DNA of 64,000 nt from Opitutaceae bacterium. GTDB taxonomy: Bacteria > Verrucomicrobiota > Verrucomicrobiia > Opitutales > Opitutaceae. Positions within the stretch are counted from its first letter, which is position 1, and each line of letters opens with the position of its first letter. The notes beneath the pieces were generated by a model. That model was not told the origin of the DNA. It made no database searches and was given only the letters and a program-made list of their open reading frames with translations. The position numbers and the translations under genes are program-made. Location: contig JANQKV010000005.1 of the NCBI GenBank assembly GCA_028280945.1, positions 62,001 to 126,000 on the forward strand, read 5' to 3'. This document shows, piece after piece, positions 1 through 64,000 of the stretch.

Positions 1-269
1 TGGCCGCATCGGCGTTGCGCGGTTTGACCGATGTCAAGGTGCCCACCGCCATCACGGCGATTGCCTACTGGGTGTTGGCCCTGCCGCTCGGTTGGTGGCT
101 GGGGTTCCGGACTTCCTTTGGCGCGGAAGGCATCTGGACTGGATTGGCGGCCGGCCTCATCGTGGCGTCGCTCGCATTGGCCTGGCGTTTCCTGCGACTT
201 ACCCGTGACGGCGGCGCCCATGTGGTGCTCGAATCCGGCAGCCAGGGAAGTCCGGTTGCAACGAGCTGA
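1..269 (+). CDS. MATE family multidrug/sodium exporter, C-terminal fragment
   Basis: The reading frame is already open at the window edge, so only the last ~88 residues are present. It would be an inner-membrane cation-coupled drug antiporter. Near the edge it reads AASALRGLTDVKVP, which matches the conserved MATE segment before the last helices. Two hydrophobic segments follow (YWVLALPLGWWLGF and a second with GIWTGLAAGLIVASLALAW), then a short Arg-rich tail. The stop is TGA. It is convergent with the PLP enzyme ending at 369. Family assignment rests on this short C-terminus, so the subfamily (NorM, DinF) cannot be named. Confidence 0.75.
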   Translation, partial: AASALRGLTDVKVPTAITAIAYWVLALPLGWWLGFRTSFGAEGIWTGLAAGLIVASLALAWRFLRLTRDGGAHVVLESGSQGSPVATS

Positions 270-328
270 CGGCACATCATTGCCGCTCCAGCTTAGCGCT
301 CGCCTTCGTCACCCCGTGCTCCCGCTGG

Positions 329-349
329 TTGTCACTTATTAAGTGACAA
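329..349. repeat. Palindrome TTGTCACTTA-T-TAAGTGACAA between convergent genes
   Basis: Perfect 10-bp arms around a single central T. It lies between the convergent stops at 269 and 369. A near-identical element lies at 7329-7351, also between convergent genes, so it may act as a bidirectional terminator or be a dispersed palindromic repeat. Confidence 0.7.
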
Positions 350-368
350 ACACGGCCGACTCGAAGGT

Positions 369-1865
369 TTAGTCCAGGCCGGTGGCCAGGGCGGCGATGA
401 TGTCTTCGGCGGGTTCGGTGCCGACGGAGAGACGCAGCAGGTCGGGGGGGATGCCGCCTGCGGAGAGTTCCGCCTGACCGGCGTCGCTGGTGATCAGATC
501 GTAGTGGGCAAGATAGATAAAGGGACAGATCAAGGTGTGGCGCATGCCGAAGCTCGGCCCCTTGGGCAGGGGCAGGCGGTCGTAGACTTCTGCCAGAGTC
601 CGGTTGACCGTGAAACTCACCATGCTGCCAATACTGTCGGAACGGCGGGCAATCTTGGCAAAGTTGTCCGCGGTGTCCGGCTGCAGACTCCACCAGACGC
701 GATCAACGGCGGGGTGTTGGCGAAGAAACTCCACGACCTGGATGGCAGTCTTGTTGGTTTGGCGAACGGTCGCCTCGTAGTGCGGGATTTGGGCAGCGAG
801 GCGTTGCAGGTCACGCGGATAGACCGGGTCGAGGCGTTGCGAAATCCGATCGCGCAGGGCGGCGGCATCGGGGCCATGCGGGTTGATGATCACCGATCCC
901 GCGATGACATCCCCCTCATTGGCGGCGTATTTGGTGAGGCTGTTGACCACCACGTCGCTGTGCTCAAGCAGGCGAATGTTGAAGGGTGAGACGAGGGTGG
1001 GATCCAGGACCACGCGCCCGCCGGTCGCGTGGACGATGGCCGAGACGCGCGCGATGTCGGCGGTTTGAACCAACGGGTTGGTAGGCACCTCGGTGACTAG
1101 TCCCCCCAACCGAGTCCCGGCGGCATCGACGGCCGCCTGCAAGGCTTCGAGATCGTTCACGTCGGTCAGGTAAACGTAGTCTGCCGGAGTAGCGGTGAAT
1201 CGGCGCAGCTGGGCGATGGTGTCGAGGTAGAGCCAACCCAGTTGAATCCACACCGTCCTCCCGCGTTCGGCCTGCAGGTCGGCCAGCGAGCGCCACGCGC
1301 CATGGAAGGCATTCATGCCCGACGGGGCCAACAGAATGTCCTCGGTCCGCGCTCCCGCGTGCGCATCCACCAGCACGGATTTAATGATCCGGGTGGCATC
1401 TTCGATCGGTGCCAGCTCTTCCGCTTGTTCCGGAATTTCGCCGCGTGCGACCAGCGCGTCCTCCGCAGCGCGCGAACTCAAGAACCCGCCGGTGTTCTGC
1501 AGATAGGTTTTGGCCTGGAGGAAAACATCGGCATCGATGTGGTGGGAGACGCCCGCGATGCCGTCGCAGTCCACCCGACTGGCATCTCCGCCGAGTTCGG
1601 CCACGAGCGCATCGGCCATGCGGGATGAACAGGTCAGCCAGAGCTCGCGATCCTCGAGGCCGCGTTCGACCTGGAAGTGCTGGGCGAGGCGACGATTGAA
1701 ATCGTGCAGCACAAACCGGGGATAGCCGCTGCACATGTGCCGGGTCGTATCCGGGTCGCGTTCTTCGTAGCCCACCACGTTGGCCATGGTCGGAATACTG
1801 CACGATACCGCGTGGGGACGGTCGGGAATCGGTTGGCCAAGGGGAAGGGGAGAAAACGTGGGCAT
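369..1865 (-). CDS. Cys/Met-metabolism PLP-dependent enzyme (cystathionine gamma-synthase-like)
   Basis: A 498-residue fold-type I PLP enzyme of the trans-sulfuration family (Cys_Met_Meta_PP), likely acting on O-succinyl- or O-acetylhomoserine in methionine or cysteine metabolism in the cytoplasm. The motif EVPTNPL is at about 259-265, a DPT at about 288-290, and the Schiff-base lysine is Lys312 in NSLTKYAANEGD. About 100 extra N-terminal residues make it longer than MetB (~390 aa), as in the larger metB-like/cystathionine synthase group. I chose the ATG giving MPTFSPL because upstream codons overlap the divergent promoter region and look non-coding. It is divergent from exonuclease III (121-bp gap). 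Substrate is not decided by the sequence alone. Confidence 0.8.
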   Translation of the reverse strand: MPTFSPLPLGQPIPDRPHAVSCSIPTMANVVGYEERDPDTTRHMCSGYPRFVLHDFNRRLAQHFQVERGLEDRELWLTCSSRMADALVAELGGDASRVDCDGIAGVSHHIDADVFLQAKTYLQNTGGFLSSRAAEDALVARGEIPEQAEELAPIEDATRIIKSVLVDAHAGARTEDILLAPSGMNAFHGAWRSLADLQAERGRTVWIQLGWLYLDTIAQLRRFTATPADYVYLTDVNDLEALQAAVDAAGTRLGGLVTEVPTNPLVQTADIARVSAIVHATGGRVVLDPTLVSPFNIRLLEHSDVVVNSLTKYAANEGDVIAGSVIINPHGPDAAALRDRISQRLDPVYPRDLQRLAAQIPHYEATVRQTNKTAIQVVEFLRQHPAVDRVWWSLQPDTADNFAKIARRSDSIGSMVSFTVNRTLAEVYDRLPLPKGPSFGMRHTLICPFIYLAHYDLITSDAGQAELSAGGIPPDLLRLSVGTEPAEDIIAALATGLD

Positions 1866-1986
1866 GCGGGCAGGAGGCGCGACCTTGGGCCGTACGAGGG
1901 TGGTTTGGCAATGCGAACGGTCGGGATTGGTTTTTCGGCAAGTGCAGGGTTGAAAAACCATCCCGGTAAACGAAGCCTGCGCGGCC

Positions 1987-2742
1987 ATGATTCTCGTTTC
2001 CTGGAATGTGAATGGCCTGAGGGCCGTGTTGAAAAAGGGCTTTCTCGATTTTCTCAACGAATCGCAACCCGATGTCCTGTGCCTGCAGGAGACCAAGTGT
2101 CACCCGGGTGATGTGGCACACGTGGATTGGCCGGCGGGCTACACCACGCATTTCAGCGCGGCGGCAAAGAAAGGCTACAGCGGCACCGGCATCATCACGC
2201 GTTCCGAACCGATCAGCATCAAGGAGGGCATCGGCATCGAGGAGTACGACCAGGAAGGGCGCACGCAGACCGTGGAGTTCGCGGATTTTTTCCTCGTGAA
2301 TGTCTACGTGCCGAATGCGCAGCATGAACTGCGTCGACTGCCGTATCGCGAACGCTGGGACGAAGATTTCTGCAAGTATCTCAAAAAGCTGGAGCGTAAA
2401 AAACCCGTTGTGTTCTGCGGCGACCTGAATGTTGCCCACCGGGAAATCGATCTGGCGCGGCCGAAGGCCAATGTCGGCAACCCGGGGTTCACCCCGGAAG
2501 AGCGGGCGGGGTTTGATCGCTTCGTGGCGAAGGGATTTGTGGATACCTTTCGCGAGTTCGAGAAAGGTCCGGGCCACTACTCGTGGTGGACTTATCGCGC
2601 CGGTGCCCGCCAACGAAACATCGGGTGGCGCATCGACTACTTTTTGACATCGAAGAAGTTCCTTCCCCGGGTGCAACGGGCATGGATCAGTCCCGAAGTG
2701 ATGGGCAGCGACCACTGTCCCGTTGGCCTCGAAATCGAATGA
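1987..2742 (+). CDS. xth: Exodeoxyribonuclease III
   Basis: A 251-residue AP endonuclease/3'-exonuclease of the EEP fold, acting in base excision repair. Catalytic residues are visible: Asn7 in SWNVNG, Glu35 in LQETK, the NVYVPN strand, Asp146 and Asn148 in CGDLNVAH, and Asp242-His243 in the final GSDHCPV. Length is normal (E. coli Xth is 268). Its TGA overlaps the ATG of the downstream SET-CinA gene (ATGA), so the two are probably translationally coupled. Confidence 0.95.
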
Positions 2743-3833
2743 GCCGGACGCCTGCGCCCACCACTTCACCCTGGGCCCGTCGCGCCGACTCGGCGGTGCA
2801 CGGTTACGGCCTCTACGCATCCAAGGACATCCCCAAGGGGACGCGAATCATTGAATATGTTGGCGACAGGATTACCAAGTCGGAGTCCGATCGACGCGAC
2901 GAAGTCCGCCGGGCGCGGCAGGAGGAAGGCGACGATGGCTGCGTCTACCTGTTCACCCTCAATAAACGCTATGATATCGACGGCGACGTTTCGTGGAACA
3001 CCGCGCGCTTGATCAACCATTCGTGTGACCCGAATTGCGAAACGGAGTATGCCAAAGGCGGGATCTGGATCAGCGCCTTGCGCGACATCGCAAAGGGCGA
3101 GGAACTCAACTACGACTACGGATTCGATTGGGATAATTTTGACGAGCATCCCTGCCGGTGCGGGGCCCCGACCTGTTGCGGATTCATCGTCAGCAAAGAC
3201 CAGCGGTGGCGTGTTCGGCGCGAAATCGCGCGGCGCAAGGCCGAGAAAAAAGGCCGCGAATTCACCACCAAGAAGTGGAAGTTTCGCCCGGAGCAAAACC
3301 CGATGGCAAAGGTGCGTTGGGGCGACCTTATGCAACTCAAGGCCCGGCTCGCAGGGGATCCGAAACACATCCGCACCCTGGCGGTGGCCGAAAGCCTCAC
3401 CAGCGGCCAGATTCAGGCCCGCATCGGTCTGATCTCCGGAGCATCCACTTTTTTTCACGGTGGCATCACCGCCTACTCGATCGACGCGAAGGTGAACCAA
3501 CTCGGTGTGGATCGAGCCGCCGCGGAAGCCTGCAATGCCGTGAGTGAAGAGATTGCGATCCAGATGGCCAAAGGCGTTGCGCAGGCGATGGAGGCCGATG
3601 TGGGGGTGGCCACCACGGGTTATGCTGAGCCGGACGAGGCGGGTGGCGTGAAGCGGCCGTTTGCGCACTGGGCGATCACCCTCAAGGGAGCTCGCGGGCG
3701 TTGGCAGGTGACGACCGGCCTTGTCAAAGGCCGCAACCTCTCCCGCGTCGCCATGGAGGCCCGGGTGGCTGACAAAGTGATCGCCGCACTCGTCAAAGCG
3801 GTCCACCCTGCGGGGCGTGAGTCGCAAGCTTGA
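2739..3833 (+). CDS. SET-domain protein fused to CinA C-terminal (PncC-like) amidase domain
   Basis: A 364-residue protein with two parts not usually joined. Residues ~18-130 form a SET protein-lysine methyltransferase domain: [14 protein letters not shown], the SAM-binding NHSC at 93-96, and ELNYDYGF near 123-129. A post-SET Cys cluster ([10 protein letters not shown]) follows at ~139-148. After a Lys/Arg-rich linker, residues ~196-358 match the CinA C-terminal domain (nicotinamide-nucleotide deamidase): AESLTSG at 217-223, a [11 protein letters not shown] segment and a TGYAEPDE loop replacing the usual TGIAGP. The frame is unbroken; an internal ATG at 3303 could in principle start a separate CinA, but no strong ribosome binding site precedes it. 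The ATG start overlaps the xth stop. The stop codon sits in a TTGACCCCTTT repeat motif. Confidence 0.82.
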
Positions 3834-3850
3834 CCCCTTTCAGGAGGGGC

Positions 3851-3877
3851 ACAAAAAGCCCGACGGACGGCCGGGCT
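3851..3877 (-). terminator. Rho-independent terminator of the SYLF gene
   Basis: On the minus strand an AGCCCG/CGGGCT stem (positions 3877 down to 3857) is followed by TTTTTG, 16 bp beyond the stop codon at 3893. Confidence 0.7.
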
Positions 3878-3892
3878 GGTGGGTTGTGGGGA

Positions 3893-4576
3893 TCAGCGGG
3901 TGATGTCCGTGATGAACTGGCGGAGGGGTTCAACTTCGGGTTGAGAAGGAACCCAGTCACCCATCAGGATCTCCGGCAGGCTGTAGCGGGTCTGGTAGAA
4001 CGACCGGTTGCCTTTGTTGTTGGCGGAAAGCCACCCAGCCTTGACCGTAGCCCCGGCGAAGAGCCCCTTCTTCTTGGTGTAAACCAAGATCGGGGCTTCC
4101 TTGAGCAGAGCGGTTACTCTTTCAGCCTCGGCGACACGGGGTCCGGCGACGGCCTTGGCATCCACGCCGATGTTGAACTTCTGTTTGTAAAGCAATGGCG
4201 TGACGGACTCGTCGGTAATGATCAGCACGGTCTCAACTGCATTGGCGCCGAGCTGGAATCCGACGCTCATTTCGCCGGCGTTCATTAACCCCGGCAGGCT
4301 CCAGGTGCCATCGGGACGTTTGGACATTGCCACCGCATAGCCGTCCTTCACGCCAAAAATAAATCCCGCCTTAAACTGATTGATGATGACAATGGTCTTC
4401 GCGGCCCGCAGCACTTCGGCGGGGATGCGGGTGGCCGGATCATACTGAAATTCGCGAATGATGGCTTCGCAGGATTCGACCCGGGTCACGTAGTCCTTGC
4501 GGGGCAGGGACCGATCGGCCTGCAGGGCCGCCGTCGTGACCAAGAGGGTGAGGGCGAGGGAGATAAGTCGCTTCAT
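3893..4576 (-). CDS. Secreted SYLF-domain (Ysc84-like) lipid-binding protein
   Basis: A 227-residue protein with an N-terminal signal peptide (MKRLISLALTLLVTTAALQA). The body is a SYLF/DUF500 domain: the AKTIVIINQFKAGFIFG block, then a Gly-rich GVKDGYAVA, an SVGFQLGA segment and a GLFAGATVKAG motif near the end. Eukaryotic SYLF proteins bind phosphoinositides; bacterial members are exported and of unclear role. The ATG at 4576 gives a clean signal peptide, so I prefer it over an upstream start. Monocistronic, with its own terminator. Confidence 0.85.
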   Translation of the reverse strand: MKRLISLALTLLVTTAALQADRSLPRKDYVTRVESCEAIIREFQYDPATRIPAEVLRAAKTIVIINQFKAGFIFGVKDGYAVAMSKRPDGTWSLPGLMNAGEMSVGFQLGANAVETVLIITDESVTPLLYKQKFNIGVDAKAVAGPRVAEAERVTALLKEAPILVYTKKKGLFAGATVKAGWLSANNKGNRSFYQTRYSLPEILMGDWVPSQPEVEPLRQFITDITR

Positions 4577-4651
4577 AACGAGGGGAATTCTGCCCGCACT
4601 ATGCACGGGTCACAGCGCATTGGAATGCCGAATTGCAGGTTTAGTTCCACG

Positions 4652-5023
4652 CTAATCCAAGTCCCGGGCTGCGAGGTCATCCTCATCCCACCCAAAGTAG
4701 TGCCCCAACTCGTGCAGATAAGTGATGTGCACTTCGTCCAGGAACACCTCGCGATCCGCCTCCGCATACTCCCAAAGATTGCCGAGAAACAGCAGGATTT
4801 GAGCGGGCACGTCGTTGGTGTCCCCGGTCGCGCTGCCGTGGGGAGCACCCACAAACATGCCCAACACATCCGGTTCGAACTGATCCCCCAGAATCTCGGC
4901 GGATGGGTAGTGGTGGTGCACCACGGGAAGCTTGTCCGCCAATCCGCGCAGCTCGTCGGGCAACTCGTCGCGGGTGGCGACGACTTCCTCATCGGCGAGG
5001 TTCTGGAGTTGGGCGTAGGTCAT
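4652..5023 (-). CDS. Minimal zincin metallopeptidase (Zincin_1 family)
   Basis: A 123-residue cytoplasmic protein of the small bacterial metallopeptidase family (COG3824-like). The zinc motif HELGH is at 104-108, followed by the usual acidic D-E-D-D-L segment; an LFLGNLWEYA helix precedes it. Length matches the family. The ATG at 5023 is preferred because the longer frame runs into the divergent flavoprotein. Physiological substrate is unknown. Confidence 0.85.
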   Translation of the reverse strand: MTYAQLQNLADEEVVATRDELPDELRGLADKLPVVHHHYPSAEILGDQFEPDVLGMFVGAPHGSATGDTNDVPAQILLFLGNLWEYAEADREVFLDEVHITYLHELGHYFGWDEDDLAARDLD

Positions 5024-5086
5024 GGGAAAGACGGGAGATGAAGCGATTCTGGCTATTTGCGACAAAAACTGTCCACTCCTCGTTCG

Positions 5087-6325
5087 ATGTCTTCGGAGCG
5101 CATAGCTGTCATCGGTGGAGGTGCCGCAGGGTTCTTTGCGGCGATCACCGCGGCCGAAGCCAATCGATCCGCCCGGGTGGTGATTTTTGAAGCGACCGCC
5201 CATGTACTGACCAAGGTGCGCATTTCGGGTGGTGGTCGTTGCAATGTGACCCACGCCTGCTTCGACCCTCGCGAATTGGTCAAATGCTACCCGCGTGGTT
5301 CCCGCGAGTTGATCGGACCGCTCAATCGCTTCGGACCGCGCGACACCATTGCGTGGTTCGCCGCCCGCGGCGTGGAGACCAAGACGGAGGCGGATGGCCG
5401 CATGTTTCCGATCACGGATGATTCGGGCACGATTATCCGATGTCTGCGCCATGCGGCGGCGGAAGCGGCGGTGGAGGTGCGCATGCGGACGGCGGTCAAA
5501 GCGGTCGAGCACCCGGCAGACGGTACCGGATTTCGGCTCACCCTGGGCGATGGCGATGTGCAAAGATTTGACCGCGTGATCCTCACCACGGGGGGAAATC
5601 GCAGCGGGGGTGGCCACGACTTAGCGGCATCATTGGGCCATACGATCGAGGAATTGGCGCCGTCGTTGTTTACGTTTCAAATCGAGGATGAGCGGTTGAG
5701 CGGACTGGAGGGACTGACTGTGCCGGAGGCCGAGGTATGGGTGCCGGGAACCAAGCTCCGCGAACGCGGACCCGTGCTGATAACGCACTGGGGACTCAGC
5801 GGTCCGGGTATCCTGCGTTTGTCGGCTTGGGGAGCCCGCGAACTCGCGGCGAAGGATTATCTTTTTGAAGTCCGGGTGGCGTGGGCCGGCGAGGCCAACT
5901 CCGAGCGCGCGCGCTCAGTGCTGGTCAATGCGCGCGGTCCGTTGGGCAGGAAGCTCGTCGCCAACGCCAACCCATGGGGCCTGCCGGGTCGTTTGTGGGA
6001 ACGGTTGGTCACAACCAGCGGGGTTACGGCCGGCACGGCTTGGAACCACCTCCCGAAAGCGGCTGTGAACCAACTTGTCGAGGAGGTGGCGGGCAGCAGT
6101 TTCCGGGTGATCGGCAAGAGCATGAACAAGGAGGAGTTCGTGACGTGCGGCGGCGTCCGCTTGCGCGAAGTTGATTTCAAGACCATGCAGAGCAAACGCT
6201 GTCCGAGACTCTACTTTGCCGGTGAGGTGCTCGACATCGACGGCATTACGGGGGGCTTCAATTTCCAGTCGGCCTGGACCACGGCCTCAATCGCCGGCAC
6301 AGCGGCCGCCACTCCGCGGGAGTAA
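5087..6325 (+). CDS. HI0933-like FAD-dependent oxidoreductase
   Basis: About 412 residues. A Rossmann dinucleotide motif IGGGAAG is at 9-15, followed by the family hallmark SGGGRCNVTH near residue 44-53. The C-terminus has the expected FAGEVLDIDGITGGFNFQ block that closes the FAD site. Family PF03486 (also called aminoacetone-oxidase-like or BaiN-like) is flavin-binding, with poorly defined substrates. I chose the ATG at 5087 (MSSERIAV) over one 30 bp upstream because the glycine motif then sits at the usual distance from the start. Confidence 0.87.
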   Translation: MSSERIAVIGGGAAGFFAAITAAEANRSARVVIFEATAHVLTKVRISGGGRCNVTHACFDPRELVKCYPRGSRELIGPLNRFGPRDTIAWFAARGVETKTEADGRMFPITDDSGTIIRCLRHAAAEAAVEVRMRTAVKAVEHPADGTGFRLTLGDGDVQRFDRVILTTGGNRSGGGHDLAASLGHTIEELAPSLFTFQIEDERLSGLEGLTVPEAEVWVPGTKLRERGPVLITHWGLSGPGILRLSAWGARELAAKDYLFEVRVAWAGEANSERARSVLVNARGPLGRKLVANANPWGLPGRLWERLVTTSGVTAGTAWNHLPKAAVNQLVEEVAGSSFRVIGKSMNKEEFVTCGGVRLREVDFKTMQSKRCPRLYFAGEVLDIDGITGGFNFQSAWTTASIAGTAAATPRE

Positions 6326-6365
6326 ATTCTCGCCCGAGCCTTGAGGGATCGCTGGAGTTGGCGAT

Positions 6366-7310
6366 GTGCCGTCCTATCTAGAATTGTTGGCGTTGATCGC
6401 ACCGGTTTTTACGCTGATTGGCGTGGGGGCGGGAGCGCGGTTCGCGGGTTGGTTGAAGCCGGAGGCGGACGCGAGCTTGCTCAAGCTGGTGGTCAACCTA
6501 CTCTACCCGGCTTTGATCTTTCGCAGCGTGTTGGGCAATGAGGCGCTGGCCGATCCGCGCAATGTGTTTTGGCCGCCGGTTTTGGGTTTCGGCATGATGG
6601 CGGGTGGCATCCTGGGTGCGTTCTGGATCGGGCGATGGTTGGGGCTCTCGCGGGGAAAGGGGCTGCGCACTTTCGCGTTCTCTTCGGGAATCTACAACTA
6701 TGGCTACATTCCGATTCCGCTCATCGCGTCGCTTTTCGGCGAGGAGAGCGTCGGGGTACTTCTCGTGCACAACGTCGGTTGTGAAGTCGCGGTATGGACC
6801 CTGGGCATCATGGTGGTTTCGGGAGTAAGTCTGCGCGACGGCTGGCGAAACCTCATCAGCGGCCCGATCATTGCTTTGATCGCGGCGGCGATCGGCAACG
6901 TGGTGGGTTTGGATCGGGTGATGCCGGCCACGTTGGATCGGACCATTGAACTCGCGGCCATCTGCGCGGTTCCGCTGGGTTTGATCACCATCGGCGCGAC
7001 GATCAGTGAATATTTAGTGCGGCCCAAACAACTCGTCTCGCCGCGCGTGACGTCGCTCGCCTGCGCCCTGCGACTCGGACTTTTCCCACTCGCCATGCTG
7101 GGTTTGGCCCTGGTGCTGCCGCTGAGCCAGGAGATGCGTCAGGTCATGCTGGTGCAGGCGGCGATGCCGGCCGGCATCATCCCCATCCTCATCGCCCGTC
7201 ACTACGGCGGCCAGCCGCTGACCGCGGTTCAGGTTGTCGTCGGCACAACCGTGCTATGTTTGATCACCACCCCGCTGTGGTTGCGATTGGGCCTGGGGTG
7301 GCTCGGCTAA
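6366..7310 (+). CDS. AEC family transporter (auxin efflux carrier-like permease)
   Basis: A 314-residue polytopic membrane protein with about ten hydrophobic segments, starting at a GTG (MPSYLELLALIAPVFTLIGVG). The N-terminal half has LLYPALIFRSVLG and the C-terminal half has VQAAMPAGIIPILIARHYGG, both typical of the AEC/PIN-like fold. It probably exports a small organic anion; the substrate is not predictable. It follows the flavoprotein by 40 bp and may be co-transcribed with it. A palindrome lies 20 bp after the stop. Confidence 0.85.
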   Translation: MPSYLELLALIAPVFTLIGVGAGARFAGWLKPEADASLLKLVVNLLYPALIFRSVLGNEALADPRNVFWPPVLGFGMMAGGILGAFWIGRWLGLSRGKGLRTFAFSSGIYNYGYIPIPLIASLFGEESVGVLLVHNVGCEVAVWTLGIMVVSGVSLRDGWRNLISGPIIALIAAAIGNVVGLDRVMPATLDRTIELAAICAVPLGLITIGATISEYLVRPKQLVSPRVTSLACALRLGLFPLAMLGLALVLPLSQEMRQVMLVQAAMPAGIIPILIARHYGGQPLTAVQVVVGTTVLCLITTPLWLRLGLGWLG

Positions 7311-7328
7311 GCGACGCGGGAAAGAAGA

Positions 7329-7351
7329 ACTGTCACGTATTAAGTGACAGT
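7329..7351. repeat. Palindrome ACTGTCAC...GTGACAGT between convergent genes
   Basis: 8-bp perfect arms around GTATTAA. It shares the core TATTAAGTGACA with the element at 329-349. It is placed between the convergent AEC transporter and glycogen synthase. No T-tract follows on either strand, so it is not a classic intrinsic terminator. Confidence 0.65.
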
Positions 7352-7360
7352 CTAAGAAGG

Positions 7361-7381
7361 GGGTGGCTCAAGAAACCACCC
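7361..7381. terminator. Possible stem-loop after glgA
   Basis: GGGTGG/CCACCC stem with a 9-nt loop, a few bases beyond the glgA stop on the minus strand. There is no strong T-run, so termination is uncertain. Confidence 0.35.
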
Positions 7382-7386
7382 GTTTA

Positions 7387-8859
7387 TCACTCGCCTTTGC
7401 GGGCGGCGATGGCCCAGCGATAGACGTCGAGGTATTCGTTGGCGGACGCACCCCAGCTGAAGTCCTTGGCCATGCCGTTGCGGCGAAGCCGGGTGTATTC
7501 CTCGGACTGGTCGTAATACGTTGAACAGGCCCAACCGATCGTGTTGGCCAGCGCCAAGGCGGTGGCGTCCTCGAACTTGAAGCCCGTGCCCTCGCCGGTG
7601 CCGGGAGCGTATTGGTCCACCGTGTCGATCAGGCCCCCGGTCGCGCGCACGATCGGCGGGGTGCCGTAGCGCATGGCGTAGAGTTGGGTCAGGCCGCACG
7701 GTTCAGTCCGGCTCGGCATGACAAAAAAATCGCTGCCCGCCTGGATCAGCTTGGCGAGCTTGGCGTTGAATCCGACATACAGGCCCAGCTTGGAAGGGTA
7801 GCGTGCCGCCGCGTCGCGGAACATCGCCTCAAGGGCACCGTCGCCGCTGCCGAGCACGGCAAACTGAACATGCATGCCTTCCAGCACGCTCGGCAGGCAG
7901 TGCGCCAGCAGGTCGAGACCCTTCTGCGTCGCGAAACGCGAGACGACTCCAAACAGCGCAACATGTGGATCGATGCTGATCCCAAGCTCCTTTTGCAGGG
8001 CCGCCTTGCAGGTGGTTTTGCCGCCAAAGTTTTCCGCCGTGTAAGTGTAGGGTATCGTTTGGTCGGTCGCGGGATTCCACACCTCGGTATCGATGCCGTT
8101 GACGATTCCGACCAGATCCGCCGCGCGAAAGCGCAGCACATGATCCAAGCCGAATCCACCGTCCGGCCGCTTGATCTCCTCGCTGTAAGTCGGGCTCACT
8201 GTCGTGATCTTGGTGCTGTGGTAGAGCCCCGCCTTCATCATGTTGACCTTCCCGTGCGACTCGGTGCTGTCGGCTCGAAATTCCGCGGCGGGCACATGGG
8301 CGAAATCCAGGGCCCGGCGGTCGCAGTAACCCTGGTGCTCCAGGTTGTGAATGGTCATCACGGTGGCGGCGCGTCCGATCGGGGAGTCGCGCAACGTCGT
8401 GTTAAGAAGCAACGGGATGAAGCCCGTCGTCCAGTCATGGCAATGCACCACGTCCGGAATCCAGCCAAGTTGCTGGCAGAGCGTCAGCGCACCCCGGCAG
8501 AGGAAGGTAAACCGCAGGTCATTGTCGGGATGATCGCCCCACGGGCCGGCGTAGACTTCGGGCCGGTCAAAAAACTGCCCGTGCTCCAGGCAATAGAGCG
8601 GAACCTTCGAGTCCGGCAGGTGCGTTTGCCAAGTCTTGCCCCAGTGCGCGGCAGCTCCGACATCGACGCCCAGCGGCTCCTCCCGCGGGGAAAAGGTCTC
8701 ATCGATTTTGATGCTGCCATAGGCGGGGCATACGACGCGCACATCGTGGCCGCGATCGGCGAGGACCTTGGGGAGCGATCCCACCATGTCGGCGAGTCCG
8801 CCCACTTTGACGAAGGGATCAACCTCGGGAGAGACGAAAAGGATTTTTAGAGGAGGCAC
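7387..8859 (-). CDS. glgA: Glycogen (starch) synthase, ADP-glucose type
   Basis: A 490-residue GT5 glycosyltransferase that elongates alpha-1,4-glucan from ADP-glucose in the cytoplasm. The N-terminal KVGGL nucleotide-sugar motif is at 18-22, just after ILFVSPEVDPF. The second half has the GSGDGALE and PSRTEPCGLTQLYAMRYG segments, the latter carrying the catalytic-site Glu. Length is standard. It is downstream of the HAD phosphatase gene on the same strand (42-bp gap), suggesting a two-gene transcript. Confidence 0.95.
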   Translation of the reverse strand: MPPLKILFVSPEVDPFVKVGGLADMVGSLPKVLADRGHDVRVVCPAYGSIKIDETFSPREEPLGVDVGAAAHWGKTWQTHLPDSKVPLYCLEHGQFFDRPEVYAGPWGDHPDNDLRFTFLCRGALTLCQQLGWIPDVVHCHDWTTGFIPLLLNTTLRDSPIGRAATVMTIHNLEHQGYCDRRALDFAHVPAAEFRADSTESHGKVNMMKAGLYHSTKITTVSPTYSEEIKRPDGGFGLDHVLRFRAADLVGIVNGIDTEVWNPATDQTIPYTYTAENFGGKTTCKAALQKELGISIDPHVALFGVVSRFATQKGLDLLAHCLPSVLEGMHVQFAVLGSGDGALEAMFRDAAARYPSKLGLYVGFNAKLAKLIQAGSDFFVMPSRTEPCGLTQLYAMRYGTPPIVRATGGLIDTVDQYAPGTGEGTGFKFEDATALALANTIGWACSTYYDQSEEYTRLRRNGMAKDFSWGASANEYLDVYRWAIAARKGE

Positions 8860-8901
8860 GGGTCAGCAGGTGCGGTATTGGTGGCGGTCGGTTTTAAGTG
8901 A

Positions 8902-9597
8902 TTAGGAGGCGAGCCGGTGGAGCAAGCCTGGTAAATCGGCAATGCTGTCAAGGGCGTGATAACGCGGCCCCCCGGGTTGCCGGTCCGTCTTGTCCAGCAC
9001 CCAGGTGTGCTGATAGGGCACGTGGGCGGCATGACCGCCGATATCCAGCACGGGCAGGATGTCGCTTTTGATGGAGTTTCCGACCATAAGAAACTCAGCC
9101 GGGTTTACCCGGTGGCGCTGCAGGATGCGCGCATAGGTGTCGGGGTCCTTCTCGGTCACGACTTCAAGTTCGGCGAAGTGGGGATCGAGGTCCGACAACT
9201 GGTATTTGCGGGATTGGTCGCGCAGGTCGCCCTTGGTGATGACGATCAGGTGATAGTCGCCGGCGAGGGACGAGACGGTTTCGGGCACACCGTCAAGAAT
9301 CTCGACCGGATGGTCCAGCATGTCGTGGGCGAGGGCGATGATCCGACGGATTTCCTCCGCCGAGACCTGGGCGTCGCTCAATTCGATGGCTGTTTCGATG
9401 GCGGAAAGCGCGAAGCTTTTAATGCCGTAACCGTAGCGGGCGAGGTTGCGGTGTTCGGTGGCGTTGAGGGTGGCATCAACTTTGTCGGCGTCATGATAAA
9501 CCGAAAGCAGCTCACAAAGCCGACCATGGGTGGCAACGAAGATGGTTTCGTTGTGCCAAAGTGTATCGTCGGCGTCGAACCCGATGGTCTTGATCAT
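8902..9597 (-). CDS. HAD superfamily hydrolase
   Basis: A 231-residue cytoplasmic phosphatase. Motif I is FDADDTLW near the N-terminus (the second Asp of the DxD pair replaces the usual DxDxT spacing as D-A-D-D-T). Motif II/III is VITKGD with a downstream Lys, and motif IV is MVGNSIKSDI. The alpha-helical cap lies between motifs I and II. It precedes glgA and could act on a sugar phosphate, but that is context only. The ATG is the first codon of the frame. Confidence 0.87.
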   Translation of the reverse strand: MIKTIGFDADDTLWHNETIFVATHGRLCELLSVYHDADKVDATLNATEHRNLARYGYGIKSFALSAIETAIELSDAQVSAEEIRRIIALAHDMLDHPVEILDGVPETVSSLAGDYHLIVITKGDLRDQSRKYQLSDLDPHFAELEVVTEKDPDTYARILQRHRVNPAEFLMVGNSIKSDILPVLDIGGHAAHVPYQHTWVLDKTDRQPGGPRYHALDSIADLPGLLHRLAS

Positions 9598-9902
9598 CGG
9601 ACTTCTAAGGTATCAGTTGTTAAGAGAGAACTCTTCAAGAGCTGCAGATTAATCGTTCGATTCGCAATCGTATCAAGTGAGTCACAAACGTAGCAGTCTC
9701 TACGTAATGCAGGACTGACCTTAAAGTCCTAAATTAAACAAATTGCAACGATTGTCTATTGACATGGCGAGGGCCCAGAACCATGCAGTTTTGCGTGTGA
9801 TCCTGGCGTTTTTGCCTTTCCCAAGCTCGACTGCTTGTTCAGTTAGATGCCAAAGGTCACACGATCGTTCTTTGCTGGCCAAACTAAATAACATACTTAA
9901 AT
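9598..9902. other. Intergenic region at the left edge of an AT-rich island
   Basis: About 305 bp between the divergent HAD gene and the AT-rich pair. Composition shifts to AT-rich here. A TTGACA hexamer occurs near 9757, but no convincing -10 at standard spacing is seen. No ORF or RNA gene recognised. Confidence 0.5.
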
Positions 9903-10577
9903 ATGAAATTTAACTTAACGCTAGTAAAAGCTTTCATCGCCGCATTTGTGTTTTCGGCAGGTGCTATTTTTGGGAAATCCCAACAGTTCTTCAGTGGACC
10001 AATACAGCCTGTATATACTCCATCTGATTATCTTGGGCATTTAATCGACCCTGCGGCTAAACTATTGCTCGATAGTCAACCTGTTTTAGACTTTAATGGT
10101 TATTGGACCAACGACGGTGCGGTTATCACTTCAGGCAATACCGGAGGTTCGATTGCTTGGAATGCAACGGTAAATGTGGGAGTGGGTTCAACTCAAATGG
10201 CTTTCACCTTTTCGTATGAACTTGATCTAGTAAGTCTGAGTTCGGGTGAGGCGATGCTCGTCCTGAAATATACTGAAACTGTTTCAAATGGAACCGGTAA
10301 CTCAGGACTAATTGAACTTAGGCGAATTCGCCAATCTAATCCAAACCAGACATTCCCAGCGGATTCAGGTGGAGGTGGAACTGGCCACACTTTGGCACCA
10401 CCATCTGGCTCCCCAGGGTCGGGTCCTAATTCTGGTTTTTGGATGCCGATAAATATTCCTTTTGAGTATGGTTATTATCACAATGGTGTGTATTATGTCG
10501 TAGCTGGATCGATTGCTGGTCAGATATGGATATCTACTGTCAATGCCATTGGAGCCGGCGACAACTATGACCGATAG
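9903..10577 (+). CDS. Unknown exported protein in AT-rich island
   Basis: 224 residues, not recognised. An N-terminal signal peptide (FIAAFVFSAGAIFGKS) is followed by a beta-rich, Ser/Thr/Gly-rich body and a Gly/Pro linker (GGGGTGHTLAPPSGSPGSG) at about 160-180. The C-terminal part is aromatic (GYYHNGVYYVVAG). Codon use and base composition are much AT-richer than the flanking genes. Only 3 bp separate its stop from the next gene, so the two form an operon. It is probably periplasmic or surface-located; function cannot be inferred. Confidence 0.7.
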   Translation: MKFNLTLVKAFIAAFVFSAGAIFGKSQQFFSGPIQPVYTPSDYLGHLIDPAAKLLLDSQPVLDFNGYWTNDGAVITSGNTGGSIAWNATVNVGVGSTQMAFTFSYELDLVSLSSGEAMLVLKYTETVSNGTGNSGLIELRRIRQSNPNQTFPADSGGGGTGHTLAPPSGSPGSGPNSGFWMPINIPFEYGYYHNGVYYVVAGSIAGQIWISTVNAIGAGDNYDR

Positions 10578-10580
10578 AAA

Positions 10581-11303
10581 ATGAAAATACGAAAACTCAC
10601 AGTTCTAGTAGCAGGCCTTGCTATAGTCGGTTTGGGAATCATCTTTTGGAATTACCCTTTTTATGAGGGTAAAACAATCGAAACCGAACAATCTTCAGTG
10701 GATGTTATATCTAATAAATCTCCTGAATCTGTTGCCTCACCTCAGGTCAGTGAGTATGGCCAGGTGGCACAAGTATCAGATCAATACGATTATAATAGAG
10801 AAATTATTGGGTTCATACCTTATTTGTCAAATGAATCGCTCGAGGCTATAGGAGCATCCGATGAAGTTCAGAAGCTAGAGATTAATTCTCTCGTTGAAGA
10901 GTCCTTTCATAAAATCATCGATACTGTTGTTTTTTATGGATCTCTCTATGAGAGTAAAGATGGAGCCGTAACTATCAGCGCACAGATCGAAGAAGAAATT
11001 AGAGACAAATTGATTCTTGATTTTTATTCAAGATTAGAGACTGTACTCGGATCAGAAAAGTATGATGATTTTCTAAGATCAAAGTCTATAGAATACATCA
11101 ACACAAGAATGCTGAACTTTGGTGAAAATGAGATCTCGATTACCATGCGGCGCATTCCGCCTGAACAAGTAATGGTTTCTCTCGCCACCGCAGTAAACGC
11201 GGTGGGATTTAACGAGTTCCATTCAAGAAACAAATCTATTCGGATTGACGCTTTTCGGGATAATTTTCCGGATTTAGCAGACTTATTGGACGCAAACTCA
11301 TAA
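10581..11303 (+). CDS. Unknown single-pass membrane-anchored protein in AT-rich island
   Basis: 240 residues, not recognised. One N-terminal transmembrane segment (LTVLVAGLAIVGLGIIFW) is followed by a Ser/Glu-rich, low-complexity stalk to about residue 75, then an alpha-helical soluble domain with acidic patches. The domain would face the periplasm. It directly follows the exported protein at 9903 and is closed by a strong terminator. Same AT-rich composition as its partner, unlike HPF on the other side. Confidence 0.7.
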   Translation: MKIRKLTVLVAGLAIVGLGIIFWNYPFYEGKTIETEQSSVDVISNKSPESVASPQVSEYGQVAQVSDQYDYNREIIGFIPYLSNESLEAIGASDEVQKLEINSLVEESFHKIIDTVVFYGSLYESKDGAVTISAQIEEEIRDKLILDFYSRLETVLGSEKYDDFLRSKSIEYINTRMLNFGENEISITMRRIPPEQVMVSLATAVNAVGFNEFHSRNKSIRIDAFRDNFPDLADLLDANS

Positions 11304-11312
11304 CAGCTTAAA

Positions 11313-11348
11313 CTAAAAAAAGGGGAGCATATGCCCCCCTTTTTTTAG
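11313..11348. terminator. Bidirectional intrinsic terminator
   Basis: A long stem of CTAAAAAAAGGGG-a-GCAT pairing with ATGC-c-CCCCTTTTTTTAG. It has A and T tracts on either side, so it can stop both the AT-rich operon (+) and the convergent HPF gene (-). Confidence 0.9.
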
Positions 11349-11368
11349 TAAATCTGATATTACTTGAG

Positions 11369-11755
11369 TCAGCTAATCTTAGGCAGATTGGCGTCGAGCT
11401 CGATGGGGTGGGTTTTGCCGCGCTTCGACATGCGGTTGGTGGAGCGCTTGCGCAGGCCGCGGTCGAGCTCCGACACGAGTTTGTCCAAGGCGGCGTAGGC
11501 GTCGTCGCCCGAATCGGCGGCAACGATGTCCGGACCTTGGATTTCGATCTGCCCTTTGGCGGTGAACTGGTCGCGATTGGACTTGGTTTGGTGATATTCG
11601 AGGGTGATGCGAACCCGGACGATTTGCGGCTCGTGGCGCAGGAGTTTGGCGGCCTTGTCGCGAACGTGGTTTTTGATGCCGTCGGTCAGGTCGAGGTGAA
11701 TGCCGCTGATCAGAACTTTCTCGTCGAGGGTTTCAGGAGTGATTTCAGGAGTCAT
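11369..11755 (-). CDS. hpf: Ribosome hibernation promoting factor (HPF/RaiA family, short form)
   Basis: 128 residues with the beta-alpha-beta-beta-beta-alpha HPF fold: VLISGIHLDLTDGIKNHV, then VRVRITLEYHQTK, a TAKGQIEIQGPDIVA strand, and DDAYAALDKLVSELDRGLRK as the closing helix. It binds the 30S decoding region and silences ribosomes in stationary phase. A short C-terminal tail shows it is not the long (dimerising) form. I chose the ATG at 11755, since residues upstream are unlike the family. Confidence 0.88.
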   Translation of the reverse strand: MTPEITPETLDEKVLISGIHLDLTDGIKNHVRDKAAKLLRHEPQIVRVRITLEYHQTKSNRDQFTAKGQIEIQGPDIVAADSGDDAYAALDKLVSELDRGLRKRSTNRMSKRGKTHPIELDANLPKIS

Positions 11756-11869
11756 GAATGAGGGTTTTAAGTAACGAAGGGGCAACAAATCCTAAAAGAT
11801 CGACCGACTCAACCAGAACTGAAGTTAATCGTGCTCGAAAACGGAGGACTTTTGGCTAGGGAATAGCCC

Positions 11870-13177
11870 ATGTTTCCTCAGCATGTGATTGCGCTCAAAC
11901 GGGATGGTCGTGAGCTGTCCCCCGCCGAGATCGAAGCCTTTGTGCGCGGGGCCACGGACGGGAGTTGGATGGATTATCAATTATCCGCCATGTTGATGGC
12001 GATCTACCTCAACGGCATGACCGCAGACGAGGTGGCCGCCTACACGGAGGCGATGATGAATTCCGGTGTGGTGGCGGACCTCTCGGATGTGCCGGGAATC
12101 AAGGTGGACAAGCACTCGACCGGTGGGGTGGGCGACAAGGTTTCTCTACCGCTGGCCGCCATGGTGACCGCCTGCGGCGTGCCGGTGCCCATGATCAGTG
12201 GGCGTGGCTTGGGCCACAGCGGCGGCACGTTGGACAAGCTCGAGTCCATTCCCGGCTTCAACGTGAATCTGTCATTGCCGGACTATGCGAAACAGGTGGC
12301 CCAGGTGGGATGCGCGTTGATCGGACAGACCAAGGACCTCGCGCCCTCCGACAAAAAACTCTATGCCCTGCGCGATGTCACCGCGACGGTGGAGTGCATT
12401 CCGTTGATCTGCGGATCCATCATGTCGAAGAAGCTGGCGGAGGGCATCGACGCGCTGGTGCTCGATGTGAAATTTGGCCGGGGCGCCTTCATGAAAGAGA
12501 TCGAAGCGGCGCGTGAACTGGCGTCGACGATGGTTGGGATTGGCCAGGCAATGGGCAAGGGCGTGCGGGCCCTGCTCACCGCCATGGATCAACCCCTCGG
12601 ACGGGCCGTGGGCAATGCGGTGGAAGTGGTCGAATCGGTCGCCTGCCTGCGCGGCGAAGGCCCCGCTGACCTGATGGAAGTGACTTATGCGCTGGGTGAA
12701 GAGATGCTTGTCCTGGGCGGGGCTGCCGACGACATCGCGAGTGCCCGGGCGAAACTCGAGGGGGTGATTGCCGATGGTTCCGCGGCGGCGAAGTTCGGCG
12801 AAATCATCGCGGCCCAGGGCGGCGACGCGGCGGTGGTCGATGACCCGGCCGGGGTTTTGCCTGCCGCCAGACAAACCGTGCCCTTGGTCGCGGCCAAGGC
12901 GGGCATTGTGCAGGATGTGGATGCGATGGAAGTGGCGCTGGCGGCGCTGCGCCTGGGCGCGGGCCGGGCCAAGGCCGAGGACAACGTGAATCCGGCGGTG
13001 GGAATCACCGGCTTGGTCAAGGTGGGCGAAACGGTGGCGGAGGGCCAGCCGCTCGCCGTCATTCATGCCGACGATGATGAATCGTGGGCGGCGGCCGAAG
13101 TGCGCCTGCGCGAGTGTATCAAGATTGGTGATACCACTGTCGCGACCCCGCCCCTCATCGCCGAGCGCATCGGATGA
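11870..13177 (+). CDS. deoA: Thymidine/pyrimidine-nucleoside phosphorylase
   Basis: A 435-residue cytoplasmic enzyme for phosphorolysis of thymidine or other pyrimidine nucleosides. The phosphate-binding KHSTGGVGDKVSL is at about 80-92, and the signature SGRGLGHSGGTLDKLESIPG follows. The C-terminal alpha/beta domain (ITGLVKVGETVAEGQPLA) is complete. Length is typical. It is transcribed divergently from HPF and convergent with the ABC-F gene. Confidence 0.93.
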   Translation: MFPQHVIALKRDGRELSPAEIEAFVRGATDGSWMDYQLSAMLMAIYLNGMTADEVAAYTEAMMNSGVVADLSDVPGIKVDKHSTGGVGDKVSLPLAAMVTACGVPVPMISGRGLGHSGGTLDKLESIPGFNVNLSLPDYAKQVAQVGCALIGQTKDLAPSDKKLYALRDVTATVECIPLICGSIMSKKLAEGIDALVLDVKFGRGAFMKEIEAARELASTMVGIGQAMGKGVRALLTAMDQPLGRAVGNAVEVVESVACLRGEGPADLMEVTYALGEEMLVLGGAADDIASARAKLEGVIADGSAAAKFGEIIAAQGGDAAVVDDPAGVLPAARQTVPLVAAKAGIVQDVDAMEVALAALRLGAGRAKAEDNVNPAVGITGLVKVGETVAEGQPLAVIHADDDESWAAAEVRLRECIKIGDTTVATPPLIAERIG

Positions 13178-13186
13178 TGAGGTAAA

Positions 13187-13322
13187 CGCAACGGCGCCAA
13201 GAGCGCTAAGGTTACGCAAAGTTGAAACATGCCGACCTTTCGGCGGAGTGGTTCCGTGTTTTCCGTGGGCAACAATCAGGGGAGTGGCTTCGCGTAACTT
13301 GGCAAACTTTGCTTCTTAGCGT
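13187..13322. repeat. Quasi-periodic intergenic repeat, inverted copies
   Basis: Between the convergent deoA and ABC-F stops lies GCGCCAAGAGCGCTAAGG... at the left and an inverted, similar unit (…TTGCTTCTTAGCGTTTAGC) at the right, with TTCCGTGTTTTCCGTGGG in the middle. Such near-repeating 8-11-nt phrases recur between genes across this window. Confidence 0.5.
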
Positions 13323-15206
13323 TTAGCTCGCTTCCAGCTCCGCCAGTTGGGTGGCGGCTTCCTCCCAGTCCTGGTTGGCGGCGCCGAGCATGTCAGTGAC
13401 GACGGTCAGCTCGCGGTTCAGGTGCTGGGCCTTGCCGGCTTCCTCGTAGGTCGCGGGGTCTTCCAACGCGGCGGTGAGTTCGGCCTGCTGGGCTTCCAGC
13501 TTCGCGATGCGCTCTTCCGCTTCGCCGACCGCCGTGCGCAGGCGTCGCAGTTCGGCCTGGCGTTCCTTTTTGACCGCTTTCCGGGCTTTAAAATCGGGTT
13601 TGGGTTTCGCGGAGACGGCGGGTTTCTGCTCGGGCCGGGCCTGGGTGAAGCCGGCCGTCAGCGCGGCGCGTTCGTCGCCGGCCCGCGACTTGTCCAGGTA
13701 GTAGTCGTAGTCGCCGGCGTAGGGTGTGAGCCGGCCCGAGTGCACGTGCAGGACTTTCTCGGCGAGTTGCCGGATGAAATACACATCGTGGCTGATGAAA
13801 ATCAGCGTGCCGGAGAAGGATTTGAGCGCCCGGATCAACGCGTCGATCGAGGGAATGTCGAGGTGAGTGGTGGGCTCGTCCATCAACAGGAAGTTGGGCG
13901 GGTCAACCAACATGCGGGCGAGGGCGAGCCGGGATTTTTCGCCACCGGACAGCACGCTCACCTTTTTGAACACGTCGTCCTTGCGGAAGAGAAACGCTCC
14001 CAGAATAGAACGCACCTTGCCTTCGGTGAGGTCGTTTTGGGCAGTGCGCAACTCCATCACATTGTCGAAGACGGTCGCATTGAGCCGGAGGTTTTCCGCG
14101 CGGTTTTGGGCGAAGTAACCGAAGGTCACGTTGGCTCCCAGCTCACGGGTGCCGGCGTTGATCGGCACCACATCGGCCAGGATTTTGAGCAGGGTGGATT
14201 TGCCCGCTCCGTTGGGTCCGACGAGCACAATCTTGTCACCTCGTTCGACGGAATAGTTCAAGTCGCGGTAGACCACGTGGTCGCCGTAGGCCTGGTCGAC
14301 ATGGGACAGATCGGCGACCTTCAGGCCGGACCGGGCGGGCTGGGGGAAGCGGACGTTGATGCGGGCTTCGCGCTCCTCGGGCGATTCGATGGCGTCGTCC
14401 TTCAGTCGTTCGATGTGCTTCTCCTTGGACTTGGCCCGCGTGGCGAGGCTGGCCTTGGCGCCAAAGCGATCCACGAACTTTTGCTGATGGGCGATCTCGC
14501 GTTGTTGGCTTTTATAGAGGGCGAGCTGTTGCTCGTAGCGCGCCTCCTTTTGCTCGAGGTAGTCGTCGTAGTTGCCGGTGTACTTGTGCAGGGTGCGGGA
14601 GCGCAGCTCGAGGATGCCGTTGCACAGGGTGTTGAGAAATGCGCGGTCGTGTGAAATCAACACCAGGCCGCCGGGATAACGCGTCAGATAGTCCTGCAGC
14701 CAGAGCAGGGCCTCGAGGTCGAGATGGTTGGTCGGCTCGTCGAGCAGGAGCAGCGCGGGTTCGCTCACGAGGAGCCGGGCGAGATGGGCCCGCATGATCC
14801 ACCCGCCGGAAAACGACTTGGCCGGCTCGTCCATGTCCGGGTCCTTGAACCCCAGGCCGGCGAGAATCTTGCGCGCCCGCGGCTCAAGCGTCCAATCGAT
14901 GTCATAGTCCTCGTCGTCGTCCCCGGCGAGGTCGAGCTTCGCTCCGTTTGTGGCAATGCCGATGATAGTCTCGTCGCCGACCGGCGCGCTTTCCTGCGGC
15001 AGGAACCCGAAGTCCGCACCCCGTTCCCATTCGATGATGCCGGCGTCGGGGGTCTCTTCGCCGAGGATCAGGTTGAAGAGTGTCGACTTGCCCGCGCCGT
15101 TGGGACCGACCAGGCCCAACCGGTCGGTCCGCGCAATGAAGAGCGACACGTTCGCGAACAATTCGCGCGTGCCATAGGATTTTGCGACATCGGCCAGGGT
15201 GAGCAT
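13323..15206 (-). CDS. ABC-F family ATPase
   Basis: 627 residues with two tandem ABC domains and no membrane segments. Walker A GPNGAGKST occurs twice (first at 34-42), and each domain has its own signature, for example LSGGEKSRLALARML in the second. The linker between them is long and basic, and the C-terminus is a Lys/Glu-rich coiled coil as in Uup/YheS-type members. ABC-F proteins act on the ribosome (translation rescue, antibiotic protection); which subfamily is not settled here. The ATG giving MLTLADV is preferred over an in-frame upstream codon. Confidence 0.88.
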   Translation of the reverse strand: MLTLADVAKSYGTRELFANVSLFIARTDRLGLVGPNGAGKSTLFNLILGEETPDAGIIEWERGADFGFLPQESAPVGDETIIGIATNGAKLDLAGDDDEDYDIDWTLEPRARKILAGLGFKDPDMDEPAKSFSGGWIMRAHLARLLVSEPALLLLDEPTNHLDLEALLWLQDYLTRYPGGLVLISHDRAFLNTLCNGILELRSRTLHKYTGNYDDYLEQKEARYEQQLALYKSQQREIAHQQKFVDRFGAKASLATRAKSKEKHIERLKDDAIESPEEREARINVRFPQPARSGLKVADLSHVDQAYGDHVVYRDLNYSVERGDKIVLVGPNGAGKSTLLKILADVVPINAGTRELGANVTFGYFAQNRAENLRLNATVFDNVMELRTAQNDLTEGKVRSILGAFLFRKDDVFKKVSVLSGGEKSRLALARMLVDPPNFLLMDEPTTHLDIPSIDALIRALKSFSGTLIFISHDVYFIRQLAEKVLHVHSGRLTPYAGDYDYYLDKSRAGDERAALTAGFTQARPEQKPAVSAKPKPDFKARKAVKKERQAELRRLRTAVGEAEERIAKLEAQQAELTAALEDPATYEEAGKAQHLNRELTVVTDMLGAANQDWEEAATQLAELEAS

Positions 15207-15242
15207 GGGAACCGGGCAGACCAAGGAGCCGCGGGCGCGGCG

Positions 15243-16163
15243 TCAACGCACGAGGGTCAGCGCCACCACGCCCGCCACGGCGATGACACCACCCAGCAAC
15301 GAACGGCGGCTGGGCCGGTCGCCTTCGAACCAGTAGGTGAGAGGGATGATTACCAGCGGCGTGGTGGCGACGATCGGCAGCACGATCCCGGACGGCGTGG
15401 TGGCGAGCGCCCATTGGTAACAACTCACCCCGATGATGGGCCCCAGCATGGCGTTGCCGAACATGTAGCCCATGCCGCGCCGGTTGAATCGGTGGGTGGG
15501 GATGGTGGCCGTGGTACCGTTGATACTCTGGCTCTGCCGGCGTTCCCGATACCATACGAAAACAAAATACCCGATTGTGATGAGCAGGCCGCCGCTGATG
15601 CGCTGGTAGGCCGCCGTGATGCCGTCGATGGTCATGCCCGCCTCCGTGGTGATCTCATAGGCGCGCCGACTGAGCACGGCGCCGACACCCTGGCCGGCCG
15701 CGGCCAGGATACCAAGCAACAAGCCAAACGAGGTCACCTTTACGCTGGGGGGCTGGCCTTTTGAAGGCATCAGGGCGATGGCCACCCCCGCCAGAATCAC
15801 AGTCGCCCATCCGATTTGTTCGAAAGTCAGGGTGGTGCCGAGCCATCCCCATTCAGTGGCCATGGCGATCGGCACGGCGATGCATTGGCACATCAACACC
15901 GTCAACCGTGCTCCCAAACGCGGGAGGGCGGCGAAGAGCGCCAGGTCTCCGAGCCCCATGCCGATCACCCCCGACCACAAAAACATGTCCCGACCAGCTC
16001 CACCCAAGCCAAGTCCGAAGATATGTGCGTAGGCTCCCAGCACGACAAACGCGATGAGCAACCGACCCAGATTGGCGCGCACCGTGCCCAACTCCTTGAT
16101 CGAGCGCTGGCTCATGATCGCCGCGCCGGACCAGAGCAGGGTGGTGAGGATGGCGGCGAGCAT
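15243..16163 (-). CDS. EamA/DMT family transporter
   Basis: 306 residues with about ten hydrophobic helices in two repeated halves, consistent with a drug/metabolite transporter. The start MLAAILTTLLWSGAAI fits the first EamA helix; upstream codons in the same frame are basic and unlike a membrane protein. The second half has a PSGIVLPIVATTPLVIIPLTYW segment and ends in GGVIAVAGVVALTLVR. Substrate unknown. It is immediately upstream of ABC-F on the same strand (36-bp gap). Confidence 0.82.
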   Translation of the reverse strand: MLAAILTTLLWSGAAIMSQRSIKELGTVRANLGRLLIAFVVLGAYAHIFGLGLGGAGRDMFLWSGVIGMGLGDLALFAALPRLGARLTVLMCQCIAVPIAMATEWGWLGTTLTFEQIGWATVILAGVAIALMPSKGQPPSVKVTSFGLLLGILAAAGQGVGAVLSRRAYEITTEAGMTIDGITAAYQRISGGLLITIGYFVFVWYRERRQSQSINGTTATIPTHRFNRRGMGYMFGNAMLGPIIGVSCYQWALATTPSGIVLPIVATTPLVIIPLTYWFEGDRPSRRSLLGGVIAVAGVVALTLVR

Positions 16164-16344
16164 GGAGGCGAATACGGTTCGAAAGCCGCGCAAAGCCAAC
16201 CGCCATGTGGAGTTTATTTTGATCCGCACCGGAAGAGTTCGACCGGAGGGAGCTTGCCTCCCCGCGGCACGGACCCTTTCACTGGAATCGGTATTTGCGC
16301 CGCCGCCGTGCGCGATTTCCTCCTCCACCCAATTCCTTTTTGTC

Positions 16345-16563
16345 ATGAAAACAGATGCCGAAATGATGGCCGAAATCGTGAAGCGCGTGGGCGATGCCCA
16401 GGCCCGCCAGATGGTCCTCAATGCCTACAATACCGAGATCATTTCCAATCGCCTGAGGCACCTGGAGCACGCGCAGACCAGCGGTCATCTGGCCAAGGCG
16501 CCCACCGACATGATGCACCTCGCGATTGAGCGCGTGTATGAGGTGGTCATGCTCGGCGAATAA
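16345..16563 (+). CDS. Small conserved-looking protein upstream of the deoxyhypusine synthase-like gene
   Basis: 72 residues, mostly alpha-helical, with no signal peptide. It begins MKTDAEMMAEIVKRVGD and ends IERVYEVVMLGE. I do not recognise it. It lies 43 bp before the deoxyhypusine synthase-like gene on the same strand and probably shares its transcript. The reading frame extends further upstream, but the ATG at 16345 falls well clear of the divergent EamA start. Confidence 0.6.
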   Translation: MKTDAEMMAEIVKRVGDAQARQMVLNAYNTEIISNRLRHLEHAQTSGHLAKAPTDMMHLAIERVYEVVMLGE

Positions 16564-16606
16564 TCCGCTGCGCCGCGCCCGCATTTTCGCCTTTGCCCTG
16601 CCTGTC

Positions 16607-17665
16607 ATGCCCGCCAAACCCAAGGCCAAGCGCCAGACCCAACGCCCCGAGGACCTCAACGCCAAGCGCGCTGCCCGCAAGGGTCCGATCTCGAAGTATA
16701 TCGCGCGCCACTACCGGCACTTCAACGCGGCCTCCCTTCTCGATGCCGCCAAGGGTTACGAGGATCACCTGAAGGCGGGCGGCCGGATGATGGTCACCCT
16801 GGCGGGGGCGATGTCGACCGCCGAGCTGGGCATCTCGCTCGCCAACATGATCCGGCGAGGCAAGGTCCACGCCATCGTCTGCACCGGCGCCAACCTCGAG
16901 GAGGACGTTTTTAACCTGGTGGCCCATGACTATTACGAACGGGTGCCGCACTACCGGGATCTGACGGCCAACGATGAGCAGGCGCTGCTCGACCGGCACA
17001 TGAATCGTGTCACCGACACCTGCATCCCGGAGATGGAGGCCATGCGCCGGATTGAAAAAGCCGTGCTGACCGAATGGATGGCGGTGGATGCCGCGGGTGA
17101 AGCCTATTTCCCCCACGAGTTCATGTATCGGTTGCTCCGGTCGGGAGTGCTGGAGAAGTCCTACCAGATTGATCCGGCCTACTCCTGGTTGATGGCGGCG
17201 GCGGAGAAAAACCTGCCCATCATCGTGCCGGGGTGGGAGGACTCGACGCTGGGCAACATGTTTGCCGCGGCGGTCATTCGCGGTGACGTCAAAAACGTGC
17301 ACACGGTCCGCACCGGCATCGAATACATGACGTATTTGGCGGAGTATTACACCAGGACTTCGCGGACGCTCAAAAACGGCGAAGGTTCGATCGGGTTTTT
17401 TCAAATTGGCGGCGGCATCGCGGGCGACTTCCCGATCTGCGTGGTGCCCATGCTACATCAGGACCTCGAGCGCACGGGCGTGCCGTTGTGGGGCTACTTT
17501 TGCCAGATCAGCGATTCCACCACCAGCTACGGCAGCTACAGCGGCGCCGTGCCGAACGAGAAGATCACCTGGGGCAAACTCGCTGCTTCGACGCCCAAGT
17601 TCATCGTCGAAAGCGACGCCACCATCGTCGCCCCGTTGATCTTCAGTTGGGTTCTTGGTGAATAG
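16607..17665 (+). CDS. Deoxyhypusine synthase-like protein lacking the catalytic lysine
   Basis: 352 residues of the deoxyhypusine synthase fold (NAD-binding, spermidine-using in eukaryotes and archaea). Family signals include VTLAGAMSTAELG, a CTGANLEED loop, the VPGWEDSTLGNMF segment and the closing WGKL. In true DHS the lysine that carries the butylimine follows a GGG turn (GGGVVKHH in human). Here the aligned position in GGGIAGDFP is Gly273, so canonical deoxyhypusine chemistry is unlikely. Bacterial relatives are of uncertain function and may act on polyamines. Start is the ATG before PAKPKAKR. Confidence 0.78.
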   Translation: MPAKPKAKRQTQRPEDLNAKRAARKGPISKYIARHYRHFNAASLLDAAKGYEDHLKAGGRMMVTLAGAMSTAELGISLANMIRRGKVHAIVCTGANLEEDVFNLVAHDYYERVPHYRDLTANDEQALLDRHMNRVTDTCIPEMEAMRRIEKAVLTEWMAVDAAGEAYFPHEFMYRLLRSGVLEKSYQIDPAYSWLMAAAEKNLPIIVPGWEDSTLGNMFAAAVIRGDVKNVHTVRTGIEYMTYLAEYYTRTSRTLKNGEGSIGFFQIGGGIAGDFPICVVPMLHQDLERTGVPLWGYFCQISDSTTSYGSYSGAVPNEKITWGKLAASTPKFIVESDATIVAPLIFSWVLGE

Positions 17666-17680
17666 CGCCAAGGCGCTATT
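17661..17680. terminator. Inverted repeat over the stop of the DHS-like gene
   Basis: AATAGCGCC and GGCGCTATT are perfect 9-bp arms with a 2-nt loop, including the TAG stop. It may end transcription or protect the 3' end. Confidence 0.45.
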
Positions 17681-17748
17681 CTCCTAATTAAGAAGTCGGA
17701 AAATAGAATGACGAACAGGGTGGGGTGCAGCGCGGTTTGCCGCGCTGT

Positions 17749-17943
17749 CGATTTACGAATTACGAGTTCAGAATTACGAATTGGCCGTTGGCCTGCTGGT
17801 TCAAACCACAGATTTCTCTGATTTGCGCAGATTGGGTTGCTCTCGTAATTGATTTGCGGAGTCGAATCCGGGGTCTCTGCAAAATCGGTGGTTAAATCCA
17901 GCGTGGGATCGGCTCCGCGTCTTCGCGCCTCCGCGTGACATCT
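17749..17943. repeat. Quasi-periodic intergenic repeat cluster
   Basis: Contains TTACGAATTACGAG phrases, then ACCACAGATTTCTCTGATTT, and ends with CTTCGCGCCTCCGCGTGA. These are near-repeating short phrases of a type seen at other intergenic sites here (13187-13322 and 34441-34497). Confidence 0.45.
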
Positions 17944-18192
17944 TATGCTGTCGGCAGAGCCCAGGTGGCGGCCGAATGTCCCGAAAATCAGCGCTTTCAG
18001 TCAGCGGTATTCGAGGGACCGATACACACGCAATTTGAGTCAGGTATGAGCCAAATTCAGGCGTTTGCGCCCGTCCTGTCATGCCGTCCAAAAATTCAAG
18101 GAAAATTTTCTGCAAAAAATATGCCTTAGTAGAGACAAAGCGGTTGACGGATTTTTAGGCTATACCCATCTATTGTGGCCTGTCCGGCGGGC

Positions 18193-18229
18193 AACCACAA
18201 CCCCTTGTGGTTAACAACGCGTTAACAAC
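18193..18229 (+). promoter_or_regulatory. Leader hairpin and direct repeats before nrdB
   Basis: AACCACAA-CCCC-TTGTGGTT forms an 8-bp perfect stem. It overlaps the first of two GTTAACAAC direct repeats (18210-18218 and 18221-18229, 11-bp phase). The site lies 119-155 bp before nrdB and is a candidate regulator-binding or mRNA element. Confidence 0.4.
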
Positions 18230-18347
18230 TCTGAATAGTTTTTGTTCGCCTACGACAGACTCCGTCCGAAAGCGTCCTCCTCTTCCTGCCCAAAACACCA
18301 CTGAAAAACACTTAAATCCGACGTTCCCAACCCCCCACTGATTGACC

Positions 18348-19433
18348 ATGCAAAAGACCTTCCAAGTTGGCTCCAAAACCTTCGTCCTCGACCAAGAAAA
18401 AGCGGAGGCAGCGTTTGCTGCGAAAAAGGTCATCAATGGGCGCGAGTCGATGACCTTCAACCTGCTCCCGCTCAAGTATCAGTGGGCGTATGAGCTCTAT
18501 CGCACCATGAAGGCCAACCATTGGGAGCCGGAGGATATCCCGATGGGCAAGGACATCGAACAGTGGCGCGACGAGCGGGTGGTCACCGACCAAGAGCGTT
18601 GGATCATACGCATGGGGATCGGCTACTTTTCCGCCGCCGAGGGCATCGTGGGCGACAACATCCAGCACGTCATCCGTGAGTTGGTCACCGCCCCCGAGCT
18701 CAAGCTGGTTCTCGGCCGCCACGCCCACGAGGAGAACATTCACGCCGATTCGCTGCTCTACATGATTTCCTCGCTTGGCATCAACCCGCACGAGTGCGAG
18801 GCGATGTTTGAGGACGTCGATACGATCGTGAGGAAAAACGAGTTTGTGACCCGCATCTCCAAGGGTCTGCGCCGCGACCTCGACCTCACCCAGCCGGAGA
18901 ACAAGAAGCTGTTTGCGAAGAACATGTTCATCTTCGGCCAGTGCATGGAGGGTACCCAGTTTTACGGCCTGTTCGGCATGGTCCTTTCCCTTTATCGCCA
19001 GAACAAGTTTCCCGGCATCGGCCAGATGTTCCGCTACACCCTGCGCGACGAGTCGAACCACATCGAACTGCTGCGCAACCTGTTCATGGACCTCGTCGAA
19101 GAGAACCGCGAAATCTGGACCGAGGACTTCAAGGAGAACCTGCGTTCGACCATGGCGGAGGGCGTCCAACTCGAGAAGGACTTCATTCGCGACTGCCTGC
19201 CGGTGAACGCCGTCGGCCTCGTGCTTGAGGATTTCCTGACCTACATCGATTACATCGCCGACCGCCGCCTCGAAGGCTGCGGCCTCGCGCCGCTCAACCC
19301 GGGCATTCAAAACCCGCTGCCGTGGCTCGCCGAGATGATGGACATCAAGAAGGAGCAGAACTTCTTCGAAGGCCGCGTCACCGAATACCAGAAGTCCTCC
19401 GCGCTCGAAGTAGCCGACGACGACGACCTCTGA
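18348..19433 (+). CDS. nrdB: Class I ribonucleotide reductase small subunit, subclass Ic-like (no radical Tyr)
   Basis: 361 residues, ferritin-like R2 fold. The metal ligands are Glu98 (AAEGIVGDN), Glu129 and His132 (EENIHADS), Glu201 (QCMEGTQF), and Glu235 and His238 (RDESNHIE). Four residues after His132, where the radical Tyr sits in class Ia (E. coli Y122), there is Leu136. The first ligand is Glu instead of Asp. Both traits match subclass Ic, the chlamydial type that uses a Mn/Fe centre instead of a tyrosyl radical. It pairs with nrdA downstream. The ATG at 18348 is preferred over an in-frame TTG six bases earlier. Confidence 0.92.
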   Translation: MQKTFQVGSKTFVLDQEKAEAAFAAKKVINGRESMTFNLLPLKYQWAYELYRTMKANHWEPEDIPMGKDIEQWRDERVVTDQERWIIRMGIGYFSAAEGIVGDNIQHVIRELVTAPELKLVLGRHAHEENIHADSLLYMISSLGINPHECEAMFEDVDTIVRKNEFVTRISKGLRRDLDLTQPENKKLFAKNMFIFGQCMEGTQFYGLFGMVLSLYRQNKFPGIGQMFRYTLRDESNHIELLRNLFMDLVEENREIWTEDFKENLRSTMAEGVQLEKDFIRDCLPVNAVGLVLEDFLTYIDYIADRRLEGCGLAPLNPGIQNPLPWLAEMMDIKKEQNFFEGRVTEYQKSSALEVADDDDL

Positions 19434-19746
19434 GACTTTTACCCCTCGTTCCGGCGCGAGCCGGATCGAACCCACCCAGAACCAACTGCCAACCCTCAAC
19501 CCATTCGCCTCAGCTTTGCTGGGGACGAACCCCGCGAAGCTCCGCCAGGAGCGAAGCGGGGCCCTCAACTCAGCTTCCTCAGTTACTCCCCCTGTTAGCG
19601 TCTTTTCCTGATCACTTCGCGTGATTCCCCAATGGCGGGGGCACGCCCAACTACAAACGACGTTTTGCTCCGGTGACGGTCATTTGACCGCCACCCAGTG
19701 GGCGTCATCTCACCCGTCCTCCGATTTATCGACTCACCAGCCCAAA
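19434..19746. other. Structured spacer between nrdB and nrdA
   Basis: 313 bp with no gene. A TCCGGC-GCGA-GCCGGA hairpin sits at 19450-19465 and a larger imperfect hairpin at 19530-19561 (CCCCGC and GCTCC blocks paired to GGAGC and GCGGGG). It may set the ratio of the two subunits. Confidence 0.5.
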
Positions 19747-22700
19747 ATGAATCCTTCGCTCGCCCACGACCTCGCCCTCAAAGCCGCCACCCACACCCCG
19801 TTTGACGATCGTCCGTCCTACGCCTGGCAGGAGTGCGTGCCGCCGGACACCCCGATGCTGCCCACCATCAAGCTGCTGTCGCCCACCGGTGAGTCCGAGT
19901 TCGATCTGGGCGAGATCGCGCTGACGGTTGGCAACGCCATCACCAACGTTCACCTCGCCCGCGGCGAAAAGGGCAACATCTTCTCCCCCGAGTCGAAGCA
20001 GTTTGTCGGCACCATCGTGAAGGAAGTCGCCGCCAACCTCGCCACCCAGGCCCTCAAGACGTCCCCGCTGAAGGTCTCCCTCAACGACCTCTACGAGCTT
20101 ATCGAGAAGACCCTCGTTGACAACAACGCCTACGACGTCGCCAAGAGCCTGCTCCTTAACCGCTCCCGCAAGCTCGCCGCCGGCGCCGGCGGCCGGCATG
20201 CCACCTCCGGCGTGCGCGTCATCCGCCGCTCCAACCACGTTGTGCCCTACATCGATCAGAAGGTGGAGATCGCCGTGCGCAAATCCTTCCTCTCCCTGCA
20301 GCAGGATTCCGCTCCTGCCGTGGAGGTGACCAAGGCCGTCACCTCCCGCGTGCTCGGCTCCAAGCAGTCCTTCATCCACATCGAGGAGATCCAGGACATC
20401 GTGCAGGAAGAGCTCATGAAGGCCGGCCACTTTAAGGTCGCCGAGGCCTACATCCTCTACCGTGCCCTGCGCAACGAGCACCGCGATCAGTCCAACGACA
20501 ACGACGAAGGCGATGAGGCCGCCCTGCGCGAAGTCGCCGCGAAGGCCCAGCCGTCGATGATCATGGTCAAGCAGACCGACGGCACCAACAAGCTGTGGGA
20601 CCGCGAGGACCTCAAGAAGCGCATCGAATACGCCTCCATCGGCCTCGACCTCTGCCTCGAGCCCGAGGAAATAGAAGTGGAGCTCCTTCGCTCGGTTTTC
20701 GACGAAATCTCCCAAAAGGACCTCGATTCGACCATCATCCTCAACTCCAAGACCCTCATCGAGAAGGACGCCGATTTTTCGAAGTTCTCCGGCCGCATCC
20801 AGCTCACCTACATCTACCAGGAAGTGCTCGACTGGGACATCGTTGCCGACGGTGTTGGCAAGCTGAAGGAGTTCCACCAGAAGGCGTTTAAGAAGCACCT
20901 TGACTACGGCGCCGAGATCAAGCGCATCAATCCCAAGATCCTCGACTACGATCTTGACCGCCTCTCCGAAGCTCTCGATCCGTCCGCCGACCTCGATCTG
21001 GACTTCCTCGGCGTCCAGACCCTCTACGATCGCTACCTGATCATCGACAAGACCGGCGCCAAGCCCCGCCGCCTCGAGACCCCGCAACTCTTCTGGATGC
21101 GCGTCTCCATGGGCCTCTTCCACGCCGAGGAGGGCGATCGCGAGGAACGTGTCCTCTCGCTCTACCGCCTCTACAAGAGCCGCCGCTTCTGCAGCTCCAC
21201 GCCGACCCTGTTCAACTCCGGCACGCTGCACTCCCAGCTCTCCTCCTGCTACCTATACTACGTCGACGACTCCCTCGAGGGCATCATGTATCGCGGCATC
21301 GCCGAGAACGCCCAGCTCTCCAAGTGGGCCGGTGGCCTTGGCGGCTCCTGGTCGGCTGTGCGCGGCACGGGCGCCCACATTGCCGGCACCAACGGTGAAT
21401 CCCAGGGTGTCATCCCCTTTCTCAAGCTCCACAACGACCAGCTCGTCGCTGTCAACCAGGGCGGCAAGCGCAAGGGCTCCGGCTGCGCCTATATCGAGTC
21501 CTGGCACAACGACATCTACGAGTTTCTCGAGCTGCGGAAGAACACCGGGGACGACCGTCGCCGCACCCACGACATGAACACGGCCAACTGGATTCCCGAC
21601 CTGTTCATGAAGCGCATGGAAGCCCGCGATGACTGGACCCTCTTCCGCTCCAACGAAGCCCCCGACCTGCACGACCTCTACGGCAGGAAGTTCGAGGAAG
21701 CCTACCTGCGTTACGAGAAGATGGCCGAGGAAGGCAAAATCCAGGGTCAGAAGATCAAGGCCCTCGAGCTATGGAAGAAGATGCTCTCCATGCTCTTTGA
21801 GACCGGGCACCCGTGGATCACCTTCAAGGACGCCTGCAACATCCGTTCCCCGCAGGACCACGTCGGCGTGGTGCACTCCTCCAACCTCTGCACGGAGATC
21901 ACCCTCAACACCTCCAACGACGAGACGGCGGTCTGCAACCTCGGGTCGGTCATCATCGAGAACCACCTCACCCCCGAAGGTGAGATCGACCACGAGAAGC
22001 TGAAGGAGACCATCACCACCGCCATTCGGGCGCTGGACAACGTCATCGACATCAACTTCTACCCGACCAAGGCCGCGGAAACGTCCAACCGCCGCCACCG
22101 ACCCATTGGCATGGGGGTCATGGGCCTGGCCAACGCGCTCTACCGCAAAGGCATCGCCTTTGCGTCCGAGGAAGCCGTGGAGTTCAACGACGAAATGATG
22201 GAGGCCATCGCCTACCACGCCTACGAAGCCTCGTCCGACCTCGCCGCCGAGCGTGGCACCTACTCGAGCTACAAAGGCTCCAAGTGGGACCGCGGCCTGC
22301 TGCCGCCCGACACCGTGGACCTGCTCGAGCAGGAGCGCGGCGTGAGTGTCGAGGTGCCCCGCGGGGGCAAGATGGACTGGGCCCCGCTGCGCGAGAAGAT
22401 TGCCAAGCAAGGCATGCGCAATTCCAACGTGCTGGCCATCGCGCCCACGGCGACGATTTCCAACATCACCGGCACCAGCCCCTGCATCGAGCCGGGTTAC
22501 AAGAACCTCTTCGTGAAGAGCAACCTGTCGGGTGACTTCACCGTGCTCAACCAGCACCTCGTCCGAGACCTCAAGGCCCGCAACCTGTGGGATCAGGACA
22601 TGATCGACAACCTGAAGTATTTCGATGGGGAGCTGAAGGACATCGCCCGCATCCCGGATGACCTGAAGGAGAAGTATCGCACGGCCTTTGGCATCGACCA

Positions 22701-23007
22701 CAAGTGGGTGATCGACGCAGCCGCCCGCCGCCAGAAGTGGATCGACCAGTCACAAAGCGTGAATCTCTGGCTGGCCACCCCGGACCTGAAGACCCTGAGC
22801 CACATGTATCGCCACGCCTGGCACACCGGCCTCAAGACCACCTACTACCTCCGCACCCTAGGCGCCTCCAACATCGAGAAGGCCACCGTAGCGGTGAAGA
22901 AGGAGATGCGTGGAGAGACCGCAAAGAAGGAATACACCGCCGCCGAAAAAGCCGCATGCAGCATCGAAGCGATGCGAAATGGTGAGGAGTGTGAAGCGTG
23001 CCAATAA
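19747..23007 (+). CDS. nrdA: Class I ribonucleotide reductase large subunit with three ATP cones
   Basis: 1086 residues, far longer than E. coli NrdA (761). The extra N-terminus holds three ATP-cone allosteric domains, at about 40-140, 157-243 and 282-370. The catalytic barrel has SSCYLYYVDDSLE (first redox Cys region), then SNLCTEI with Asn713, Cys715 and Glu717 as the radical site, and AVCNLGS as the partner Cys. The C-terminus ends CEACQ, giving the Cys1082/Cys1085 pair used for re-reduction. The ATG (MNPSLAHDL) is chosen because the frame upstream is low-complexity. The chlamydial enzymes are likewise enlarged. Confidence 0.93.
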   Translation: MNPSLAHDLALKAATHTPFDDRPSYAWQECVPPDTPMLPTIKLLSPTGESEFDLGEIALTVGNAITNVHLARGEKGNIFSPESKQFVGTIVKEVAANLATQALKTSPLKVSLNDLYELIEKTLVDNNAYDVAKSLLLNRSRKLAAGAGGRHATSGVRVIRRSNHVVPYIDQKVEIAVRKSFLSLQQDSAPAVEVTKAVTSRVLGSKQSFIHIEEIQDIVQEELMKAGHFKVAEAYILYRALRNEHRDQSNDNDEGDEAALREVAAKAQPSMIMVKQTDGTNKLWDREDLKKRIEYASIGLDLCLEPEEIEVELLRSVFDEISQKDLDSTIILNSKTLIEKDADFSKFSGRIQLTYIYQEVLDWDIVADGVGKLKEFHQKAFKKHLDYGAEIKRINPKILDYDLDRLSEALDPSADLDLDFLGVQTLYDRYLIIDKTGAKPRRLETPQLFWMRVSMGLFHAEEGDREERVLSLYRLYKSRRFCSSTPTLFNSGTLHSQLSSCYLYYVDDSLEGIMYRGIAENAQLSKWAGGLGGSWSAVRGTGAHIAGTNGESQGVIPFLKLHNDQLVAVNQGGKRKGSGCAYIESWHNDIYEFLELRKNTGDDRRRTHDMNTANWIPDLFMKRMEARDDWTLFRSNEAPDLHDLYGRKFEEAYLRYEKMAEEGKIQGQKIKALELWKKMLSMLFETGHPWITFKDACNIRSPQDHVGVVHSSNLCTEITLNTSNDETAVCNLGSVIIENHLTPEGEIDHEKLKETITTAIRALDNVIDINFYPTKAAETSNRRHRPIGMGVMGLANALYRKGIAFASEEAVEFNDEMMEAIAYHAYEASSDLAAERGTYSSYKGSKWDRGLLPPDTVDLLEQERGVSVEVPRGGKMDWAPLREKIAKQGMRNSNVLAIAPTATISNITGTSPCIEPGYKNLFVKSNLSGDFTVLNQHLVRDLKARNLWDQDMIDNLKYFDGELKDIARIPDDLKEKYRTAFGIDHKWVIDAAARRQKWIDQSQSVNLWLATPDLKTLSHMYRHAWHTGLKTTYYLRTLGASNIEKATVAVKKEMRGETAKKEYTAAEKAACSIEAMRNGEECEACQ

Positions 23008-23038
23008 CAAAAAGATAAAACCGAGTAGGTAAAGGCTT

Positions 23039-23878
23039 GTGGCTATATCAGTCAGTTTCATAAATATGAAGGGTGGTGTAGGGAAAACGACCCTAGCCAT
23101 GCAAATAGCTTTGGCAGCCTCTCGTGATGGCCATCGTGTTCTTGCTGTAGATTTAGATCCGCAGGCAAACCTAAGCCAATCGCTCCTTGGTCTTCACAAA
23201 TACAAGACCCATATTCGAAAAAACTTACCTTCAGTAGTTCATATTTTTGATGGTTATATTCCACCTTCTGGAGATGGCTACAGTCCGATACCTGCAGATT
23301 TAAAGAAGGTAATACTGAAGAAAGTCGATCTTAAGGGTAATCTTGACCTAATTCCTAGTCGCTTAGAGCTATCAAACGTCCTAAGGAATCCTACTGGTAA
23401 AGAGCGAAAACTTGCCAAATCGCTTTCACGCGTATCAAAGCAGTATGATTTAGTAGTTATTGACTGTGCTCCTACTGACTCAATTCTGACGGATGCCGCA
23501 TATTTCTCCAGTCGTTATATAATAGTCCCTATTAAACCTGAATTTATGGCGACAATTGGCCTCCCTTTGCTGGCCAAGTCTTTAAAGGCGTTTAAACAGG
23601 AAAATGAGGATCATGATATAGATATTGCGGGGATATCGTTTGTTCATTCTTCAAGCTATTCATCAGGACCAGAGGCGGCAGAGTCTATTGAGGATGTTAC
23701 TGCATTTGCCGCTGATCAGGGCTGGAATATATATCCAACAAAAATTAAGTATTCAGCTTCATATGCAAAATCGGCGCGAGAAGGAAAGCCGGTAGATCAG
23801 ACAAGTTATGTCCGGTGGGAAACCACGCTCAACTTTAAGAGAGTCAAAGAACGAGTCTTTGATTCGATTGGACTCTAA
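23039..23878 (+). CDS. ParA/Soj-type deviant Walker ATPase
   Basis: 279 residues, GTG start. The deviant Walker A motif is MKGGVGKTT at 10-18, followed by VLAVDLDPQANLSQSLLG. A switch-type IDCAPT motif lies in the middle, and a KPEFMATIGLP segment follows. ParA ATPases move plasmids, chromosomes or protein cargo along the nucleoid. Base composition is strikingly AT-rich beside nrdA only 31 bp upstream. The next gene is 17 bp away and is the likely partner. No parS-like repeats were seen nearby. Confidence 0.88.
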   Translation: MAISVSFINMKGGVGKTTLAMQIALAASRDGHRVLAVDLDPQANLSQSLLGLHKYKTHIRKNLPSVVHIFDGYIPPSGDGYSPIPADLKKVILKKVDLKGNLDLIPSRLELSNVLRNPTGKERKLAKSLSRVSKQYDLVVIDCAPTDSILTDAAYFSSRYIIVPIKPEFMATIGLPLLAKSLKAFKQENEDHDIDIAGISFVHSSSYSSGPEAAESIEDVTAFAADQGWNIYPTKIKYSASYAKSAREGKPVDQTSYVRWETTLNFKRVKERVFDSIGL

Positions 23879-23895
23879 ATAGGGGAGCTGACCCT

Positions 23896-24381
23896 GTGGA
23901 TAAGAAAATTATTGATCTCGAGTTGGAGATTCTAGTGCTCAAATATGGGAGGGAAAAGGTAGTAGAAGCGTTGTCTCGAATTGAAGGAAAAACAATGGAA
24001 GACATTGAAAAATGGATTCTAGCAGCTAAACGGCCAAAAAAGAGAAAATCTAGAATACGTAAAACGGGTGAGGAGATTTTGAATGATAAAATTCGCAGAG
24101 TGGGTGAAAGTAAAAAGACTCATATCGCTGTTTTAGCTGAGTCATTTTTAAATGGTTCTTTTCTCGAGACTACTAAGGAAATCGAGGACTTTTTTACCTC
24201 CAGCGGGATGAGAACACCGAGTCGATCCAGTAGGAAAGACAAATTAGTGCGATTGATTGACGCGTTGGATAAACTACCGAATGATGAACTTCATAGACTA
24301 GTTGAATATCGAGTGACCAAATCGAATAAGGTTAGTCTTTTTGGGGAATTTGCGAGTCAACTGGTAGATCCAAAAGAATAA
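23896..24381 (+). CDS. Unknown protein linked to ParA (candidate partner)
   Basis: 161 residues, GTG start, not recognised. It is highly charged, with a basic stretch (AKRPKKRKSRIRKTGEE) at about 45-60 that could contact DNA, an alpha-helical middle, and a C-terminal DKLVRLIDALDKLPNDELHRLVEYRV helical pair. It is co-directional with ParA (17-bp gap) and AT-rich. Position fits a ParB-like or cargo-adaptor role, but no ParB motif is visible. Its stop lies one base from the stop of the convergent gene. Confidence 0.65.
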   Translation: MDKKIIDLELEILVLKYGREKVVEALSRIEGKTMEDIEKWILAAKRPKKRKSRIRKTGEEILNDKIRRVGESKKTHIAVLAESFLNGSFLETTKEIEDFFTSSGMRTPSRSSRKDKLVRLIDALDKLPNDELHRLVEYRVTKSNKVSLFGEFASQLVDPKE

Positions 24382-24382
24382 C

Positions 24383-25021
24383 TTAGAAGCCTGCGGAGAA
24401 AACTACTGCTCCTCCGATCCTTGCTTCGTTTTTAAATCTTATAGTATCTCCGGTTGGCATCATTTCGTTTGCGGTTAGTCCATCTGCAAGCGTCTTTACC
24501 TTTGGTTCGACTAAAATCAAAAATGAGAGGTTGAAGGCGGCACCGCGGGGCGATAGACTAGTTATCTTGCCGTTGTTATCTCTATTTACATTGAGTCGTC
24601 TCCAAGACCTAATGTATCCAAGTCCCAAGCTTCTGATAATGTCATCTCCTAGTTCAGCGCTCACTACAACTCCGTGTGCAGAGTCGTTTATTACAGAGCC
24701 GGGAACAACCGGATCAGCGGCAACTCCACTTGATGTGAATCTTTGGATTGAATCGAAGTTATTATCAGTTTTGTATAGTCGAGTATTGAATAGATAGTGA
24801 GCCTCAAGTATTCCGCCTGCTCGGACATTGCTTTCTTCATCTACTCGAATGATGTTGTTTTGATCCACGGAAGCATTTGATATAGGATTATCTCCGGATA
24901 TATATATAACTCCAATGCCTGCTCCGAAGCCGAGATTGTTGAGTTCTGTCTTCAATTCGACCTCAGCGGTCAAGCTACTCACGAGGACCAGCGATAGGAT
25001 GAGTGTGATTTTTAGTTTCAT
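24383..25021 (-). CDS. Unknown exported protein, probable outer-membrane beta-barrel
   Basis: 212 residues. The signal peptide MKLKITLILSLVLVSSLTAE is followed by alternating hydrophobic strands such as GFGAGIGVIYISG, GVVVSAELGDDIIRSLGLGYIRSW and AAFNLSFLILVEP. It ends in Phe (GGAVVFSAGF), the classic BAM-recognised signature of outer-membrane proteins. AT-rich like the ParA pair, so probably acquired together. Function unknown; the beta-barrel reading is inference. Confidence 0.6.
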   Translation of the reverse strand: MKLKITLILSLVLVSSLTAEVELKTELNNLGFGAGIGVIYISGDNPISNASVDQNNIIRVDEESNVRAGGILEAHYLFNTRLYKTDNNFDSIQRFTSSGVAADPVVPGSVINDSAHGVVVSAELGDDIIRSLGLGYIRSWRRLNVNRDNNGKITSLSPRGAAFNLSFLILVEPKVKTLADGLTANEMMPTGDTIRFKNEARIGGAVVFSAGF

Positions 25022-25161
25022 TGGTTTACCAGGGCTCAATCATCATTGATCAAGGTCCCGCTTATGAAACGGAGGGTTTGCTGAAATTCTTTCAGCTTTC
25101 TGACAAAGATACGAACGACACCTCGAAAGACGTGGGGCGTAAAAAAGGGTCAGAAAAAGGA

Positions 25162-25188
25162 AAGGGGTCAGGCTTTGTAGTTTGTAGT
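25162..25188 (+). repeat. Left 27-bp inverted repeat of the RAYT unit
   Basis: Begins AAGGGGTCAGGCTTTGTAG. It is the exact reverse complement of 26179-26205, at the other end of the RAYT gene. Confidence 0.9.
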
Positions 25189-25221
25189 TGATCCACTCCC
25201 GTTATCTCCGATGTTTGGGAT

Positions 25222-26199
25222 ATGCCCCGACAGCCTCGTTTAGAATTCGATGGTGCGTGTTACCACGTGATCAATCGGGGCAATTACCGAAGTAACGTGT
25301 TTCGATCCGAAGGCGCGAAGAAAGCCCTGCTTAAGTCGTTGGGTGAGGTTGCGGAAAAACTCGATTGGAAGGTTCACGCGTGGGTAATCATGACCAACCA
25401 CTTCCACATAGCGCTGGAAACACCTGACGGCAACTTGGTGGACGGAATGAAGCTGTGGCAGGGAACATTTGCCACACGCTTCAACAGGTTGCGCAAAGAA
25501 CAGGGACACATCTTTCAGGGCCGCTATAAGAGCCTGCTGGTCGAGCCCACACGGCTGGGTTCACTTTGCCACTACATTCACCTCAATCCCGTCCGAGCGA
25601 GAGTCTGCACCGCGAGGGATTTACCCGCCTGGTCTTGGTCGAGTCTCAATTGGGTTTTTATCCCAAACCTTCGGCCCCAGTGGTTTATACCCGAATCCGC
25701 GTTAGACGCTGCGGGAGGACTGCCCGACACTCCTCGAGGGCGAAAGTTATATCGCGACTACTTGGAAGTGTTATCGTCGGATGCCAAAGCGAAGCGTGAC
25801 CAGCTCTTTGAGAAAATGAGCAAGGGGTGGATTGTGGGTTCACCTGAATTCAAAAAGGACATGCTCAAAACCGAGGAGGAGCTGGGGAACCGGATAGTAC
25901 GAGCATCAGCTGATTTGCGGGAAGGGAGCGAATTGTGGTGGGAGGAAACGCTGACAGACCTGCTGAGCGAAGCGGGGATCGCTGGGCCGCAAATTCTGCA
26001 GTCCGCTAAATCCGCAGCCTGGAAAGTCGTGCTGGCCGTGCGGATGAAGGAACTCACCACCGTGACCAATCGCTGGTTGGGCGATCGACTGAACATGGGC
26101 GGACTTCATGAAGTCAGTCGGCGAATCAGCGCGTGGAAGCGGAAGCCAGACCGTGCGGTTGAACGATCGCTGGGAATCACTACAAACTACAAAGCCTGA
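25222..26199 (+). CDS. REP-associated tyrosine transposase (RAYT, Y1/HUH type)
   Basis: 325 residues. The IS200-like Y1 domain has the HUH pair His60-Phe-His62 in MTNHFHIALE, and the probable nucleophile Tyr118 in HYIHLNPVRA. An RYKSLLVE strand lies between. The C-terminal ~190 residues (with WWEETLTDLLSEAG and KELTTVTNRW) extend beyond the minimal transposase, as in large RAYTs. The gene is bounded by perfect 27-bp inverted repeats, and its own last codons and TGA lie in the right repeat. A decayed relative is at 31031-31612. RAYTs mobilise REP palindromes with single-strand chemistry. Confidence 0.9.
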   Translation: MPRQPRLEFDGACYHVINRGNYRSNVFRSEGAKKALLKSLGEVAEKLDWKVHAWVIMTNHFHIALETPDGNLVDGMKLWQGTFATRFNRLRKEQGHIFQGRYKSLLVEPTRLGSLCHYIHLNPVRARVCTARDLPAWSWSSLNWVFIPNLRPQWFIPESALDAAGGLPDTPRGRKLYRDYLEVLSSDAKAKRDQLFEKMSKGWIVGSPEFKKDMLKTEEELGNRIVRASADLREGSELWWEETLTDLLSEAGIAGPQILQSAKSAAWKVVLAVRMKELTTVTNRWLGDRLNMGGLHEVSRRISAWKRKPDRAVERSLGITTNYKA

Positions 26200-26205
26200 C
26201 CCCTT
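26179..26205 (-). repeat. Right 27-bp inverted repeat of the RAYT unit
   Basis: Ends AAAGCCTGACCCCTT and overlaps the RAYT stop codon. It abuts the ATG of the following membrane protein gene at 26206. Confidence 0.9.
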
Positions 26206-27651
26206 ATGGCTGGATTCAATAACAGTAAGCTTGCGGAGCCATGCTGGCTTTTGGGTGCTATCCTGGCAGCAAAAGCAACGCTTGCTTTTATTGACCACGA
26301 ACCCCGCTTTTTTCTGGGAGATTCTGCATCGTATTTGGCAACCGCAGTCGATGGATGGATTCCCCCTGATCGGTCCTTTCTCTACGGCTTCTTCATACGG
26401 TGGGTCGCAATGCCGTTCCAAAGTATCGAGGCATTGATAATCGCGCAGGTGTTTCTTTCAGCCCTCACCGTGTGGATTGGGGTCGAGCTCGTGAGGCGGG
26501 CGGGATTGAGCAATCGCGTGCTGCTCTGGGGGCTGGGTCTCATATGGATAATTGCTCCGATTCAGTTGGTTTACGAGCGATTCATGATGTCGGAATGCGT
26601 ATCGTTGTTTGTTTTCGCGATTCATCTCGCCTTGTGCATTCAATTCATCAAACGCCCCCGGTGGATGTGGTTTGGGGCTTTAGCCATCACCGCGTTCCTG
26701 CTGGTGGCTTTGCGCGTGAGTTACCTTCCAAACATCCTATTTAGTGCCGTGGCGCTCCCTTTGTTGATGCTTATTCCTGGCTCATCTGGCACCGCCGGAA
26801 AGAATAAGACGTGGACTCCAAGATTACGTGCGACGTTGGTGTATTTGGCGTTGTCTATTGTTTTCACCGGGGTCGCTCTAACCGGGTATCAGCAATTATA
26901 TTCGTTCAAAACGGGCAATCCCCCATCATACCATTCAAGGCAGGGGTATTTCATGCTCGCGACAGTTGCTCCCTTGTTGAGTCCGAGCGATTTTGCCGAC
27001 CCTGGCTTGCGGGCAGTGGTCTACGCGGAGGGTGGTCTCGATCTAGAAGATCCTACTCTTCGTGAAGAGCAGGTCTGGAATGGAGAAGGACTGCTCAAAA
27101 GGATGGAGCGATACATCGGAGACCCCATCGAGGTCGATCAACTGGCCCGGAAGACCGCATTCAGCGTGATACTGCGCCACCCGGTGGAGTTCATCAGTTT
27201 GGGTTGGGTAAATGCCAAAGCGTATCTCCAACCCCAGGTTGTTTCCCAAATGGTGCGATTGGATCTTAACCGCGATCGCCCCTTGTTTGGAGAGTTTGAG
27301 GCCAAGCTGATCGAATCGTTTTCCTACACCGGCGATTGGAAAAGTGTGTCGGTGACAACAGTTTCCTTCTTCAAGAGCATTCCTTGGTATGTGTTTTTGG
27401 TAGGAGCGTCTCTGCCACTGGTTTTGGTAGCGATAGCGGTTTCTTTTTCGGGATCCCGATTGGCTCTGTTTGTGGCGGGGCATCTATTCGTGGCGTTTGG
27501 TATAGTCATGTGGCTCGCCGTGACGGCGACCGTGAGGTATCTACACACGATAGAGTTTCTTTTACTCTTCACCTTGGGGCTTACGATGGCGGAACTGATG
27601 GCCAAGGGCAGACAACCCGATCGAGTCACCTCGGCCCTAACATCCCAATAG
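26206..27651 (+). CDS. Unknown polytopic membrane protein (GT-C glycosyltransferase-like topology)
   Basis: 481 residues with roughly 10-12 hydrophobic helices. The N-terminal region has ILAAKATLAFIDHEPRFF, an acidic DSASYLATAVDG loop after the first helix, and a VYERFMMSEC segment. This layout (acidic first loop, many helices) recalls GT-C transferases such as PMT/ArnT, but no clear family match is visible. The ATG follows the right repeat of the RAYT unit by one base, so its original promoter and possibly its first codons may have been displaced. Confidence 0.6.
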   Translation: MAGFNNSKLAEPCWLLGAILAAKATLAFIDHEPRFFLGDSASYLATAVDGWIPPDRSFLYGFFIRWVAMPFQSIEALIIAQVFLSALTVWIGVELVRRAGLSNRVLLWGLGLIWIIAPIQLVYERFMMSECVSLFVFAIHLALCIQFIKRPRWMWFGALAITAFLLVALRVSYLPNILFSAVALPLLMLIPGSSGTAGKNKTWTPRLRATLVYLALSIVFTGVALTGYQQLYSFKTGNPPSYHSRQGYFMLATVAPLLSPSDFADPGLRAVVYAEGGLDLEDPTLREEQVWNGEGLLKRMERYIGDPIEVDQLARKTAFSVILRHPVEFISLGWVNAKAYLQPQVVSQMVRLDLNRDRPLFGEFEAKLIESFSYTGDWKSVSVTTVSFFKSIPWYVFLVGASLPLVLVAIAVSFSGSRLALFVAGHLFVAFGIVMWLAVTATVRYLHTIEFLLLFTLGLTMAELMAKGRQPDRVTSALTSQ

Positions 27652-27758
27652 GGCCAGGCTTGTCATTCTCGCCATGCGCGTTGAGGTGTCTCCACAAGAC
27701 TCCTCGGTAGTAGTTTGTAGGCGAACCGAGGCCTCGTTTCGCCCTTAGAGACTCAACC

Positions 27759-28868
27759 TCACTCTCGTATTTCGCGATAGTATACGGCCATCTCTTCGAC
27801 CTTGTCGGTCTGTCCCCGTAGGGAGCCCCAGTTGAAGACCATGACTCCGGTGGCGGGGCGGCGTGAGCCGTGGTCCAGGACCTCGCGGACTTGGTCGACA
27901 GGCACGGTCTCGCCCCAGTCGGAGAGCTGCACGATCGGCCAGATGCGGTGTCGTTCGTTTGGGGTTCCTTTGATGCCGAGGTGCTGGCCCAGCCAAGCAG
28001 TCTGGCGTGAGATCCACGCCGGGTCATCGGCGTGCCCAAACCGGGCATGGTAGGGCATGATGCTGAAGACATCGATATACTCGGCCTGAGCTTTCAGATC
28101 GATGGCCAGTTTGTCTCGGAGCGCTCCGTCGTAATCGGTATCGGACCACGGGCAGTGATACGTGCCGAGCAAAGCTCTGGGTCGCGTCTCGTCGAGTATT
28201 GCGCGAAACTCACGGATCCAATCGGTGAATAGATCGCAGCGCCACTGTACCCAGGTTTCCTTGTGTTCGCCGAGAAGGAGTCGGGCCAGCTCCGGCGTGG
28301 CCAGACCTGGCAGTTTGGTCTTCGTCTGTTGTTCGAATTGATCGATACACCGCTCGCAAAAACAGGTGTCGGGCATCGCGGGCTCGGCCCGTTCCCAACT
28401 CGCGTGGCTGTGGTGATAGTCCAGCCAGATTCCATCGATCTCAAAGTTGCTCAGCACCTCGCGGAACTCATCCATCCGGAACTGGCGATAACCCTCGTGG
28501 GATGGGCAGATGCCCTGCCAGCCGTGGGGTGGAGGCGAAACCTCTCCGTCGATCCCGATGGGGGCCGCATCGGGATTGTCCTCCAGGAAGCTGGCGACGT
28601 GCATCGTGTTGAATTCAGCATACACCTTTGCTCCTTGCTGCTTGAGCAACGCCACCCGCTCCGTGGTGACTTGGCGGGAACTCATGAAGACGGCATTCAA
28701 GCCAAGCTCGTCGAGAGAGCCTGGTTCCAACAGCCCGGTGGGATCCCAACCATAGACGCCGCGGATCTCAACATGCGGGCGCGGTTCCCCGGCAGCCGCC
28801 GTGGCGAGGGGCATCGCCAGAAACGCGACGCTGATGCTGAGATAGGGAATTAGATTCGTGAGGGGCAA
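27759..28868 (-). CDS. Exported TIM-barrel glycoside hydrolase-like protein
   Basis: 369 residues with an N-terminal signal peptide (SISVAFLAMPLATAAAG). The body looks like a beta/alpha barrel of the hypothetical glycosidase group: VEIRGVYGWDPTGL, ALLKQQGAKVYAEFN, then the acidic strand FEIDGIWLDYHHSHASW, a DTCFCERC Cys cluster and LDETRPRALLGTYHCPWSD. The D-x-W-L-D-Y strand is where catalytic acids lie in related barrels. It ends MAVYYREIRE. It is probably a periplasmic enzyme acting on a glycan; substrate unknown. Confidence 0.65.
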   Translation of the reverse strand: MPLTNLIPYLSISVAFLAMPLATAAAGEPRPHVEIRGVYGWDPTGLLEPGSLDELGLNAVFMSSRQVTTERVALLKQQGAKVYAEFNTMHVASFLEDNPDAAPIGIDGEVSPPPHGWQGICPSHEGYRQFRMDEFREVLSNFEIDGIWLDYHHSHASWERAEPAMPDTCFCERCIDQFEQQTKTKLPGLATPELARLLLGEHKETWVQWRCDLFTDWIREFRAILDETRPRALLGTYHCPWSDTDYDGALRDKLAIDLKAQAEYIDVFSIMPYHARFGHADDPAWISRQTAWLGQHLGIKGTPNERHRIWPIVQLSDWGETVPVDQVREVLDHGSRRPATGVMVFNWGSLRGQTDKVEEMAVYYREIRE

Positions 28869-29148
28869 ACGTGAGAAATAATGATTAGGAGTCCCCCACG
28901 GCGATCGTATTTGGCGGACGGTGAGTCGGATCGGGGGATAAGCTTGGGGCCACTACGCCGGTGGTTGTTTATTTTTACAGGAGGGAGCAGAGGGTCGCGG
29001 AGCAGGTTGGGTTAAACCGGGTCGAAGGGCTTCCTCAAGTTTGTCCTTTGTCCTCTCATCTTTTTGCGAAGGGGTCAGGCGCGAATGATAGAGATTCTGG
29101 GTTGAATGGAGGAATGTGGTTTGGGAGCCCCCGTTGGGGTTTTGCGTT
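28869..29148. other. Intergenic region with a REP-like motif
   Basis: No gene seen. It holds a purine-rich ACAGGAGGGAGCAGAGGG stretch near 28978 and a GGGGTCAGGC motif at 29071-29080 matching the RAYT repeat core. Confidence 0.4.
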
Positions 29149-30639
29149 TCAATTATTTTCGACCGATGTGCGACGGGGAATCGTTTGCAAAAGCGCGATC
29201 GTGCTAACGTTCAGGAACAGTCCCCAGAGACCGGCATGGATGCCCCAAGGGCGAGCGACAATGAGTTCGGCCCCGATATGGGACCCGAGAAGGAGAAACA
29301 GGGCGAGTCCCGTTCCGGCCAGGAAACCGGCCAATACGGTGCCGCCTCGCCACCGACGCGCACTTAACCCGCCAATGATTGCCGGGGCCGTCTGGGCCAG
29401 CAGCTCGGTTTTTATTTCGATCAACTCCCAAATGCTTTGCGGCAGAGCGATCGCGAGGAGGACACAAAGCAGCATTATTCCGGTGGAGAACAGTTTGCCC
29501 ACGTAGGTCAAATCGGCCTGATCGGTCATGTTGGTCAGGGGCCGCACGAGATCCTGGGTGATCGAGGATGCGATCGATAGCAGGGCGCTGTCCGCACTGG
29601 ACATGATGGCGGCCAGGACCGCGGCCAAAAAGAGCACGGCGACAAGCTGCCCGCTAAAGTTGGCGCCCAGAACATCGCCCAGGATGAGGAAAACCACACC
29701 TTCGCTTGCCGCCCGATCGAGTCCTGGATGGGTCAGATTACCCAGAATCCCCAAAGCCACCATCAGGAGGGTGGTCAGCAAGGGCAGAAAGACCATCAGC
29801 TTCAGGGAACGCTGCAGGACCGCTTCGCTTTTCGCCGCATAGATCCGCTGAATGGCATGGGGATACATGGCGGCGCCAAAGGCCACGATGGCTATCGTCG
29901 AAACCCAGCGAAGATTGGCGTCCCATGCGGGGGGTACCCAAAAGTCGGGGCGCGCAGCGAAAAGCTGTTCTGCCAGAGAAGCTTGGTGATTGCCGTTCAG
30001 TCGGGCGATGGTGAAACCGAATATCAGCAGGCAGCCGAGCAACAGCATGATTCCTTGGAGCACGTCACTCCACGCCACGCTCCGGAGTCCGCCCAAAAGT
30101 TCATAAATCAGGATGACGAGGGCAAAACAGCCAATTGCGACCGGGAGGGAGACTTGGCCGCCACTCATGGCTTCAACGACCGCGCCGATAGCCTTGAGGT
30201 TGGTGATGAGATAGTTGGCCAGCGCGATGATTCCGGCCAGCGCCACCGCCACGGTAAGCCCCCGATTTTGGAAGCGATGCTACACATAGTCTGCCGGCGT
30301 CAAAAAGTTTTGCCGGTGCGCAAGGCGATACAACCGGGGGGCGTAGAGGAGGTAGACTCCGATCACGGCCATCATGAACGGGACGGCGACGAGAAACCCG
30401 AATCCCGACCGGTAGGCGGTGCCGGCATAACCGACCAGGGTGTTGCCGCTGTATTGGGTGGCAAAAAGCGTAAGCAGGAGTACCCCGAATCCCAGGCGGC
30501 GGTCGCCCAGAAAATGATCCTGCAGGGTGTTGGATTCCTTGGCCCGATGCCCCCGCCAGCCCAAACCAAACAGCGCCAGGAGGTAGAGTCCGAGGACCGC
30601 GAATCCCCAGGCCGGTATCGCAATCTGATCCAGATTCAT
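29149..30639 (-). pseudogene. Sodium:solute symporter interrupted by an in-frame TAG
   Basis: Read through, it gives 495 residues plus the amber codon, the full length of an SSS family symporter. The N-terminal 119 codons end TPADYV, then TAG at 30282-30280, then the same frame continues HRFQNRGLTVAVALAGIIALA, exactly what the family shows after that loop. The rest is intact (GAMYPHAIQRIYAAKSEA, ADSALLSIASSITQDL, about 13 helices in all). One base substitution explains the defect. It is coupled to the small protein upstream by an ATGA overlap. Either a very recent pseudogene or a read-through product; a sequencing error is also possible. Confidence 0.85.
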
Positions 30640-30845
30640 GCTTCCGGTTCCTCGGGTGACTTATCCTGTCGCCATCGCCGGGGAATCATCCAAGCGACAA
30701 ACCCGGCGTAGACGATTGAGAGCGCCAAGCAGTAGACCGCCCAGGCAGGATAGCCTTTGAACGTCCGTTCGGCGCTGCTGGCTTCAAAAAGCCAGGGAGC
30801 AGTCAAGATCCAGAAAATCAGGGTAAGGATGAGGTAACGGATCAT
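30636..30845 (-). CDS. Small DUF997/YhdT-like membrane protein paired with the symporter
   Basis: 69 residues with two hydrophobic helices (LILTLIFWILTAPWLFEA and YPAWAVYCLALSIVYAGFVAWMI) and a charged tail. YhdT-like proteins sit upstream of PanF-type sodium symporters, as here. The TGA overlaps the symporter ATG. The ATG at 30845 is chosen as the first one after a basic, non-membrane stretch. Confidence 0.65.
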   Translation of the reverse strand: MIRYLILTLIFWILTAPWLFEASSAERTFKGYPAWAVYCLALSIVYAGFVAWMIPRRWRQDKSPEEPEA

Positions 30846-31030
30846 GCGGGAAAAACGGGACTTCGCCCGTAGCGCGTAGATCAATTGCCAAGACGAGGCA
30901 ATTCCGAGTCGACGAGGGTAATGGTAGCGGAGTTGAAGGGGGCAGTTGAAAGTGTGTCGGGCTGAGGTTGTCCTAGTTTGACAGACACGGGGATGAGAGG
31001 ACCGGCTTAGCTTGGCTTACGGCTACCGTG

Positions 31031-31612
31031 AGAAGGGAGCCAAGGATTGTTGAAGGCTCAAGATTAGGTCGCATCCAAACTCAACTGGCGAGAGCATGCG
31101 TGGGTCATCATGACCAATCACTTCCACGTGGTATTGGAAACGCCCGCTGGAAATCACGTGGATGGAATGAAGCTGTGGCAAAGCACGTTTGCCACTCGTT
31201 TCAATCGATTGCGCATGGAGCAAGGTCATATATTTGCCTGTTGTTTCACCTGCTGAGGTGGGTAACCGAAACAACTCACCCTGGATGCCGATGCCAAGGG
31301 CTACGCCATCTTTGCGCGTCTGCGCTCCGTCAGGGACGTTACAAGAGCAAACCAACCGTCTGGGATTACTGTGCCATTACATTCAGTTTTGTGCAAGAGG
31401 TTGAGCAATCAGCCTAGTCCGCCGACTGGAAAGTGGTGCTTGCAGTGCGAATGAAGGAACTCACCACCGTGACCAATCGCTGGTTGAGTGATCGACTGAA
31501 CATAGACGGGACTCCATAAAGTGAGTCGATGCGTCAATGCATGGAAGCGAGAGCCCAATCAGTCACTCGAGAAGTCGATAATGGTAACTACAATGTGCAA
31601 ACCCTAACCCTT
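31031..31612 (+). pseudogene. Decayed RAYT transposase relic with ~100-bp insert
   Basis: From about 31077 the frame reads KLNW, HAWVIMTNHFHVVLET, then DGMKLWQSTFATRFNRLR and EQGHIF, clearly parallel to residues 47-98 of the intact RAYT at 25222. It then breaks with about 100 bp of unrelated sequence (31245-31343). It resumes at RYKS, lacks the middle, and ends with DWKVVLAVRMKELTTVTNRW and a degraded C-terminus. The terminal repeat is also degraded (CCTAACCC). The Tyr region is damaged, so it is inactive. Confidence 0.85.
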
Positions 31613-31718
31613 TGCAGTGACCCCGATCGGATAATCAAATTACCAACTTTCAAATTGGAACCGCCTAGTTAATAAAAGCAAGATCAACATTGATAATTTT
31701 TTGAATCCAAGGTATCAG

Positions 31719-32108
31719 TTATTGCTTTGATTTCGGAAAGGCAGAGTTGAAAAAAATTAGGACAGCTGAGGCGACCTCTGCAAGTGTAGCAGCAATTAGA
31801 GAAAGGATGACACCGGAGTTTATTAGCCTTTCGGAAGGAAGAATTAGCTCCTTTTCAAGTTGAATCTGATCGATTTCAAATGCTCTATGAACCATATAGT
31901 AAACAAGAAAGTTACCAGTAATAAAAAGAAAGAGCATAACGATGGTGGCTGAAATCTTCAGCCATCTCCAAATTTCGTCTGAGGTTGATTCCTGAACTTT
32001 TTTGCCAAAAAGAACTATTCGATCGTCATCGAGATTTTCACCATAATCGGATTGAAAGATGGATTCATACAATTGTTTAAAGTCACTATTTTTACCACTT
32101 TTCGGCAT
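31719..32108 (-). CDS. Two-TM membrane protein closing the XRE operon
   Basis: 129 residues. A charged N-terminus (MPKSGKNSDFKQLYESIFQSD) of about 45 residues is followed by two transmembrane helices, ISATIVMLFLFITGNFLVYYM and GVILSLIAATLAEVASAVLIFF, with an acidic loop between them. Small two-TM proteins are common effectors in defence or toxin modules, but no family is recognised. Its start overlaps the stop of the upstream 184-aa gene by 17 bp. AT-rich. Alternative start 60 bp upstream is less likely because it overlaps more coding sequence. Confidence 0.6.
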   Translation of the reverse strand: MPKSGKNSDFKQLYESIFQSDYGENLDDDRIVLFGKKVQESTSDEIWRWLKISATIVMLFLFITGNFLVYYMVHRAFEIDQIQLEKELILPSERLINSGVILSLIAATLAEVASAVLIFFNSAFPKSKQ

Positions 32109-32646
32109 CGTTAATATATGATTCACACAATAGTTCAAAAAGCCCAGTATTGAAGTCGCGGAACGCAAAATTGTATATGAGATCCATGCATCTGTGCTGA
32201 TCTAGCTTTCGTTCAAGTAGTGCTGAGATAACGCAGACCGCAAACGCTTCATTGCAGGCCACAGCAGAGTGATATTCCTTTTTCGATGGGTCAAATTCTA
32301 ATTCTTCTTTTATATAGCATATGGGCTTACATTTCAGTATCCACTTTACGAGATATGCAACCTGTTTCGGAGCATTAAGACCATGACTTCCATCTTCATC
32401 ATCTAAATCATGAAACTCGGAATTTCTAATAATATCATATCTGAAGCTTATAATAAGATGATGCAATCGGGCAGTGTCGATAAAGAAGTCATCGTCATCA
32501 CTTTCATACCTTTTAACCATTCTCTCGGCGAGTTGGAAAAGGAATAATAATAAATTCCTTACTTCTGGGTCCTCTTGTTTTTCCCGATATTTTATGTTTA
32601 CCCTATGAAGGGGATTCTCCGCAGTTCTTGATTTTTTCTTTTTCAT
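32092..32646 (-). CDS. Unknown soluble alpha-helical protein of the XRE operon
   Basis: 184 residues, not recognised. It has a basic start (MKKKKSRTAENPLHR), then helices including LLLFLFQLAERMVKRYE, ARLHHLIISFRYDIIRNSEF and NEAFAVCVISALLERKL. It contains no enzyme motif I can name. It is third in the operon and overlaps the two-TM gene by 17 bp, consistent with translational coupling and a stoichiometric complex. AT-rich relative to the chromosome. Confidence 0.62.
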   Translation of the reverse strand: MKKKKSRTAENPLHRVNIKYREKQEDPEVRNLLLFLFQLAERMVKRYESDDDDFFIDTARLHHLIISFRYDIIRNSEFHDLDDEDGSHGLNAPKQVAYLVKWILKCKPICYIKEELEFDPSKKEYHSAVACNEAFAVCVISALLERKLDQHRCMDLIYNFAFRDFNTGLFELLCESYINDAEKW

Positions 32647-32701
32647 TCGAAAAAAAAGGCGAGACCTTGATCTCGCCAGTCATTAGAGTTTGTGGATTAT
32701 C

Positions 32702-32893
32702 TCACTTCATAAATTTATCGATCGGCTCGAAAAATTTATCTTCGTTTGAGTCAATTTTCTTGGTAATTCTCTCGTAAGCAAATGTATCTCTATCGTTTTT
32801 AACACCAATAGATGAGAAGTGGCCTATTCTATTGAATTTGGTCAATGCAGACTTTGCTTTTTTTAAATTCGAAACTTTATAATTTGTTTTCAT
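32702..32893 (-). CDS. Small basic protein after the XRE regulator
   Basis: 63 residues, rich in Lys (MKTNYKVSNLKKAKSALTKF), ending PIDKFMK. Its ATG is one base after the stop of the regulator gene, suggesting the pair is co-translated. It has no known domain. It could be an inhibitor, antitoxin-like partner or DNA-binding accessory, but this is speculation. Confidence 0.55.
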   Translation of the reverse strand: MKTNYKVSNLKKAKSALTKFNRIGHFSSIGVKNDRDTFAYERITKKIDSNEDKFFEPIDKFMK

Positions 32894-32894
32894 T

Positions 32895-33104
32895 TTACAG
32901 TCCCAGAGATTCTTTTGAGAAATTTTTCCCAGTAAGATCGTTAAAACCCTTAACCGCGCGATTAACAGAAACCTCTCCAACTCCGTGATTTGACTTGTTT
33001 CGTAGTTTTGAGATTGTCTGGACCCCAACGCCCGAAGCCCCAGAGAGTTCATTCACTCTGATGCCTTCTTTGTTCATGATTTTTTTGAATCTGGTGTTGG
33101 CCAT
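32895..33104 (-). CDS. Small XRE-like HTH transcriptional regulator
   Basis: 69 residues, a single HTH domain: FKKIMNKEGIRVNELSGASG forms the first helices and VGVQTISKLRNKSNHG the turn and recognition helix. A short tail follows (VKGFNDLTGKNFSKESL). Typical of autoregulators at the head of mobile or defence operons. The ATG at 33104 is the first in frame. An AT-rich region with GAGT-AAA-ACTC (33149-33159) lies 45 bp upstream and may be its operator. Confidence 0.75.
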   Translation of the reverse strand: MANTRFKKIMNKEGIRVNELSGASGVGVQTISKLRNKSNHGVGEVSVNRAVKGFNDLTGKNFSKESLGL

Positions 33105-33443
33105 TCACCTCTAAAGATCGGTAATTGTAGGTAAATTCAAACAAAAACGAGTAAAACTCAAAAAAAGAGGACTATTCCTTAAAAAAACACATAAAAACCA
33201 CGTTTAAGGGAAAATTATCGGAAATCCGGTATCAAACAAGATCAATGGATCAGGAAGAAAGCGATACAGTTCGACGGACAGAGGCATGGGAGCCAAATGA
33301 AAGGTTCCACTCACAGGTAGCCGGAAAACGGCACCCCTTGCCTATTGGCAATTCTGAGTCGGTTCGAGGGCTGTATATCCCTCTACTTGATCATAGTCTG
33401 CCTTTGAGTTGCCATCCTGGTTGAATTCCAAGTGCTCAAGACA
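33105..33443. promoter_or_regulatory. Promoter region of the XRE operon and of the SIS gene
   Basis: About 340 bp between divergent genes. The left half (33105-33235) is AT-rich with A-tracts and a GAGT-AAA-ACTC inverted repeat at 33149-33159. The right half returns to host-like composition. No gene seen. Confidence 0.4.
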
Positions 33444-34214
33444 ATGGCTGATAATCTCGGAGCTTCTCTTTGTTCGAACTACTTGATGGCGGTGCAGCAA
33501 CTTATGCAGGAGGTGCACGCGACGGAGGGACCGGCGCTGGACCAAGCCGCCGCACGGGTGGCGGATCAGATTGCGGCTGACAAACTGGTGCACATTTATG
33601 GACCAGGTGGGCATTCCAATCTGTCGGCCCAGGAGATTTTCTTTCGCGCTGGTGGACTCATGCACATGTCGGCCATTCTGGATGAGGGCACGCTGATCAA
33701 CAATGGTGCCCTGCGCTCCATGGCCGTTGAACGCACGCCCGGTTACGGCAAGATCGTAATCGAGGACAGTGGGATCGGGGAGGGTGACCTGCTCATTTTG
33801 GTTAACGCCTACGGCATCAACGCGGCGCTTATCGATGCCACCCTCGAAGCCAAACGCCGTGGTGTATTTTTAATCGGGGTGAGCTCCCGCCGCCATGCGG
33901 ATGAAACCGCGCCGGATCATCCCGCCCGGCATCCGACCAAGCAGAATCTGCACGACGTCGTCGACATTGCGGTCGATTGCAAAGTGCCCATCGGCGACGC
34001 CGTGGTGTCCGTGCCCGGCATGGAAGAGCCGCTTGGCGCCATCTCCACCTACGCCAATGCCTTCACTCTCAATTGCATCGTGCTGCGCACCATCGCCCTG
34101 CTCGTGGACCGTGGCATCACGCCACCGGTTTGGCGCAGCGGCAACGCCCCTGGCGGCGACGAGGCCAACAACCGCTTCATTGGCAAATTCCGGCACCGGG
34201 TGAAGGCGTTGTAG
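33444..34214 (+). CDS. SIS-domain sugar isomerase-like protein
   Basis: 256 residues of the phosphosugar-binding SIS fold: VHIYGPGGHSNLSAQEIFFRAGG with a Ser/Gly loop, then GEGDLLILVNAYGINAALIDATLEAKRRG as the second half, and an ANAFTLNCIVLRTIALL helix. It resembles the UPF0309/MurQ-like group that act on hexosamine or uronate phosphates. No linked kinase helps define the substrate. The ATG at 33444 is preferred over a GTG 12 bp upstream. Confidence 0.75.
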   Translation: MADNLGASLCSNYLMAVQQLMQEVHATEGPALDQAAARVADQIAADKLVHIYGPGGHSNLSAQEIFFRAGGLMHMSAILDEGTLINNGALRSMAVERTPGYGKIVIEDSGIGEGDLLILVNAYGINAALIDATLEAKRRGVFLIGVSSRRHADETAPDHPARHPTKQNLHDVVDIAVDCKVPIGDAVVSVPGMEEPLGAISTYANAFTLNCIVLRTIALLVDRGITPPVWRSGNAPGGDEANNRFIGKFRHRVKAL

Positions 34215-34520
34215 GGCGGGCCACTCCGCGGCTGTTTTTTCTACAGAAGGAAACAGAGGGAAACGGAGCCGAAGGGATGAGACAGGTTTTAAACTGGTGG
34301 ATTCCTGAAAGGGGTCACCCGCCATAGGTGGGCACGCGTCTTGGTTTTCGGACGGGATAAGGGGTCACGTCGCAAATCGTGAACTCCGCCTCTGGGGGGC
34401 TTCGTTGCACAATTTAGCGGCATGACCCCGTTTTGTGGCCTTACTCACGTAGCTCGGTGACCTCCGTGAAGGCCTCAGTGTTCTCTGTGTAGTTACAACA
34501 GGCTGACGGCCAAGGGTTGG
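34215..34520. repeat. Intergenic region with REP-like inverted motifs
   Basis: Contains GGGGTCA at 34311-34317 followed by a CCCGCC-ATA-GGTGGG hairpin (34318-34332), then an inverted pair GGGGTCA (34361) and TGACCCC (34423), and quasi-periodic phrases at 34441-34497. No gene seen. Confidence 0.55.
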
Positions 34521-36074
34521 TCAGAGTCCGGATACTGGAATCGTCTCACCAACCTTGGAGCTGTTGCTGACGCGAGGGGTGAGTCCGCTGGTAGTTTTGA
34601 GTCCGGCGATTTCTACACGCTTCGTTGCGCGGTAGGGATGCGGAAGATTGGGGTCGATGGCACCGCTAGGATCGTCGAAGAGGGTTACGCTTGAGACTCC
34701 TTCCCTTGTGGGGCCGTCATCGATGGTCAGGCCTTCGATGCGGATCTTGGTGGGCATGGAGCAGGGGTAGCCAAAATCGTGCGTGCCGTCGTTCCGCACA
34801 CCGAACAACGAAACGGGACTGCCTGGATCCACCGGTGGCACCCAACGGCTGTTCTTCACCAACACATCGCCATCCCAGGTGGCGCCGTAGTCGTCACGGA
34901 ATTTGATCAGCCGTTCGCTGTGGATGGTCGAGTTTTCAACCACAAGTTGTCCCTTGCCGATGGCGTTGATGCCCATGTGCCCCATCGTGGAATTGCGGAT
35001 AATGTAGTAGCCGGACACGCCCATGTGCACGTCCATGCGTGAGAGCCGGCAGTCCTCGATGAGCACGTTTTTCATGAAGTTGGAGCCGACCACTCCCCAA
35101 AGGCGGGTATTGTGGATGTCCCCCATGCGGCAGCCTTTCATGGTGAAGTTCACCACCAGGCCAAAGTTGTAGCCGTAGGTGCCCATCGGCACCGGTAGAC
35201 CCGCTGCCCCGATGGTCTCGTGGACCTTGTGCGGATTCACGCGGCAGTTGCGCAGTTCAATGTTCGCGGCCCGCTGCGCGGAAAGAAATCCACGATAGGG
35301 GTGCCCAAAATCGGTGTGCCCCACGGGTTGGTAGGAGATCCCGTCCACCAGAGTATTGGAGCGGTTGATGCTGATGTTGCGCGACCAGTAGTTATAGCCT
35401 TCCGGCTGAATCATCCGGTTGGCGATATTGATGAAAAACCCTCCACTCAGCACCAGGGTCTCCGGGTCGATGGGGCGGGCTTCGACACTTGTGATGGTGT
35501 CGTAATCCCACTCAATCGCGCCTTCGATGGTGCCGTCGGTTTTGAGGATAAACACCTCCCGTTGGGCGGTGCCGGCGTTAACGTTTCTGCCTCGGCGAAT
35601 GAACCGGCGCACATTGTCGTTTTCTACGTAGACCAGCAGGTCCATATCCGGTCGCGCGTCCAAGTGCTTCTGTCCGATCTTCAGGCTTTCGATGGCCAAC
35701 GGCACGGGCTCGAACATCGACTGCACCTCAAACAGCGACCGCTTGTGGTCCTCCACACCCTGGCTGTCATCGATGATGAAGCGCGAGGTATTCCAATCGG
35801 TGGACGTCTTGATGATGGCAGTGAGCGCCTGCCGTCCGAGGTGGTAGGTTGCAGTGGGGTCGGAGCGCACCGGCAACCCGTGCTCGTTGGCATGGGCGTG
35901 GGCCGCGACGATGGCCGGCAGGTCGTCGGTCAGCCCATCGCCGACGGCTCCGAATTGTTTGTAGGTGACGACCGAGGTGTTGTTGTCTGACCAGCCGAAG
36001 CTGGGAAACAAGAGCACAAAAAACCCCAGCCAACGGAGTAGGCAGGGAAGAGAAAAGGAGCGTGGGGTGGTCAT
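34521..36074 (-). CDS. Exported right-handed beta-helix protein (pectate lyase-like)
   Basis: 517 residues. A hydrophobic signal peptide (LPCLLRWLGFFVLLFPSFGW) is followed by the YKQFGAVGDGLTDDLPAI start typical of GH28/pectate-lyase-3 beta-helices. The middle carries short repeats ending in aliphatic ladders, for example NIELRNCRVNP, NVLIEDCRLSRMDV and IRNSTMGHMG. No clear GH28 catalytic triad of Asp is visible, so lyase, hydrolase or non-catalytic binding are all possible. The ATG at 36074 gives the signal peptide at the very start. Confidence 0.75.
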   Translation of the reverse strand: MTTPRSFSLPCLLRWLGFFVLLFPSFGWSDNNTSVVTYKQFGAVGDGLTDDLPAIVAAHAHANEHGLPVRSDPTATYHLGRQALTAIIKTSTDWNTSRFIIDDSQGVEDHKRSLFEVQSMFEPVPLAIESLKIGQKHLDARPDMDLLVYVENDNVRRFIRRGRNVNAGTAQREVFILKTDGTIEGAIEWDYDTITSVEARPIDPETLVLSGGFFINIANRMIQPEGYNYWSRNISINRSNTLVDGISYQPVGHTDFGHPYRGFLSAQRAANIELRNCRVNPHKVHETIGAAGLPVPMGTYGYNFGLVVNFTMKGCRMGDIHNTRLWGVVGSNFMKNVLIEDCRLSRMDVHMGVSGYYIIRNSTMGHMGINAIGKGQLVVENSTIHSERLIKFRDDYGATWDGDVLVKNSRWVPPVDPGSPVSLFGVRNDGTHDFGYPCSMPTKIRIEGLTIDDGPTREGVSSVTLFDDPSGAIDPNLPHPYRATKRVEIAGLKTTSGLTPRVSNSSKVGETIPVSGL

Positions 36075-36133
36075 GGGGAAGGAACGTCCAGCATGAGCGA
36101 TGTCGCCCGACCTTCGCAAACTTGATCGGGCGA

Positions 36134-36290
36134 ACCGGGTGTTCCGGGCTCGTGCAGGCGCCGACGGGGTCGGGCAAAACCCACGCCGCTTACGGCGGGT
36201 GCCTGGACTTGTTGAAACAGCCGGAACCGCCGGAACTGCGCATTCCTTACATCACGCCTCTGCGGGCGATGACGCGGGATCTTGAGTTGG
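36134..36290 (+). pseudogene. Fragment of the LhrC-like helicase gene (157-bp copy)
   Basis: Aligns without gaps to 39845-40001 (137 of 157 bases by hand count). It still encodes CSGLVQAPTGSGKTHAAYGG and PYITPLRAMTRDLEL, then a stop. It has no start of its own and cannot make a helicase. It lies just before the GH74-like gene. Confidence 0.85.
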
Positions 36291-36416
36291 TCTCTTGAGC
36301 TGCGAGCATGGAGAGCGCGGCCTTTACCCGTGCGGGAATACGCGCATGTTGCGTTGATCGTGGTTAACCCCTCCCACCCCCGTTTGTTTCCCTTTGGTGG
36401 ACTGATCCACTCCCGT

Positions 36417-39400
36417 ATGAGGTGGACCATCCTCTCGATGATGGCCATCGGGGTAATGTCACTCGCTCTGGCGCAATATCAGTGGCGGTCGGTGCCGATC
36501 GGGGGAGGAGGATTTGTAACAGGTGTCGTGTTTCATCCCGGTGAATCCGATCTGATCTACGCGCGCACTGACGTGGGCGGAGCCTATCGTTGGAGTCCGG
36601 AGCGGGAGCGTTGGATTCCTCTCAACGACGATTTGGGGCGCGACGATGCGCAACTGACCGGAGTCGTCAGCCTTGCGGTCGACGCCAACGATGTCGATCG
36701 CCTGTATCTGGCCTGCGGGCAATACTTGCCGTCGTGGGGTCGGACCGGCGCGGTGCTTCGTTCAGAAGACCGGGGCGCGACGTGGCAGCGCACGGAGTTG
36801 TCGATTCGCTTGGGCGGCAATGCCGACGGGCGTTCGACGGGGGAGCGACTGCAGGTTGACCCCCATGATGGCACGGTGCTCTGGCTGGGCACCCACCAAA
36901 ACGGGCTGTGGCGCAGCACGGACCGGGGGGTGACGTGGAGCCGGTTTGAGACCTTTGCTCCGGATGAGGTGACATTGGTGGCGATAGATCGACGTTCGGG
37001 TGGCACGGGCACACCGGCGGGGACGTTGTGGGTGGGGACTGCCGGCGACGATGCTGGATTGTGGCGCACGACAGATGGCGGAGCGTCCTGGACCAAACTC
37101 AACGGGCCATCCGCAGGTTGGATCCCCCATCATGTGGATTTCGACTACCGGGACGCGGATGGGGTAAAGGTGTATGCGGCGGGGGGCAACCACTTGGGGC
37201 CCAATGATGTGACCTGGGGCGAGGTGTGGAAGTTTGATGCCGATTTGGCGACTGGCACGGAGTTAAACCCACCGGAAGGCCAAGGGGGATATGCGGGCGT
37301 GAGTGTTGATGCCCGGCAGGCCGGAGTGGTTGCGGTTTCAACGATCGATCGGTGGTGGCCGGGCGACGAAGTTTTTTGCTCCACGGATGGCGGGGCCACT
37401 TGGGCGGCATTGTTGAGCGATGCCCACTACACGCATGAGGATGGCCCCTGGTCCCTCGAACTCACGCCCCACTGGACGGGGGATGTTGATATCGATCCCC
37501 ACAACTCCGACCGAGCCATCTTCGTCACGGGCTATGGATTGTGGGCGACGGAAAATCTCTCGGCTCATGAGACGGGAGGCCAAACCACCTGGACGTTTCT
37601 TAATGCCGGGTTGGATGAGACGGTGCCGTTGGGAATCGTGAGTCCGAACGTCGGCGCGCCGTTGATTGCGGCCTACGGCGACATCGGGGTCTTTCACCAT
37701 CACAGCCTGTCTGAACCTCCCGGAGTGGAGGATCGGGCCAAACCGCACACGGGCACCGCGACATCGATAGCCTTCGCTGCAGGCAATGCCGGAGTAATGG
37801 CTCGCACCCATCATAATAATACCCGAGGCAGCTACACCCTTGATCACGGGGAAAACTGGACCGATTTTGGCACCGCACCGCCTCCGGCGTCCGCCAACGG
37901 GCCGGGCCGGATCACCGTGACGGCTGATGGCGCACGTTTCGTATGGATGCCCAGCTCGGCCTCCGCCTATTACTCCGCAGATCGCGGCGAGACTTGGACC
38001 CCGGGAGCCGGTTCGCCGACGGGCTCCTTCAAGCCCGAGGCTGATCGAGTCAGCGCCGATCATATCTACATTCACGACCGGGACAGCGGCCGGTTGACCG
38101 TGTCGGCCGATGGTGGCGCTTCCTACACCATCACTGCGACCGGACTCGGATCGAACGGGGGGGAGGTAAAGGCGGTGCCGGGGCACGAAGGCCATCTTTG
38201 GCTGCCGGGGGGAACAGGCGGCCTGTATCGATCAATCAACTACGGCGCTTCCCTGACCACCAATGTGGGGTGGGATGCCGCGTGGCGCCTGGGCGTGGGC
38301 AAGGCGATGGACGGGGCAACGTATCCGGCCGTTTATGTTTGGGGACGTCGCGGCGGGGTGGAGGGCATTTGGCGTTCCGATGACGAAGGCGGTTCCTGGG
38401 TGCGCATCAACGATGACGCCCATCGGTTCGGGTGGATCAATGACGTTTCGGGCGATGCGCGGGCGTGGGGGAGGGTGTATCTGGCAACCGGGGGGCGTGG
38501 CGTGGTGATGGGGGAACCGGCCGCGGCACTGCCGCCGGTTGGTTGGACGGTGTTCAGCGCGGGCCAAGCTGAAGTCGCTGTTTTGCCCAACCCCGGCGGT
38601 GCCCCCGGGCCCTGGGAAATCGCGGGGGATCTGCCCGGGTGGGCGACCTTTGATGGTCAAACCGGGGAGTTGAGCGGAATCTCGACCGATGTCCCGGGTA
38701 CGATTCACCGGGTGACGGTGCAACCGGTGGACGGCGGGGGTGGAATGATTTGGAACCTGGGCATTGCCGAAACGGGTGATGATGCCGGGCTGTTCAACCT
38801 GTCCGCCCGGGCAGCCATAGCCGGCGAGAGCCAAGCCATGATTGCCGGCTTTGTTGTGGTTTCGCCGGAGTCGCAACCGGTGCTCGTGCGGGGAGCGGGG
38901 CCCAGCCTGGTGGATTTTGGCATCAGCAATTTTCTGGCGCAGCCCGAGCTGACCCTCCGCCGAGGGGAGACACAGTTGGAGCGCAACGTCGCGTGGGGCG
39001 ATGCATCAAGCACGGTTGAAGACTTGGAAAGGGTGATGAATCGGGTCGGTGCGTTTGCCTGGGAACGCGGCAGCCGGGACACCGCGATATTGCGGGATCT
39101 GGCGTCGGGGGTTTATACGACTGGGATCACCGGACGAGAGGATGCGGCGGGCATCGCGCTCGCAGAGGTCTACGACACCAATGAAGCCGGCGGCGGCGCA
39201 CTTGCCAACCTGTCGGTGCGCACGCTTGTCGGCACGGGCAACGACATCCTCATCGGCGGACTCACCATCAGGGGCGGCGGCGGCCTGCGCCTCCTCGTGC
39301 GGGCAGTGGGTCCTAGTTTGGTGGACTTCGGGGTGACGGGCGTCCTTGTTGATCCCCAGTTGCGGGTGTTCCAGGAGCAGATCGAACTGGGTTCCAACGA

Positions 39401-39596
39401 CAATTGGTCGTCTCGATCGGATCTGGCGGAGCAATTCGCCGCAACCGCGAGTCAAGTCGGTGCGTTTGCACTGCGTGAAGGCAGCGCGGACGCTGTCCTG
39501 TTGGTGGAGTTGGCCGCTGGGGGTTACACCTTGCAAGTCAGTGGAGCCGATGGTGGCAGCGGGGTCGCTCTACTAGAGCTCTATGTGTTGCCCTGA
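36417..39596 (+). CDS. GH74-like secreted glucanase with tandem C-terminal domain
   Basis: 1059 residues with a short signal peptide (MRWTILSMMAIGVMSLALA). The GH74 start is VPIGGGGFVTGVVFHPG and YARTDVGGAYRW, putting a likely catalytic Asp at 52. Many Asp-box/BNR-type turns follow (SEDRGATWQ, STDRGVTWS, TTDGGASWT). The DVDIDPHNSDRAIF strand matches the second catalytic region. After about residue 720 come an Ig/cadherin-like segment and two copies of a C-terminal domain with VRGAGPSLVDFGI and VRAVGPSLVDFGV. Probably cleaves a xyloglucan-like or other beta-glucan outside the cell. Confidence 0.8.
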   Translation: MRWTILSMMAIGVMSLALAQYQWRSVPIGGGGFVTGVVFHPGESDLIYARTDVGGAYRWSPERERWIPLNDDLGRDDAQLTGVVSLAVDANDVDRLYLACGQYLPSWGRTGAVLRSEDRGATWQRTELSIRLGGNADGRSTGERLQVDPHDGTVLWLGTHQNGLWRSTDRGVTWSRFETFAPDEVTLVAIDRRSGGTGTPAGTLWVGTAGDDAGLWRTTDGGASWTKLNGPSAGWIPHHVDFDYRDADGVKVYAAGGNHLGPNDVTWGEVWKFDADLATGTELNPPEGQGGYAGVSVDARQAGVVAVSTIDRWWPGDEVFCSTDGGATWAALLSDAHYTHEDGPWSLELTPHWTGDVDIDPHNSDRAIFVTGYGLWATENLSAHETGGQTTWTFLNAGLDETVPLGIVSPNVGAPLIAAYGDIGVFHHHSLSEPPGVEDRAKPHTGTATSIAFAAGNAGVMARTHHNNTRGSYTLDHGENWTDFGTAPPPASANGPGRITVTADGARFVWMPSSASAYYSADRGETWTPGAGSPTGSFKPEADRVSADHIYIHDRDSGRLTVSADGGASYTITATGLGSNGGEVKAVPGHEGHLWLPGGTGGLYRSINYGASLTTNVGWDAAWRLGVGKAMDGATYPAVYVWGRRGGVEGIWRSDDEGGSWVRINDDAHRFGWINDVSGDARAWGRVYLATGGRGVVMGEPAAALPPVGWTVFSAGQAEVAVLPNPGGAPGPWEIAGDLPGWATFDGQTGELSGISTDVPGTIHRVTVQPVDGGGGMIWNLGIAETGDDAGLFNLSARAAIAGESQAMIAGFVVVSPESQPVLVRGAGPSLVDFGISNFLAQPELTLRRGETQLERNVAWGDASSTVEDLERVMNRVGAFAWERGSRDTAILRDLASGVYTTGITGREDAAGIALAEVYDTNEAGGGALANLSVRTLVGTGNDILIGGLTIRGGGGLRLLVRAVGPSLVDFGVTGVLVDPQLRVFQEQIELGSNDNWSSRSDLAEQFAATASQVGAFALREGSADAVLLVELAAGGYTLQVSGADGGSGVALLELYVLP

Positions 39597-39769
39597 TTGA
39601 GGCAGTTAAAAGAAGGCCAAGAGGAGAGAGCAAAGGAGACATTGCTGGAATCTTGACAGTATGGGCCCGAACAAAGTGCGGATTGTGGTTGCCGTTCAGT
39701 TCCGTTGTGAGGCGGCCGATCGGTGATCGCCTTGCGAAATGGTAACTTCGTTGTCCCGTTCGAAAGTAG

Positions 39770-42184
39770 ATGATCGAGCACTGGTTTGAAGCGCAGGGGT
39801 GGGAGCCGCATTCGTTTCAGACTGACTGTTGGGCGGCGCAACGAGCCGGGTGTTCCGGGCTCGTGCAAGTGCCGACGGGTTCAGGCAAAACCTATGCCGC
39901 TTACGGCGGGTGCTTGGATTTGTTGAAGCTGCCGGAACCGCCGGGCTTGCGCATTCTCTACATCACACCTCTGCGGGCGATGACCCGGGACCTGGAGTTG
40001 GCTTTGCGCAAACCGGTCGAGGCGTTGAGCCTTCCCGCCGCGGTGGAGTCGCGCACGGGCGATACGTCGAGCACCGTTAGGACACGACAACGGCGGCGGT
40101 TGCCGGAGGTTCTGCTGACGACACCGGAGTCACTGACGCTCCTGCTGACTTATGCGGAGGCACCGCGGCTGTTTGCCCGGCTTGATACGGTGATTGTCGA
40201 CGAGTGGCACGAACTGCTGGCCAGCAAACGCGGCACGCAGGTGGAGCTGGCCCTCGCCCGGCTGCGGCAGTGGCACCCGCAACTCAAGACGTGGGGTCTT
40301 TCGGCCACGCTCGCCAATCCACAACAAGCGCTGACGCACCTCGCGCCGCATGATGCCGAAGCGGTTCACATCACCGCTCGCATCAATCGGCCCATCGAAA
40401 TCGAGAGTATCATTCCGGTGGACATCCGATCCGTTCCGTGGGCCGGCAACATGGGTTTAAGGATCGCCGACGCGTTGATCGAACGACTGGATCCGGCCGT
40501 CCCGACCCTCGTCTTCACCAATACCCGCAACCAGGCCGAGATGTGGCACGATGCGCTGCTTCAGGCAAAACCGGAGTGGTCGTCGTTGATCGGCCTGCAC
40601 CATGGTTCACTCGACCGGGAGGGACGCGAGGTGCTTGAGCGTGCGATCAAGGACGGCTCGATCCGGATTGTGATCGCGACGTCGTCGCTCGATCTGGGCG
40701 TGGATTTTTCACCGATCGAACAGGTCGTGCAGATTGGTTCGCCCAAAGGAATCGCTCGGCTCATGCAACGGGCGGGGCGCAGCAATCATCGGCTCGGGGA
40801 GACTTCGCGCCTGATCTGCATGCCTGCCAGCGCACTGCATCTTCTTGAGTTTGCAGCCGCCCGGGAAGCCGTGGCCCGGGGAGAGATCGAAGCGATCCTG
40901 CCACCACAGGAGCCGTTGGATGTGTTGTGCCAGCACCTCATCACGCGTTCGCTGGCGGAAGGGTTCGATGAGGATGGGCTCTTGGCCGAAATCCGCTCTA
41001 CCGCGGCTTATGCCGACTTGTCGCACGCGCGTTTTGACTGGGCGCTGCAACTGGTGGCGTATGGCGGCAAAACCCTGCGTTCCTATCCGGACTACCAAAA
41101 ACTAGCAAAGCAGGAGGACGGGCACTGGCAGATTCGGGAAAACAAGATGGCCAGGCGGCATCGCATGATGATCGGCACCATCACCTCGGAAACCTCGGTG
41201 CAGGTGCGTTTTGTCAACGGCGCGCGGATTGGCCACGTGGAGGAGTCGTTTGCGGGTCGGCTTCGGCCGGGCCAGAAGATCCTCTTCGCAGGCCGCACGC
41301 TGCAGGTGCACCGTTTCCGCGACATGACCCTCTTCGTGCGCAGTGCGAAGGGTAAGCGCGCCGAGGTGCCGCGGTGGATGGGAGGCAAGATGCCGTTCTC
41401 GAATCAGCTCGCCCAGGCCCTGCGCCGCAGTTTTCAGGAAATCGCGGAAGGGGAGGGCGGAAGCAGTCCCGAAGTCGAGGCGTTGCAGCCCCTCTTCGCG
41501 ACCCAACAAGAACTTTCAACGATCCCAAAAGCAGGTGAGGTGCTCGTCGAGCTCTGCCAAACCCGCGAGGGTTTTCATGGGTTTTGTTTCACGTTTGAAG
41601 GTCGCGTCGTAAACGACGGTCTGGCGGCGTTACTCGCCTATCGCATGGGGCAGGTCCGACCTGCGACCTTTACGATTGCGGCGAGCGACTATGGCATCGA
41701 GTGGCTTTGCCCGGAGCGGTATCCGTTCAAAGAGATGTTCCGTGAACGTGAATCGCTTTTTTCCGAGGAGCACTTGCTGCGCGACACGTTGGAGAGTATA
41801 AACGTGGGTGAGCTTGCCAAACGGCAGTTTCGGGGCATCGCCCGAATTGCCGGGCTGACTTTTGATGGCTACCCCGGATCGCGAAAATCCGGCAAACAAC
41901 TGCAGATTTCCTCCGGCCTTATTTATGATGTCTTTAGTCGTTACGATCCCGACAACCTGCTGCTCCAACAGGCCCAACAGGAAGTCCTGGAGACGCAGTT
42001 TGAGGAAACGAGGCTGCGGGAAACCCTGCGGCGCCTGCGCGAGTCGACATTCGTTCTTCGCGATACGCCGCGCCCCACGCCGCTTTCGTTGCCACTTATC
42101 GCCGACCGGCTGACCAGCATGCTCTCGACGGAAGCCTTGGAAAAACGCCTCGCACGTATTCAACAACAATGGACAGATTCTTAA
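39770..42184 (+). CDS. Ligase-associated DEXH-box helicase (Lhr-type)
   Basis: 804 residues. Walker A PTGSGKT is at 35-41, the DEXH box is VDEWHELLASKRG, and motif III LSATL and motif VI QRAGRSNH follow. The winged-helix and Lhr-core C-terminal regions are present (FDEDGLLAEIRST, VNDGLAALLAYRMG, RRLRESTFVLRDT). It unwinds DNA in repair and is typically encoded with PdeM and a ligase. Here the PdeM gene overlaps its end by 16 bp but no ligase or exonuclease follows. The ATG is the frame start. Confidence 0.9.
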   Translation: MIEHWFEAQGWEPHSFQTDCWAAQRAGCSGLVQVPTGSGKTYAAYGGCLDLLKLPEPPGLRILYITPLRAMTRDLELALRKPVEALSLPAAVESRTGDTSSTVRTRQRRRLPEVLLTTPESLTLLLTYAEAPRLFARLDTVIVDEWHELLASKRGTQVELALARLRQWHPQLKTWGLSATLANPQQALTHLAPHDAEAVHITARINRPIEIESIIPVDIRSVPWAGNMGLRIADALIERLDPAVPTLVFTNTRNQAEMWHDALLQAKPEWSSLIGLHHGSLDREGREVLERAIKDGSIRIVIATSSLDLGVDFSPIEQVVQIGSPKGIARLMQRAGRSNHRLGETSRLICMPASALHLLEFAAAREAVARGEIEAILPPQEPLDVLCQHLITRSLAEGFDEDGLLAEIRSTAAYADLSHARFDWALQLVAYGGKTLRSYPDYQKLAKQEDGHWQIRENKMARRHRMMIGTITSETSVQVRFVNGARIGHVEESFAGRLRPGQKILFAGRTLQVHRFRDMTLFVRSAKGKRAEVPRWMGGKMPFSNQLAQALRRSFQEIAEGEGGSSPEVEALQPLFATQQELSTIPKAGEVLVELCQTREGFHGFCFTFEGRVVNDGLAALLAYRMGQVRPATFTIAASDYGIEWLCPERYPFKEMFRERESLFSEEHLLRDTLESINVGELAKRQFRGIARIAGLTFDGYPGSRKSGKQLQISSGLIYDVFSRYDPDNLLLQQAQQEVLETQFEETRLRETLRRLRESTFVLRDTPRPTPLSLPLIADRLTSMLSTEALEKRLARIQQQWTDS

Positions 42185-42891
42185 ACCGACTGCGGCAACC
42201 AAACCCAGGTGACGATGGTGCGCTCGCGGTAACGCTGCAGGGTGAGTCTCTGATGCTGCTGCCGGAGCGGGCGGTCTTTTGGCCGAGCCAATCGGCCCTG
42301 CTCGTCGCTGACCTGCATTGGGGCAAGGATGAGGCTTTTCGGCGCCAGGGCAGCCCGGTGCCACCGGGCGTGCTGACGGCGGATCTTAAGCGGCTGAAGC
42401 ACTGCATCGACCGGTGGCCGGTTGAACGCGTCTACATTCTCGGTGACCTGATCCATAATCGTGAAGGCATGAGCGAGGATGTGGTCCATGAAATCGTGGC
42501 ATGGCGCGAAACCGTCCCGGTGGAAATGATCCTGATCCCGGGAAACCACGACCGGCACCTTGCCCAGTTGCCGCTCTCCTTCATCATCCAAGTAATGCCG
42601 TATGCGCTGACTGTTGCGGGATTCGAAATGACGCACGATCCGACGAGCCGCAGCCCGTCATCCGATGACTATATGATCGGCGGGCACGTCCACCCGTTGT
42701 TCCGGATCCGCAGTAGCAATGATCTGATCATGCTGCCGTGCTTTTACTTTGGTCCGGATTACGCGTTGCTCCCTGCTTTTTCCGAATTCACCGGAGGCTT
42801 CGTGGTGAATGCCGAAAGAGATGCGGACGTTTATCTGACGGATGGCCGGGTTGTCCTTCCGGCGCCGCGGCGGGGGTTTGGGCGGGAATAG
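42169..42891 (+). CDS. pdeM: Ligase-associated DNA-repair endonuclease PdeM (calcineurin-like)
   Basis: 240 residues of the metallophosphoesterase fold. All five motifs are present: VADLHWGK, ILGDLIHN, PGNHDRH, MTHDP and GGHVHPLF. The PdeM family acts in DNA damage repair with the adjacent helicase. The overlap with the helicase implies coupled translation. Normal length. Confidence 0.88.
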   Translation: MDRFLNRLRQPNPGDDGALAVTLQGESLMLLPERAVFWPSQSALLVADLHWGKDEAFRRQGSPVPPGVLTADLKRLKHCIDRWPVERVYILGDLIHNREGMSEDVVHEIVAWRETVPVEMILIPGNHDRHLAQLPLSFIIQVMPYALTVAGFEMTHDPTSRSPSSDDYMIGGHVHPLFRIRSSNDLIMLPCFYFGPDYALLPAFSEFTGGFVVNAERDADVYLTDGRVVLPAPRRGFGRE

Positions 42892-42913
42892 AGTGGAGGC
42901 CAGTTTTCTCTCC

Positions 42914-43465
42914 ATGGGCATGATCCGTTTTTCCCGTTTCGCTTTATGGTTTGTCCTGGCGGCCGGCTTTGTGGCCGCTGCCGAAATGCCCGGCCTGAAG
43001 GTCGGGGACGATGCTCCCGACTTCACGCTGACTTCCGGCACCGGTGAGCAGGTGTCGCTGGCTGGCCTCCGCGAGAGTGGACCGGTGGTGCTCGTATTCG
43101 TACGGTCGGCGGATTGGTGTCCCTATTGTCGGCAACAATTGCAGGACTTGGAGTCCAATCGCACGGCCATCGAGGCGACGGGGGCGCGGCTGGTAGGGCT
43201 CAGTTACGATGGCGCGGCAACCCAGGCCAGGGCCGTCGTCAGGCTCGGCCTGACCTACCCGTTGCTGGCGGACCCGGACAGCAAGGTCATCGAGGCCTTT
43301 GGCATTCTGAACCGGGAGGCCCGTGGCAAGGCCGCAGGGGTGCCACATCCCGCGATCTTCATCGTTGATGCCGACGGAATGATCCAAGCGAAGCTCATGG
43401 AGGACGGTTACCGCGACCGGCCAAGCCACGACGTGATTCTCGCCGTCCTCGCCGATATCGACTGA
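42914..43465 (+). CDS. Exported peroxiredoxin/AhpC-TSA-like protein
   Basis: 183 residues. A signal peptide (FSRFALWFVLAAGFVAAA) is followed by the thioredoxin-fold peroxiredoxin core: GDDAPDFTLTS, then SADWCPYCRQQLQDL holding the active-site Cys pair, and a GVPHPAIFIVDADG strand. It likely reduces peroxide or organic hydroperoxide in the periplasm. The ATG at 42914 makes a good signal peptide; the longer frame upstream overlaps pdeM. The last 40 bp of the gene are the start of a 66-bp repeat also found at 44346. Confidence 0.82.
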   Translation: MGMIRFSRFALWFVLAAGFVAAAEMPGLKVGDDAPDFTLTSGTGEQVSLAGLRESGPVVLVFVRSADWCPYCRQQLQDLESNRTAIEATGARLVGLSYDGAATQARAVVRLGLTYPLLADPDSKVIEAFGILNREARGKAAGVPHPAIFIVDADGMIQAKLMEDGYRDRPSHDVILAVLADID

Positions 43466-43490
43466 TCAGGGGGGCTTCCGACCAAACGGA
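43425..43490 (+). repeat. 66-bp direct repeat, copy A
   Basis: Covers the end of the peroxiredoxin gene (GCCACGACGTGATTCTCGCC...) and its 3' flank. 62 of 66 bases match copy B at 44346-44411. Confidence 0.85.
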
Positions 43491-44345
43491 TCCGTTGCTT
43501 TGAGGACGGTGGTTACACATTCAAACCACACTCTCAGGCCAACGCCATCATGGCCAAAAGCCAGCGGTTGGAAAACTGGATGCTAGTCACATTCCAGACC
43601 AAGGGAGGCAAACCGGCTCAACACTTCGCGACCACCTCCGACTGCGACCAAACCTACCGATCCCTCTGCGCCTTGCAGTGAAAGCGATCGAAAACATCAA
43701 GAAGCTGCTCCGACTGGCGCGTTCAGGCAACCAGCATGAAACCGAACTCGCGGTGCAACGTGCGCTTCAGTTGGCGGCATCACCGCGGTCGCATGCGCAA
43801 CCGTCACTCATGCGTATGGGGCATGTATCGCGGTATCATGGACAAGCTCGTAGCGCGTTACCTGTTCGCGCTCGATTCGGCCCTACCGAAGGGCTAGTCC
43901 GAGCTGTGTGCTTGGATGGACAACATCGACCGCCTTCGCTTCGAGGTGCTCGACCATCTCATCCGCAAAACGCGCTACCGCGGCCTGATCTCCCGTCGCA
44001 TTTGGAAGGCCAAAAACAACCCCCATCGTCCTCCGCTTTCGCGATGAAAATAGCGAAATCAAGTCCACTTGGCGCATCTGGCCTATTTGGACCCAATCAG
44101 GACGCTAATTTAGCGCCATCTGAGTTTTTTTATATGCGATCCAGATAGCCAGAGCAGCCATCGCCACCAATTGTAGGAAGTCCCACAGGGTCATGAACAT
44201 CTCAATTAGGTGCATCAGAAATGCCATTACCGGCAGTCTTCACCAAACGTGGGAACAGCGCAATCGCGGAATACTCATGCCTCGATCGACGATCGTTCGT
44301 TCCCTCAGTCCGCACAAAAAAGGCCGGGGACACTTATTCTCCTAT
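43491..44345. pseudogene. Decayed segment between the 66-bp repeats
   Basis: Holds remnants only. From about 43501 a frame reads EDGGYTFKPHSQANAIMAK...SLCALQ, then a stop. Around 43678 the frame KAIENIKKLLRLARSGNQHE resembles the start of a DUF2786 protein, then breaks. Further phrases (RGIMDKLVARYLFALD, DRLRFEVLDHLIRKTRYRGL) look like relics of the same gene in shifted frames. Confidence 0.6.
44105..44227 (-). CDS. Possible 40-aa hydrophobic peptide
   Basis: A short frame reading MAFLMHLIEMFMTLWDFLQL and VAMAALAIWIAYKKTQMAL, with one membrane-spanning stretch and a basic C-terminus. Position and size resemble small membrane toxins or regulatory peptides, but it sits in decayed DNA and may not be expressed. 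Confidence 0.3.
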   Translation of the reverse strand: MAFLMHLIEMFMTLWDFLQLVAMAALAIWIAYKKTQMALN

Positions 44346-44411
44346 GCCACGATGTGATTCTCGCCGTTCTCGCCGATATCGACTGATTAGGGGGCCTTCC
44401 GACCAAACGGA
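44346..44411 (+). repeat. 66-bp direct repeat, copy B
   Basis: 62 of 66 bases match 43425-43490; differences are scattered. The copy lies just upstream of the convergent DUF6515-like gene. Confidence 0.85.
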
Positions 44412-44429
44412 CCACCGTTCCCCCCGCGT

Positions 44430-45092
44430 TCAGGAAACCCAGGGCGCGGGCACAACCTTAAAACCGTCCGGAGAGCGACGGAACACGACGCCTTCGTAGT
44501 CGAAGTATTCATTATCCTGATACCACTTGGTAAGCGCCCCGGCCGGCAGTTCGGCCGTGATTGCACCGTAGGGGGCCTCCGTCCACACCAGTCCCGCTGG
44601 CGTGGATTGGAAGAACTGGCCGTCATGCACCTGATAGGACCGGCCGTCCAGCCACACGCGAACGATACCGGATTCCGAACCGATTTCGTGGGCGAAGGGA
44701 TCGTCCGCCGGCGTCGCGCCGGGGGCTTCAACGATGACGTATTCCTTGCCGCGGCGCACGTAGTAGACGTCACGAACCCGGTAGTAGGTCCGGCCCCGGA
44801 TCACCACGCGGGTGTGCCCGCGGGGCAGCACTCGCACCGTCGCCCCGCGGGGGGCGCGAACGATGACGTAGCGATCTCCCCGCCGCTGGTAGTAAACGCC
44901 GCGATGTTCCCAATAGGGCGACCCTCCCACCGTCACCCGGGCCGCTCCGTGCGGCAGCGCAACTGCCACCGACACGCGTTCCCGGGCGGAAGCGGAAGTG
45001 GCCGTGAGGCCGGCGATCAGGATTAATCCAGACACTGCCATCGAGCGTTTGAGTGTGCTGAAGCGAGACGAGAAAAAGGGAATGCGTTTCAT
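44430..45092 (-). CDS. Exported DUF6515-like repeat protein
   Basis: 220 residues with a signal peptide (MAVSGLILIAGLTATSASA). Two similar aromatic-rich segments follow: GVYYQRRGDRYVIVRAPRGA and DVYYVRRGKEYVIVEAPGAT, the hallmark of the DUF6515 group. The C-terminal part has YGAITAELPAGALTKWYQDN. It is periplasmic or surface-attached, function unknown. The ATG at 45092 begins with a basic stretch before the signal helix. Confidence 0.75.
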   Translation of the reverse strand: MKRIPFFSSRFSTLKRSMAVSGLILIAGLTATSASARERVSVAVALPHGAARVTVGGSPYWEHRGVYYQRRGDRYVIVRAPRGATVRVLPRGHTRVVIRGRTYYRVRDVYYVRRGKEYVIVEAPGATPADDPFAHEIGSESGIVRVWLDGRSYQVHDGQFFQSTPAGLVWTEAPYGAITAELPAGALTKWYQDNEYFDYEGVVFRRSPDGFKVVPAPWVS

Positions 45093-45296
45093 GTGCTAAA
45101 GTGACGCGTGGGACCCGACGGGCGTTTCATCCGAATCCAATTTGCCGGTTCGGATTTTGATCCCTCCGCGTCGGCCTGATGACATCGCGGGTTTCGCTGA
45201 CGCCTGGACTCCCCTTGCGCTTGATGGCGTCTGCCGCTCAGCACGGGTCGCAGAGACCGCGCCTGAATGTGCTTGGGGCGGAGACCAACGCGAATC

Positions 45297-46604
45297 CTAG
45301 TGGGCGGCAACCTTTGGCAGGCTCTGGGCTTGGGCGAGTTCCTGGGGTGAAGGGGTCAGGCTGGGGTCGGCGTCGCCTTCCTCGAGGGTAAGGTCGGGGA
45401 TGCGGGTGAAGGCGATGCGGACGGGGGCATATTCGAGGGCTCCCAGGGCTCCGCCGTAGACTACGGTGTTTTTGCCGAGTTTGCGGTTGAGGTGGTCGAG
45501 GGTGGCGTTGAGTCCAGCGCGGCGGTCGCCGTTGTCCACGATACCGGGGAGGGTGGTCGTGTGCATGCCGGCCGGCAGGAGGTTAAAGAGGCTGACACCG
45601 GCGCCGGTGATGTTCTCGCGTCCGGCGGGGCGGCGCTCCCAGAGCAGGCGCAGCACGCGGGTGAGCTCCCGGGTATCCTGGGTTTCCACAAAGGTGGCGG
45701 CGGTGCCCCAACGTTTTTCGCCGCCGGCGAAACGCAGGGCGATGTGCAGGCCGCCGGCGTAGTGCGCGGCAGCGCGCAAGCGCATGGCGGCCTTTTGCAG
45801 CAGGCGGTGCAGGGTGGCCTCGGCGCCGGCCGGGTTGCGCAGCTCGGGGGGCAACACGTGGGAGTGGCCGATACTGGAGGTCTGCTGGTGGGCCAGTGGC
45901 ACGTGGCGTCCGCGCAGGCGCTCCCACATGCGGGCACCTTCCACGTTGCCCCAAATGGCGCGAAGCTGGGCCGAGGTGCAGGCGTAGAGTTTTGCCACGG
46001 TGTCGATGCCGCTGCGACGCAGGCGCTGGTGCATGTTGGGACCGATCCCCGGCAGGTCGCGCAGTTTCAGTTCGAACAGACGCTCAGGCAGGTCGTCCTC
46101 GTCGAGCACCACGAGGCCATCGGGCTTTTGCATTTCCGAAGCGACTTTGGCCAACCAGGGATTGCCGGAGATACCGATGCTGCAGGTGAGGTGGGCGCCG
46201 GCGAGGCGGGCGATGGCCTGTTTCATCTTGCGGGCGGTGGCGAGGGCATCGGTGCGGTTGCGCCAGCGGGGAGGCAATTCACACCAGACTTCGTCGATCG
46301 ACCAGACCTCGGAGACAGGCAGGCAGGTATCCACCGCCTCCAGCAGTTTATGGTGGTAGTGGATGTAGACCTCGGGGCGCGACTCGACCAGGGCGATGCC
46401 GGGGCACAGCCGCCGGGCCTCAGCCACGGAGGTGCCCACTTTTACACCGCGCTCGCGGGCATCATAGCTGGAGGCGATGACGCAGGTCGTCTCGGCCGCA
46501 ATGGGAATGACCGCCACCGGGCGGTTGCGCAGGGCGGGCTGCTCCTGCTGTTCGCAGGCGGCAAAAAACCCGTTGTAGTCGACCAGCAGCGCCCGCAGTT
46601 GCAT
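45297..46604 (-). CDS. Y-family (UmuC/DinB-like) DNA polymerase
   Basis: 435 residues of a translesion polymerase. Catalytic signatures are VDYNGFFAACEQ (Asp9) and SIDEVW (Asp104, Glu105), with a SSYDARERGVKVG finger segment and the HhH loop LPGIGPNMHQRLRR. The little-finger domain is complete. It is too short and lacks the tail of true UmuC, and fits the UmuC-like/ImuB-type group. A GGGGTCAGG motif lies in its 3' end at 45352-45360. The ATG at 46604 is preferred over one 57 bp upstream. Confidence 0.8.
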   Translation of the reverse strand: MQLRALLVDYNGFFAACEQQEQPALRNRPVAVIPIAAETTCVIASSYDARERGVKVGTSVAEARRLCPGIALVESRPEVYIHYHHKLLEAVDTCLPVSEVWSIDEVWCELPPRWRNRTDALATARKMKQAIARLAGAHLTCSIGISGNPWLAKVASEMQKPDGLVVLDEDDLPERLFELKLRDLPGIGPNMHQRLRRSGIDTVAKLYACTSAQLRAIWGNVEGARMWERLRGRHVPLAHQQTSSIGHSHVLPPELRNPAGAEATLHRLLQKAAMRLRAAAHYAGGLHIALRFAGGEKRWGTAATFVETQDTRELTRVLRLLWERRPAGRENITGAGVSLFNLLPAGMHTTTLPGIVDNGDRRAGLNATLDHLNRKLGKNTVVYGGALGALEYAPVRIAFTRIPDLTLEEGDADPSLTPSPQELAQAQSLPKVAAH

Positions 46605-46682
46605 TACGCTCAGCGTGGTGGACCAGGGAAACGTGTCAACGTGCGCCGGCGTCGTCGACACCCATGCTTTCCCGCCCGACCG

Positions 46683-46955
46683 CTACCGTCGTTTGTTGGG
46701 AGGAGTTTTGCCGAAAGTCTTCGGGTCGTCTTCCGCGACAAATTCCAAGGGCGGACTCTGTCCTTGAGCGGCGATCTGCATGAGGCGATCCGGTTCGCTG
46801 ACGGCCGGGCATCCTTGGGAATGCCACCAATCGAGGATCATCGCTCCGTAGGTTCCCTTTTTGACACCCAGCGCATTGGCCCGGGAAACGATTTCGTCGA
46901 TGATCTCGTTTCGCACATGAATACCGATGGTGTCTGCTTTGGTCGCCTTGGCCAC
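46683..46955 (-). CDS. Small RHH-type DNA-binding protein
   Basis: 90 residues. TIGIHVRNEIIDEIVSRAN, then a GVKKGTYGAMILDWWHSQG turn, fits a ribbon-helix-helix fold (beta strand, helix A, turn, helix B). A Pro- and Lys-rich tail follows. Two strong palindromes lie 59-92 bp upstream in the intergenic region, as expected for an autoregulated RHH repressor. It is divergent from the unknown gene at 47075. Confidence 0.65.
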   Translation of the reverse strand: MAKATKADTIGIHVRNEIIDEIVSRANALGVKKGTYGAMILDWWHSQGCPAVSEPDRLMQIAAQGQSPPLEFVAEDDPKTFGKTPPNKRR

Positions 46956-47013
46956 GCGGGCGATAGAACCAAGAGTTGGTTCCTTGGGTTACCAAAAACA
47001 CTTGAAATCCTAA

Positions 47014-47046
47014 GATTCTTAAGAATCATCAAATACTTTGATGATT
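47014..47046. promoter_or_regulatory. Overlapping palindromes upstream of the RHH gene
   Basis: GATTCTTAAGAATC (47014-47027, perfect) overlaps AATCATCAAA-TAC-TTTGATGATT (47024-47046, 10-bp perfect arms). It lies between the two divergent starts, so it may serve as the RHH operator. Confidence 0.6.
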
Positions 47047-47074
47047 TCACCGGTTTGCATCTCATTTTCGCTTT

Positions 47075-47536
47075 GTGACGCCTTCCCTCGACCCCGGGCA
47101 CGGGGCGAGGACGCGAGATGTCGTCAAGACGCCCACTCCAGAGGCCACTTCGTCGGGAGGGTCAGCCGCTGATTTCGCCGCTATTGTGATGGAGGACGAG
47201 AGACTTCGATTGATGTGGAAAGCGGAAAAAGCGGATCAGGCCGGGGTAATTCAATCCCATCGATCTTGTAATGGTGTCAGCATCAACTCCGAAGTCGCCC
47301 GGTTGGTCGTCACGATGTTGATGGATCGTTACGCGGGTCGATTGCCGTTCTTGCAGGCGGTGGTGATAGCTCCGGTGCAGCCGGATGAGCCGGGTGGATC
47401 GTTCCATGTGACCGCCACCTTAAGGAGTGGTCGCAAGATGACATTCATCCTGCCTTCGGAATCAACGGTGGGAGATGCGGTAAAAGTTATGGCGAACATG
47501 CTGTTACGGCCTTCCCCGTCTTTGCAGAGCGAGTAG
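47075..47536 (+). CDS. Unknown protein divergent from the RHH gene
   Basis: 153 residues, GTG start, not recognised. Charged N-terminal half (EDERLRLMWKAEKADQAGV) and a beta-rich end (FHVTATLRSGRKMTFILPSESTV). No signal peptide. It may be controlled by the RHH protein across the shared palindromes. It is convergent with the BNR gene (16 bp between stops). Confidence 0.5.
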   Translation: MTPSLDPGHGARTRDVVKTPTPEATSSGGSAADFAAIVMEDERLRLMWKAEKADQAGVIQSHRSCNGVSINSEVARLVVTMLMDRYAGRLPFLQAVVIAPVQPDEPGGSFHVTATLRSGRKMTFILPSESTVGDAVKVMANMLLRPSPSLQSE

Positions 47537-47552
47537 GCCAAAACGCCGCGGA

Positions 47553-48863
47553 TCAGTAGGGTCGCCACTCGAGCACGGAAGCCTGGGTTGGCGGAAAATC
47601 TTCGAGGGTCTCTCCGTCGCCCTGGCCGACGTTTTGCACGTAGAGGTGAAGCTCATGCGCGCGCTCCCAACGCAGGGTGTCCAGGCTGGGTTCCCACATC
47701 CCGACCGGGAAATCGGTAAGGTCCACAAACTGCCAGTCGGGGTTTTTCAGATTGTCAGCCGTGGCCAGGGTGATCCGGGAGCCTCGCTCGGCATCGCGGA
47801 ACACCACGTAGGTGCGGTCGGTTGAACCGCGCGAATCGATCAGGATGCGTGCGCGGGAGATGGGGATGCGTTTGGTGCCGCCGCCACCCAGACGAAAACC
47901 GGTGGTGCGCCGGGTGATGGGGGAGACGTGCCACTTGCTGCCGTCGTGGTGAATGAGGTGATACTGCGGCACATCCGTGCCGACAGGGCGCCAGTAGGTT
48001 GCCATGTAGGGCCGGCCGGCGCGGTCGGCGGCGATGCCGTTGGTATTGATCAGCTCATGGTTTTGCGGGATGAGGGCGGCATACTCGGCGGTCGCTTGCG
48101 TGATGGGCAGGACGTAGCGCTCACCAGTGGTTTTCTCCCACGTCCGGCCGCCATCGCGCGATCGTGCGTAACCCATGTCGTGGTTGGTGGCGACATCGGA
48201 GCTTTCACGCCAGACCCACGACAGGTGCAGGGTGCCGAAGGGGTCGATGCACATTTGCCAATAGGCGCTGCGTTCGCCTTCACCACTGATCAAGGTGTCC
48301 TGCAGGCGTTCCCACGTCTGGGTTTTGCGGTGGTAGCGATTCATCACCAAATCCCCCCGCCCGGACCGTCCGGCCCGATAGAGGAAGATCAGATCGCCAT
48401 CGGGCAGACGATGAAACTCGGGATAGGTGACACGGTCCTCCCGCTCGCCGACCATGGACAGTTTCCCGGTCAGCTCGAGGGAGCCGGGGGCGATGCTGCG
48501 GGAATAACGCAATGGATCGTTGTGGTGGTCCCACGACACGTGCAGGAAACCGTTCCCATCGAGCATGAGGTTGATGGTGTTGTGGGCGTCCTTGATGTTG
48601 CCGGTGTAGGGCGTGCGCTTGATTTTCCATTCGGTGGTACCGAGCGTGCGCCTGGCCAAATTCATGCAGCCCTCCGGGTCGTAGAATCCCACGTATTGGT
48701 GTGTATCGTCGGAGACGATGGAGTCGTAGCGGAGGATGTTGGCGTTGATGGTGTTCTTCGCCCAAGCCGGAGCAATGGGCACAAGCCGGGTCTGCGCCGA
48801 ACTGAAGCTGGCAAGACTGCAGGCGATCAACGCGAGGGCCGGGGTGATTTTCTGTTTTGTCAT
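47553..48863 (-). CDS. Exported BNR-repeat protein (polysaccharide lyase/sialidase-like)
   Basis: 436 residues with a signal peptide (ALALIACSLASFSSAQ). Seven-bladed-propeller features: DPEGCMNLARRTLG, LMLDGNGFLHVSWDHHNDPLRY, YPEFHRLPDGDLIFLYRAGR and further YARSRDGGRTWEKT blades (BNR_4 type). Several polysaccharide lyases share this fold (ulvan and rhamnogalacturonan lyases), and GH33-like sialidases also do. The catalytic residues cannot be assigned by eye. The nearby GH28 and sulfatase suggest a plant or algal cell-wall target. Confidence 0.72.
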   Translation of the reverse strand: MTKQKITPALALIACSLASFSSAQTRLVPIAPAWAKNTINANILRYDSIVSDDTHQYVGFYDPEGCMNLARRTLGTTEWKIKRTPYTGNIKDAHNTINLMLDGNGFLHVSWDHHNDPLRYSRSIAPGSLELTGKLSMVGEREDRVTYPEFHRLPDGDLIFLYRAGRSGRGDLVMNRYHRKTQTWERLQDTLISGEGERSAYWQMCIDPFGTLHLSWVWRESSDVATNHDMGYARSRDGGRTWEKTTGERYVLPITQATAEYAALIPQNHELINTNGIAADRAGRPYMATYWRPVGTDVPQYHLIHHDGSKWHVSPITRRTTGFRLGGGGTKRIPISRARILIDSRGSTDRTYVVFRDAERGSRITLATADNLKNPDWQFVDLTDFPVGMWEPSLDTLRWERAHELHLYVQNVGQGDGETLEDFPPTQASVLEWRPY

Positions 48864-49030
48864 GGGGCGGTGGCAGAAGAGGGAGGAAACAACCCGCTTG
48901 CCAGCGAGAGTGATTCAAACCGTTGCAATGGGGCTGACGCTCAAGGTTTTGCTGTCAGAGCCGCGAAGTATGCGCGAGTCCACGATCAGTTGATTTGCGT
49001 CCGATGGAAAGTCGGGCTTACTGTGGTCTC

Positions 49031-49324
49031 ATGGCTTTTCGCATGCACACGTCCATCAATGGCCGGCAGATCAAAAACCCGGCGGTGCGGGCGATGGTGG
49101 CCGTATTGGGCGTGATGGTGGCCCTGGGCCTCGTGGCAATGGTCATGCTTGTGGCTCTTCCGCTTGCGGCGCTGGCGATAGGGGCCGCGGTGGTCGGCGG
49201 CCTGGCGGCGGCGTTCCTCCCCCGGCTGCGCCGGCGCCAGACGGACCCAACCACCCAACTTCCCCGGCGTCAGCGCGAAGCCCAGCGCGTCGAGCCAGCC
49301 GCGCCGCCGCGCACTCTGGACTGA
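49031..49324 (+). CDS. Small unknown membrane protein
   Basis: 97 residues. One long hydrophobic segment (AVRAMVAVLGVMVALGLVAM and VMLVALPLAALAIGAAVVGG) likely makes one or two helices, followed by a basic Arg-rich tail. The ATG at 49031 is chosen because it just precedes the hydrophobic part. It lies 75 bp before the GH28 gene and could be co-transcribed. Confidence 0.5.
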   Translation: MAFRMHTSINGRQIKNPAVRAMVAVLGVMVALGLVAMVMLVALPLAALAIGAAVVGGLAAAFLPRLRRRQTDPTTQLPRRQREAQRVEPAAPPRTLD

Positions 49325-49399
49325 TAGTCCGCGGCCTGCGCTGAACGTTGGAGCATTGCTCGTTCGACCCGGGGCGGCTCCTACCGCCAGCGTGGTGTC

Positions 49400-50821
49400 A
49401 TGGTGCGATCCCTGTGGTTCTCGATCCCCGGCCTGGCCCTCGCCGTTGTCCTTACCCCGCAAGTTTTGGCCAAGGATTTCCCGGCCGAGACGTTTGGTGC
49501 CGTGGCGGATGGCCGCACGGACAATACCGCCGCCCTGCAGCGCGGCATTAACGAGATCAGTGCCGGTGGCGGAGGAAGATTGGTCCTGGACGCGGGGCTT
49601 TACTTTTCCGGTTCGCTTGAGCTGCGGAGCGGCGTGACGTTGCACATCGCCGCAGGCTCGACCCTCAAGGCCATCCCCGAACTGGCCAGGATGCGTTTGT
49701 TTCAGTCGAGTCTGATCAGCCGCCTCGACGTGGTGCCATGGCGGGCTTTTGTGTTCGCGGATTCGGTGCAGGACATCGGGCTGACGGGCGGCGGGATGAT
49801 CGACGCGAGCGGCGACCACGAGGTGTTTCGGGACGGGGTGGAAAACAGCCCCAATCGCCACTACGGCATTTTTATCGTCAATGCGGAGCGCGTGGTGGTG
49901 CGGGACCTGCGGATGCGTTCGTCGGCGTTTTGGATGCAGCGGTATTTGGGCTGCCGTGACGTCACCATCGAAGGGGTGGACGTGTATAACCACGCGAACA
50001 AAAACAACGACGGGATCGACATCGATTCGTGTCAGGGTGTGGTGGTGCGCCACTGCGTGGTCGATGCCAGTGACGATGCGATCGTGCTCAAGGCGAATGG
50101 CGAGCAGCCCTGCCGCGACGTCCTGGTCGAGGATTGTGTCGTGGCGACCCATGCTTCGGCCATCAAGACCGGCACGGGTTCGGTGGGGGGCTTCGAGAAC
50201 ATTACCATTCGCCGGGTCGAGATTCGGAGATCCGCTTCGAAGGAAATGCTCCATCCCCTGGGCGTCTGGCAGGGGCTGACCGGGATTGATTTGATCACCA
50301 CCGATGGTGGTCCCATGCGAAACGTGACGGTGGAGGACATCACGATGGAGGACGTGCAAAACCCAATTCACGTGCGCCTCGGCAATCGGTTGTCCGGCAA
50401 CGTGGCGAAGCAAGGCTACGCCGGGGATGGCGACGCCGCCCAAGGAGTGAAGATGAGCGAACGTGCCGCGCAGTTGAAGTCGGAGCTGGTGCTGGAGGAT
50501 GTGACGCTGGCCAATATCTCAGCCCGCAACGTCGGACCGTGGCCCGCTGTAGTGGTGGGGCTGGCGGAAGCGCCCGTGCGCAACGTCACGCTGCGCAACA
50601 TCATCATCGAGAGCGGCGTTGCCGGCGGCGAGCGGGATCGGAACGAGGAGCCGAATTGGGCGGGCAACGGCTATCCCGGCCGTGGCATGTATGGCACGGC
50701 ACTTCCCGCTTATGGTTTGGTCACCAATTTTACGCAGGGCCTGGTCGTGGAAAATTTTGTCGCCATTCCGGCCGACGGCGAACGGCGCCCGGCTCAATGG
50801 CATGACAATCGCGAGCCGTAA
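49400..50821 (+). CDS. Secreted polygalacturonase (GH28)
   Basis: 473 residues with a signal peptide (SIPGLALAVVLTPQVLA). The GH28 start is TFGAVADGRTDNTAALQRG. The catalytic motifs are present: NNDGIDIDS, then SDDAIVLKANG, and GTGSVGGFENI, with a following RRVEIRR. It cleaves alpha-1,4-galacturonan or related uronans outside the cytoplasm. Length is typical. The ATG at 49400 begins the signal peptide. Confidence 0.9.
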   Translation: MVRSLWFSIPGLALAVVLTPQVLAKDFPAETFGAVADGRTDNTAALQRGINEISAGGGGRLVLDAGLYFSGSLELRSGVTLHIAAGSTLKAIPELARMRLFQSSLISRLDVVPWRAFVFADSVQDIGLTGGGMIDASGDHEVFRDGVENSPNRHYGIFIVNAERVVVRDLRMRSSAFWMQRYLGCRDVTIEGVDVYNHANKNNDGIDIDSCQGVVVRHCVVDASDDAIVLKANGEQPCRDVLVEDCVVATHASAIKTGTGSVGGFENITIRRVEIRRSASKEMLHPLGVWQGLTGIDLITTDGGPMRNVTVEDITMEDVQNPIHVRLGNRLSGNVAKQGYAGDGDAAQGVKMSERAAQLKSELVLEDVTLANISARNVGPWPAVVVGLAEAPVRNVTLRNIIIESGVAGGERDRNEEPNWAGNGYPGRGMYGTALPAYGLVTNFTQGLVVENFVAIPADGERRPAQWHDNREP

Positions 50822-50860
50822 GGTTGCGTTGCTCGCATTCGCTGGAACGCTTGACCCGTT

Positions 50861-51391
50861 ATGGCGCGAGTCACTGCAAAGCTCTGTTGGTTATTGGTCC
50901 TGGGGGCCGGATTCATGGTTGCTTCGGCGGAAGCCGGGCGGGATCTCAAACAGATCCTGAGCGAGCGGCTTCTGGTGATGCCGGATGTCGCTGCTTACAA
51001 ATGGCTGAACGACTTGCCGGTGGAGGATGCGAATCGCGAGGCTCAGGTATTGGCGGCAACGGTCGAGCAGGCGTCGCGAAGCGGGGTGGACCGGGCCTGG
51101 GCCCGGCAGGTCGTGCGGGCGCAGATCGATGCCGCCAAGCGCATCCAATCACGTTGGTTTGCCAAGTGGAACAGCGGCGGAGGCCCGGCTCGTGCTCCCA
51201 ACCTGGTGACCGAAATCCGGCCCCGCATTTCGGAGCTCACGGCCGAGCTGATTGCGCACCTGGCGCGACTGGACGCACGTTCAGTTTCCGCAGAGGAAAT
51301 TGCCGTCCTGCGAGAAGTGCCGGCCGCTTTGCGAGACGATCGTGCGGCGTGGATGACCGCGGTCAGCCCCTGGTTGGCAGTCAAACAGTAG
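50861..51391 (+). CDS. Exported chorismate mutase (AroQ-gamma type)
   Basis: 176 residues with a signal peptide (LCWLLVLGAGFMVASAEAG). The mature part matches secreted AroQ chorismate mutases: SERLLVMPDVAAYKWL, then LPVEDANREAQVL and AQIDAAKRIQSRWFAKWN. The Arg36, Lys47, Asp56, Arg59 and Glu60 pattern fits the active site seen in the Mycobacterium exported enzyme. Chorismate to prephenate in the periplasm has no obvious local pathway; the role of such secreted enzymes is unclear. It follows the GH28 gene by 40 bp. Confidence 0.78.
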   Translation: MARVTAKLCWLLVLGAGFMVASAEAGRDLKQILSERLLVMPDVAAYKWLNDLPVEDANREAQVLAATVEQASRSGVDRAWARQVVRAQIDAAKRIQSRWFAKWNSGGGPARAPNLVTEIRPRISELTAELIAHLARLDARSVSAEEIAVLREVPAALRDDRAAWMTAVSPWLAVKQ

Positions 51392-51444
51392 ATGAAGCTT
51401 CACGGGCCGGTTCCGTTCCTTTTGGTGGGGCAGGGTGGTGGGAT

Positions 51445-52752
51445 TCAGGACGAGCTCTCTGATTCCAGCAGCGTTCGCATCGCTTGCCGCAATTGTTGCT
51501 CAATCACGGGCTCACAGAAAGCGACCTCGGTTTCGTATCCTCCTTTTGAATACTCATCCCTCAGCGGAACATACCACAGCCCGCCGTCCCCGTAGGCCGC
51601 CACCGCGACGGGATCGGTACCGGCCATGTCCTGCGCAGCGATTTGATACTCAATGAAGATCTCGCCGGGAAGGTGGAGCACGGCGAATTTGTTCAAGTGC
51701 AGTGCACTGAGAGACATCCCCGGTTGCTCGTCGCACCGTAGCTGCCAGCTCTGCCAGTAGGCTTGCAGGATTCGGCCAATCCGATCTGCGGCCGGACCTT
51801 CGACAGTCGCCCCCAGGGTTTCGATCGATGACGGCTGGCGAGAAGTGGGTCGAACTTCGAGCGGTTCCCAACGCACCGTGTCGAGCGATTGAGGCTGAAG
51901 CGCAGACTCCGACGCAATCATCCCGTCGTAAATCCGGCCGACTAGAGCCCGCCGGGCGGCCGGAGAGCCATCGTTGTATTTCCCTGCGGCAACGTTGCCC
52001 GCGCAGCCGGTGAAATAGACGTGGGTGCAGTCCGGGTCTTCGGCCTGCCGTCGTTTTCGGGCGAGGCCGCAAAAGTCACTCGTGACACGACCATCACGAT
52101 AATAACTCATCGGGTGCGTCGCATAATAGTGGCACGCAACGACCTTCCTCTCGCCGGAGAAGTAGGCGATCGTTTGGAGTTCCGGGTCGATGGTGCCTTC
52201 CGGCAATGCAATCAGCCTGGGGTCCGTGCAGGAGCTCCCACGCATGGTGTTGACCCTGCCGTCATCCGCCCGGTCAACGCGGCGATTCGAGGCCACCTCC
52301 GTAACGCGGCCCCGGCCATGAGCGATGTGAGTCACGCGGACGGAGGCCCGCAGTGCTTCGCGAATTGCAGCCGCACCTCGCCGCTGGCATTCATCGAAAA
52401 ACTGTGGATCGAAAACGGGCGGCAGATCAGTGAATCGGCTCAAGCGAACCCGAGTCTCCTCGCAGACGAAGGGAGCGTTGTGCTGGTGCACACAGTGCAG
52501 CGCGACCCGATCAACCGAGGTCCGGGCGGCTTCGGCCAGAGTGCGACGAAAACTGAGATGCGATTCGTTCATGAGTCCGGCCCAATCCAATACACACACC
52601 ACGACCGGTGCTTCGTTGCCTAGCAGAACATAACCAATTGCCTGCAGCTCATCATCGATTGCGATCGCCGATGGCACCAGCCCCCCCAGCAGCGCGTGGC
52701 CGAGCGGGGGAGTGACATCAAAACGAAATGGGGCAATCGAGAACACCGGCAA
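51445..52752 (-). CDS. Neutral/alkaline ceramidase-like protein
   Basis: 435 residues. The N-terminus has FRFDVTPPLGHALLGG, then DWAGLMNESHLSFRRTLAEAA and HCVHQHNAP, the histidine motif of the neutral ceramidase N-terminal domain. The ATHPMSYYRDG strand and YFTGCAGNVAAG follow, also typical. Shorter than true ceramidases, which have an extra C-terminal domain, so the substrate may not be ceramide. No signal peptide is clear. It is divergent from the symporter, sharing a 235-bp promoter region. Confidence 0.75.
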   Translation of the reverse strand: MPVFSIAPFRFDVTPPLGHALLGGLVPSAIAIDDELQAIGYVLLGNEAPVVVCVLDWAGLMNESHLSFRRTLAEAARTSVDRVALHCVHQHNAPFVCEETRVRLSRFTDLPPVFDPQFFDECQRRGAAAIREALRASVRVTHIAHGRGRVTEVASNRRVDRADDGRVNTMRGSSCTDPRLIALPEGTIDPELQTIAYFSGERKVVACHYYATHPMSYYRDGRVTSDFCGLARKRRQAEDPDCTHVYFTGCAGNVAAGKYNDGSPAARRALVGRIYDGMIASESALQPQSLDTVRWEPLEVRPTSRQPSSIETLGATVEGPAADRIGRILQAYWQSWQLRCDEQPGMSLSALHLNKFAVLHLPGEIFIEYQIAAQDMAGTDPVAVAAYGDGGLWYVPLRDEYSKGGYETEVAFCEPVIEQQLRQAMRTLLESESSS

Positions 52753-52987
52753 TGAGCGTCGGACCGGCCAACCTCTCCTGCAAGGCTGGCCTCGCGCCCG
52801 TAACCGCGCGTAATTGAAATTTCATTCAAGCCCCCGGGAGAAATTGGAGATTTTGACCAACCGACGCTTGTTAAACCGGGACGCGCGCTCAGGTTCAAAG
52901 CTTCCCGGTTGCGGCCCCTGAAGCCCGGGATCGCTTCCCGCCCTTCGACTGTCACCAAAAAGATGATACGAATCGTTTCCGACCACC
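52753..52987. promoter_or_regulatory. Shared promoter region, ceramidase-like gene and symporter
   Basis: Divergent genes on both sides. A TGAAATTTCA palindrome at 52815-52824 lies midway and could be an operator. No ORF. Confidence 0.35.
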
Positions 52988-54472
52988 ATGCAGACGCTTG
53001 ATTACGCGGTTCTCGGCGCCTACTTCCTGCTCGTCACCGCGATTGGCATTTACTGCTTCCGGAAAATCAAGGGCTCCGGCGACTTCTTCGTCGCGGGCGG
53101 CAAGATTCCCTGGTGGCTCGGCGGCATTTCCCATCACGTTTCCGGATACAGCGGCGTGGTCTTTGTCGGGCTCGCAGCCATCGCCTACGAGGATGGATTC
53201 ACGGTCTACGTCTGGTGGGCGTGTTCGGTGGCGGCCGCCTGTGCGCTGGGGGCGACCCTGATCGGCCCGCGGTGGGCGCGTTTGCGGCTCACGTTGGGCA
53301 TCGAGTCGCCGACCGAGTATCTGAAGATGCGTTACGGTGTCGTCACCCAGCAGCTCATGGCGTGGTGCGGGGTGCTGCTCAAGCTGTTCGACGTGGGGGC
53401 GAAGTGGGCGTCGATCGGAATCCTGCTCAACGGATTCACGGGATTGCCCATCACCTTCGGGGTCCTGATTTCGGGGGCGATCTCCCTGGCTTACATCACG
53501 GTGGGAGGACTGTGGGCCGATCTCTACAACGATACCCTGCAGTTCCTCGTGCAGGTGGCGGCCGGTACGGTGTTGTTTGTTGCGGTGGTGAGCCACCTTG
53601 GAGGCATCAGCAGTCTCACGGGAATCTGGGCCCAGCTCCCCCCGGAAAACAGCAACCTCTTCAACGGTGAATACACGGCACTCTTCGCCTTCGCATTTTT
53701 GATTGTGGCTTCGTTGTCCTACAATGGCGGCACGTGGAATCTGGCGGCCCGCTACATCGGGGCTCCTTCGGCCCGGAGCGCCCGCAAAACCGCGGTGCTT
53801 TCGGGCACGCTTTACCTGCTCTGGCCGCTGGTCCTGTTCTTTCCCATGTGGGCCGCGCCGATTTTGCTGCCGGATCTCGCGGATCCCTCCAAAACCTACA
53901 CCACGCTGGCGACGGAGTTTCTGCCGGCAGGTTTGGTGGGACTCGTGCTGGCCGCGATGTTTGCGGCGACGACTTCAATGACTTCGTCGGATTCGAACAC
54001 GATTTCAGCGGTGGTGACGCGGGACATCCTGCCGGTCATCTCCAAAAGATTTCGCCAACTCGACCAAAAGCAGGGCTTGCGCGTGGCCCGGCTGACGACG
54101 TTCACCTTCATGGCCCTGACCCTGATGATTGGCATCGAAGCGGAGCGTTTTGGCGGCGTGCTCGGATTGATCATCGCGTGGTTCGGTGCGTTGATTGGGC
54201 CGGTATCGGTGCCGATGGTGTTCGGGCTGCTGCCTTGGTTCAAACACGCCGATGCCCGCGCGGCGATCGTCTCAATCTTTGCAGGCTTCTTCGCCTTCGT
54301 GATCGTCACCTATGGCTTGGACGGAAACATCGACATGCGCACCCTGGTGCCGGTTTCGACGTCGATCATCGTCTTCAGCTTCATGTCCTGGATGCGTCGG
54401 CAGCAGCCTCTTTCGGAACCGATGGAAAATCTCATGCGGGGCCTGGCGGGCGAAAATGAGAAGCGAACCTGA
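52988..54472 (+). CDS. Sodium:solute symporter (SSS family)
   Basis: 494 residues with about 13 hydrophobic helices. Typical segments: YFLLVTAIGIYCFRK, then GGKIPWWLGGISHHVSGYSG, AITVGGLWADLYNDTLQF-type core, and TSMTSSDSNTISAVVTRDIL (the conserved SSS Ser-rich motif). It imports a sugar, uronate or other solute with sodium. The divergent ceramidase-like gene and the nearby glycan locus suggest a glycan-derived substrate. The TGA is part of a CCTGACCCC motif. Confidence 0.88.
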   Translation: MQTLDYAVLGAYFLLVTAIGIYCFRKIKGSGDFFVAGGKIPWWLGGISHHVSGYSGVVFVGLAAIAYEDGFTVYVWWACSVAAACALGATLIGPRWARLRLTLGIESPTEYLKMRYGVVTQQLMAWCGVLLKLFDVGAKWASIGILLNGFTGLPITFGVLISGAISLAYITVGGLWADLYNDTLQFLVQVAAGTVLFVAVVSHLGGISSLTGIWAQLPPENSNLFNGEYTALFAFAFLIVASLSYNGGTWNLAARYIGAPSARSARKTAVLSGTLYLLWPLVLFFPMWAAPILLPDLADPSKTYTTLATEFLPAGLVGLVLAAMFAATTSMTSSDSNTISAVVTRDILPVISKRFRQLDQKQGLRVARLTTFTFMALTLMIGIEAERFGGVLGLIIAWFGALIGPVSVPMVFGLLPWFKHADARAAIVSIFAGFFAFVIVTYGLDGNIDMRTLVPVSTSIIVFSFMSWMRRQQPLSEPMENLMRGLAGENEKRT

Positions 54473-54570
54473 CCCCGGCTATGCGTATTTCCTGATTGGA
54501 TACTCGCAGGTGTCGTATCAGCACCGTGGTTACGACCTGCTGATGGATTCCGAAGGAGGTGTCAGCTTCC

Positions 54571-54598
54571 CTCCCAACCCCGGTGGATGGGTTGGGGG
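54571..54598. terminator. Stem-loop between convergent genes
   Basis: CCCAACCC and GGGTTGGG form an 8-bp stem with an 8-nt loop, between the SSS gene and the membrane protein ending at 54625. Lacks a T-run, so its role in termination is uncertain. Confidence 0.4.
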
Positions 54599-54624
54599 AC
54601 GGACTTGTACTGAACCAGCGCGGT

Positions 54625-55671
54625 TCAGAACTTGGCGGTCAGGTAGGCGCCCCTACCATCCTTGAACACCAGCAACGTGCCGTCCTGCGCCAGACCGGCA
54701 AAGGTGATGCCCATGGCAAAGTCGACAATGGACCCGGAAACAAACTCGGTGTTGTTGATCACAACCTTCGGTTTGTAGTCGGGAATCACCCGGTTGACCC
54801 GGATGGTCTGGAGCCACTGGGAAAACTCGGCGGAAGCCGGCCGGCCGGATCGAGTATCAATATTGTGGTAGCGCGACGGAATGGCTTGGCGGGAGTTTTG
54901 CACCACCGTGATGCGGCGGGTGGGCGGGGCGGATGCCGCGGGATCGGCCCGACTACGGTCTTCGACGATGGTGATTTTGCGGGCGATCGTCGGGCTGGGT
55001 TGAGCGGGGATTGTGGAGGCACGATTGGTTGATGCATCATCGCCGGAGAAAACGGTCATGATGCCATCAATGGTCTCAGTAGCCTTCGACGTTTCGGCGT
55101 CCATTTTGGGCAGATCGAGTTTCACTGTGGGGACGGAAACCGCGGGCGCAGTGCTGGCCACCGGAGACTCGGTGAGGGCTTCGAAAACGCTGCCTGATTC
55201 GATGGCATCCGCCGCGGCAACATCACCGGCCGCAATCGCATTGCCAAGGTTCACGCGCGAGTCGCTGGCGGCAACGGCATCGCGGGTTTGTTGCAGCATT
55301 TGGGTGACGCGCGATTCGGTTTGCTCCCGGAGGGCAACTTCCATTCCCAGCTCCCGTTTGACCGCATCAACGACGGGGATGGCGCCAAAGAAATAGGTGT
55401 AGCCGTAGACCGCACCAACCATCGCCCCGGCGATGGGAACGAACTTCACGCTCAGGCGGAACAGTTTGATGAAGATGGTGATGCCACCCCACTTGAAGGC
55501 GGAGCGCCGCGGTCCGCGCGCCGGCCCCTTGGCCAGCAGCGGACTGTTCAGGTCGATCTCTCCGTGTTGGTTGTGAGTCGCACGAGACTTGGCCGCTCGG
55601 TTGGATTGGGCACCCACGATAATGCGGGATCTGCCTCGGTCGCCTGGTGACGGTGTGGGGGTAGAACTCAT
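54625..55671 (-). CDS. Single-pass membrane protein, paralogue A
   Basis: 348 residues. A basic N-terminal region (~60 aa) precedes one membrane helix (FVPIAGAMVGAVYGYTYFFGA). Then comes VTQMLQQTRDAVAASDSRVN, a Ser/Thr/Pro-rich middle, and a C-terminal beta-rich domain ending LLVFKDGRGAYLTAKF. Both conserved blocks recur in paralogue B at 63195-64000. It lies downstream of the glycan operon (153-bp gap). Function unknown. Confidence 0.7.
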   Translation of the reverse strand: MSSTPTPSPGDRGRSRIIVGAQSNRAAKSRATHNQHGEIDLNSPLLAKGPARGPRRSAFKWGGITIFIKLFRLSVKFVPIAGAMVGAVYGYTYFFGAIPVVDAVKRELGMEVALREQTESRVTQMLQQTRDAVAASDSRVNLGNAIAAGDVAAADAIESGSVFEALTESPVASTAPAVSVPTVKLDLPKMDAETSKATETIDGIMTVFSGDDASTNRASTIPAQPSPTIARKITIVEDRSRADPAASAPPTRRITVVQNSRQAIPSRYHNIDTRSGRPASAEFSQWLQTIRVNRVIPDYKPKVVINNTEFVSGSIVDFAMGITFAGLAQDGTLLVFKDGRGAYLTAKF

Positions 55672-55824
55672 GCGGACTAGGAGTCCGCAAACGATTTAGT
55701 GCCGGAGGGCGGAAGCAACAGTGCTTACGATAAATTTACACTTATGCGGGACTGCGTAATTCCCGAACCCTACGGCCGAATTTGCGCCAGTCTTGCTTCA
55801 CGCTGGAGGTGTGTGAGTGTCGGC

Positions 55825-56778
55825 TTACAACCCGTCGGTGAAGTCGGCCCAGCGGTTTTCAATCTCCGCGTTGGAGGGGCGACCGTCAAAGACCATCACC
55901 CGATATTGCAGCGTGCTCGACTCGCCCGGGGCGATTGACCAGGCGTGTTCCTGCGCCGGCACGTAGTTAAAAAAGACATGCCCCTTTTCCCAGATGCGCA
56001 TGCGCTGCGGGGCATCGTGGTTGGAGGGATGTCCCATGATGACCACGGTGGCTTCGCCGTTTTCGGTCGGTCCATGCATGGTGCACCAGCGTCCGCGAGT
56101 GGCGTGGCCTTTGGTGCGGTCCAGGCCTTCCGAGGTGATGTAGGCATCGTTGGTTTTTCCCCACGACTGTGGGCCGCGGAAGGCAAGACCACCGCCATAG
56201 CGATAGGCGGGCATTTCGAGCGGCGCGTCGGTAACGTTGGTCTGGGTGAGGATGTAGTCCACGATATTGGCGGACTCATCTCCGCCCACGCTGATGCGAA
56301 GTTCCTCCGCCAATACAACCTCGGCGGGACGATCCTCGTGAGGCAGGGCGACCTGTTGTTGACCAACGGTGAATCCGACCTGGTCGGGGGCTTCCGCCCG
56401 ATCGATCATCTCAACAAAACGCACGGTGCCCTGGGATTTCCGCAGATTCCAAAAATCGACATTCCGGCCGCGAAACTCGGTTCGGACCCAAGCGTGCCAA
56501 AGCCCCATGTGGTGAATGTGATCCGGCGCATGAATCGAGGTCACCACGGCCCCGGAAGGCGACCGCAGCGGGTGGATGAATCCACTGCGTCGATACGCTG
56601 GTGATGCTCCTTCCGGCGGCGGCATCTCGGCCTTATGGTAACGCAACACGGGGGTATCGCCCCGCGAAACTTCGATGTAGTCGGGCGTTTCGTGCAGGGC
56701 CAGTTCACCTTTCAGCAGGATGACTGGAAGGCTGACCAAGAGGATCCAGGCGAAGCGGGAAAAAGTATTATGGAGCAT
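55825..56778 (-). CDS. Exported PmoA-like protein (DUF6807)
   Basis: 317 residues with a signal peptide (FAWILLVSLPVILLKG). It has the RSGFIHPLRSPSGAVVTSIHAPDHIHHMGLW core that names DUF6807, with a later RGRWCTMHGP segment. The family is common in polysaccharide loci; biochemical role is not established. Last of the glycan genes on this strand. Confidence 0.82.
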   Translation of the reverse strand: MLHNTFSRFAWILLVSLPVILLKGELALHETPDYIEVSRGDTPVLRYHKAEMPPPEGASPAYRRSGFIHPLRSPSGAVVTSIHAPDHIHHMGLWHAWVRTEFRGRNVDFWNLRKSQGTVRFVEMIDRAEAPDQVGFTVGQQQVALPHEDRPAEVVLAEELRISVGGDESANIVDYILTQTNVTDAPLEMPAYRYGGGLAFRGPQSWGKTNDAYITSEGLDRTKGHATRGRWCTMHGPTENGEATVVIMGHPSNHDAPQRMRIWEKGHVFFNYVPAQEHAWSIAPGESSTLQYRVMVFDGRPSNAEIENRWADFTDGL

Positions 56779-56805
56779 GGGTGCGGGAAGAGTTTTCTGA
56801 TGCAG

Positions 56806-57834
56806 TTAAACCTTGCGAATATACTCCTTTGGAAATGTTCCCTGGCTGGCGATTTGGAACCATTCGTCAGGATAACCCTTGTCGCAGGGGAGGGCGGCAT
56901 CGAGCTCAGCGAGCATGGCTTCCGGAAGGATGAGCTCGGCCGCTCTTAACTGGGGTTCGAGGTGACTGAACTTGCTGGCGCCCGCGATGACGGAAGTAAT
57001 GCCGTCCTGGGCCAGGCACCAGGCCAAGGCGACGGCGACAATGCTCTCGCCGAGTTCATCGGCCATTTCCGCCATGCGTTCGACCAGGGCGACGGTTTGG
57101 TCGTTCCAGAAGCGCGGCAGCAATACCTTGCCCATCTGGTCAAAACGCGAACCTTCAGGCGGCTTGTCCAGGCCCCGGTATTTTCCGCTCAAAAAACCAC
57201 TGGCCAAGGGACTCCAGCAAATCACACCCAGCCCCTCCGAGCGGCAGGCCGGCAGGATGTCCCGCTCGATGTCGCGGCGCAGCAGGTTGTAGAGGTATTG
57301 GCCGGAAACCAAATTTGTAATGCCGGCGCGCTTGGCGGCCTCGTTGGCCTGCACGACCTGCCAACCAGAGAAATTCGAGAGTCCGGCGTAGCGGACCTTG
57401 CCGCTGCGGACCAGGTCGGCCATGGCGCCAAGCGATTCTTCCAGCGGCGTGTAAGGATCGGGACCGTGAAACTGATACAGGTCGATGTAGTCGGTCTTCA
57501 ACCGGCGCAGCGAAGCCTCGCACGCGGCGATGATGTGGCGCCGGGAAAGTCCGCGGGCGTTGGGATGCCCGGCTTGGGGGAACCAGCACTTGGTTGCGAG
57601 GACGAGGGCGTCCCGATCGTGGTCGGTGAGGATATCGCCGAGAATGGATTCAGAGGCGGTTTTGGCGTAGAGGTCGGCGGTATCAATGAAGTTGCCTCCG
57701 CCCGCAATAAAGGCGTCGGTGAGCTTGCGAGACTCGGCGGCGTCGCAGCCCCAGGCGTCGTTGCCAAACGTCATGGTGCCAAGGCAGGTGCGGGAAACGA
57801 GCAGGCCGGAGCGGCCGAGTTGTTGGTAGATCAT
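56806..57834 (-). CDS. Aldo/keto reductase
   Basis: 342 residues, NADP(H)-dependent TIM barrel. The catalytic tetrad is visible: Asp51 and Tyr56 (FIDTADLYAK), Lys82 (LATKCW) and His123 (YQFHGPDP). The ending has SVIAGASKFSHLEPQL. Probably reduces or oxidises a sugar aldehyde in the locus. The start MIYQQLGRSG is preferred; residues upstream are Pro/Arg-rich and non-coding-like. 27 bp before the DUF6807 gene. Confidence 0.87.
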   Translation of the reverse strand: MIYQQLGRSGLLVSRTCLGTMTFGNDAWGCDAAESRKLTDAFIAGGGNFIDTADLYAKTASESILGDILTDHDRDALVLATKCWFPQAGHPNARGLSRRHIIAACEASLRRLKTDYIDLYQFHGPDPYTPLEESLGAMADLVRSGKVRYAGLSNFSGWQVVQANEAAKRAGITNLVSGQYLYNLLRRDIERDILPACRSEGLGVICWSPLASGFLSGKYRGLDKPPEGSRFDQMGKVLLPRFWNDQTVALVERMAEMADELGESIVAVALAWCLAQDGITSVIAGASKFSHLEPQLRAAELILPEAMLAELDAALPCDKGYPDEWFQIASQGTFPKEYIRKV

Positions 57835-57851
57835 GGGGAACGGTTGGAGGT

Positions 57852-58688
57852 TTACGGGTAGGAAGTGGGGCGAGTGGGCGTCCAGCCGGTTTCGGCCGTG
57901 ATGCGGGGATCGTGGATGAGTTCCTCGTCGTTGACCGGCAGGTGGAGATAGTATTCGCGGCGACGATCGGCGTTGGTCTTGTCCGTGCATCGGGCGGAAA
58001 ACCCGGGGGCATAAATCCGAAAGCCGGGCCGCGGGTGAGCGAGGATGGCGGCAACCAAACCGGCGGCGTCAGGCAGGCTGAGCACGGAGAAACCCTCGCG
58101 CACGACCGTCTCATCAACTTCCGGGTCGAGCGCCCAATCCGGCACGCCGGTGCCCAGGAGCAGGGGGTAGCGGATGGCCACGGCGCTGAGCCCACAGCGT
58201 TCAACGTAGTAGCGCAGCATGACTTCGCTGACGGACTTGCTCAGCGCGTAGGTATTGGTCGGCGTGGGCGGAGTGTCACCATTGATTGGATACGCCGGCA
58301 GCGGCGGCAGGTGGGTCACGGTCCGATGGTCAGGATGGCCTCCGATCAACTGCAGCGAGCTGGCGAAGACGATGCGCGGCACGCCGACCTCGGCGGCTCC
58401 CTGGAACACGTTGAGATTGATGGCGACGTTGTCGTTGAAGGTGCGCTGGGGATGTATGAGGGTGGGATGGTTGCCGAGGTGCACAACGGCGTCGACGTCC
58501 GCCAGCAGTGGATTGACCTGTTCGTGGTCGCGCAGGTCGGCGATCGTGAACCGGCAGTCCAAGCCGTTGGCCGGCCGTTGGTCGGTGGCGTGAACCTGGT
58601 GTCCGGCCTGCACCAGCTCCTGCACCACGCGCCGGCCGAGGTGGCCGCTGGCGCCGGTTACCAAGAGGGACAGCGATGAGGTGGACAT
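57852..58688 (-). CDS. NAD-dependent epimerase/dehydratase (extended SDR)
   Basis: 278 residues. The NAD motif VTGASGHLGRR is at 10-20, a CRFTIADLRDHEQV acid-rich segment follows, and the catalytic pair is NTYALSKSVSEVM (Tyr-x3-Lys). Similar to uronate dehydrogenases and UDP-sugar epimerases; the substrate is unassigned. 17 bp from the aldo/keto reductase and 27 bp from the heparinase gene, so operonic. Confidence 0.82.
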   Translation of the reverse strand: MSTSSLSLLVTGASGHLGRRVVQELVQAGHQVHATDQRPANGLDCRFTIADLRDHEQVNPLLADVDAVVHLGNHPTLIHPQRTFNDNVAINLNVFQGAAEVGVPRIVFASSLQLIGGHPDHRTVTHLPPLPAYPINGDTPPTPTNTYALSKSVSEVMLRYYVERCGLSAVAIRYPLLLGTGVPDWALDPEVDETVVREGFSVLSLPDAAGLVAAILAHPRPGFRIYAPGFSARCTDKTNADRRREYYLHLPVNDEELIHDPRITAETGWTPTRPTSYP

Positions 58689-58715
58689 GATCGATGGGAG
58701 GGGCGCGGCGGGTTG

Positions 58716-60575
58716 CTACGCCTGGGGACGGAACGTGGCACGAATCCTTGCGGTTGTGATCGGCTCGGCGCAACGCAACGCAATTCGAATGGGGTGGGGC
58801 GGCTGGTTGATGGTATCGCGTTCGAAAACCAGCCCGGCGCCCTCAACCTCCACCTCGGCGGCCAGGCGAACCGGACCATCCGCGAAGGCGAGGCGGTTGC
58901 CGTCGATTTCGCACGAACCGAAGGAGATCAGGGCTGACTCGAAATCCTCGGGCTCGGAAAACTCCACTTCGTCGGTGATGGTCAGGCTGCCGTCGCCACG
59001 GCGGTCGAAGACGAATTCACGTTCCAGTCGGCGCAGGGTCGGCACGTCATAGGCGCGTTTGAGATCGAAAACCACCCGGTCGACATCGTCCGAGAATTCC
59101 GTGGCAAGGACGGCGGTTTGCCACTCCGGCCCGGCCTCCTGCAACCGGCCGGCCACGCGCGGCACGGGATGCCCGTAGGAGTTCAGCAGTTGGCTTTCGT
59201 AGCGGTGCACGCTGAACGTGCGGAAACTGTAGGTCTCCATGCCGGGATCGACAATCAAGGCGCGTCCGTCGAGGCAGATGGTGAAGGTGCCCAAATCGTT
59301 GTGGTTGTGATTCACCCCGTTGTTGCCACCGATGAAGGTGGCCGCGAATTGACGGCTGGTGTCGGGTCCGGGACGCGCGATCAACAGGGACGAGTCGTCA
59401 AACCAATGGCGCAACCCGACGGGACGCTCGGTGCCACGGGGCTCCCGTGGATTGATGGTCTGGAACATCCACAAAGTGAAGTAGGCAATGGAGCCGAAGT
59501 TCATGTCCTCAAACGGATCGGGAGCATCGGCCAACGGGCGCGAGGTCGTCATGTCGGAGTTGCGGCGGTTGTCGAGCCAGTGGCTGGCCCAGAACGAAGG
59601 CACGGTGCCGATGCGACAATCGGCGTAAGTCGGATAAAGGCCCGGTGAAATTTCGCAGCGCTCAGGATAGAGCATGATTCGCGACATCTTGGGTTCGTCC
59701 ATCAGGTCGACCACACCACGCGTGCCGAGTCGAAAGAGTTCGGAAATAATGATGTAGTTGGCGACGCCGTAGCTCCAGTAGGCGACACCCTCCGTGCAGA
59801 ATCCGTCGGTGTTGAAACTCTCCCGGAAGTTTTTGACCAACATTTCGCCAGCCGCGAACCACCACGCCCGGTCGGCGGCGGGTTTGATGGCGGCGGCAGC
59901 CTGCACCATGCAGGCGAGGCAGACGGAGTTCCAATTGTGGGTGACATCGACCCACCAATAAACATCGCGTCCGGTCTCCAGTCGCCGGCGCAGCGGCTCA
60001 AAGGAACGCAGTTCGAGTTCCTTGCGAATTCGCTCCTGCACGCCGGTCGGCAGGCGGTCGGCGAGCACATAAATAGTTTGGCTGAGTGATGACGTGTAGT
60101 GCGCGGTGACCAAGTCGATCTCGTAGGTCTCACGATTGAGGTTCCGGCGTTCGAGATCGTTGTTGGGATGCACCCAGGAATCGACCTGGGTGATGCGATC
60201 AAAATCGTCGGCTATGACTTCGAGGAACTCGCCCTCGTCGAAAATCGCTTCGGCCAACAGAAACACAATCTGGCGGCGACGAACGGCGGGCAGGACTTGA
60301 TTGATTTTGGTAACGTCTTCGCGTTCGAGACAGTCGATGTAAGTCGCGTTGGTGTAGTCGGGAAAGCCCTCGGCGACATAAGAACGGGCCTCGTCGAGAA
60401 GGCGTTGGCCGACATCTTCGTTGCGCCAGGGATCCCAGGTGCCGCGATCGGTGGCGGGCGGGCAGAAGGCAAAGTTGTGGTCGGGTAAAAGCTTCTCCCA
60501 GGCAGCGACGCGTTCGGGGCTGGGTTGGTAGCGCTCGCCGGGCGGCACGTCGAAGTTGAAGTCGTAGGCACCCAT
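58716..60575 (-). CDS. Heparinase II/III-like polysaccharide lyase
   Basis: 619 residues. The N-terminal alpha-helical toroid is followed by the beta-sandwich with GGNNGVNHNHNDLGTF, the histidine-containing heparinase II/III motif. Nearby is a DGRALIVDPGMETYSFRT strand. No clear signal peptide, so it may act inside or lack a recognised export signal. It likely depolymerises a uronic acid-containing glycan by beta-elimination. The ATG at 60575 is used; one 15 bp upstream is an alternative. Confidence 0.82.
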   Translation of the reverse strand: MGAYDFNFDVPPGERYQPSPERVAAWEKLLPDHNFAFCPPATDRGTWDPWRNEDVGQRLLDEARSYVAEGFPDYTNATYIDCLEREDVTKINQVLPAVRRRQIVFLLAEAIFDEGEFLEVIADDFDRITQVDSWVHPNNDLERRNLNRETYEIDLVTAHYTSSLSQTIYVLADRLPTGVQERIRKELELRSFEPLRRRLETGRDVYWWVDVTHNWNSVCLACMVQAAAAIKPAADRAWWFAAGEMLVKNFRESFNTDGFCTEGVAYWSYGVANYIIISELFRLGTRGVVDLMDEPKMSRIMLYPERCEISPGLYPTYADCRIGTVPSFWASHWLDNRRNSDMTTSRPLADAPDPFEDMNFGSIAYFTLWMFQTINPREPRGTERPVGLRHWFDDSSLLIARPGPDTSRQFAATFIGGNNGVNHNHNDLGTFTICLDGRALIVDPGMETYSFRTFSVHRYESQLLNSYGHPVPRVAGRLQEAGPEWQTAVLATEFSDDVDRVVFDLKRAYDVPTLRRLEREFVFDRRGDGSLTITDEVEFSEPEDFESALISFGSCEIDGNRLAFADGPVRLAAEVEVEGAGLVFERDTINQPPHPIRIALRCAEPITTARIRATFRPQA

Positions 60576-60665
60576 GGCGGGCAGCCTCACGGCGAAGGCA
60601 GCTCAACGCAAGGGTTCGGGACGCTGGCGCTTGCGATTTTGACCGCGATGGTATGCGGTCTGCAC

Positions 60666-60908
60666 ATGGCCACATCCAATGCCTCCGCCTCATCGAGTTT
60701 CTCTGAAATTTCAATCGGACGGCGGCGCTGGTTTAAACAAGCCGGAGTGTCGGCAGCCGGGTTGGCGTTGGGTTCAAAACTGGCCGTAGCCGATGGCGGT
60801 GGCGTGGTGAAATCCTCCACGCCAACCAATCCTCGTGTCGCTTCCCGATCGTCCTCTCCGAAGCTGCGTCGAGGCATCAATTGTGCCTTCGACGAAGGAC
60901 CGATCTAG
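60666..60908 (+). pseudogene. Truncated N-terminus of a Tat-exported protein
   Basis: 80 residues. A twin-arginine signal, GRRRWFKQAGVSAAGLALGS, is followed by a short Ser-rich linker and PKLRRGINCAFDEGPI, then a stop. It lies on the opposite strand between the heparinase and DUF6250-like genes. Such a signal should be followed by a folded enzyme domain, so it is probably the relic of a deleted gene. Confidence 0.55.
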
Positions 60909-60929
60909 GCAGCAGTCAGCCGAACTGGC

Positions 60930-61664
60930 TCAGTCCGATTCGATTCCGGCGCCGAGGGGTTCGACCAGAAGGTCGTCCCACCACAGGTCGGTGTGAAAGG
61001 TGCGCAGCCCGATGTGCCCCGATTGCCAGGGCGCGGCATCATGTGCTTCGAGGAAGGTGTTGCCGTCGACCGCGAAGGTGAGGCGTCCGGCTCGGCGGGT
61101 GATTTCAAACGTGTAGGTGCGGCCTACCTGACAATGGTAGTCAAAGGCCTCATCCAAAAGCTCGAACCCGGGGTTTCGTCGCAGGCGCATGCGGGCACGT
61201 TGGTCCGCCGGATCGACCATGCCGGCGTTGATGAAGGTGAAGATGTAGCCGTTGAGTTCGTGATAGTGGGCGTAGTGACCGTCGGCCCGTTCATTGCGGG
61301 AAACCTCGAGCGGTGTCCTGTCGGGATGGGTGTAGAACAGGAAGAAATTGATATTGTTGGCCTGGCGGGAAGAGCGCAGCACCTGCGCTTTAAAGGTAAT
61401 CCTCACATCGCCGGCGATGGGGGTTCGGTGCCAGATCGTTGCCACGTATCCGGGGCCGCGATGTTCCGGCGGGTCCGCTGCGACGTGGAGTCGGCCGTCG
61501 ATGACCTTGACGGATTCGCCGCCCTCCACCCACCAATCGGAACCAAGATCGGAGTGATCGAATCTTTCTTCGAGCAGCCTAGCGGGGTCGGACGACTCAG
61601 CAACCAGATTGCCGGGCAGAATCGCCCCAAAGATAATCAGCAGGCCGGTTTGCCAAATCCTCAC
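60930..61664 (-). CDS. Exported DUF6250/DUF1961-like protein
   Basis: 244 residues with a signal peptide (GLLIIFGAILPGNLVA). A jelly-roll/lectin-like body: VIDGRLHVAADPPEHRGPG, GYVATIWHRTPIAGDVRITF and INFFLFYTHPD. Ends with GHIGLRTFHTDLWWDDLLVEP. The family is associated with polysaccharide breakdown and may be a lyase or carbohydrate binder. GTG start overlaps the sulfatase stop (GTGA), so coupled to it. Confidence 0.72.
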   Translation of the reverse strand: MRIWQTGLLIIFGAILPGNLVAESSDPARLLEERFDHSDLGSDWWVEGGESVKVIDGRLHVAADPPEHRGPGYVATIWHRTPIAGDVRITFKAQVLRSSRQANNINFFLFYTHPDRTPLEVSRNERADGHYAHYHELNGYIFTFINAGMVDPADQRARMRLRRNPGFELLDEAFDYHCQVGRTYTFEITRRAGRLTFAVDGNTFLEAHDAAPWQSGHIGLRTFHTDLWWDDLLVEPLGAGIESD

Positions 61665-63109
61665 TTGAGCGAGTCAGGGTGGCGCGGTCCCCGGCCAAGG
61701 TAGGGCGGGGCATCGAAGTCGAATTCGTAGTGCGGGTGTTCACGGGGATCCAGGGTGGCGACCAGGTCTTCCGTGAGTTGCGCGGCCAGTTCGGCTTTGG
61801 TGGTGGCATAGTCCGGATCGGCGGCCACGTTGATCAGTTGGCCGGGATCGCGCGACAGATCGTAGAGCTCCTCGGCCGGACGCAGCCCAAAGTTGAGTTC
61901 CCAAAAGCGCTGGTGTGCCCAATCGCGGTCCCGGTTTTCCACGATGTAGGTCTTGGTCGGACCATTGTCGGTATCGCCATACCACACGCCGCGAATGGCG
62001 GCGTTGGCCCAGTCCTCGATACCGTTGGGCCAACGCTCGGGGGTGTAGTTGCGGATGTAGAGATAGTCAGAAGTGCGCAGCGCGCGCGACGGGTAACCGC
62101 CCATGTCGGGCGCGGCTTGACTGGGCACGTGGCGTTCCTTGCCGAAGAGAATGTGTTGACGGAGTTTGCTTTCATCGCCGGTGAGGATGGCGGGCAACAG
62201 GTTGTGACCGGTCATCTCCAGCGGCACGGAAACCCCGGCGGCGGCGAGAAACGTGGGTGCCAGATCCGTCAGCGAAACAAAGCCTTCCAGGGACTGCGCC
62301 GGTTGCATCCGGGTAGGCCAGCGAATCGCCAGGGGAACGCGCGTGCCGCTGTCGTAGAGGTTGCTTTTGCAGCGCGGAAACGGCATGCCGTGGTCACCGG
62401 TGATGACTACGATGGTATTGTCGGCTTCGCCGATTTCCTCGAGCAGGGACAAGGCGGCGGCGACGTCGGAATCGAAGCGTTGCACCTCAAAATAGTAGTC
62501 GGCCACGTCGCCGCGCACTTCGGGAACATCGGGAAAATGTTCGAAGAGATTGATCGCAGCCAAATCCATGCCGGAAGCGGCGCCGGTGTCGCGCTCGTAA
62601 GGACGGTGAGGATCCTTCGCACCCAGCCAGAAGAAGAACGGCTTGGCCGGATCCCGGGCGGCGAGAAACTCCGGAAAGCCGCCCTCGAAAACTGGTCCGG
62701 CGGGGTGGCGTTCCAACCACTTGCCGTCGAGTCGGCCCGGTCCCCAGGACTTGCGCCAGGAGCCCACGGCATACCCGGCATCTTCCAGCAGCAGCGGAAA
62801 CGTATTGATGTTCTGATCGAGAGTACTCCACAGGCTCGCTCCCGGACCGAGTCGCCAATGGAATTGGCCGGTCAGGATGGCGTTGCGCGAGGGGGTGCAG
62901 GAGGGCGACGAAACGTAGGCGTGATGAAACAGGGCGCCCTCGGCCGCGACCCGGTCGAACGCCGGGGTTTGAACGACCGGGTCATTGGCGTAGGCGGAGG
63001 CGTGCGGCCAGCCCCAGTCGTCGGCAATGCAAAACAAAATGTTGGGCCGCTCAGCCGCGGCGTGGGCCAGGCCAACTGCGGCAAGGAGGAGGGTGATGAG
63101 ACGTGTCAT
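61661..63109 (-). CDS. Secreted sulfatase (formylglycine type, S1)
   Basis: 482 residues with a signal peptide (LITLLLAAVGLAHAAAE). The signature SPSCTPSRNAILTG has the modifiable Cys71 (C-x-P-S-R). Metal and substrate residues: CIADDWGW at the start and ITGDHGMPFPR later. The C-terminal subdomain is complete. It cleaves sulfate esters from a glycan. No formylglycine-generating enzyme is seen in this window. It leads the minus-strand glycan operon. Confidence 0.9.
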   Translation of the reverse strand: MTRLITLLLAAVGLAHAAAERPNILFCIADDWGWPHASAYANDPVVQTPAFDRVAAEGALFHHAYVSSPSCTPSRNAILTGQFHWRLGPGASLWSTLDQNINTFPLLLEDAGYAVGSWRKSWGPGRLDGKWLERHPAGPVFEGGFPEFLAARDPAKPFFFWLGAKDPHRPYERDTGAASGMDLAAINLFEHFPDVPEVRGDVADYYFEVQRFDSDVAAALSLLEEIGEADNTIVVITGDHGMPFPRCKSNLYDSGTRVPLAIRWPTRMQPAQSLEGFVSLTDLAPTFLAAAGVSVPLEMTGHNLLPAILTGDESKLRQHILFGKERHVPSQAAPDMGGYPSRALRTSDYLYIRNYTPERWPNGIEDWANAAIRGVWYGDTDNGPTKTYIVENRDRDWAHQRFWELNFGLRPAEELYDLSRDPGQLINVAADPDYATTKAELAAQLTEDLVATLDPREHPHYEFDFDAPPYLGRGPRHPDSLK

Positions 63110-63194
63110 GGTGGGGTGGGCAGTCGATCTGGATCAGCCGTGCCACCGATGCCGGTGGCGAGACGGACGATGGCAAATCCGACCGAGGAGGGAG

Positions 63195-64000
63195 CTAATA
63201 TTGGACAGTGAGGATCGCGCCGCTGCGGTCCTTAAAGACCAACAACGTGTCGTTTTCGGCCAGGCCTTCGAAGGTAACGCCCAGCATGTAATCGACGGTG
63301 GACCCCGGGGTGAAAGTCATGTTGTCAATCAGGGCCTTGGGCTCGTCGCCCGTCATCACGCTGCCGATCCGGAGTTCACGGATCCATTTTTGAAACGCGG
63401 GCGAGGGGCGAACGAAAGAGGTGTAGTCCAGATCGCGAACCTGCCGGGGCGCCTCTTCTTCGTCCTCGACAACCTCGGCTTCAACTTCTTCCCGGGCGAT
63501 CGCGGCCCATTCGGAATCGCCCGAAGAATAGGTGCGCATGGTGCCCTGGGCGGCGACGGCTTCCTGATAAGCGGCCAGGCGTTCTGATTCGGATACCACC
63601 GGAACCTCGGCATCCTCTCCGTCGGCGGCCGTACCGGATCCGTCGCCCCCGCCTCCCTCGGCTGCCTCTTCTCCGGGTTCCTCCATGTCGGCCATCGCAT
63701 TACTGATATCAAAACCATCACCGGCAATCGCATTGGCCATGTTGACCCGGCTGTCACTGGCCGCGACGACGTCACGCGTCTGCTGCAGCATCTGGTTGAG
63801 CTTCGATTGGGGCTGCACCACCTCGCCCGTCTCCTCGTCCACCTCGGGAACCTCAATTTCGACGCCCACGGATTCGGCCATGCGCTGCACGACCGGATTG
63901 AGTTTGATCTGCTGCACGATGGGTGGAGCGCCGAAGAAATACGTGTAGCTATACATCAACCCGCCGAGCAAAAGCAGGACCGGGAAGAACTTCGCCGACA
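63195..64000 (-). CDS. Single-pass membrane protein, paralogue B (5' end cut by window)
   Basis: Open to the window edge, about 267 residues present. A membrane segment (KFFPVLLLLGGLMYSYTYFFGA) is followed by KLNQMLQQTRDVVAASDSRVNMANAIAG, an acidic Gly-rich middle, and LLVFKDRSGAILTVQY at the end. It matches paralogue A at 54625-55671 in its membrane helix, the QQTRD block and the C-terminal domain. The two bracket the glycan gene cluster. Function unknown. Confidence 0.72.
   Translation of the reverse strand, partial: SAKFFPVLLLLGGLMYSYTYFFGAPPIVQQIKLNPVVQRMAESVGVEIEVPEVDEETGEVVQPQSKLNQMLQQTRDVVAASDSRVNMANAIAGDGFDISNAMADMEEPGEEAAEGGGGDGSGTAADGEDAEVPVVSESERLAAYQEAVAAQGTMRTYSSGDSEWAAIAREEVEAEVVEDEEEAPRQVRDLDYTSFVRPSPAFQKWIRELRIGSVMTGDEPKALIDNMTFTPGSTVDYMLGVTFEGLAENDTLLVFKDRSGAILTVQY

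Follow-up and report, generated by a model that had tools for sequence, protein, structure and literature searches.

A Leu-type, Ic-like ribonucleotide reductase small subunit in Opitutaceae and a ligand-less paralogue in related Verrucomicrobiota

We analysed a window of 64,000 nucleotides (the whole stretch of DNA under study) from an Opitutaceae bacterium. Judged by its residues, the NrdB protein encoded in the window is a subclass Ic-like R2 of the NrdB-Leu type and an ordinary member of an under-studied type. Leu136 stands in the place of the class Ia radical tyrosine and Glu98 in the place of the first metal ligand. By analogy with the chlamydial Ic enzyme, we give a probability of about 0.7 to the reading that this class I R2 would rely on a Mn(IV)/Fe(III) cluster, and not on a tyrosine, to store its oxidising equivalent.

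The metal site of the window NrdB

We aligned the window NrdB with the R2 of C. trachomatis (Ct) and with E. coli NrdB. The codons below were placed from this alignment, and the two nrd genes are given with them.

18348..19433, + strand: nrdB, 361-aa Leu-type (Ic-like) class I RNR small subunit
18522..18524, + strand: codon of W59, electron-relay Trp, equivalent to Ct W51
18639..18641, + strand: codon GAG of E98, first metal ligand, Glu for Asp, equivalent to Ct E89
18732..18734, + strand: codon of E129, metal ligand, equivalent to Ct E120
18741..18743, + strand: codon of H132, metal ligand, equivalent to Ct H123
18753..18755, + strand: codon CTG of L136, class Ia radical-Tyr position, equivalent to Ct F127
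18948..18950, + strand: codon of E201, metal ligand, equivalent to Ct E193
19035..19037, + strand: codon of Y230, activation electron relay, equivalent to Ct Y222 (role of Y222 according to PMC4118035)
19050..19052, + strand: codon of E235, metal ligand, equivalent to Ct E227
19059..19061, + strand: codon of H238, metal ligand, equivalent to Ct H230
19386..19388, + strand: codon of Y347, C-terminal intersubunit Tyr, equivalent to Ct Y338
19747..23007, + strand: nrdA, catalytic subunit with the catalytic cysteines and the Tyr dyad (longest open reading frame from 19621)

The nrdB product matched PF00268 in Pfam (1.1e-64) and scored 325 bits in NCBIfam, over the cut-off of 309 bits of an R2 equivalog. 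Its identity to the C. trachomatis R2 is 38.5%. All six metal-ligand positions are filled, and D234 of the electron relay is also present. The earlier note had given the coordinates and residue numbers of nrdB exactly, and both of its central readings were borne out: Leu136, not a tyrosine, aligned with Ct F127 and the E. coli radical Tyr, and Glu98 aligned with Ct E89 and the first-ligand Asp of E. coli. The E. coli positions in this alignment count Met1 and are thus one higher than in the usual Y122 numbering.

We compared the site with the known kinds of R2. The window NrdB has what defines subclass Ic: no radical Tyr, Glu as first ligand with the other ligands kept, an equivalent of Y222, and the C-terminal Tyr. 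It shares the six ligand positions, the W/Y/D relay and the C-terminal Tyr with C. trachomatis R2c (NrdB-Phe) but has Leu136 where that protein has Phe127, and the chlamydial protein lies on a branch separate from the Leu clade. Class Ia, with a radical Tyr and Asp as first ligand, does not accommodate L136 and E98; the E. coli control read Tyr/Asp. Class Ie R2s are atypical like the window NrdB, in that both lack the usual tyrosyl/diiron pair. Class Ie proteins are metal-free and use DOPA, with their metal ligands substituted and a modified Tyr present. The window NrdB, in contrast, keeps all six ligands and has Leu at 136, with no counterpart of the modified Tyr. Class Id, known from Flavobacterium johnsoniae, also has Glu as first ligand but retains the Tyr (PMC8463856), and its Tyr/Glu pair is therefore distinct from Leu/Glu. 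No difference was visible from the NrdB-Leu of RNRdb (2009), in which Leu replaces the radical Tyr and a Mn/Fe centre is assumed (PMC2795772, PMC3267527).

The best PDB sequence matches were C. trachomatis R2 entries (2.5e-76), followed by 6y2n, which also has Glu and Phe. An AlphaFold model of the window NrdB, built from 41 sequences, had a mean pLDDT of 77.2 with weak stretches at residues 27-56 and 333-361. Ct NrdB entries ranked first in a fold search with this model, and the class Ie entry 7mmp came at rank 49. Metal-free Ct entries fitted the model almost equally well, and thus the fold match tells little about the metals.

Predicted cofactor and use of the enzyme

In C. trachomatis, O2 converts Mn(II)/Fe(II) to Mn(IV)/Fe(IV), and one electron delivered via Y222/W51 reduces this to Mn(IV)/Fe(III), which takes the place of the tyrosyl radical (PMC8463856, PMC4118035). 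The residues named for this route are all present in the window NrdB. We predict a Mn/Fe centre because the Ic pair (Glu98 and a redox-inert residue at 136) is found together with the relay residues W59, D234, Y230 and Y347; the metal pair would thereby be carried over to the Leu type from a Phe type of 38.5% identity. In the proposed mechanism, the Mn(IV)/Fe(IV) state would arise when O2 (or peroxide) oxidises Mn(II)/Fe(II), and one electron passing via Y230/W59 would reduce the cluster to Mn(IV)/Fe(III). This state would then draw an electron from the NrdA cysteine via W59, Y347, and the NrdA Tyr dyad. If so, the enzyme would need manganese as well as iron.

The ligand residues alone do not fix the metal, and the oxidant may be metal-centred but homodinuclear (Fe/Fe or Mn/Mn). 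The Mn-Mn class Id likewise has Glu as first ligand, yet it pairs this Glu with a Tyr (PMC8463856), a combination found in no readable sequence of the sampled Verrucomicrobiota. In favour of a homodinuclear centre, the Leu clade lies apart from the Phe type, which is the characterised one. Against it, the relay Tyr that serves Mn/Fe activation in C. trachomatis (PMC4118035) is kept, although a Tyr at 230 is not exclusive to Ic (it is also present in 7 Tyr/Asp Verrucomicrobiota sequences and in 5 named sequences). Taken together, we regard a homodinuclear centre as unlikely, though one to be reckoned with.

It is very improbable that another tyrosine near the metals carries a radical in a class Ia-like manner. 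The window NrdB has 11 tyrosines, but 7 of them are also Tyr in the Ct protein, which is free of a tyrosyl radical. The remaining four (48, 93, 216, and 302) are not Tyr in Ct and could in principle serve. However, E. coli, which stores its radical at Y122, likewise has Tyr at 93 and 302, neither protein has Tyr at 48 or 216, and alignment A1 is invariant at none of these four columns.

The nrdA gene follows nrdB, and we placed its start at 19747 by visual comparison with the N-termini of NrdA reading frames at loci L114 and L116. NrdA residues C543, N755, C757, E759, C772, Y1075, and Y1076 align with E. coli C225, N437, C439, E441, C462, Y730, and Y731. The tail EECEACQ has two cysteines, like the E. 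coli tail; in a loose alignment of the tails, C1113 pairs with E. coli C759 and an Ala with C754. Within the 1128-aa frame, Pfam scored one ATP-cone above its cut-off, at residues 199-286, and the long stretches that flank it resemble further, diverged cones by eye. Of 80 related loci, 75 have nrdA downstream of nrdB and in the same orientation; the other 5 gave no nrdA match, and in three of these fewer than 500 bases follow nrdB. The window nrd genes are flanked upstream by a gene for a deoxyhypusine-synthase-family protein (16526-17665) and downstream by one for a ParA-type ATPase (23039-23878). A scan of the window for NrdR boxes, allowing up to 3 mismatches to a consensus, yielded 4 matches, below the chance mean of 5.64, and none of them near nrdB.

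We searched the window genome (96.45% complete) for other RNRs. The window nrdB was the only class I R2 found, the window nrdA was the only PF02867 match, and no match to a class III RNR was obtained. We had considered nrdA/nrdB as the sole RNR of this genome and dropped the idea, since a class II RTPR-like protein of 720 aa is encoded beyond the window, on contig C32 (L269:1847-4009). This protein scored 253 bits with TIGR02505 (3.9e-75), under the cut-off of 340, and matched the solved class II enzyme 1l1l (3.5e-31); it is weak in PF02867 (30 bits for the whole protein) and surfaced via TIGR02504. The cell may thus not depend on the Leu-type enzyme. Proteins that resemble the class II-like one occur in many of 60 genomes of the window's family. 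Among the 60, 44 have a PF02867 match (a single one in 37), 10 have NrdD (PF13597), and TIGR02505 gave at least one match in 45, in a few cases a weak cross-match on nrdA.

In six Leu-type relatives (G085, G122, G223, G289, G339, and G351), the neighbouring nrdA is the only large subunit detected by PF02867, PF13597, and TIGR02505. The Leu-type enzyme is very likely a working RNR in these relatives because no other RNR large subunit was found there. Two others of the 60 genomes (G551 and G348) gave no match to any of the three profiles, so the searches or the assemblies miss some RNRs. Conservation suggests that the window enzyme, too, is likely a working RNR.

The opposite reading is that the window NrdB is non-functional or repurposed (R2lox-like, for example) and that the class II-like protein makes the deoxynucleotides. 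That protein is indeed encoded elsewhere in the genome, and R2lox proteins also lack the radical Tyr; the resemblance of the window NrdB to them is weak (47 bits in NCBIfam; PDB 7qbk). R2lox is, however, without the C-terminal Tyr and does not pair with NrdA (PMC3824934), whereas the window NrdB keeps Y347, adjoins nrdA, and exceeds the R2 equivalog cut-off (325 vs 309 bits). Leu136 and Glu98 are moreover kept in all 120 listed relatives (the best 120 of 3537), and the six relatives above show no other RNR. We consider a non-functional or repurposed protein the most improbable of all.

Distribution and phylogeny of the Leu type

Leu136 and Glu98 were present in 121 of 121 proteins (the query and the best 120 of 3537 homologues), showing that they are not a slip or chance; one of the 121 has Gln at ligand E201. 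Locus L046:6001-7083 encodes an otherwise intact Leu-type NrdB with Gln at metal-ligand position 201.

We then scored 387 Verrucomicrobiota genomes, 126 with and 261 without a match to the window NrdB, and assigned them to site types by hand. A complete Leu/Glu site was found in 84 of the 387. The other matching genomes had Phe/Glu (13), Tyr/Asp alone (25), Leu/Glu in a frame-broken gene (G330), or the C-terminal part alone (G369 and G349), and one weak match (G143) was left unread. Leu-type R2 is common among the sampled Verrucomicrobiota. It is the commonest R2 found by this query (84/126), a count that leans that way since the query is itself Leu-type. One Opitutaceae genome (G345) carries one Leu/Glu and two Tyr/Asp R2 genes (L117 and L118) and was counted once, as Leu. 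The Leu-type nrdB is broken by a frame change, which may be real or an assembly error, in L134 (G330) and in L206 (G437).

The residues at the two positions were strictly coupled: in the readable intact Verrucomicrobiota sequences, Glu98 was always found with Leu or Phe and Asp98 always with Tyr (this count excludes the frame-broken G437 sequence, in which column 98 borders the break and reads Arg). The same pairing held without exception in 9 named plasmid and phage sequences, fetched from 70 listed records (40 of 387 plasmid and 30 of 1776 phage records). These nine include Phe/Glu plasmid genes of Haladaptatus, Phyllobacterium, and Methylocella. No member of the Leu clade was seen outside Verrucomicrobiota among the best 120 matches of each protein search and the 9 fetched sequences. 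Three MAG contigs titled Akkermansia muciniphila or Rubrivivax (L049, L079, and L017) carry Opitutaceae-like NrdB proteins at 84-85% identity, and their titles or bins are probably wrong; for L017, a 3-kb contig titled Rubrivivax that carries the Leu type, contamination is assumed.

Phe was found in 120 of 120 listed matches (the best 120) to the C. trachomatis R2. The larger of two trees comprised 109 R2s; there the Leu type formed one starred group (99/95) together with the ligand-less paralogues described below, and no Phe or Tyr members fell into it. In a reduced tree of 57 sequences the Leu type was one clade (100/99). The 8 chlamydial R2s in the trees clustered with Phe-type R2s of other Verrucomicrobiota (90/89 in the larger tree, 84/90 in the reduced one). 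Tyr-type R2s of Paraburkholderia and Pseudomonas plasmids were nested within the wider Phe group (98/99). The deep order of the 109-R2 tree is unsafe because of the long branches of E. coli and the phage sequences. The earlier note had called for a tree of R2 proteins and suggested that a tyrosine-free RNR would link this verrucomicrobium to its PVC relatives. This link was recovered for the Phe type, where the chlamydial R2s group with those of other Verrucomicrobiota, but the Leu clade stands apart; forcing Phe and Leu sequences into one clade in the 57-sequence tree gave a p-AU of 0.159, and the joint clade was neither rejected nor shown.

The window protein had also been taken to extend tyrosine-free RNR beyond Chlamydia. 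Its site is indeed tyrosine-free and Ic-like, but the type is not new, as RNRdb denoted tyrosine-free NrdB as NrdBPhe or NrdBLeu in 2009 (PMC2795772). Class Ic has since been described with Phe, Leu, or Val replacing Tyr, NrdB-Val having been added (PMC3267527), and Leu, Ile, and Val are documented in R2c (PMC3824934, citing Hogbom 2010). GenBank held 150 tyrosine-free R2 sequences by 2014 (PMC4118035), and a class Ic RNR has been reconstructed in the chlamydial ancestor (PMC9816063). No purified Leu-type R2 protein was found in the searched portions of the literature. The Leu type is already known as a kind, and here it proves to be common in the sampled Verrucomicrobiota.

A ligand-less paralogue beside the Leu-type gene in relatives

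Among 195 genomes of a related family, 15 carry a second nrdB immediately 5' of, and in the same orientation as, the Leu-type gene.

L116:5302-6516 (genome G378): ligand-less paralogue; further loci at L194-L206 and L160

nrdA follows the two genes in 14 of the 15; in G474 the contig ends first. The Leu-type gene of the pair has a broken frame in G437, and in G474 it is truncated where the contig stops. The best 120 of 1951 matches to the second protein comprised 42 intact Leu types and 78 ligand-less proteins. Among the 78, four of the six metal ligands are lost in 62, five in 15, and three in one. At position 98, 63 carry Gln, 13 carry Gly, one carries Lys, and one retains Glu. In all 78, H132 is replaced by Arg or Gln, E235 by Val, Ile, Ala, or Thr, and H238 by Arg. 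The C-terminal Tyr is present in none (0/78), and 77 have an acidic tail ending in DL or EL, like the window NrdB. Among the matches listed, the ligand-less proteins with a named source come from Persicirhabdus, Rubritalea, Akkermansiaceae, Verrucomicrobiaceae, and Verrucomicrobiae; examples are P0122 (Persicirhabdus sediminis) and P0196 (Rubritalea marina).

We compared the dN/dS of both genes in 12 of the 15 tandem genomes. The three closest pairs gave 0.042-0.075 for the ligand-less gene versus 0.004-0.014 for the intact gene. The ligand-less values reached 0.182 across the 13 pairs with finite dS among the 25 least diverged of 66 pairs, dS being mostly saturated. The paralogue is under purifying selection: it is conserved but relaxed, because its dN/dS is low yet above that of the intact gene. 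The model of the paralogue had a mean pLDDT of 86.8, better than that of the window NrdB, and matched Ct R2 first in the fold search. All 17 ligand-less sequences formed one group (100/100) in the 109-R2 tree, and their place beside the Leu clade may be due to long-branch pull.

In 10 of the 15 tandem genomes, PF02867 and TIGR02505 detected no large subunit other than the neighbouring nrdA. A second PF02867 gene is present in G378, G408, and G420; G401 has its single match on another contig, and G474 has none. The window genome has a single nrdB. Two genomes of the window's own family, Opitutaceae, carry a different tandem nrdB (G116, L114:6447-7529, and G207, L115:5896-6993); the second copy there has all six ligands, Asn for Y230, and a long branch.

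Yeast Rnr4 (beta') is likewise a second R2-like chain beside an intact R2, and it has lost metal ligands. The paralogue follows this pattern, as its ligands are lost and it is encoded beside a Leu-type nrdB in 15/15 genomes. It differs from Rnr4 in being bacterial and in tandem with a tyrosine-free beta, and its substitutions are its own (mostly Q/G at 98, R/Q at 132, V/I/A/T at 235, and R at 238). The eukaryotic beta' is unable to assemble the cofactor (PMC3824934). We tentatively suggest, from these sequence features, that the relatives may possess a two-gene R2 in which a metal-bearing beta and a ligand-less beta' without the C-terminal Tyr, arranged beta'-beta-nrdA, would form an obligate heterodimer; on balance we remain doubtful. 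Most sampled Leu-type genomes are without the paralogue, a point against the heterodimer. So is the loss of the C-terminal Tyr, because of which the paralogue could not pass a radical itself, and it could instead be a regulator or decoy of NrdA. None of the papers listed by the literature searches described a ligand-less bacterial paralogue in its title or abstract.

According to a published hypothesis, R2c helps pathogens and extremophiles to cope with NO and oxidants (PMC4118035). The Leu type, with 84 of 387 Verrucomicrobiota genomes, has no obvious fit to this hypothesis. Leu-type bacteria could be used to test the purpose of the tyrosine-free site and whether Leu behaves like Phe. The paralogue raises a testable question of its own: is there a heterodimeric bacterial R2 with one metal site per dimer? 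If so, yeast Rnr2/Rnr4 would have a counterpart in bacteria that evolved independently and stores its radical on metals alone.
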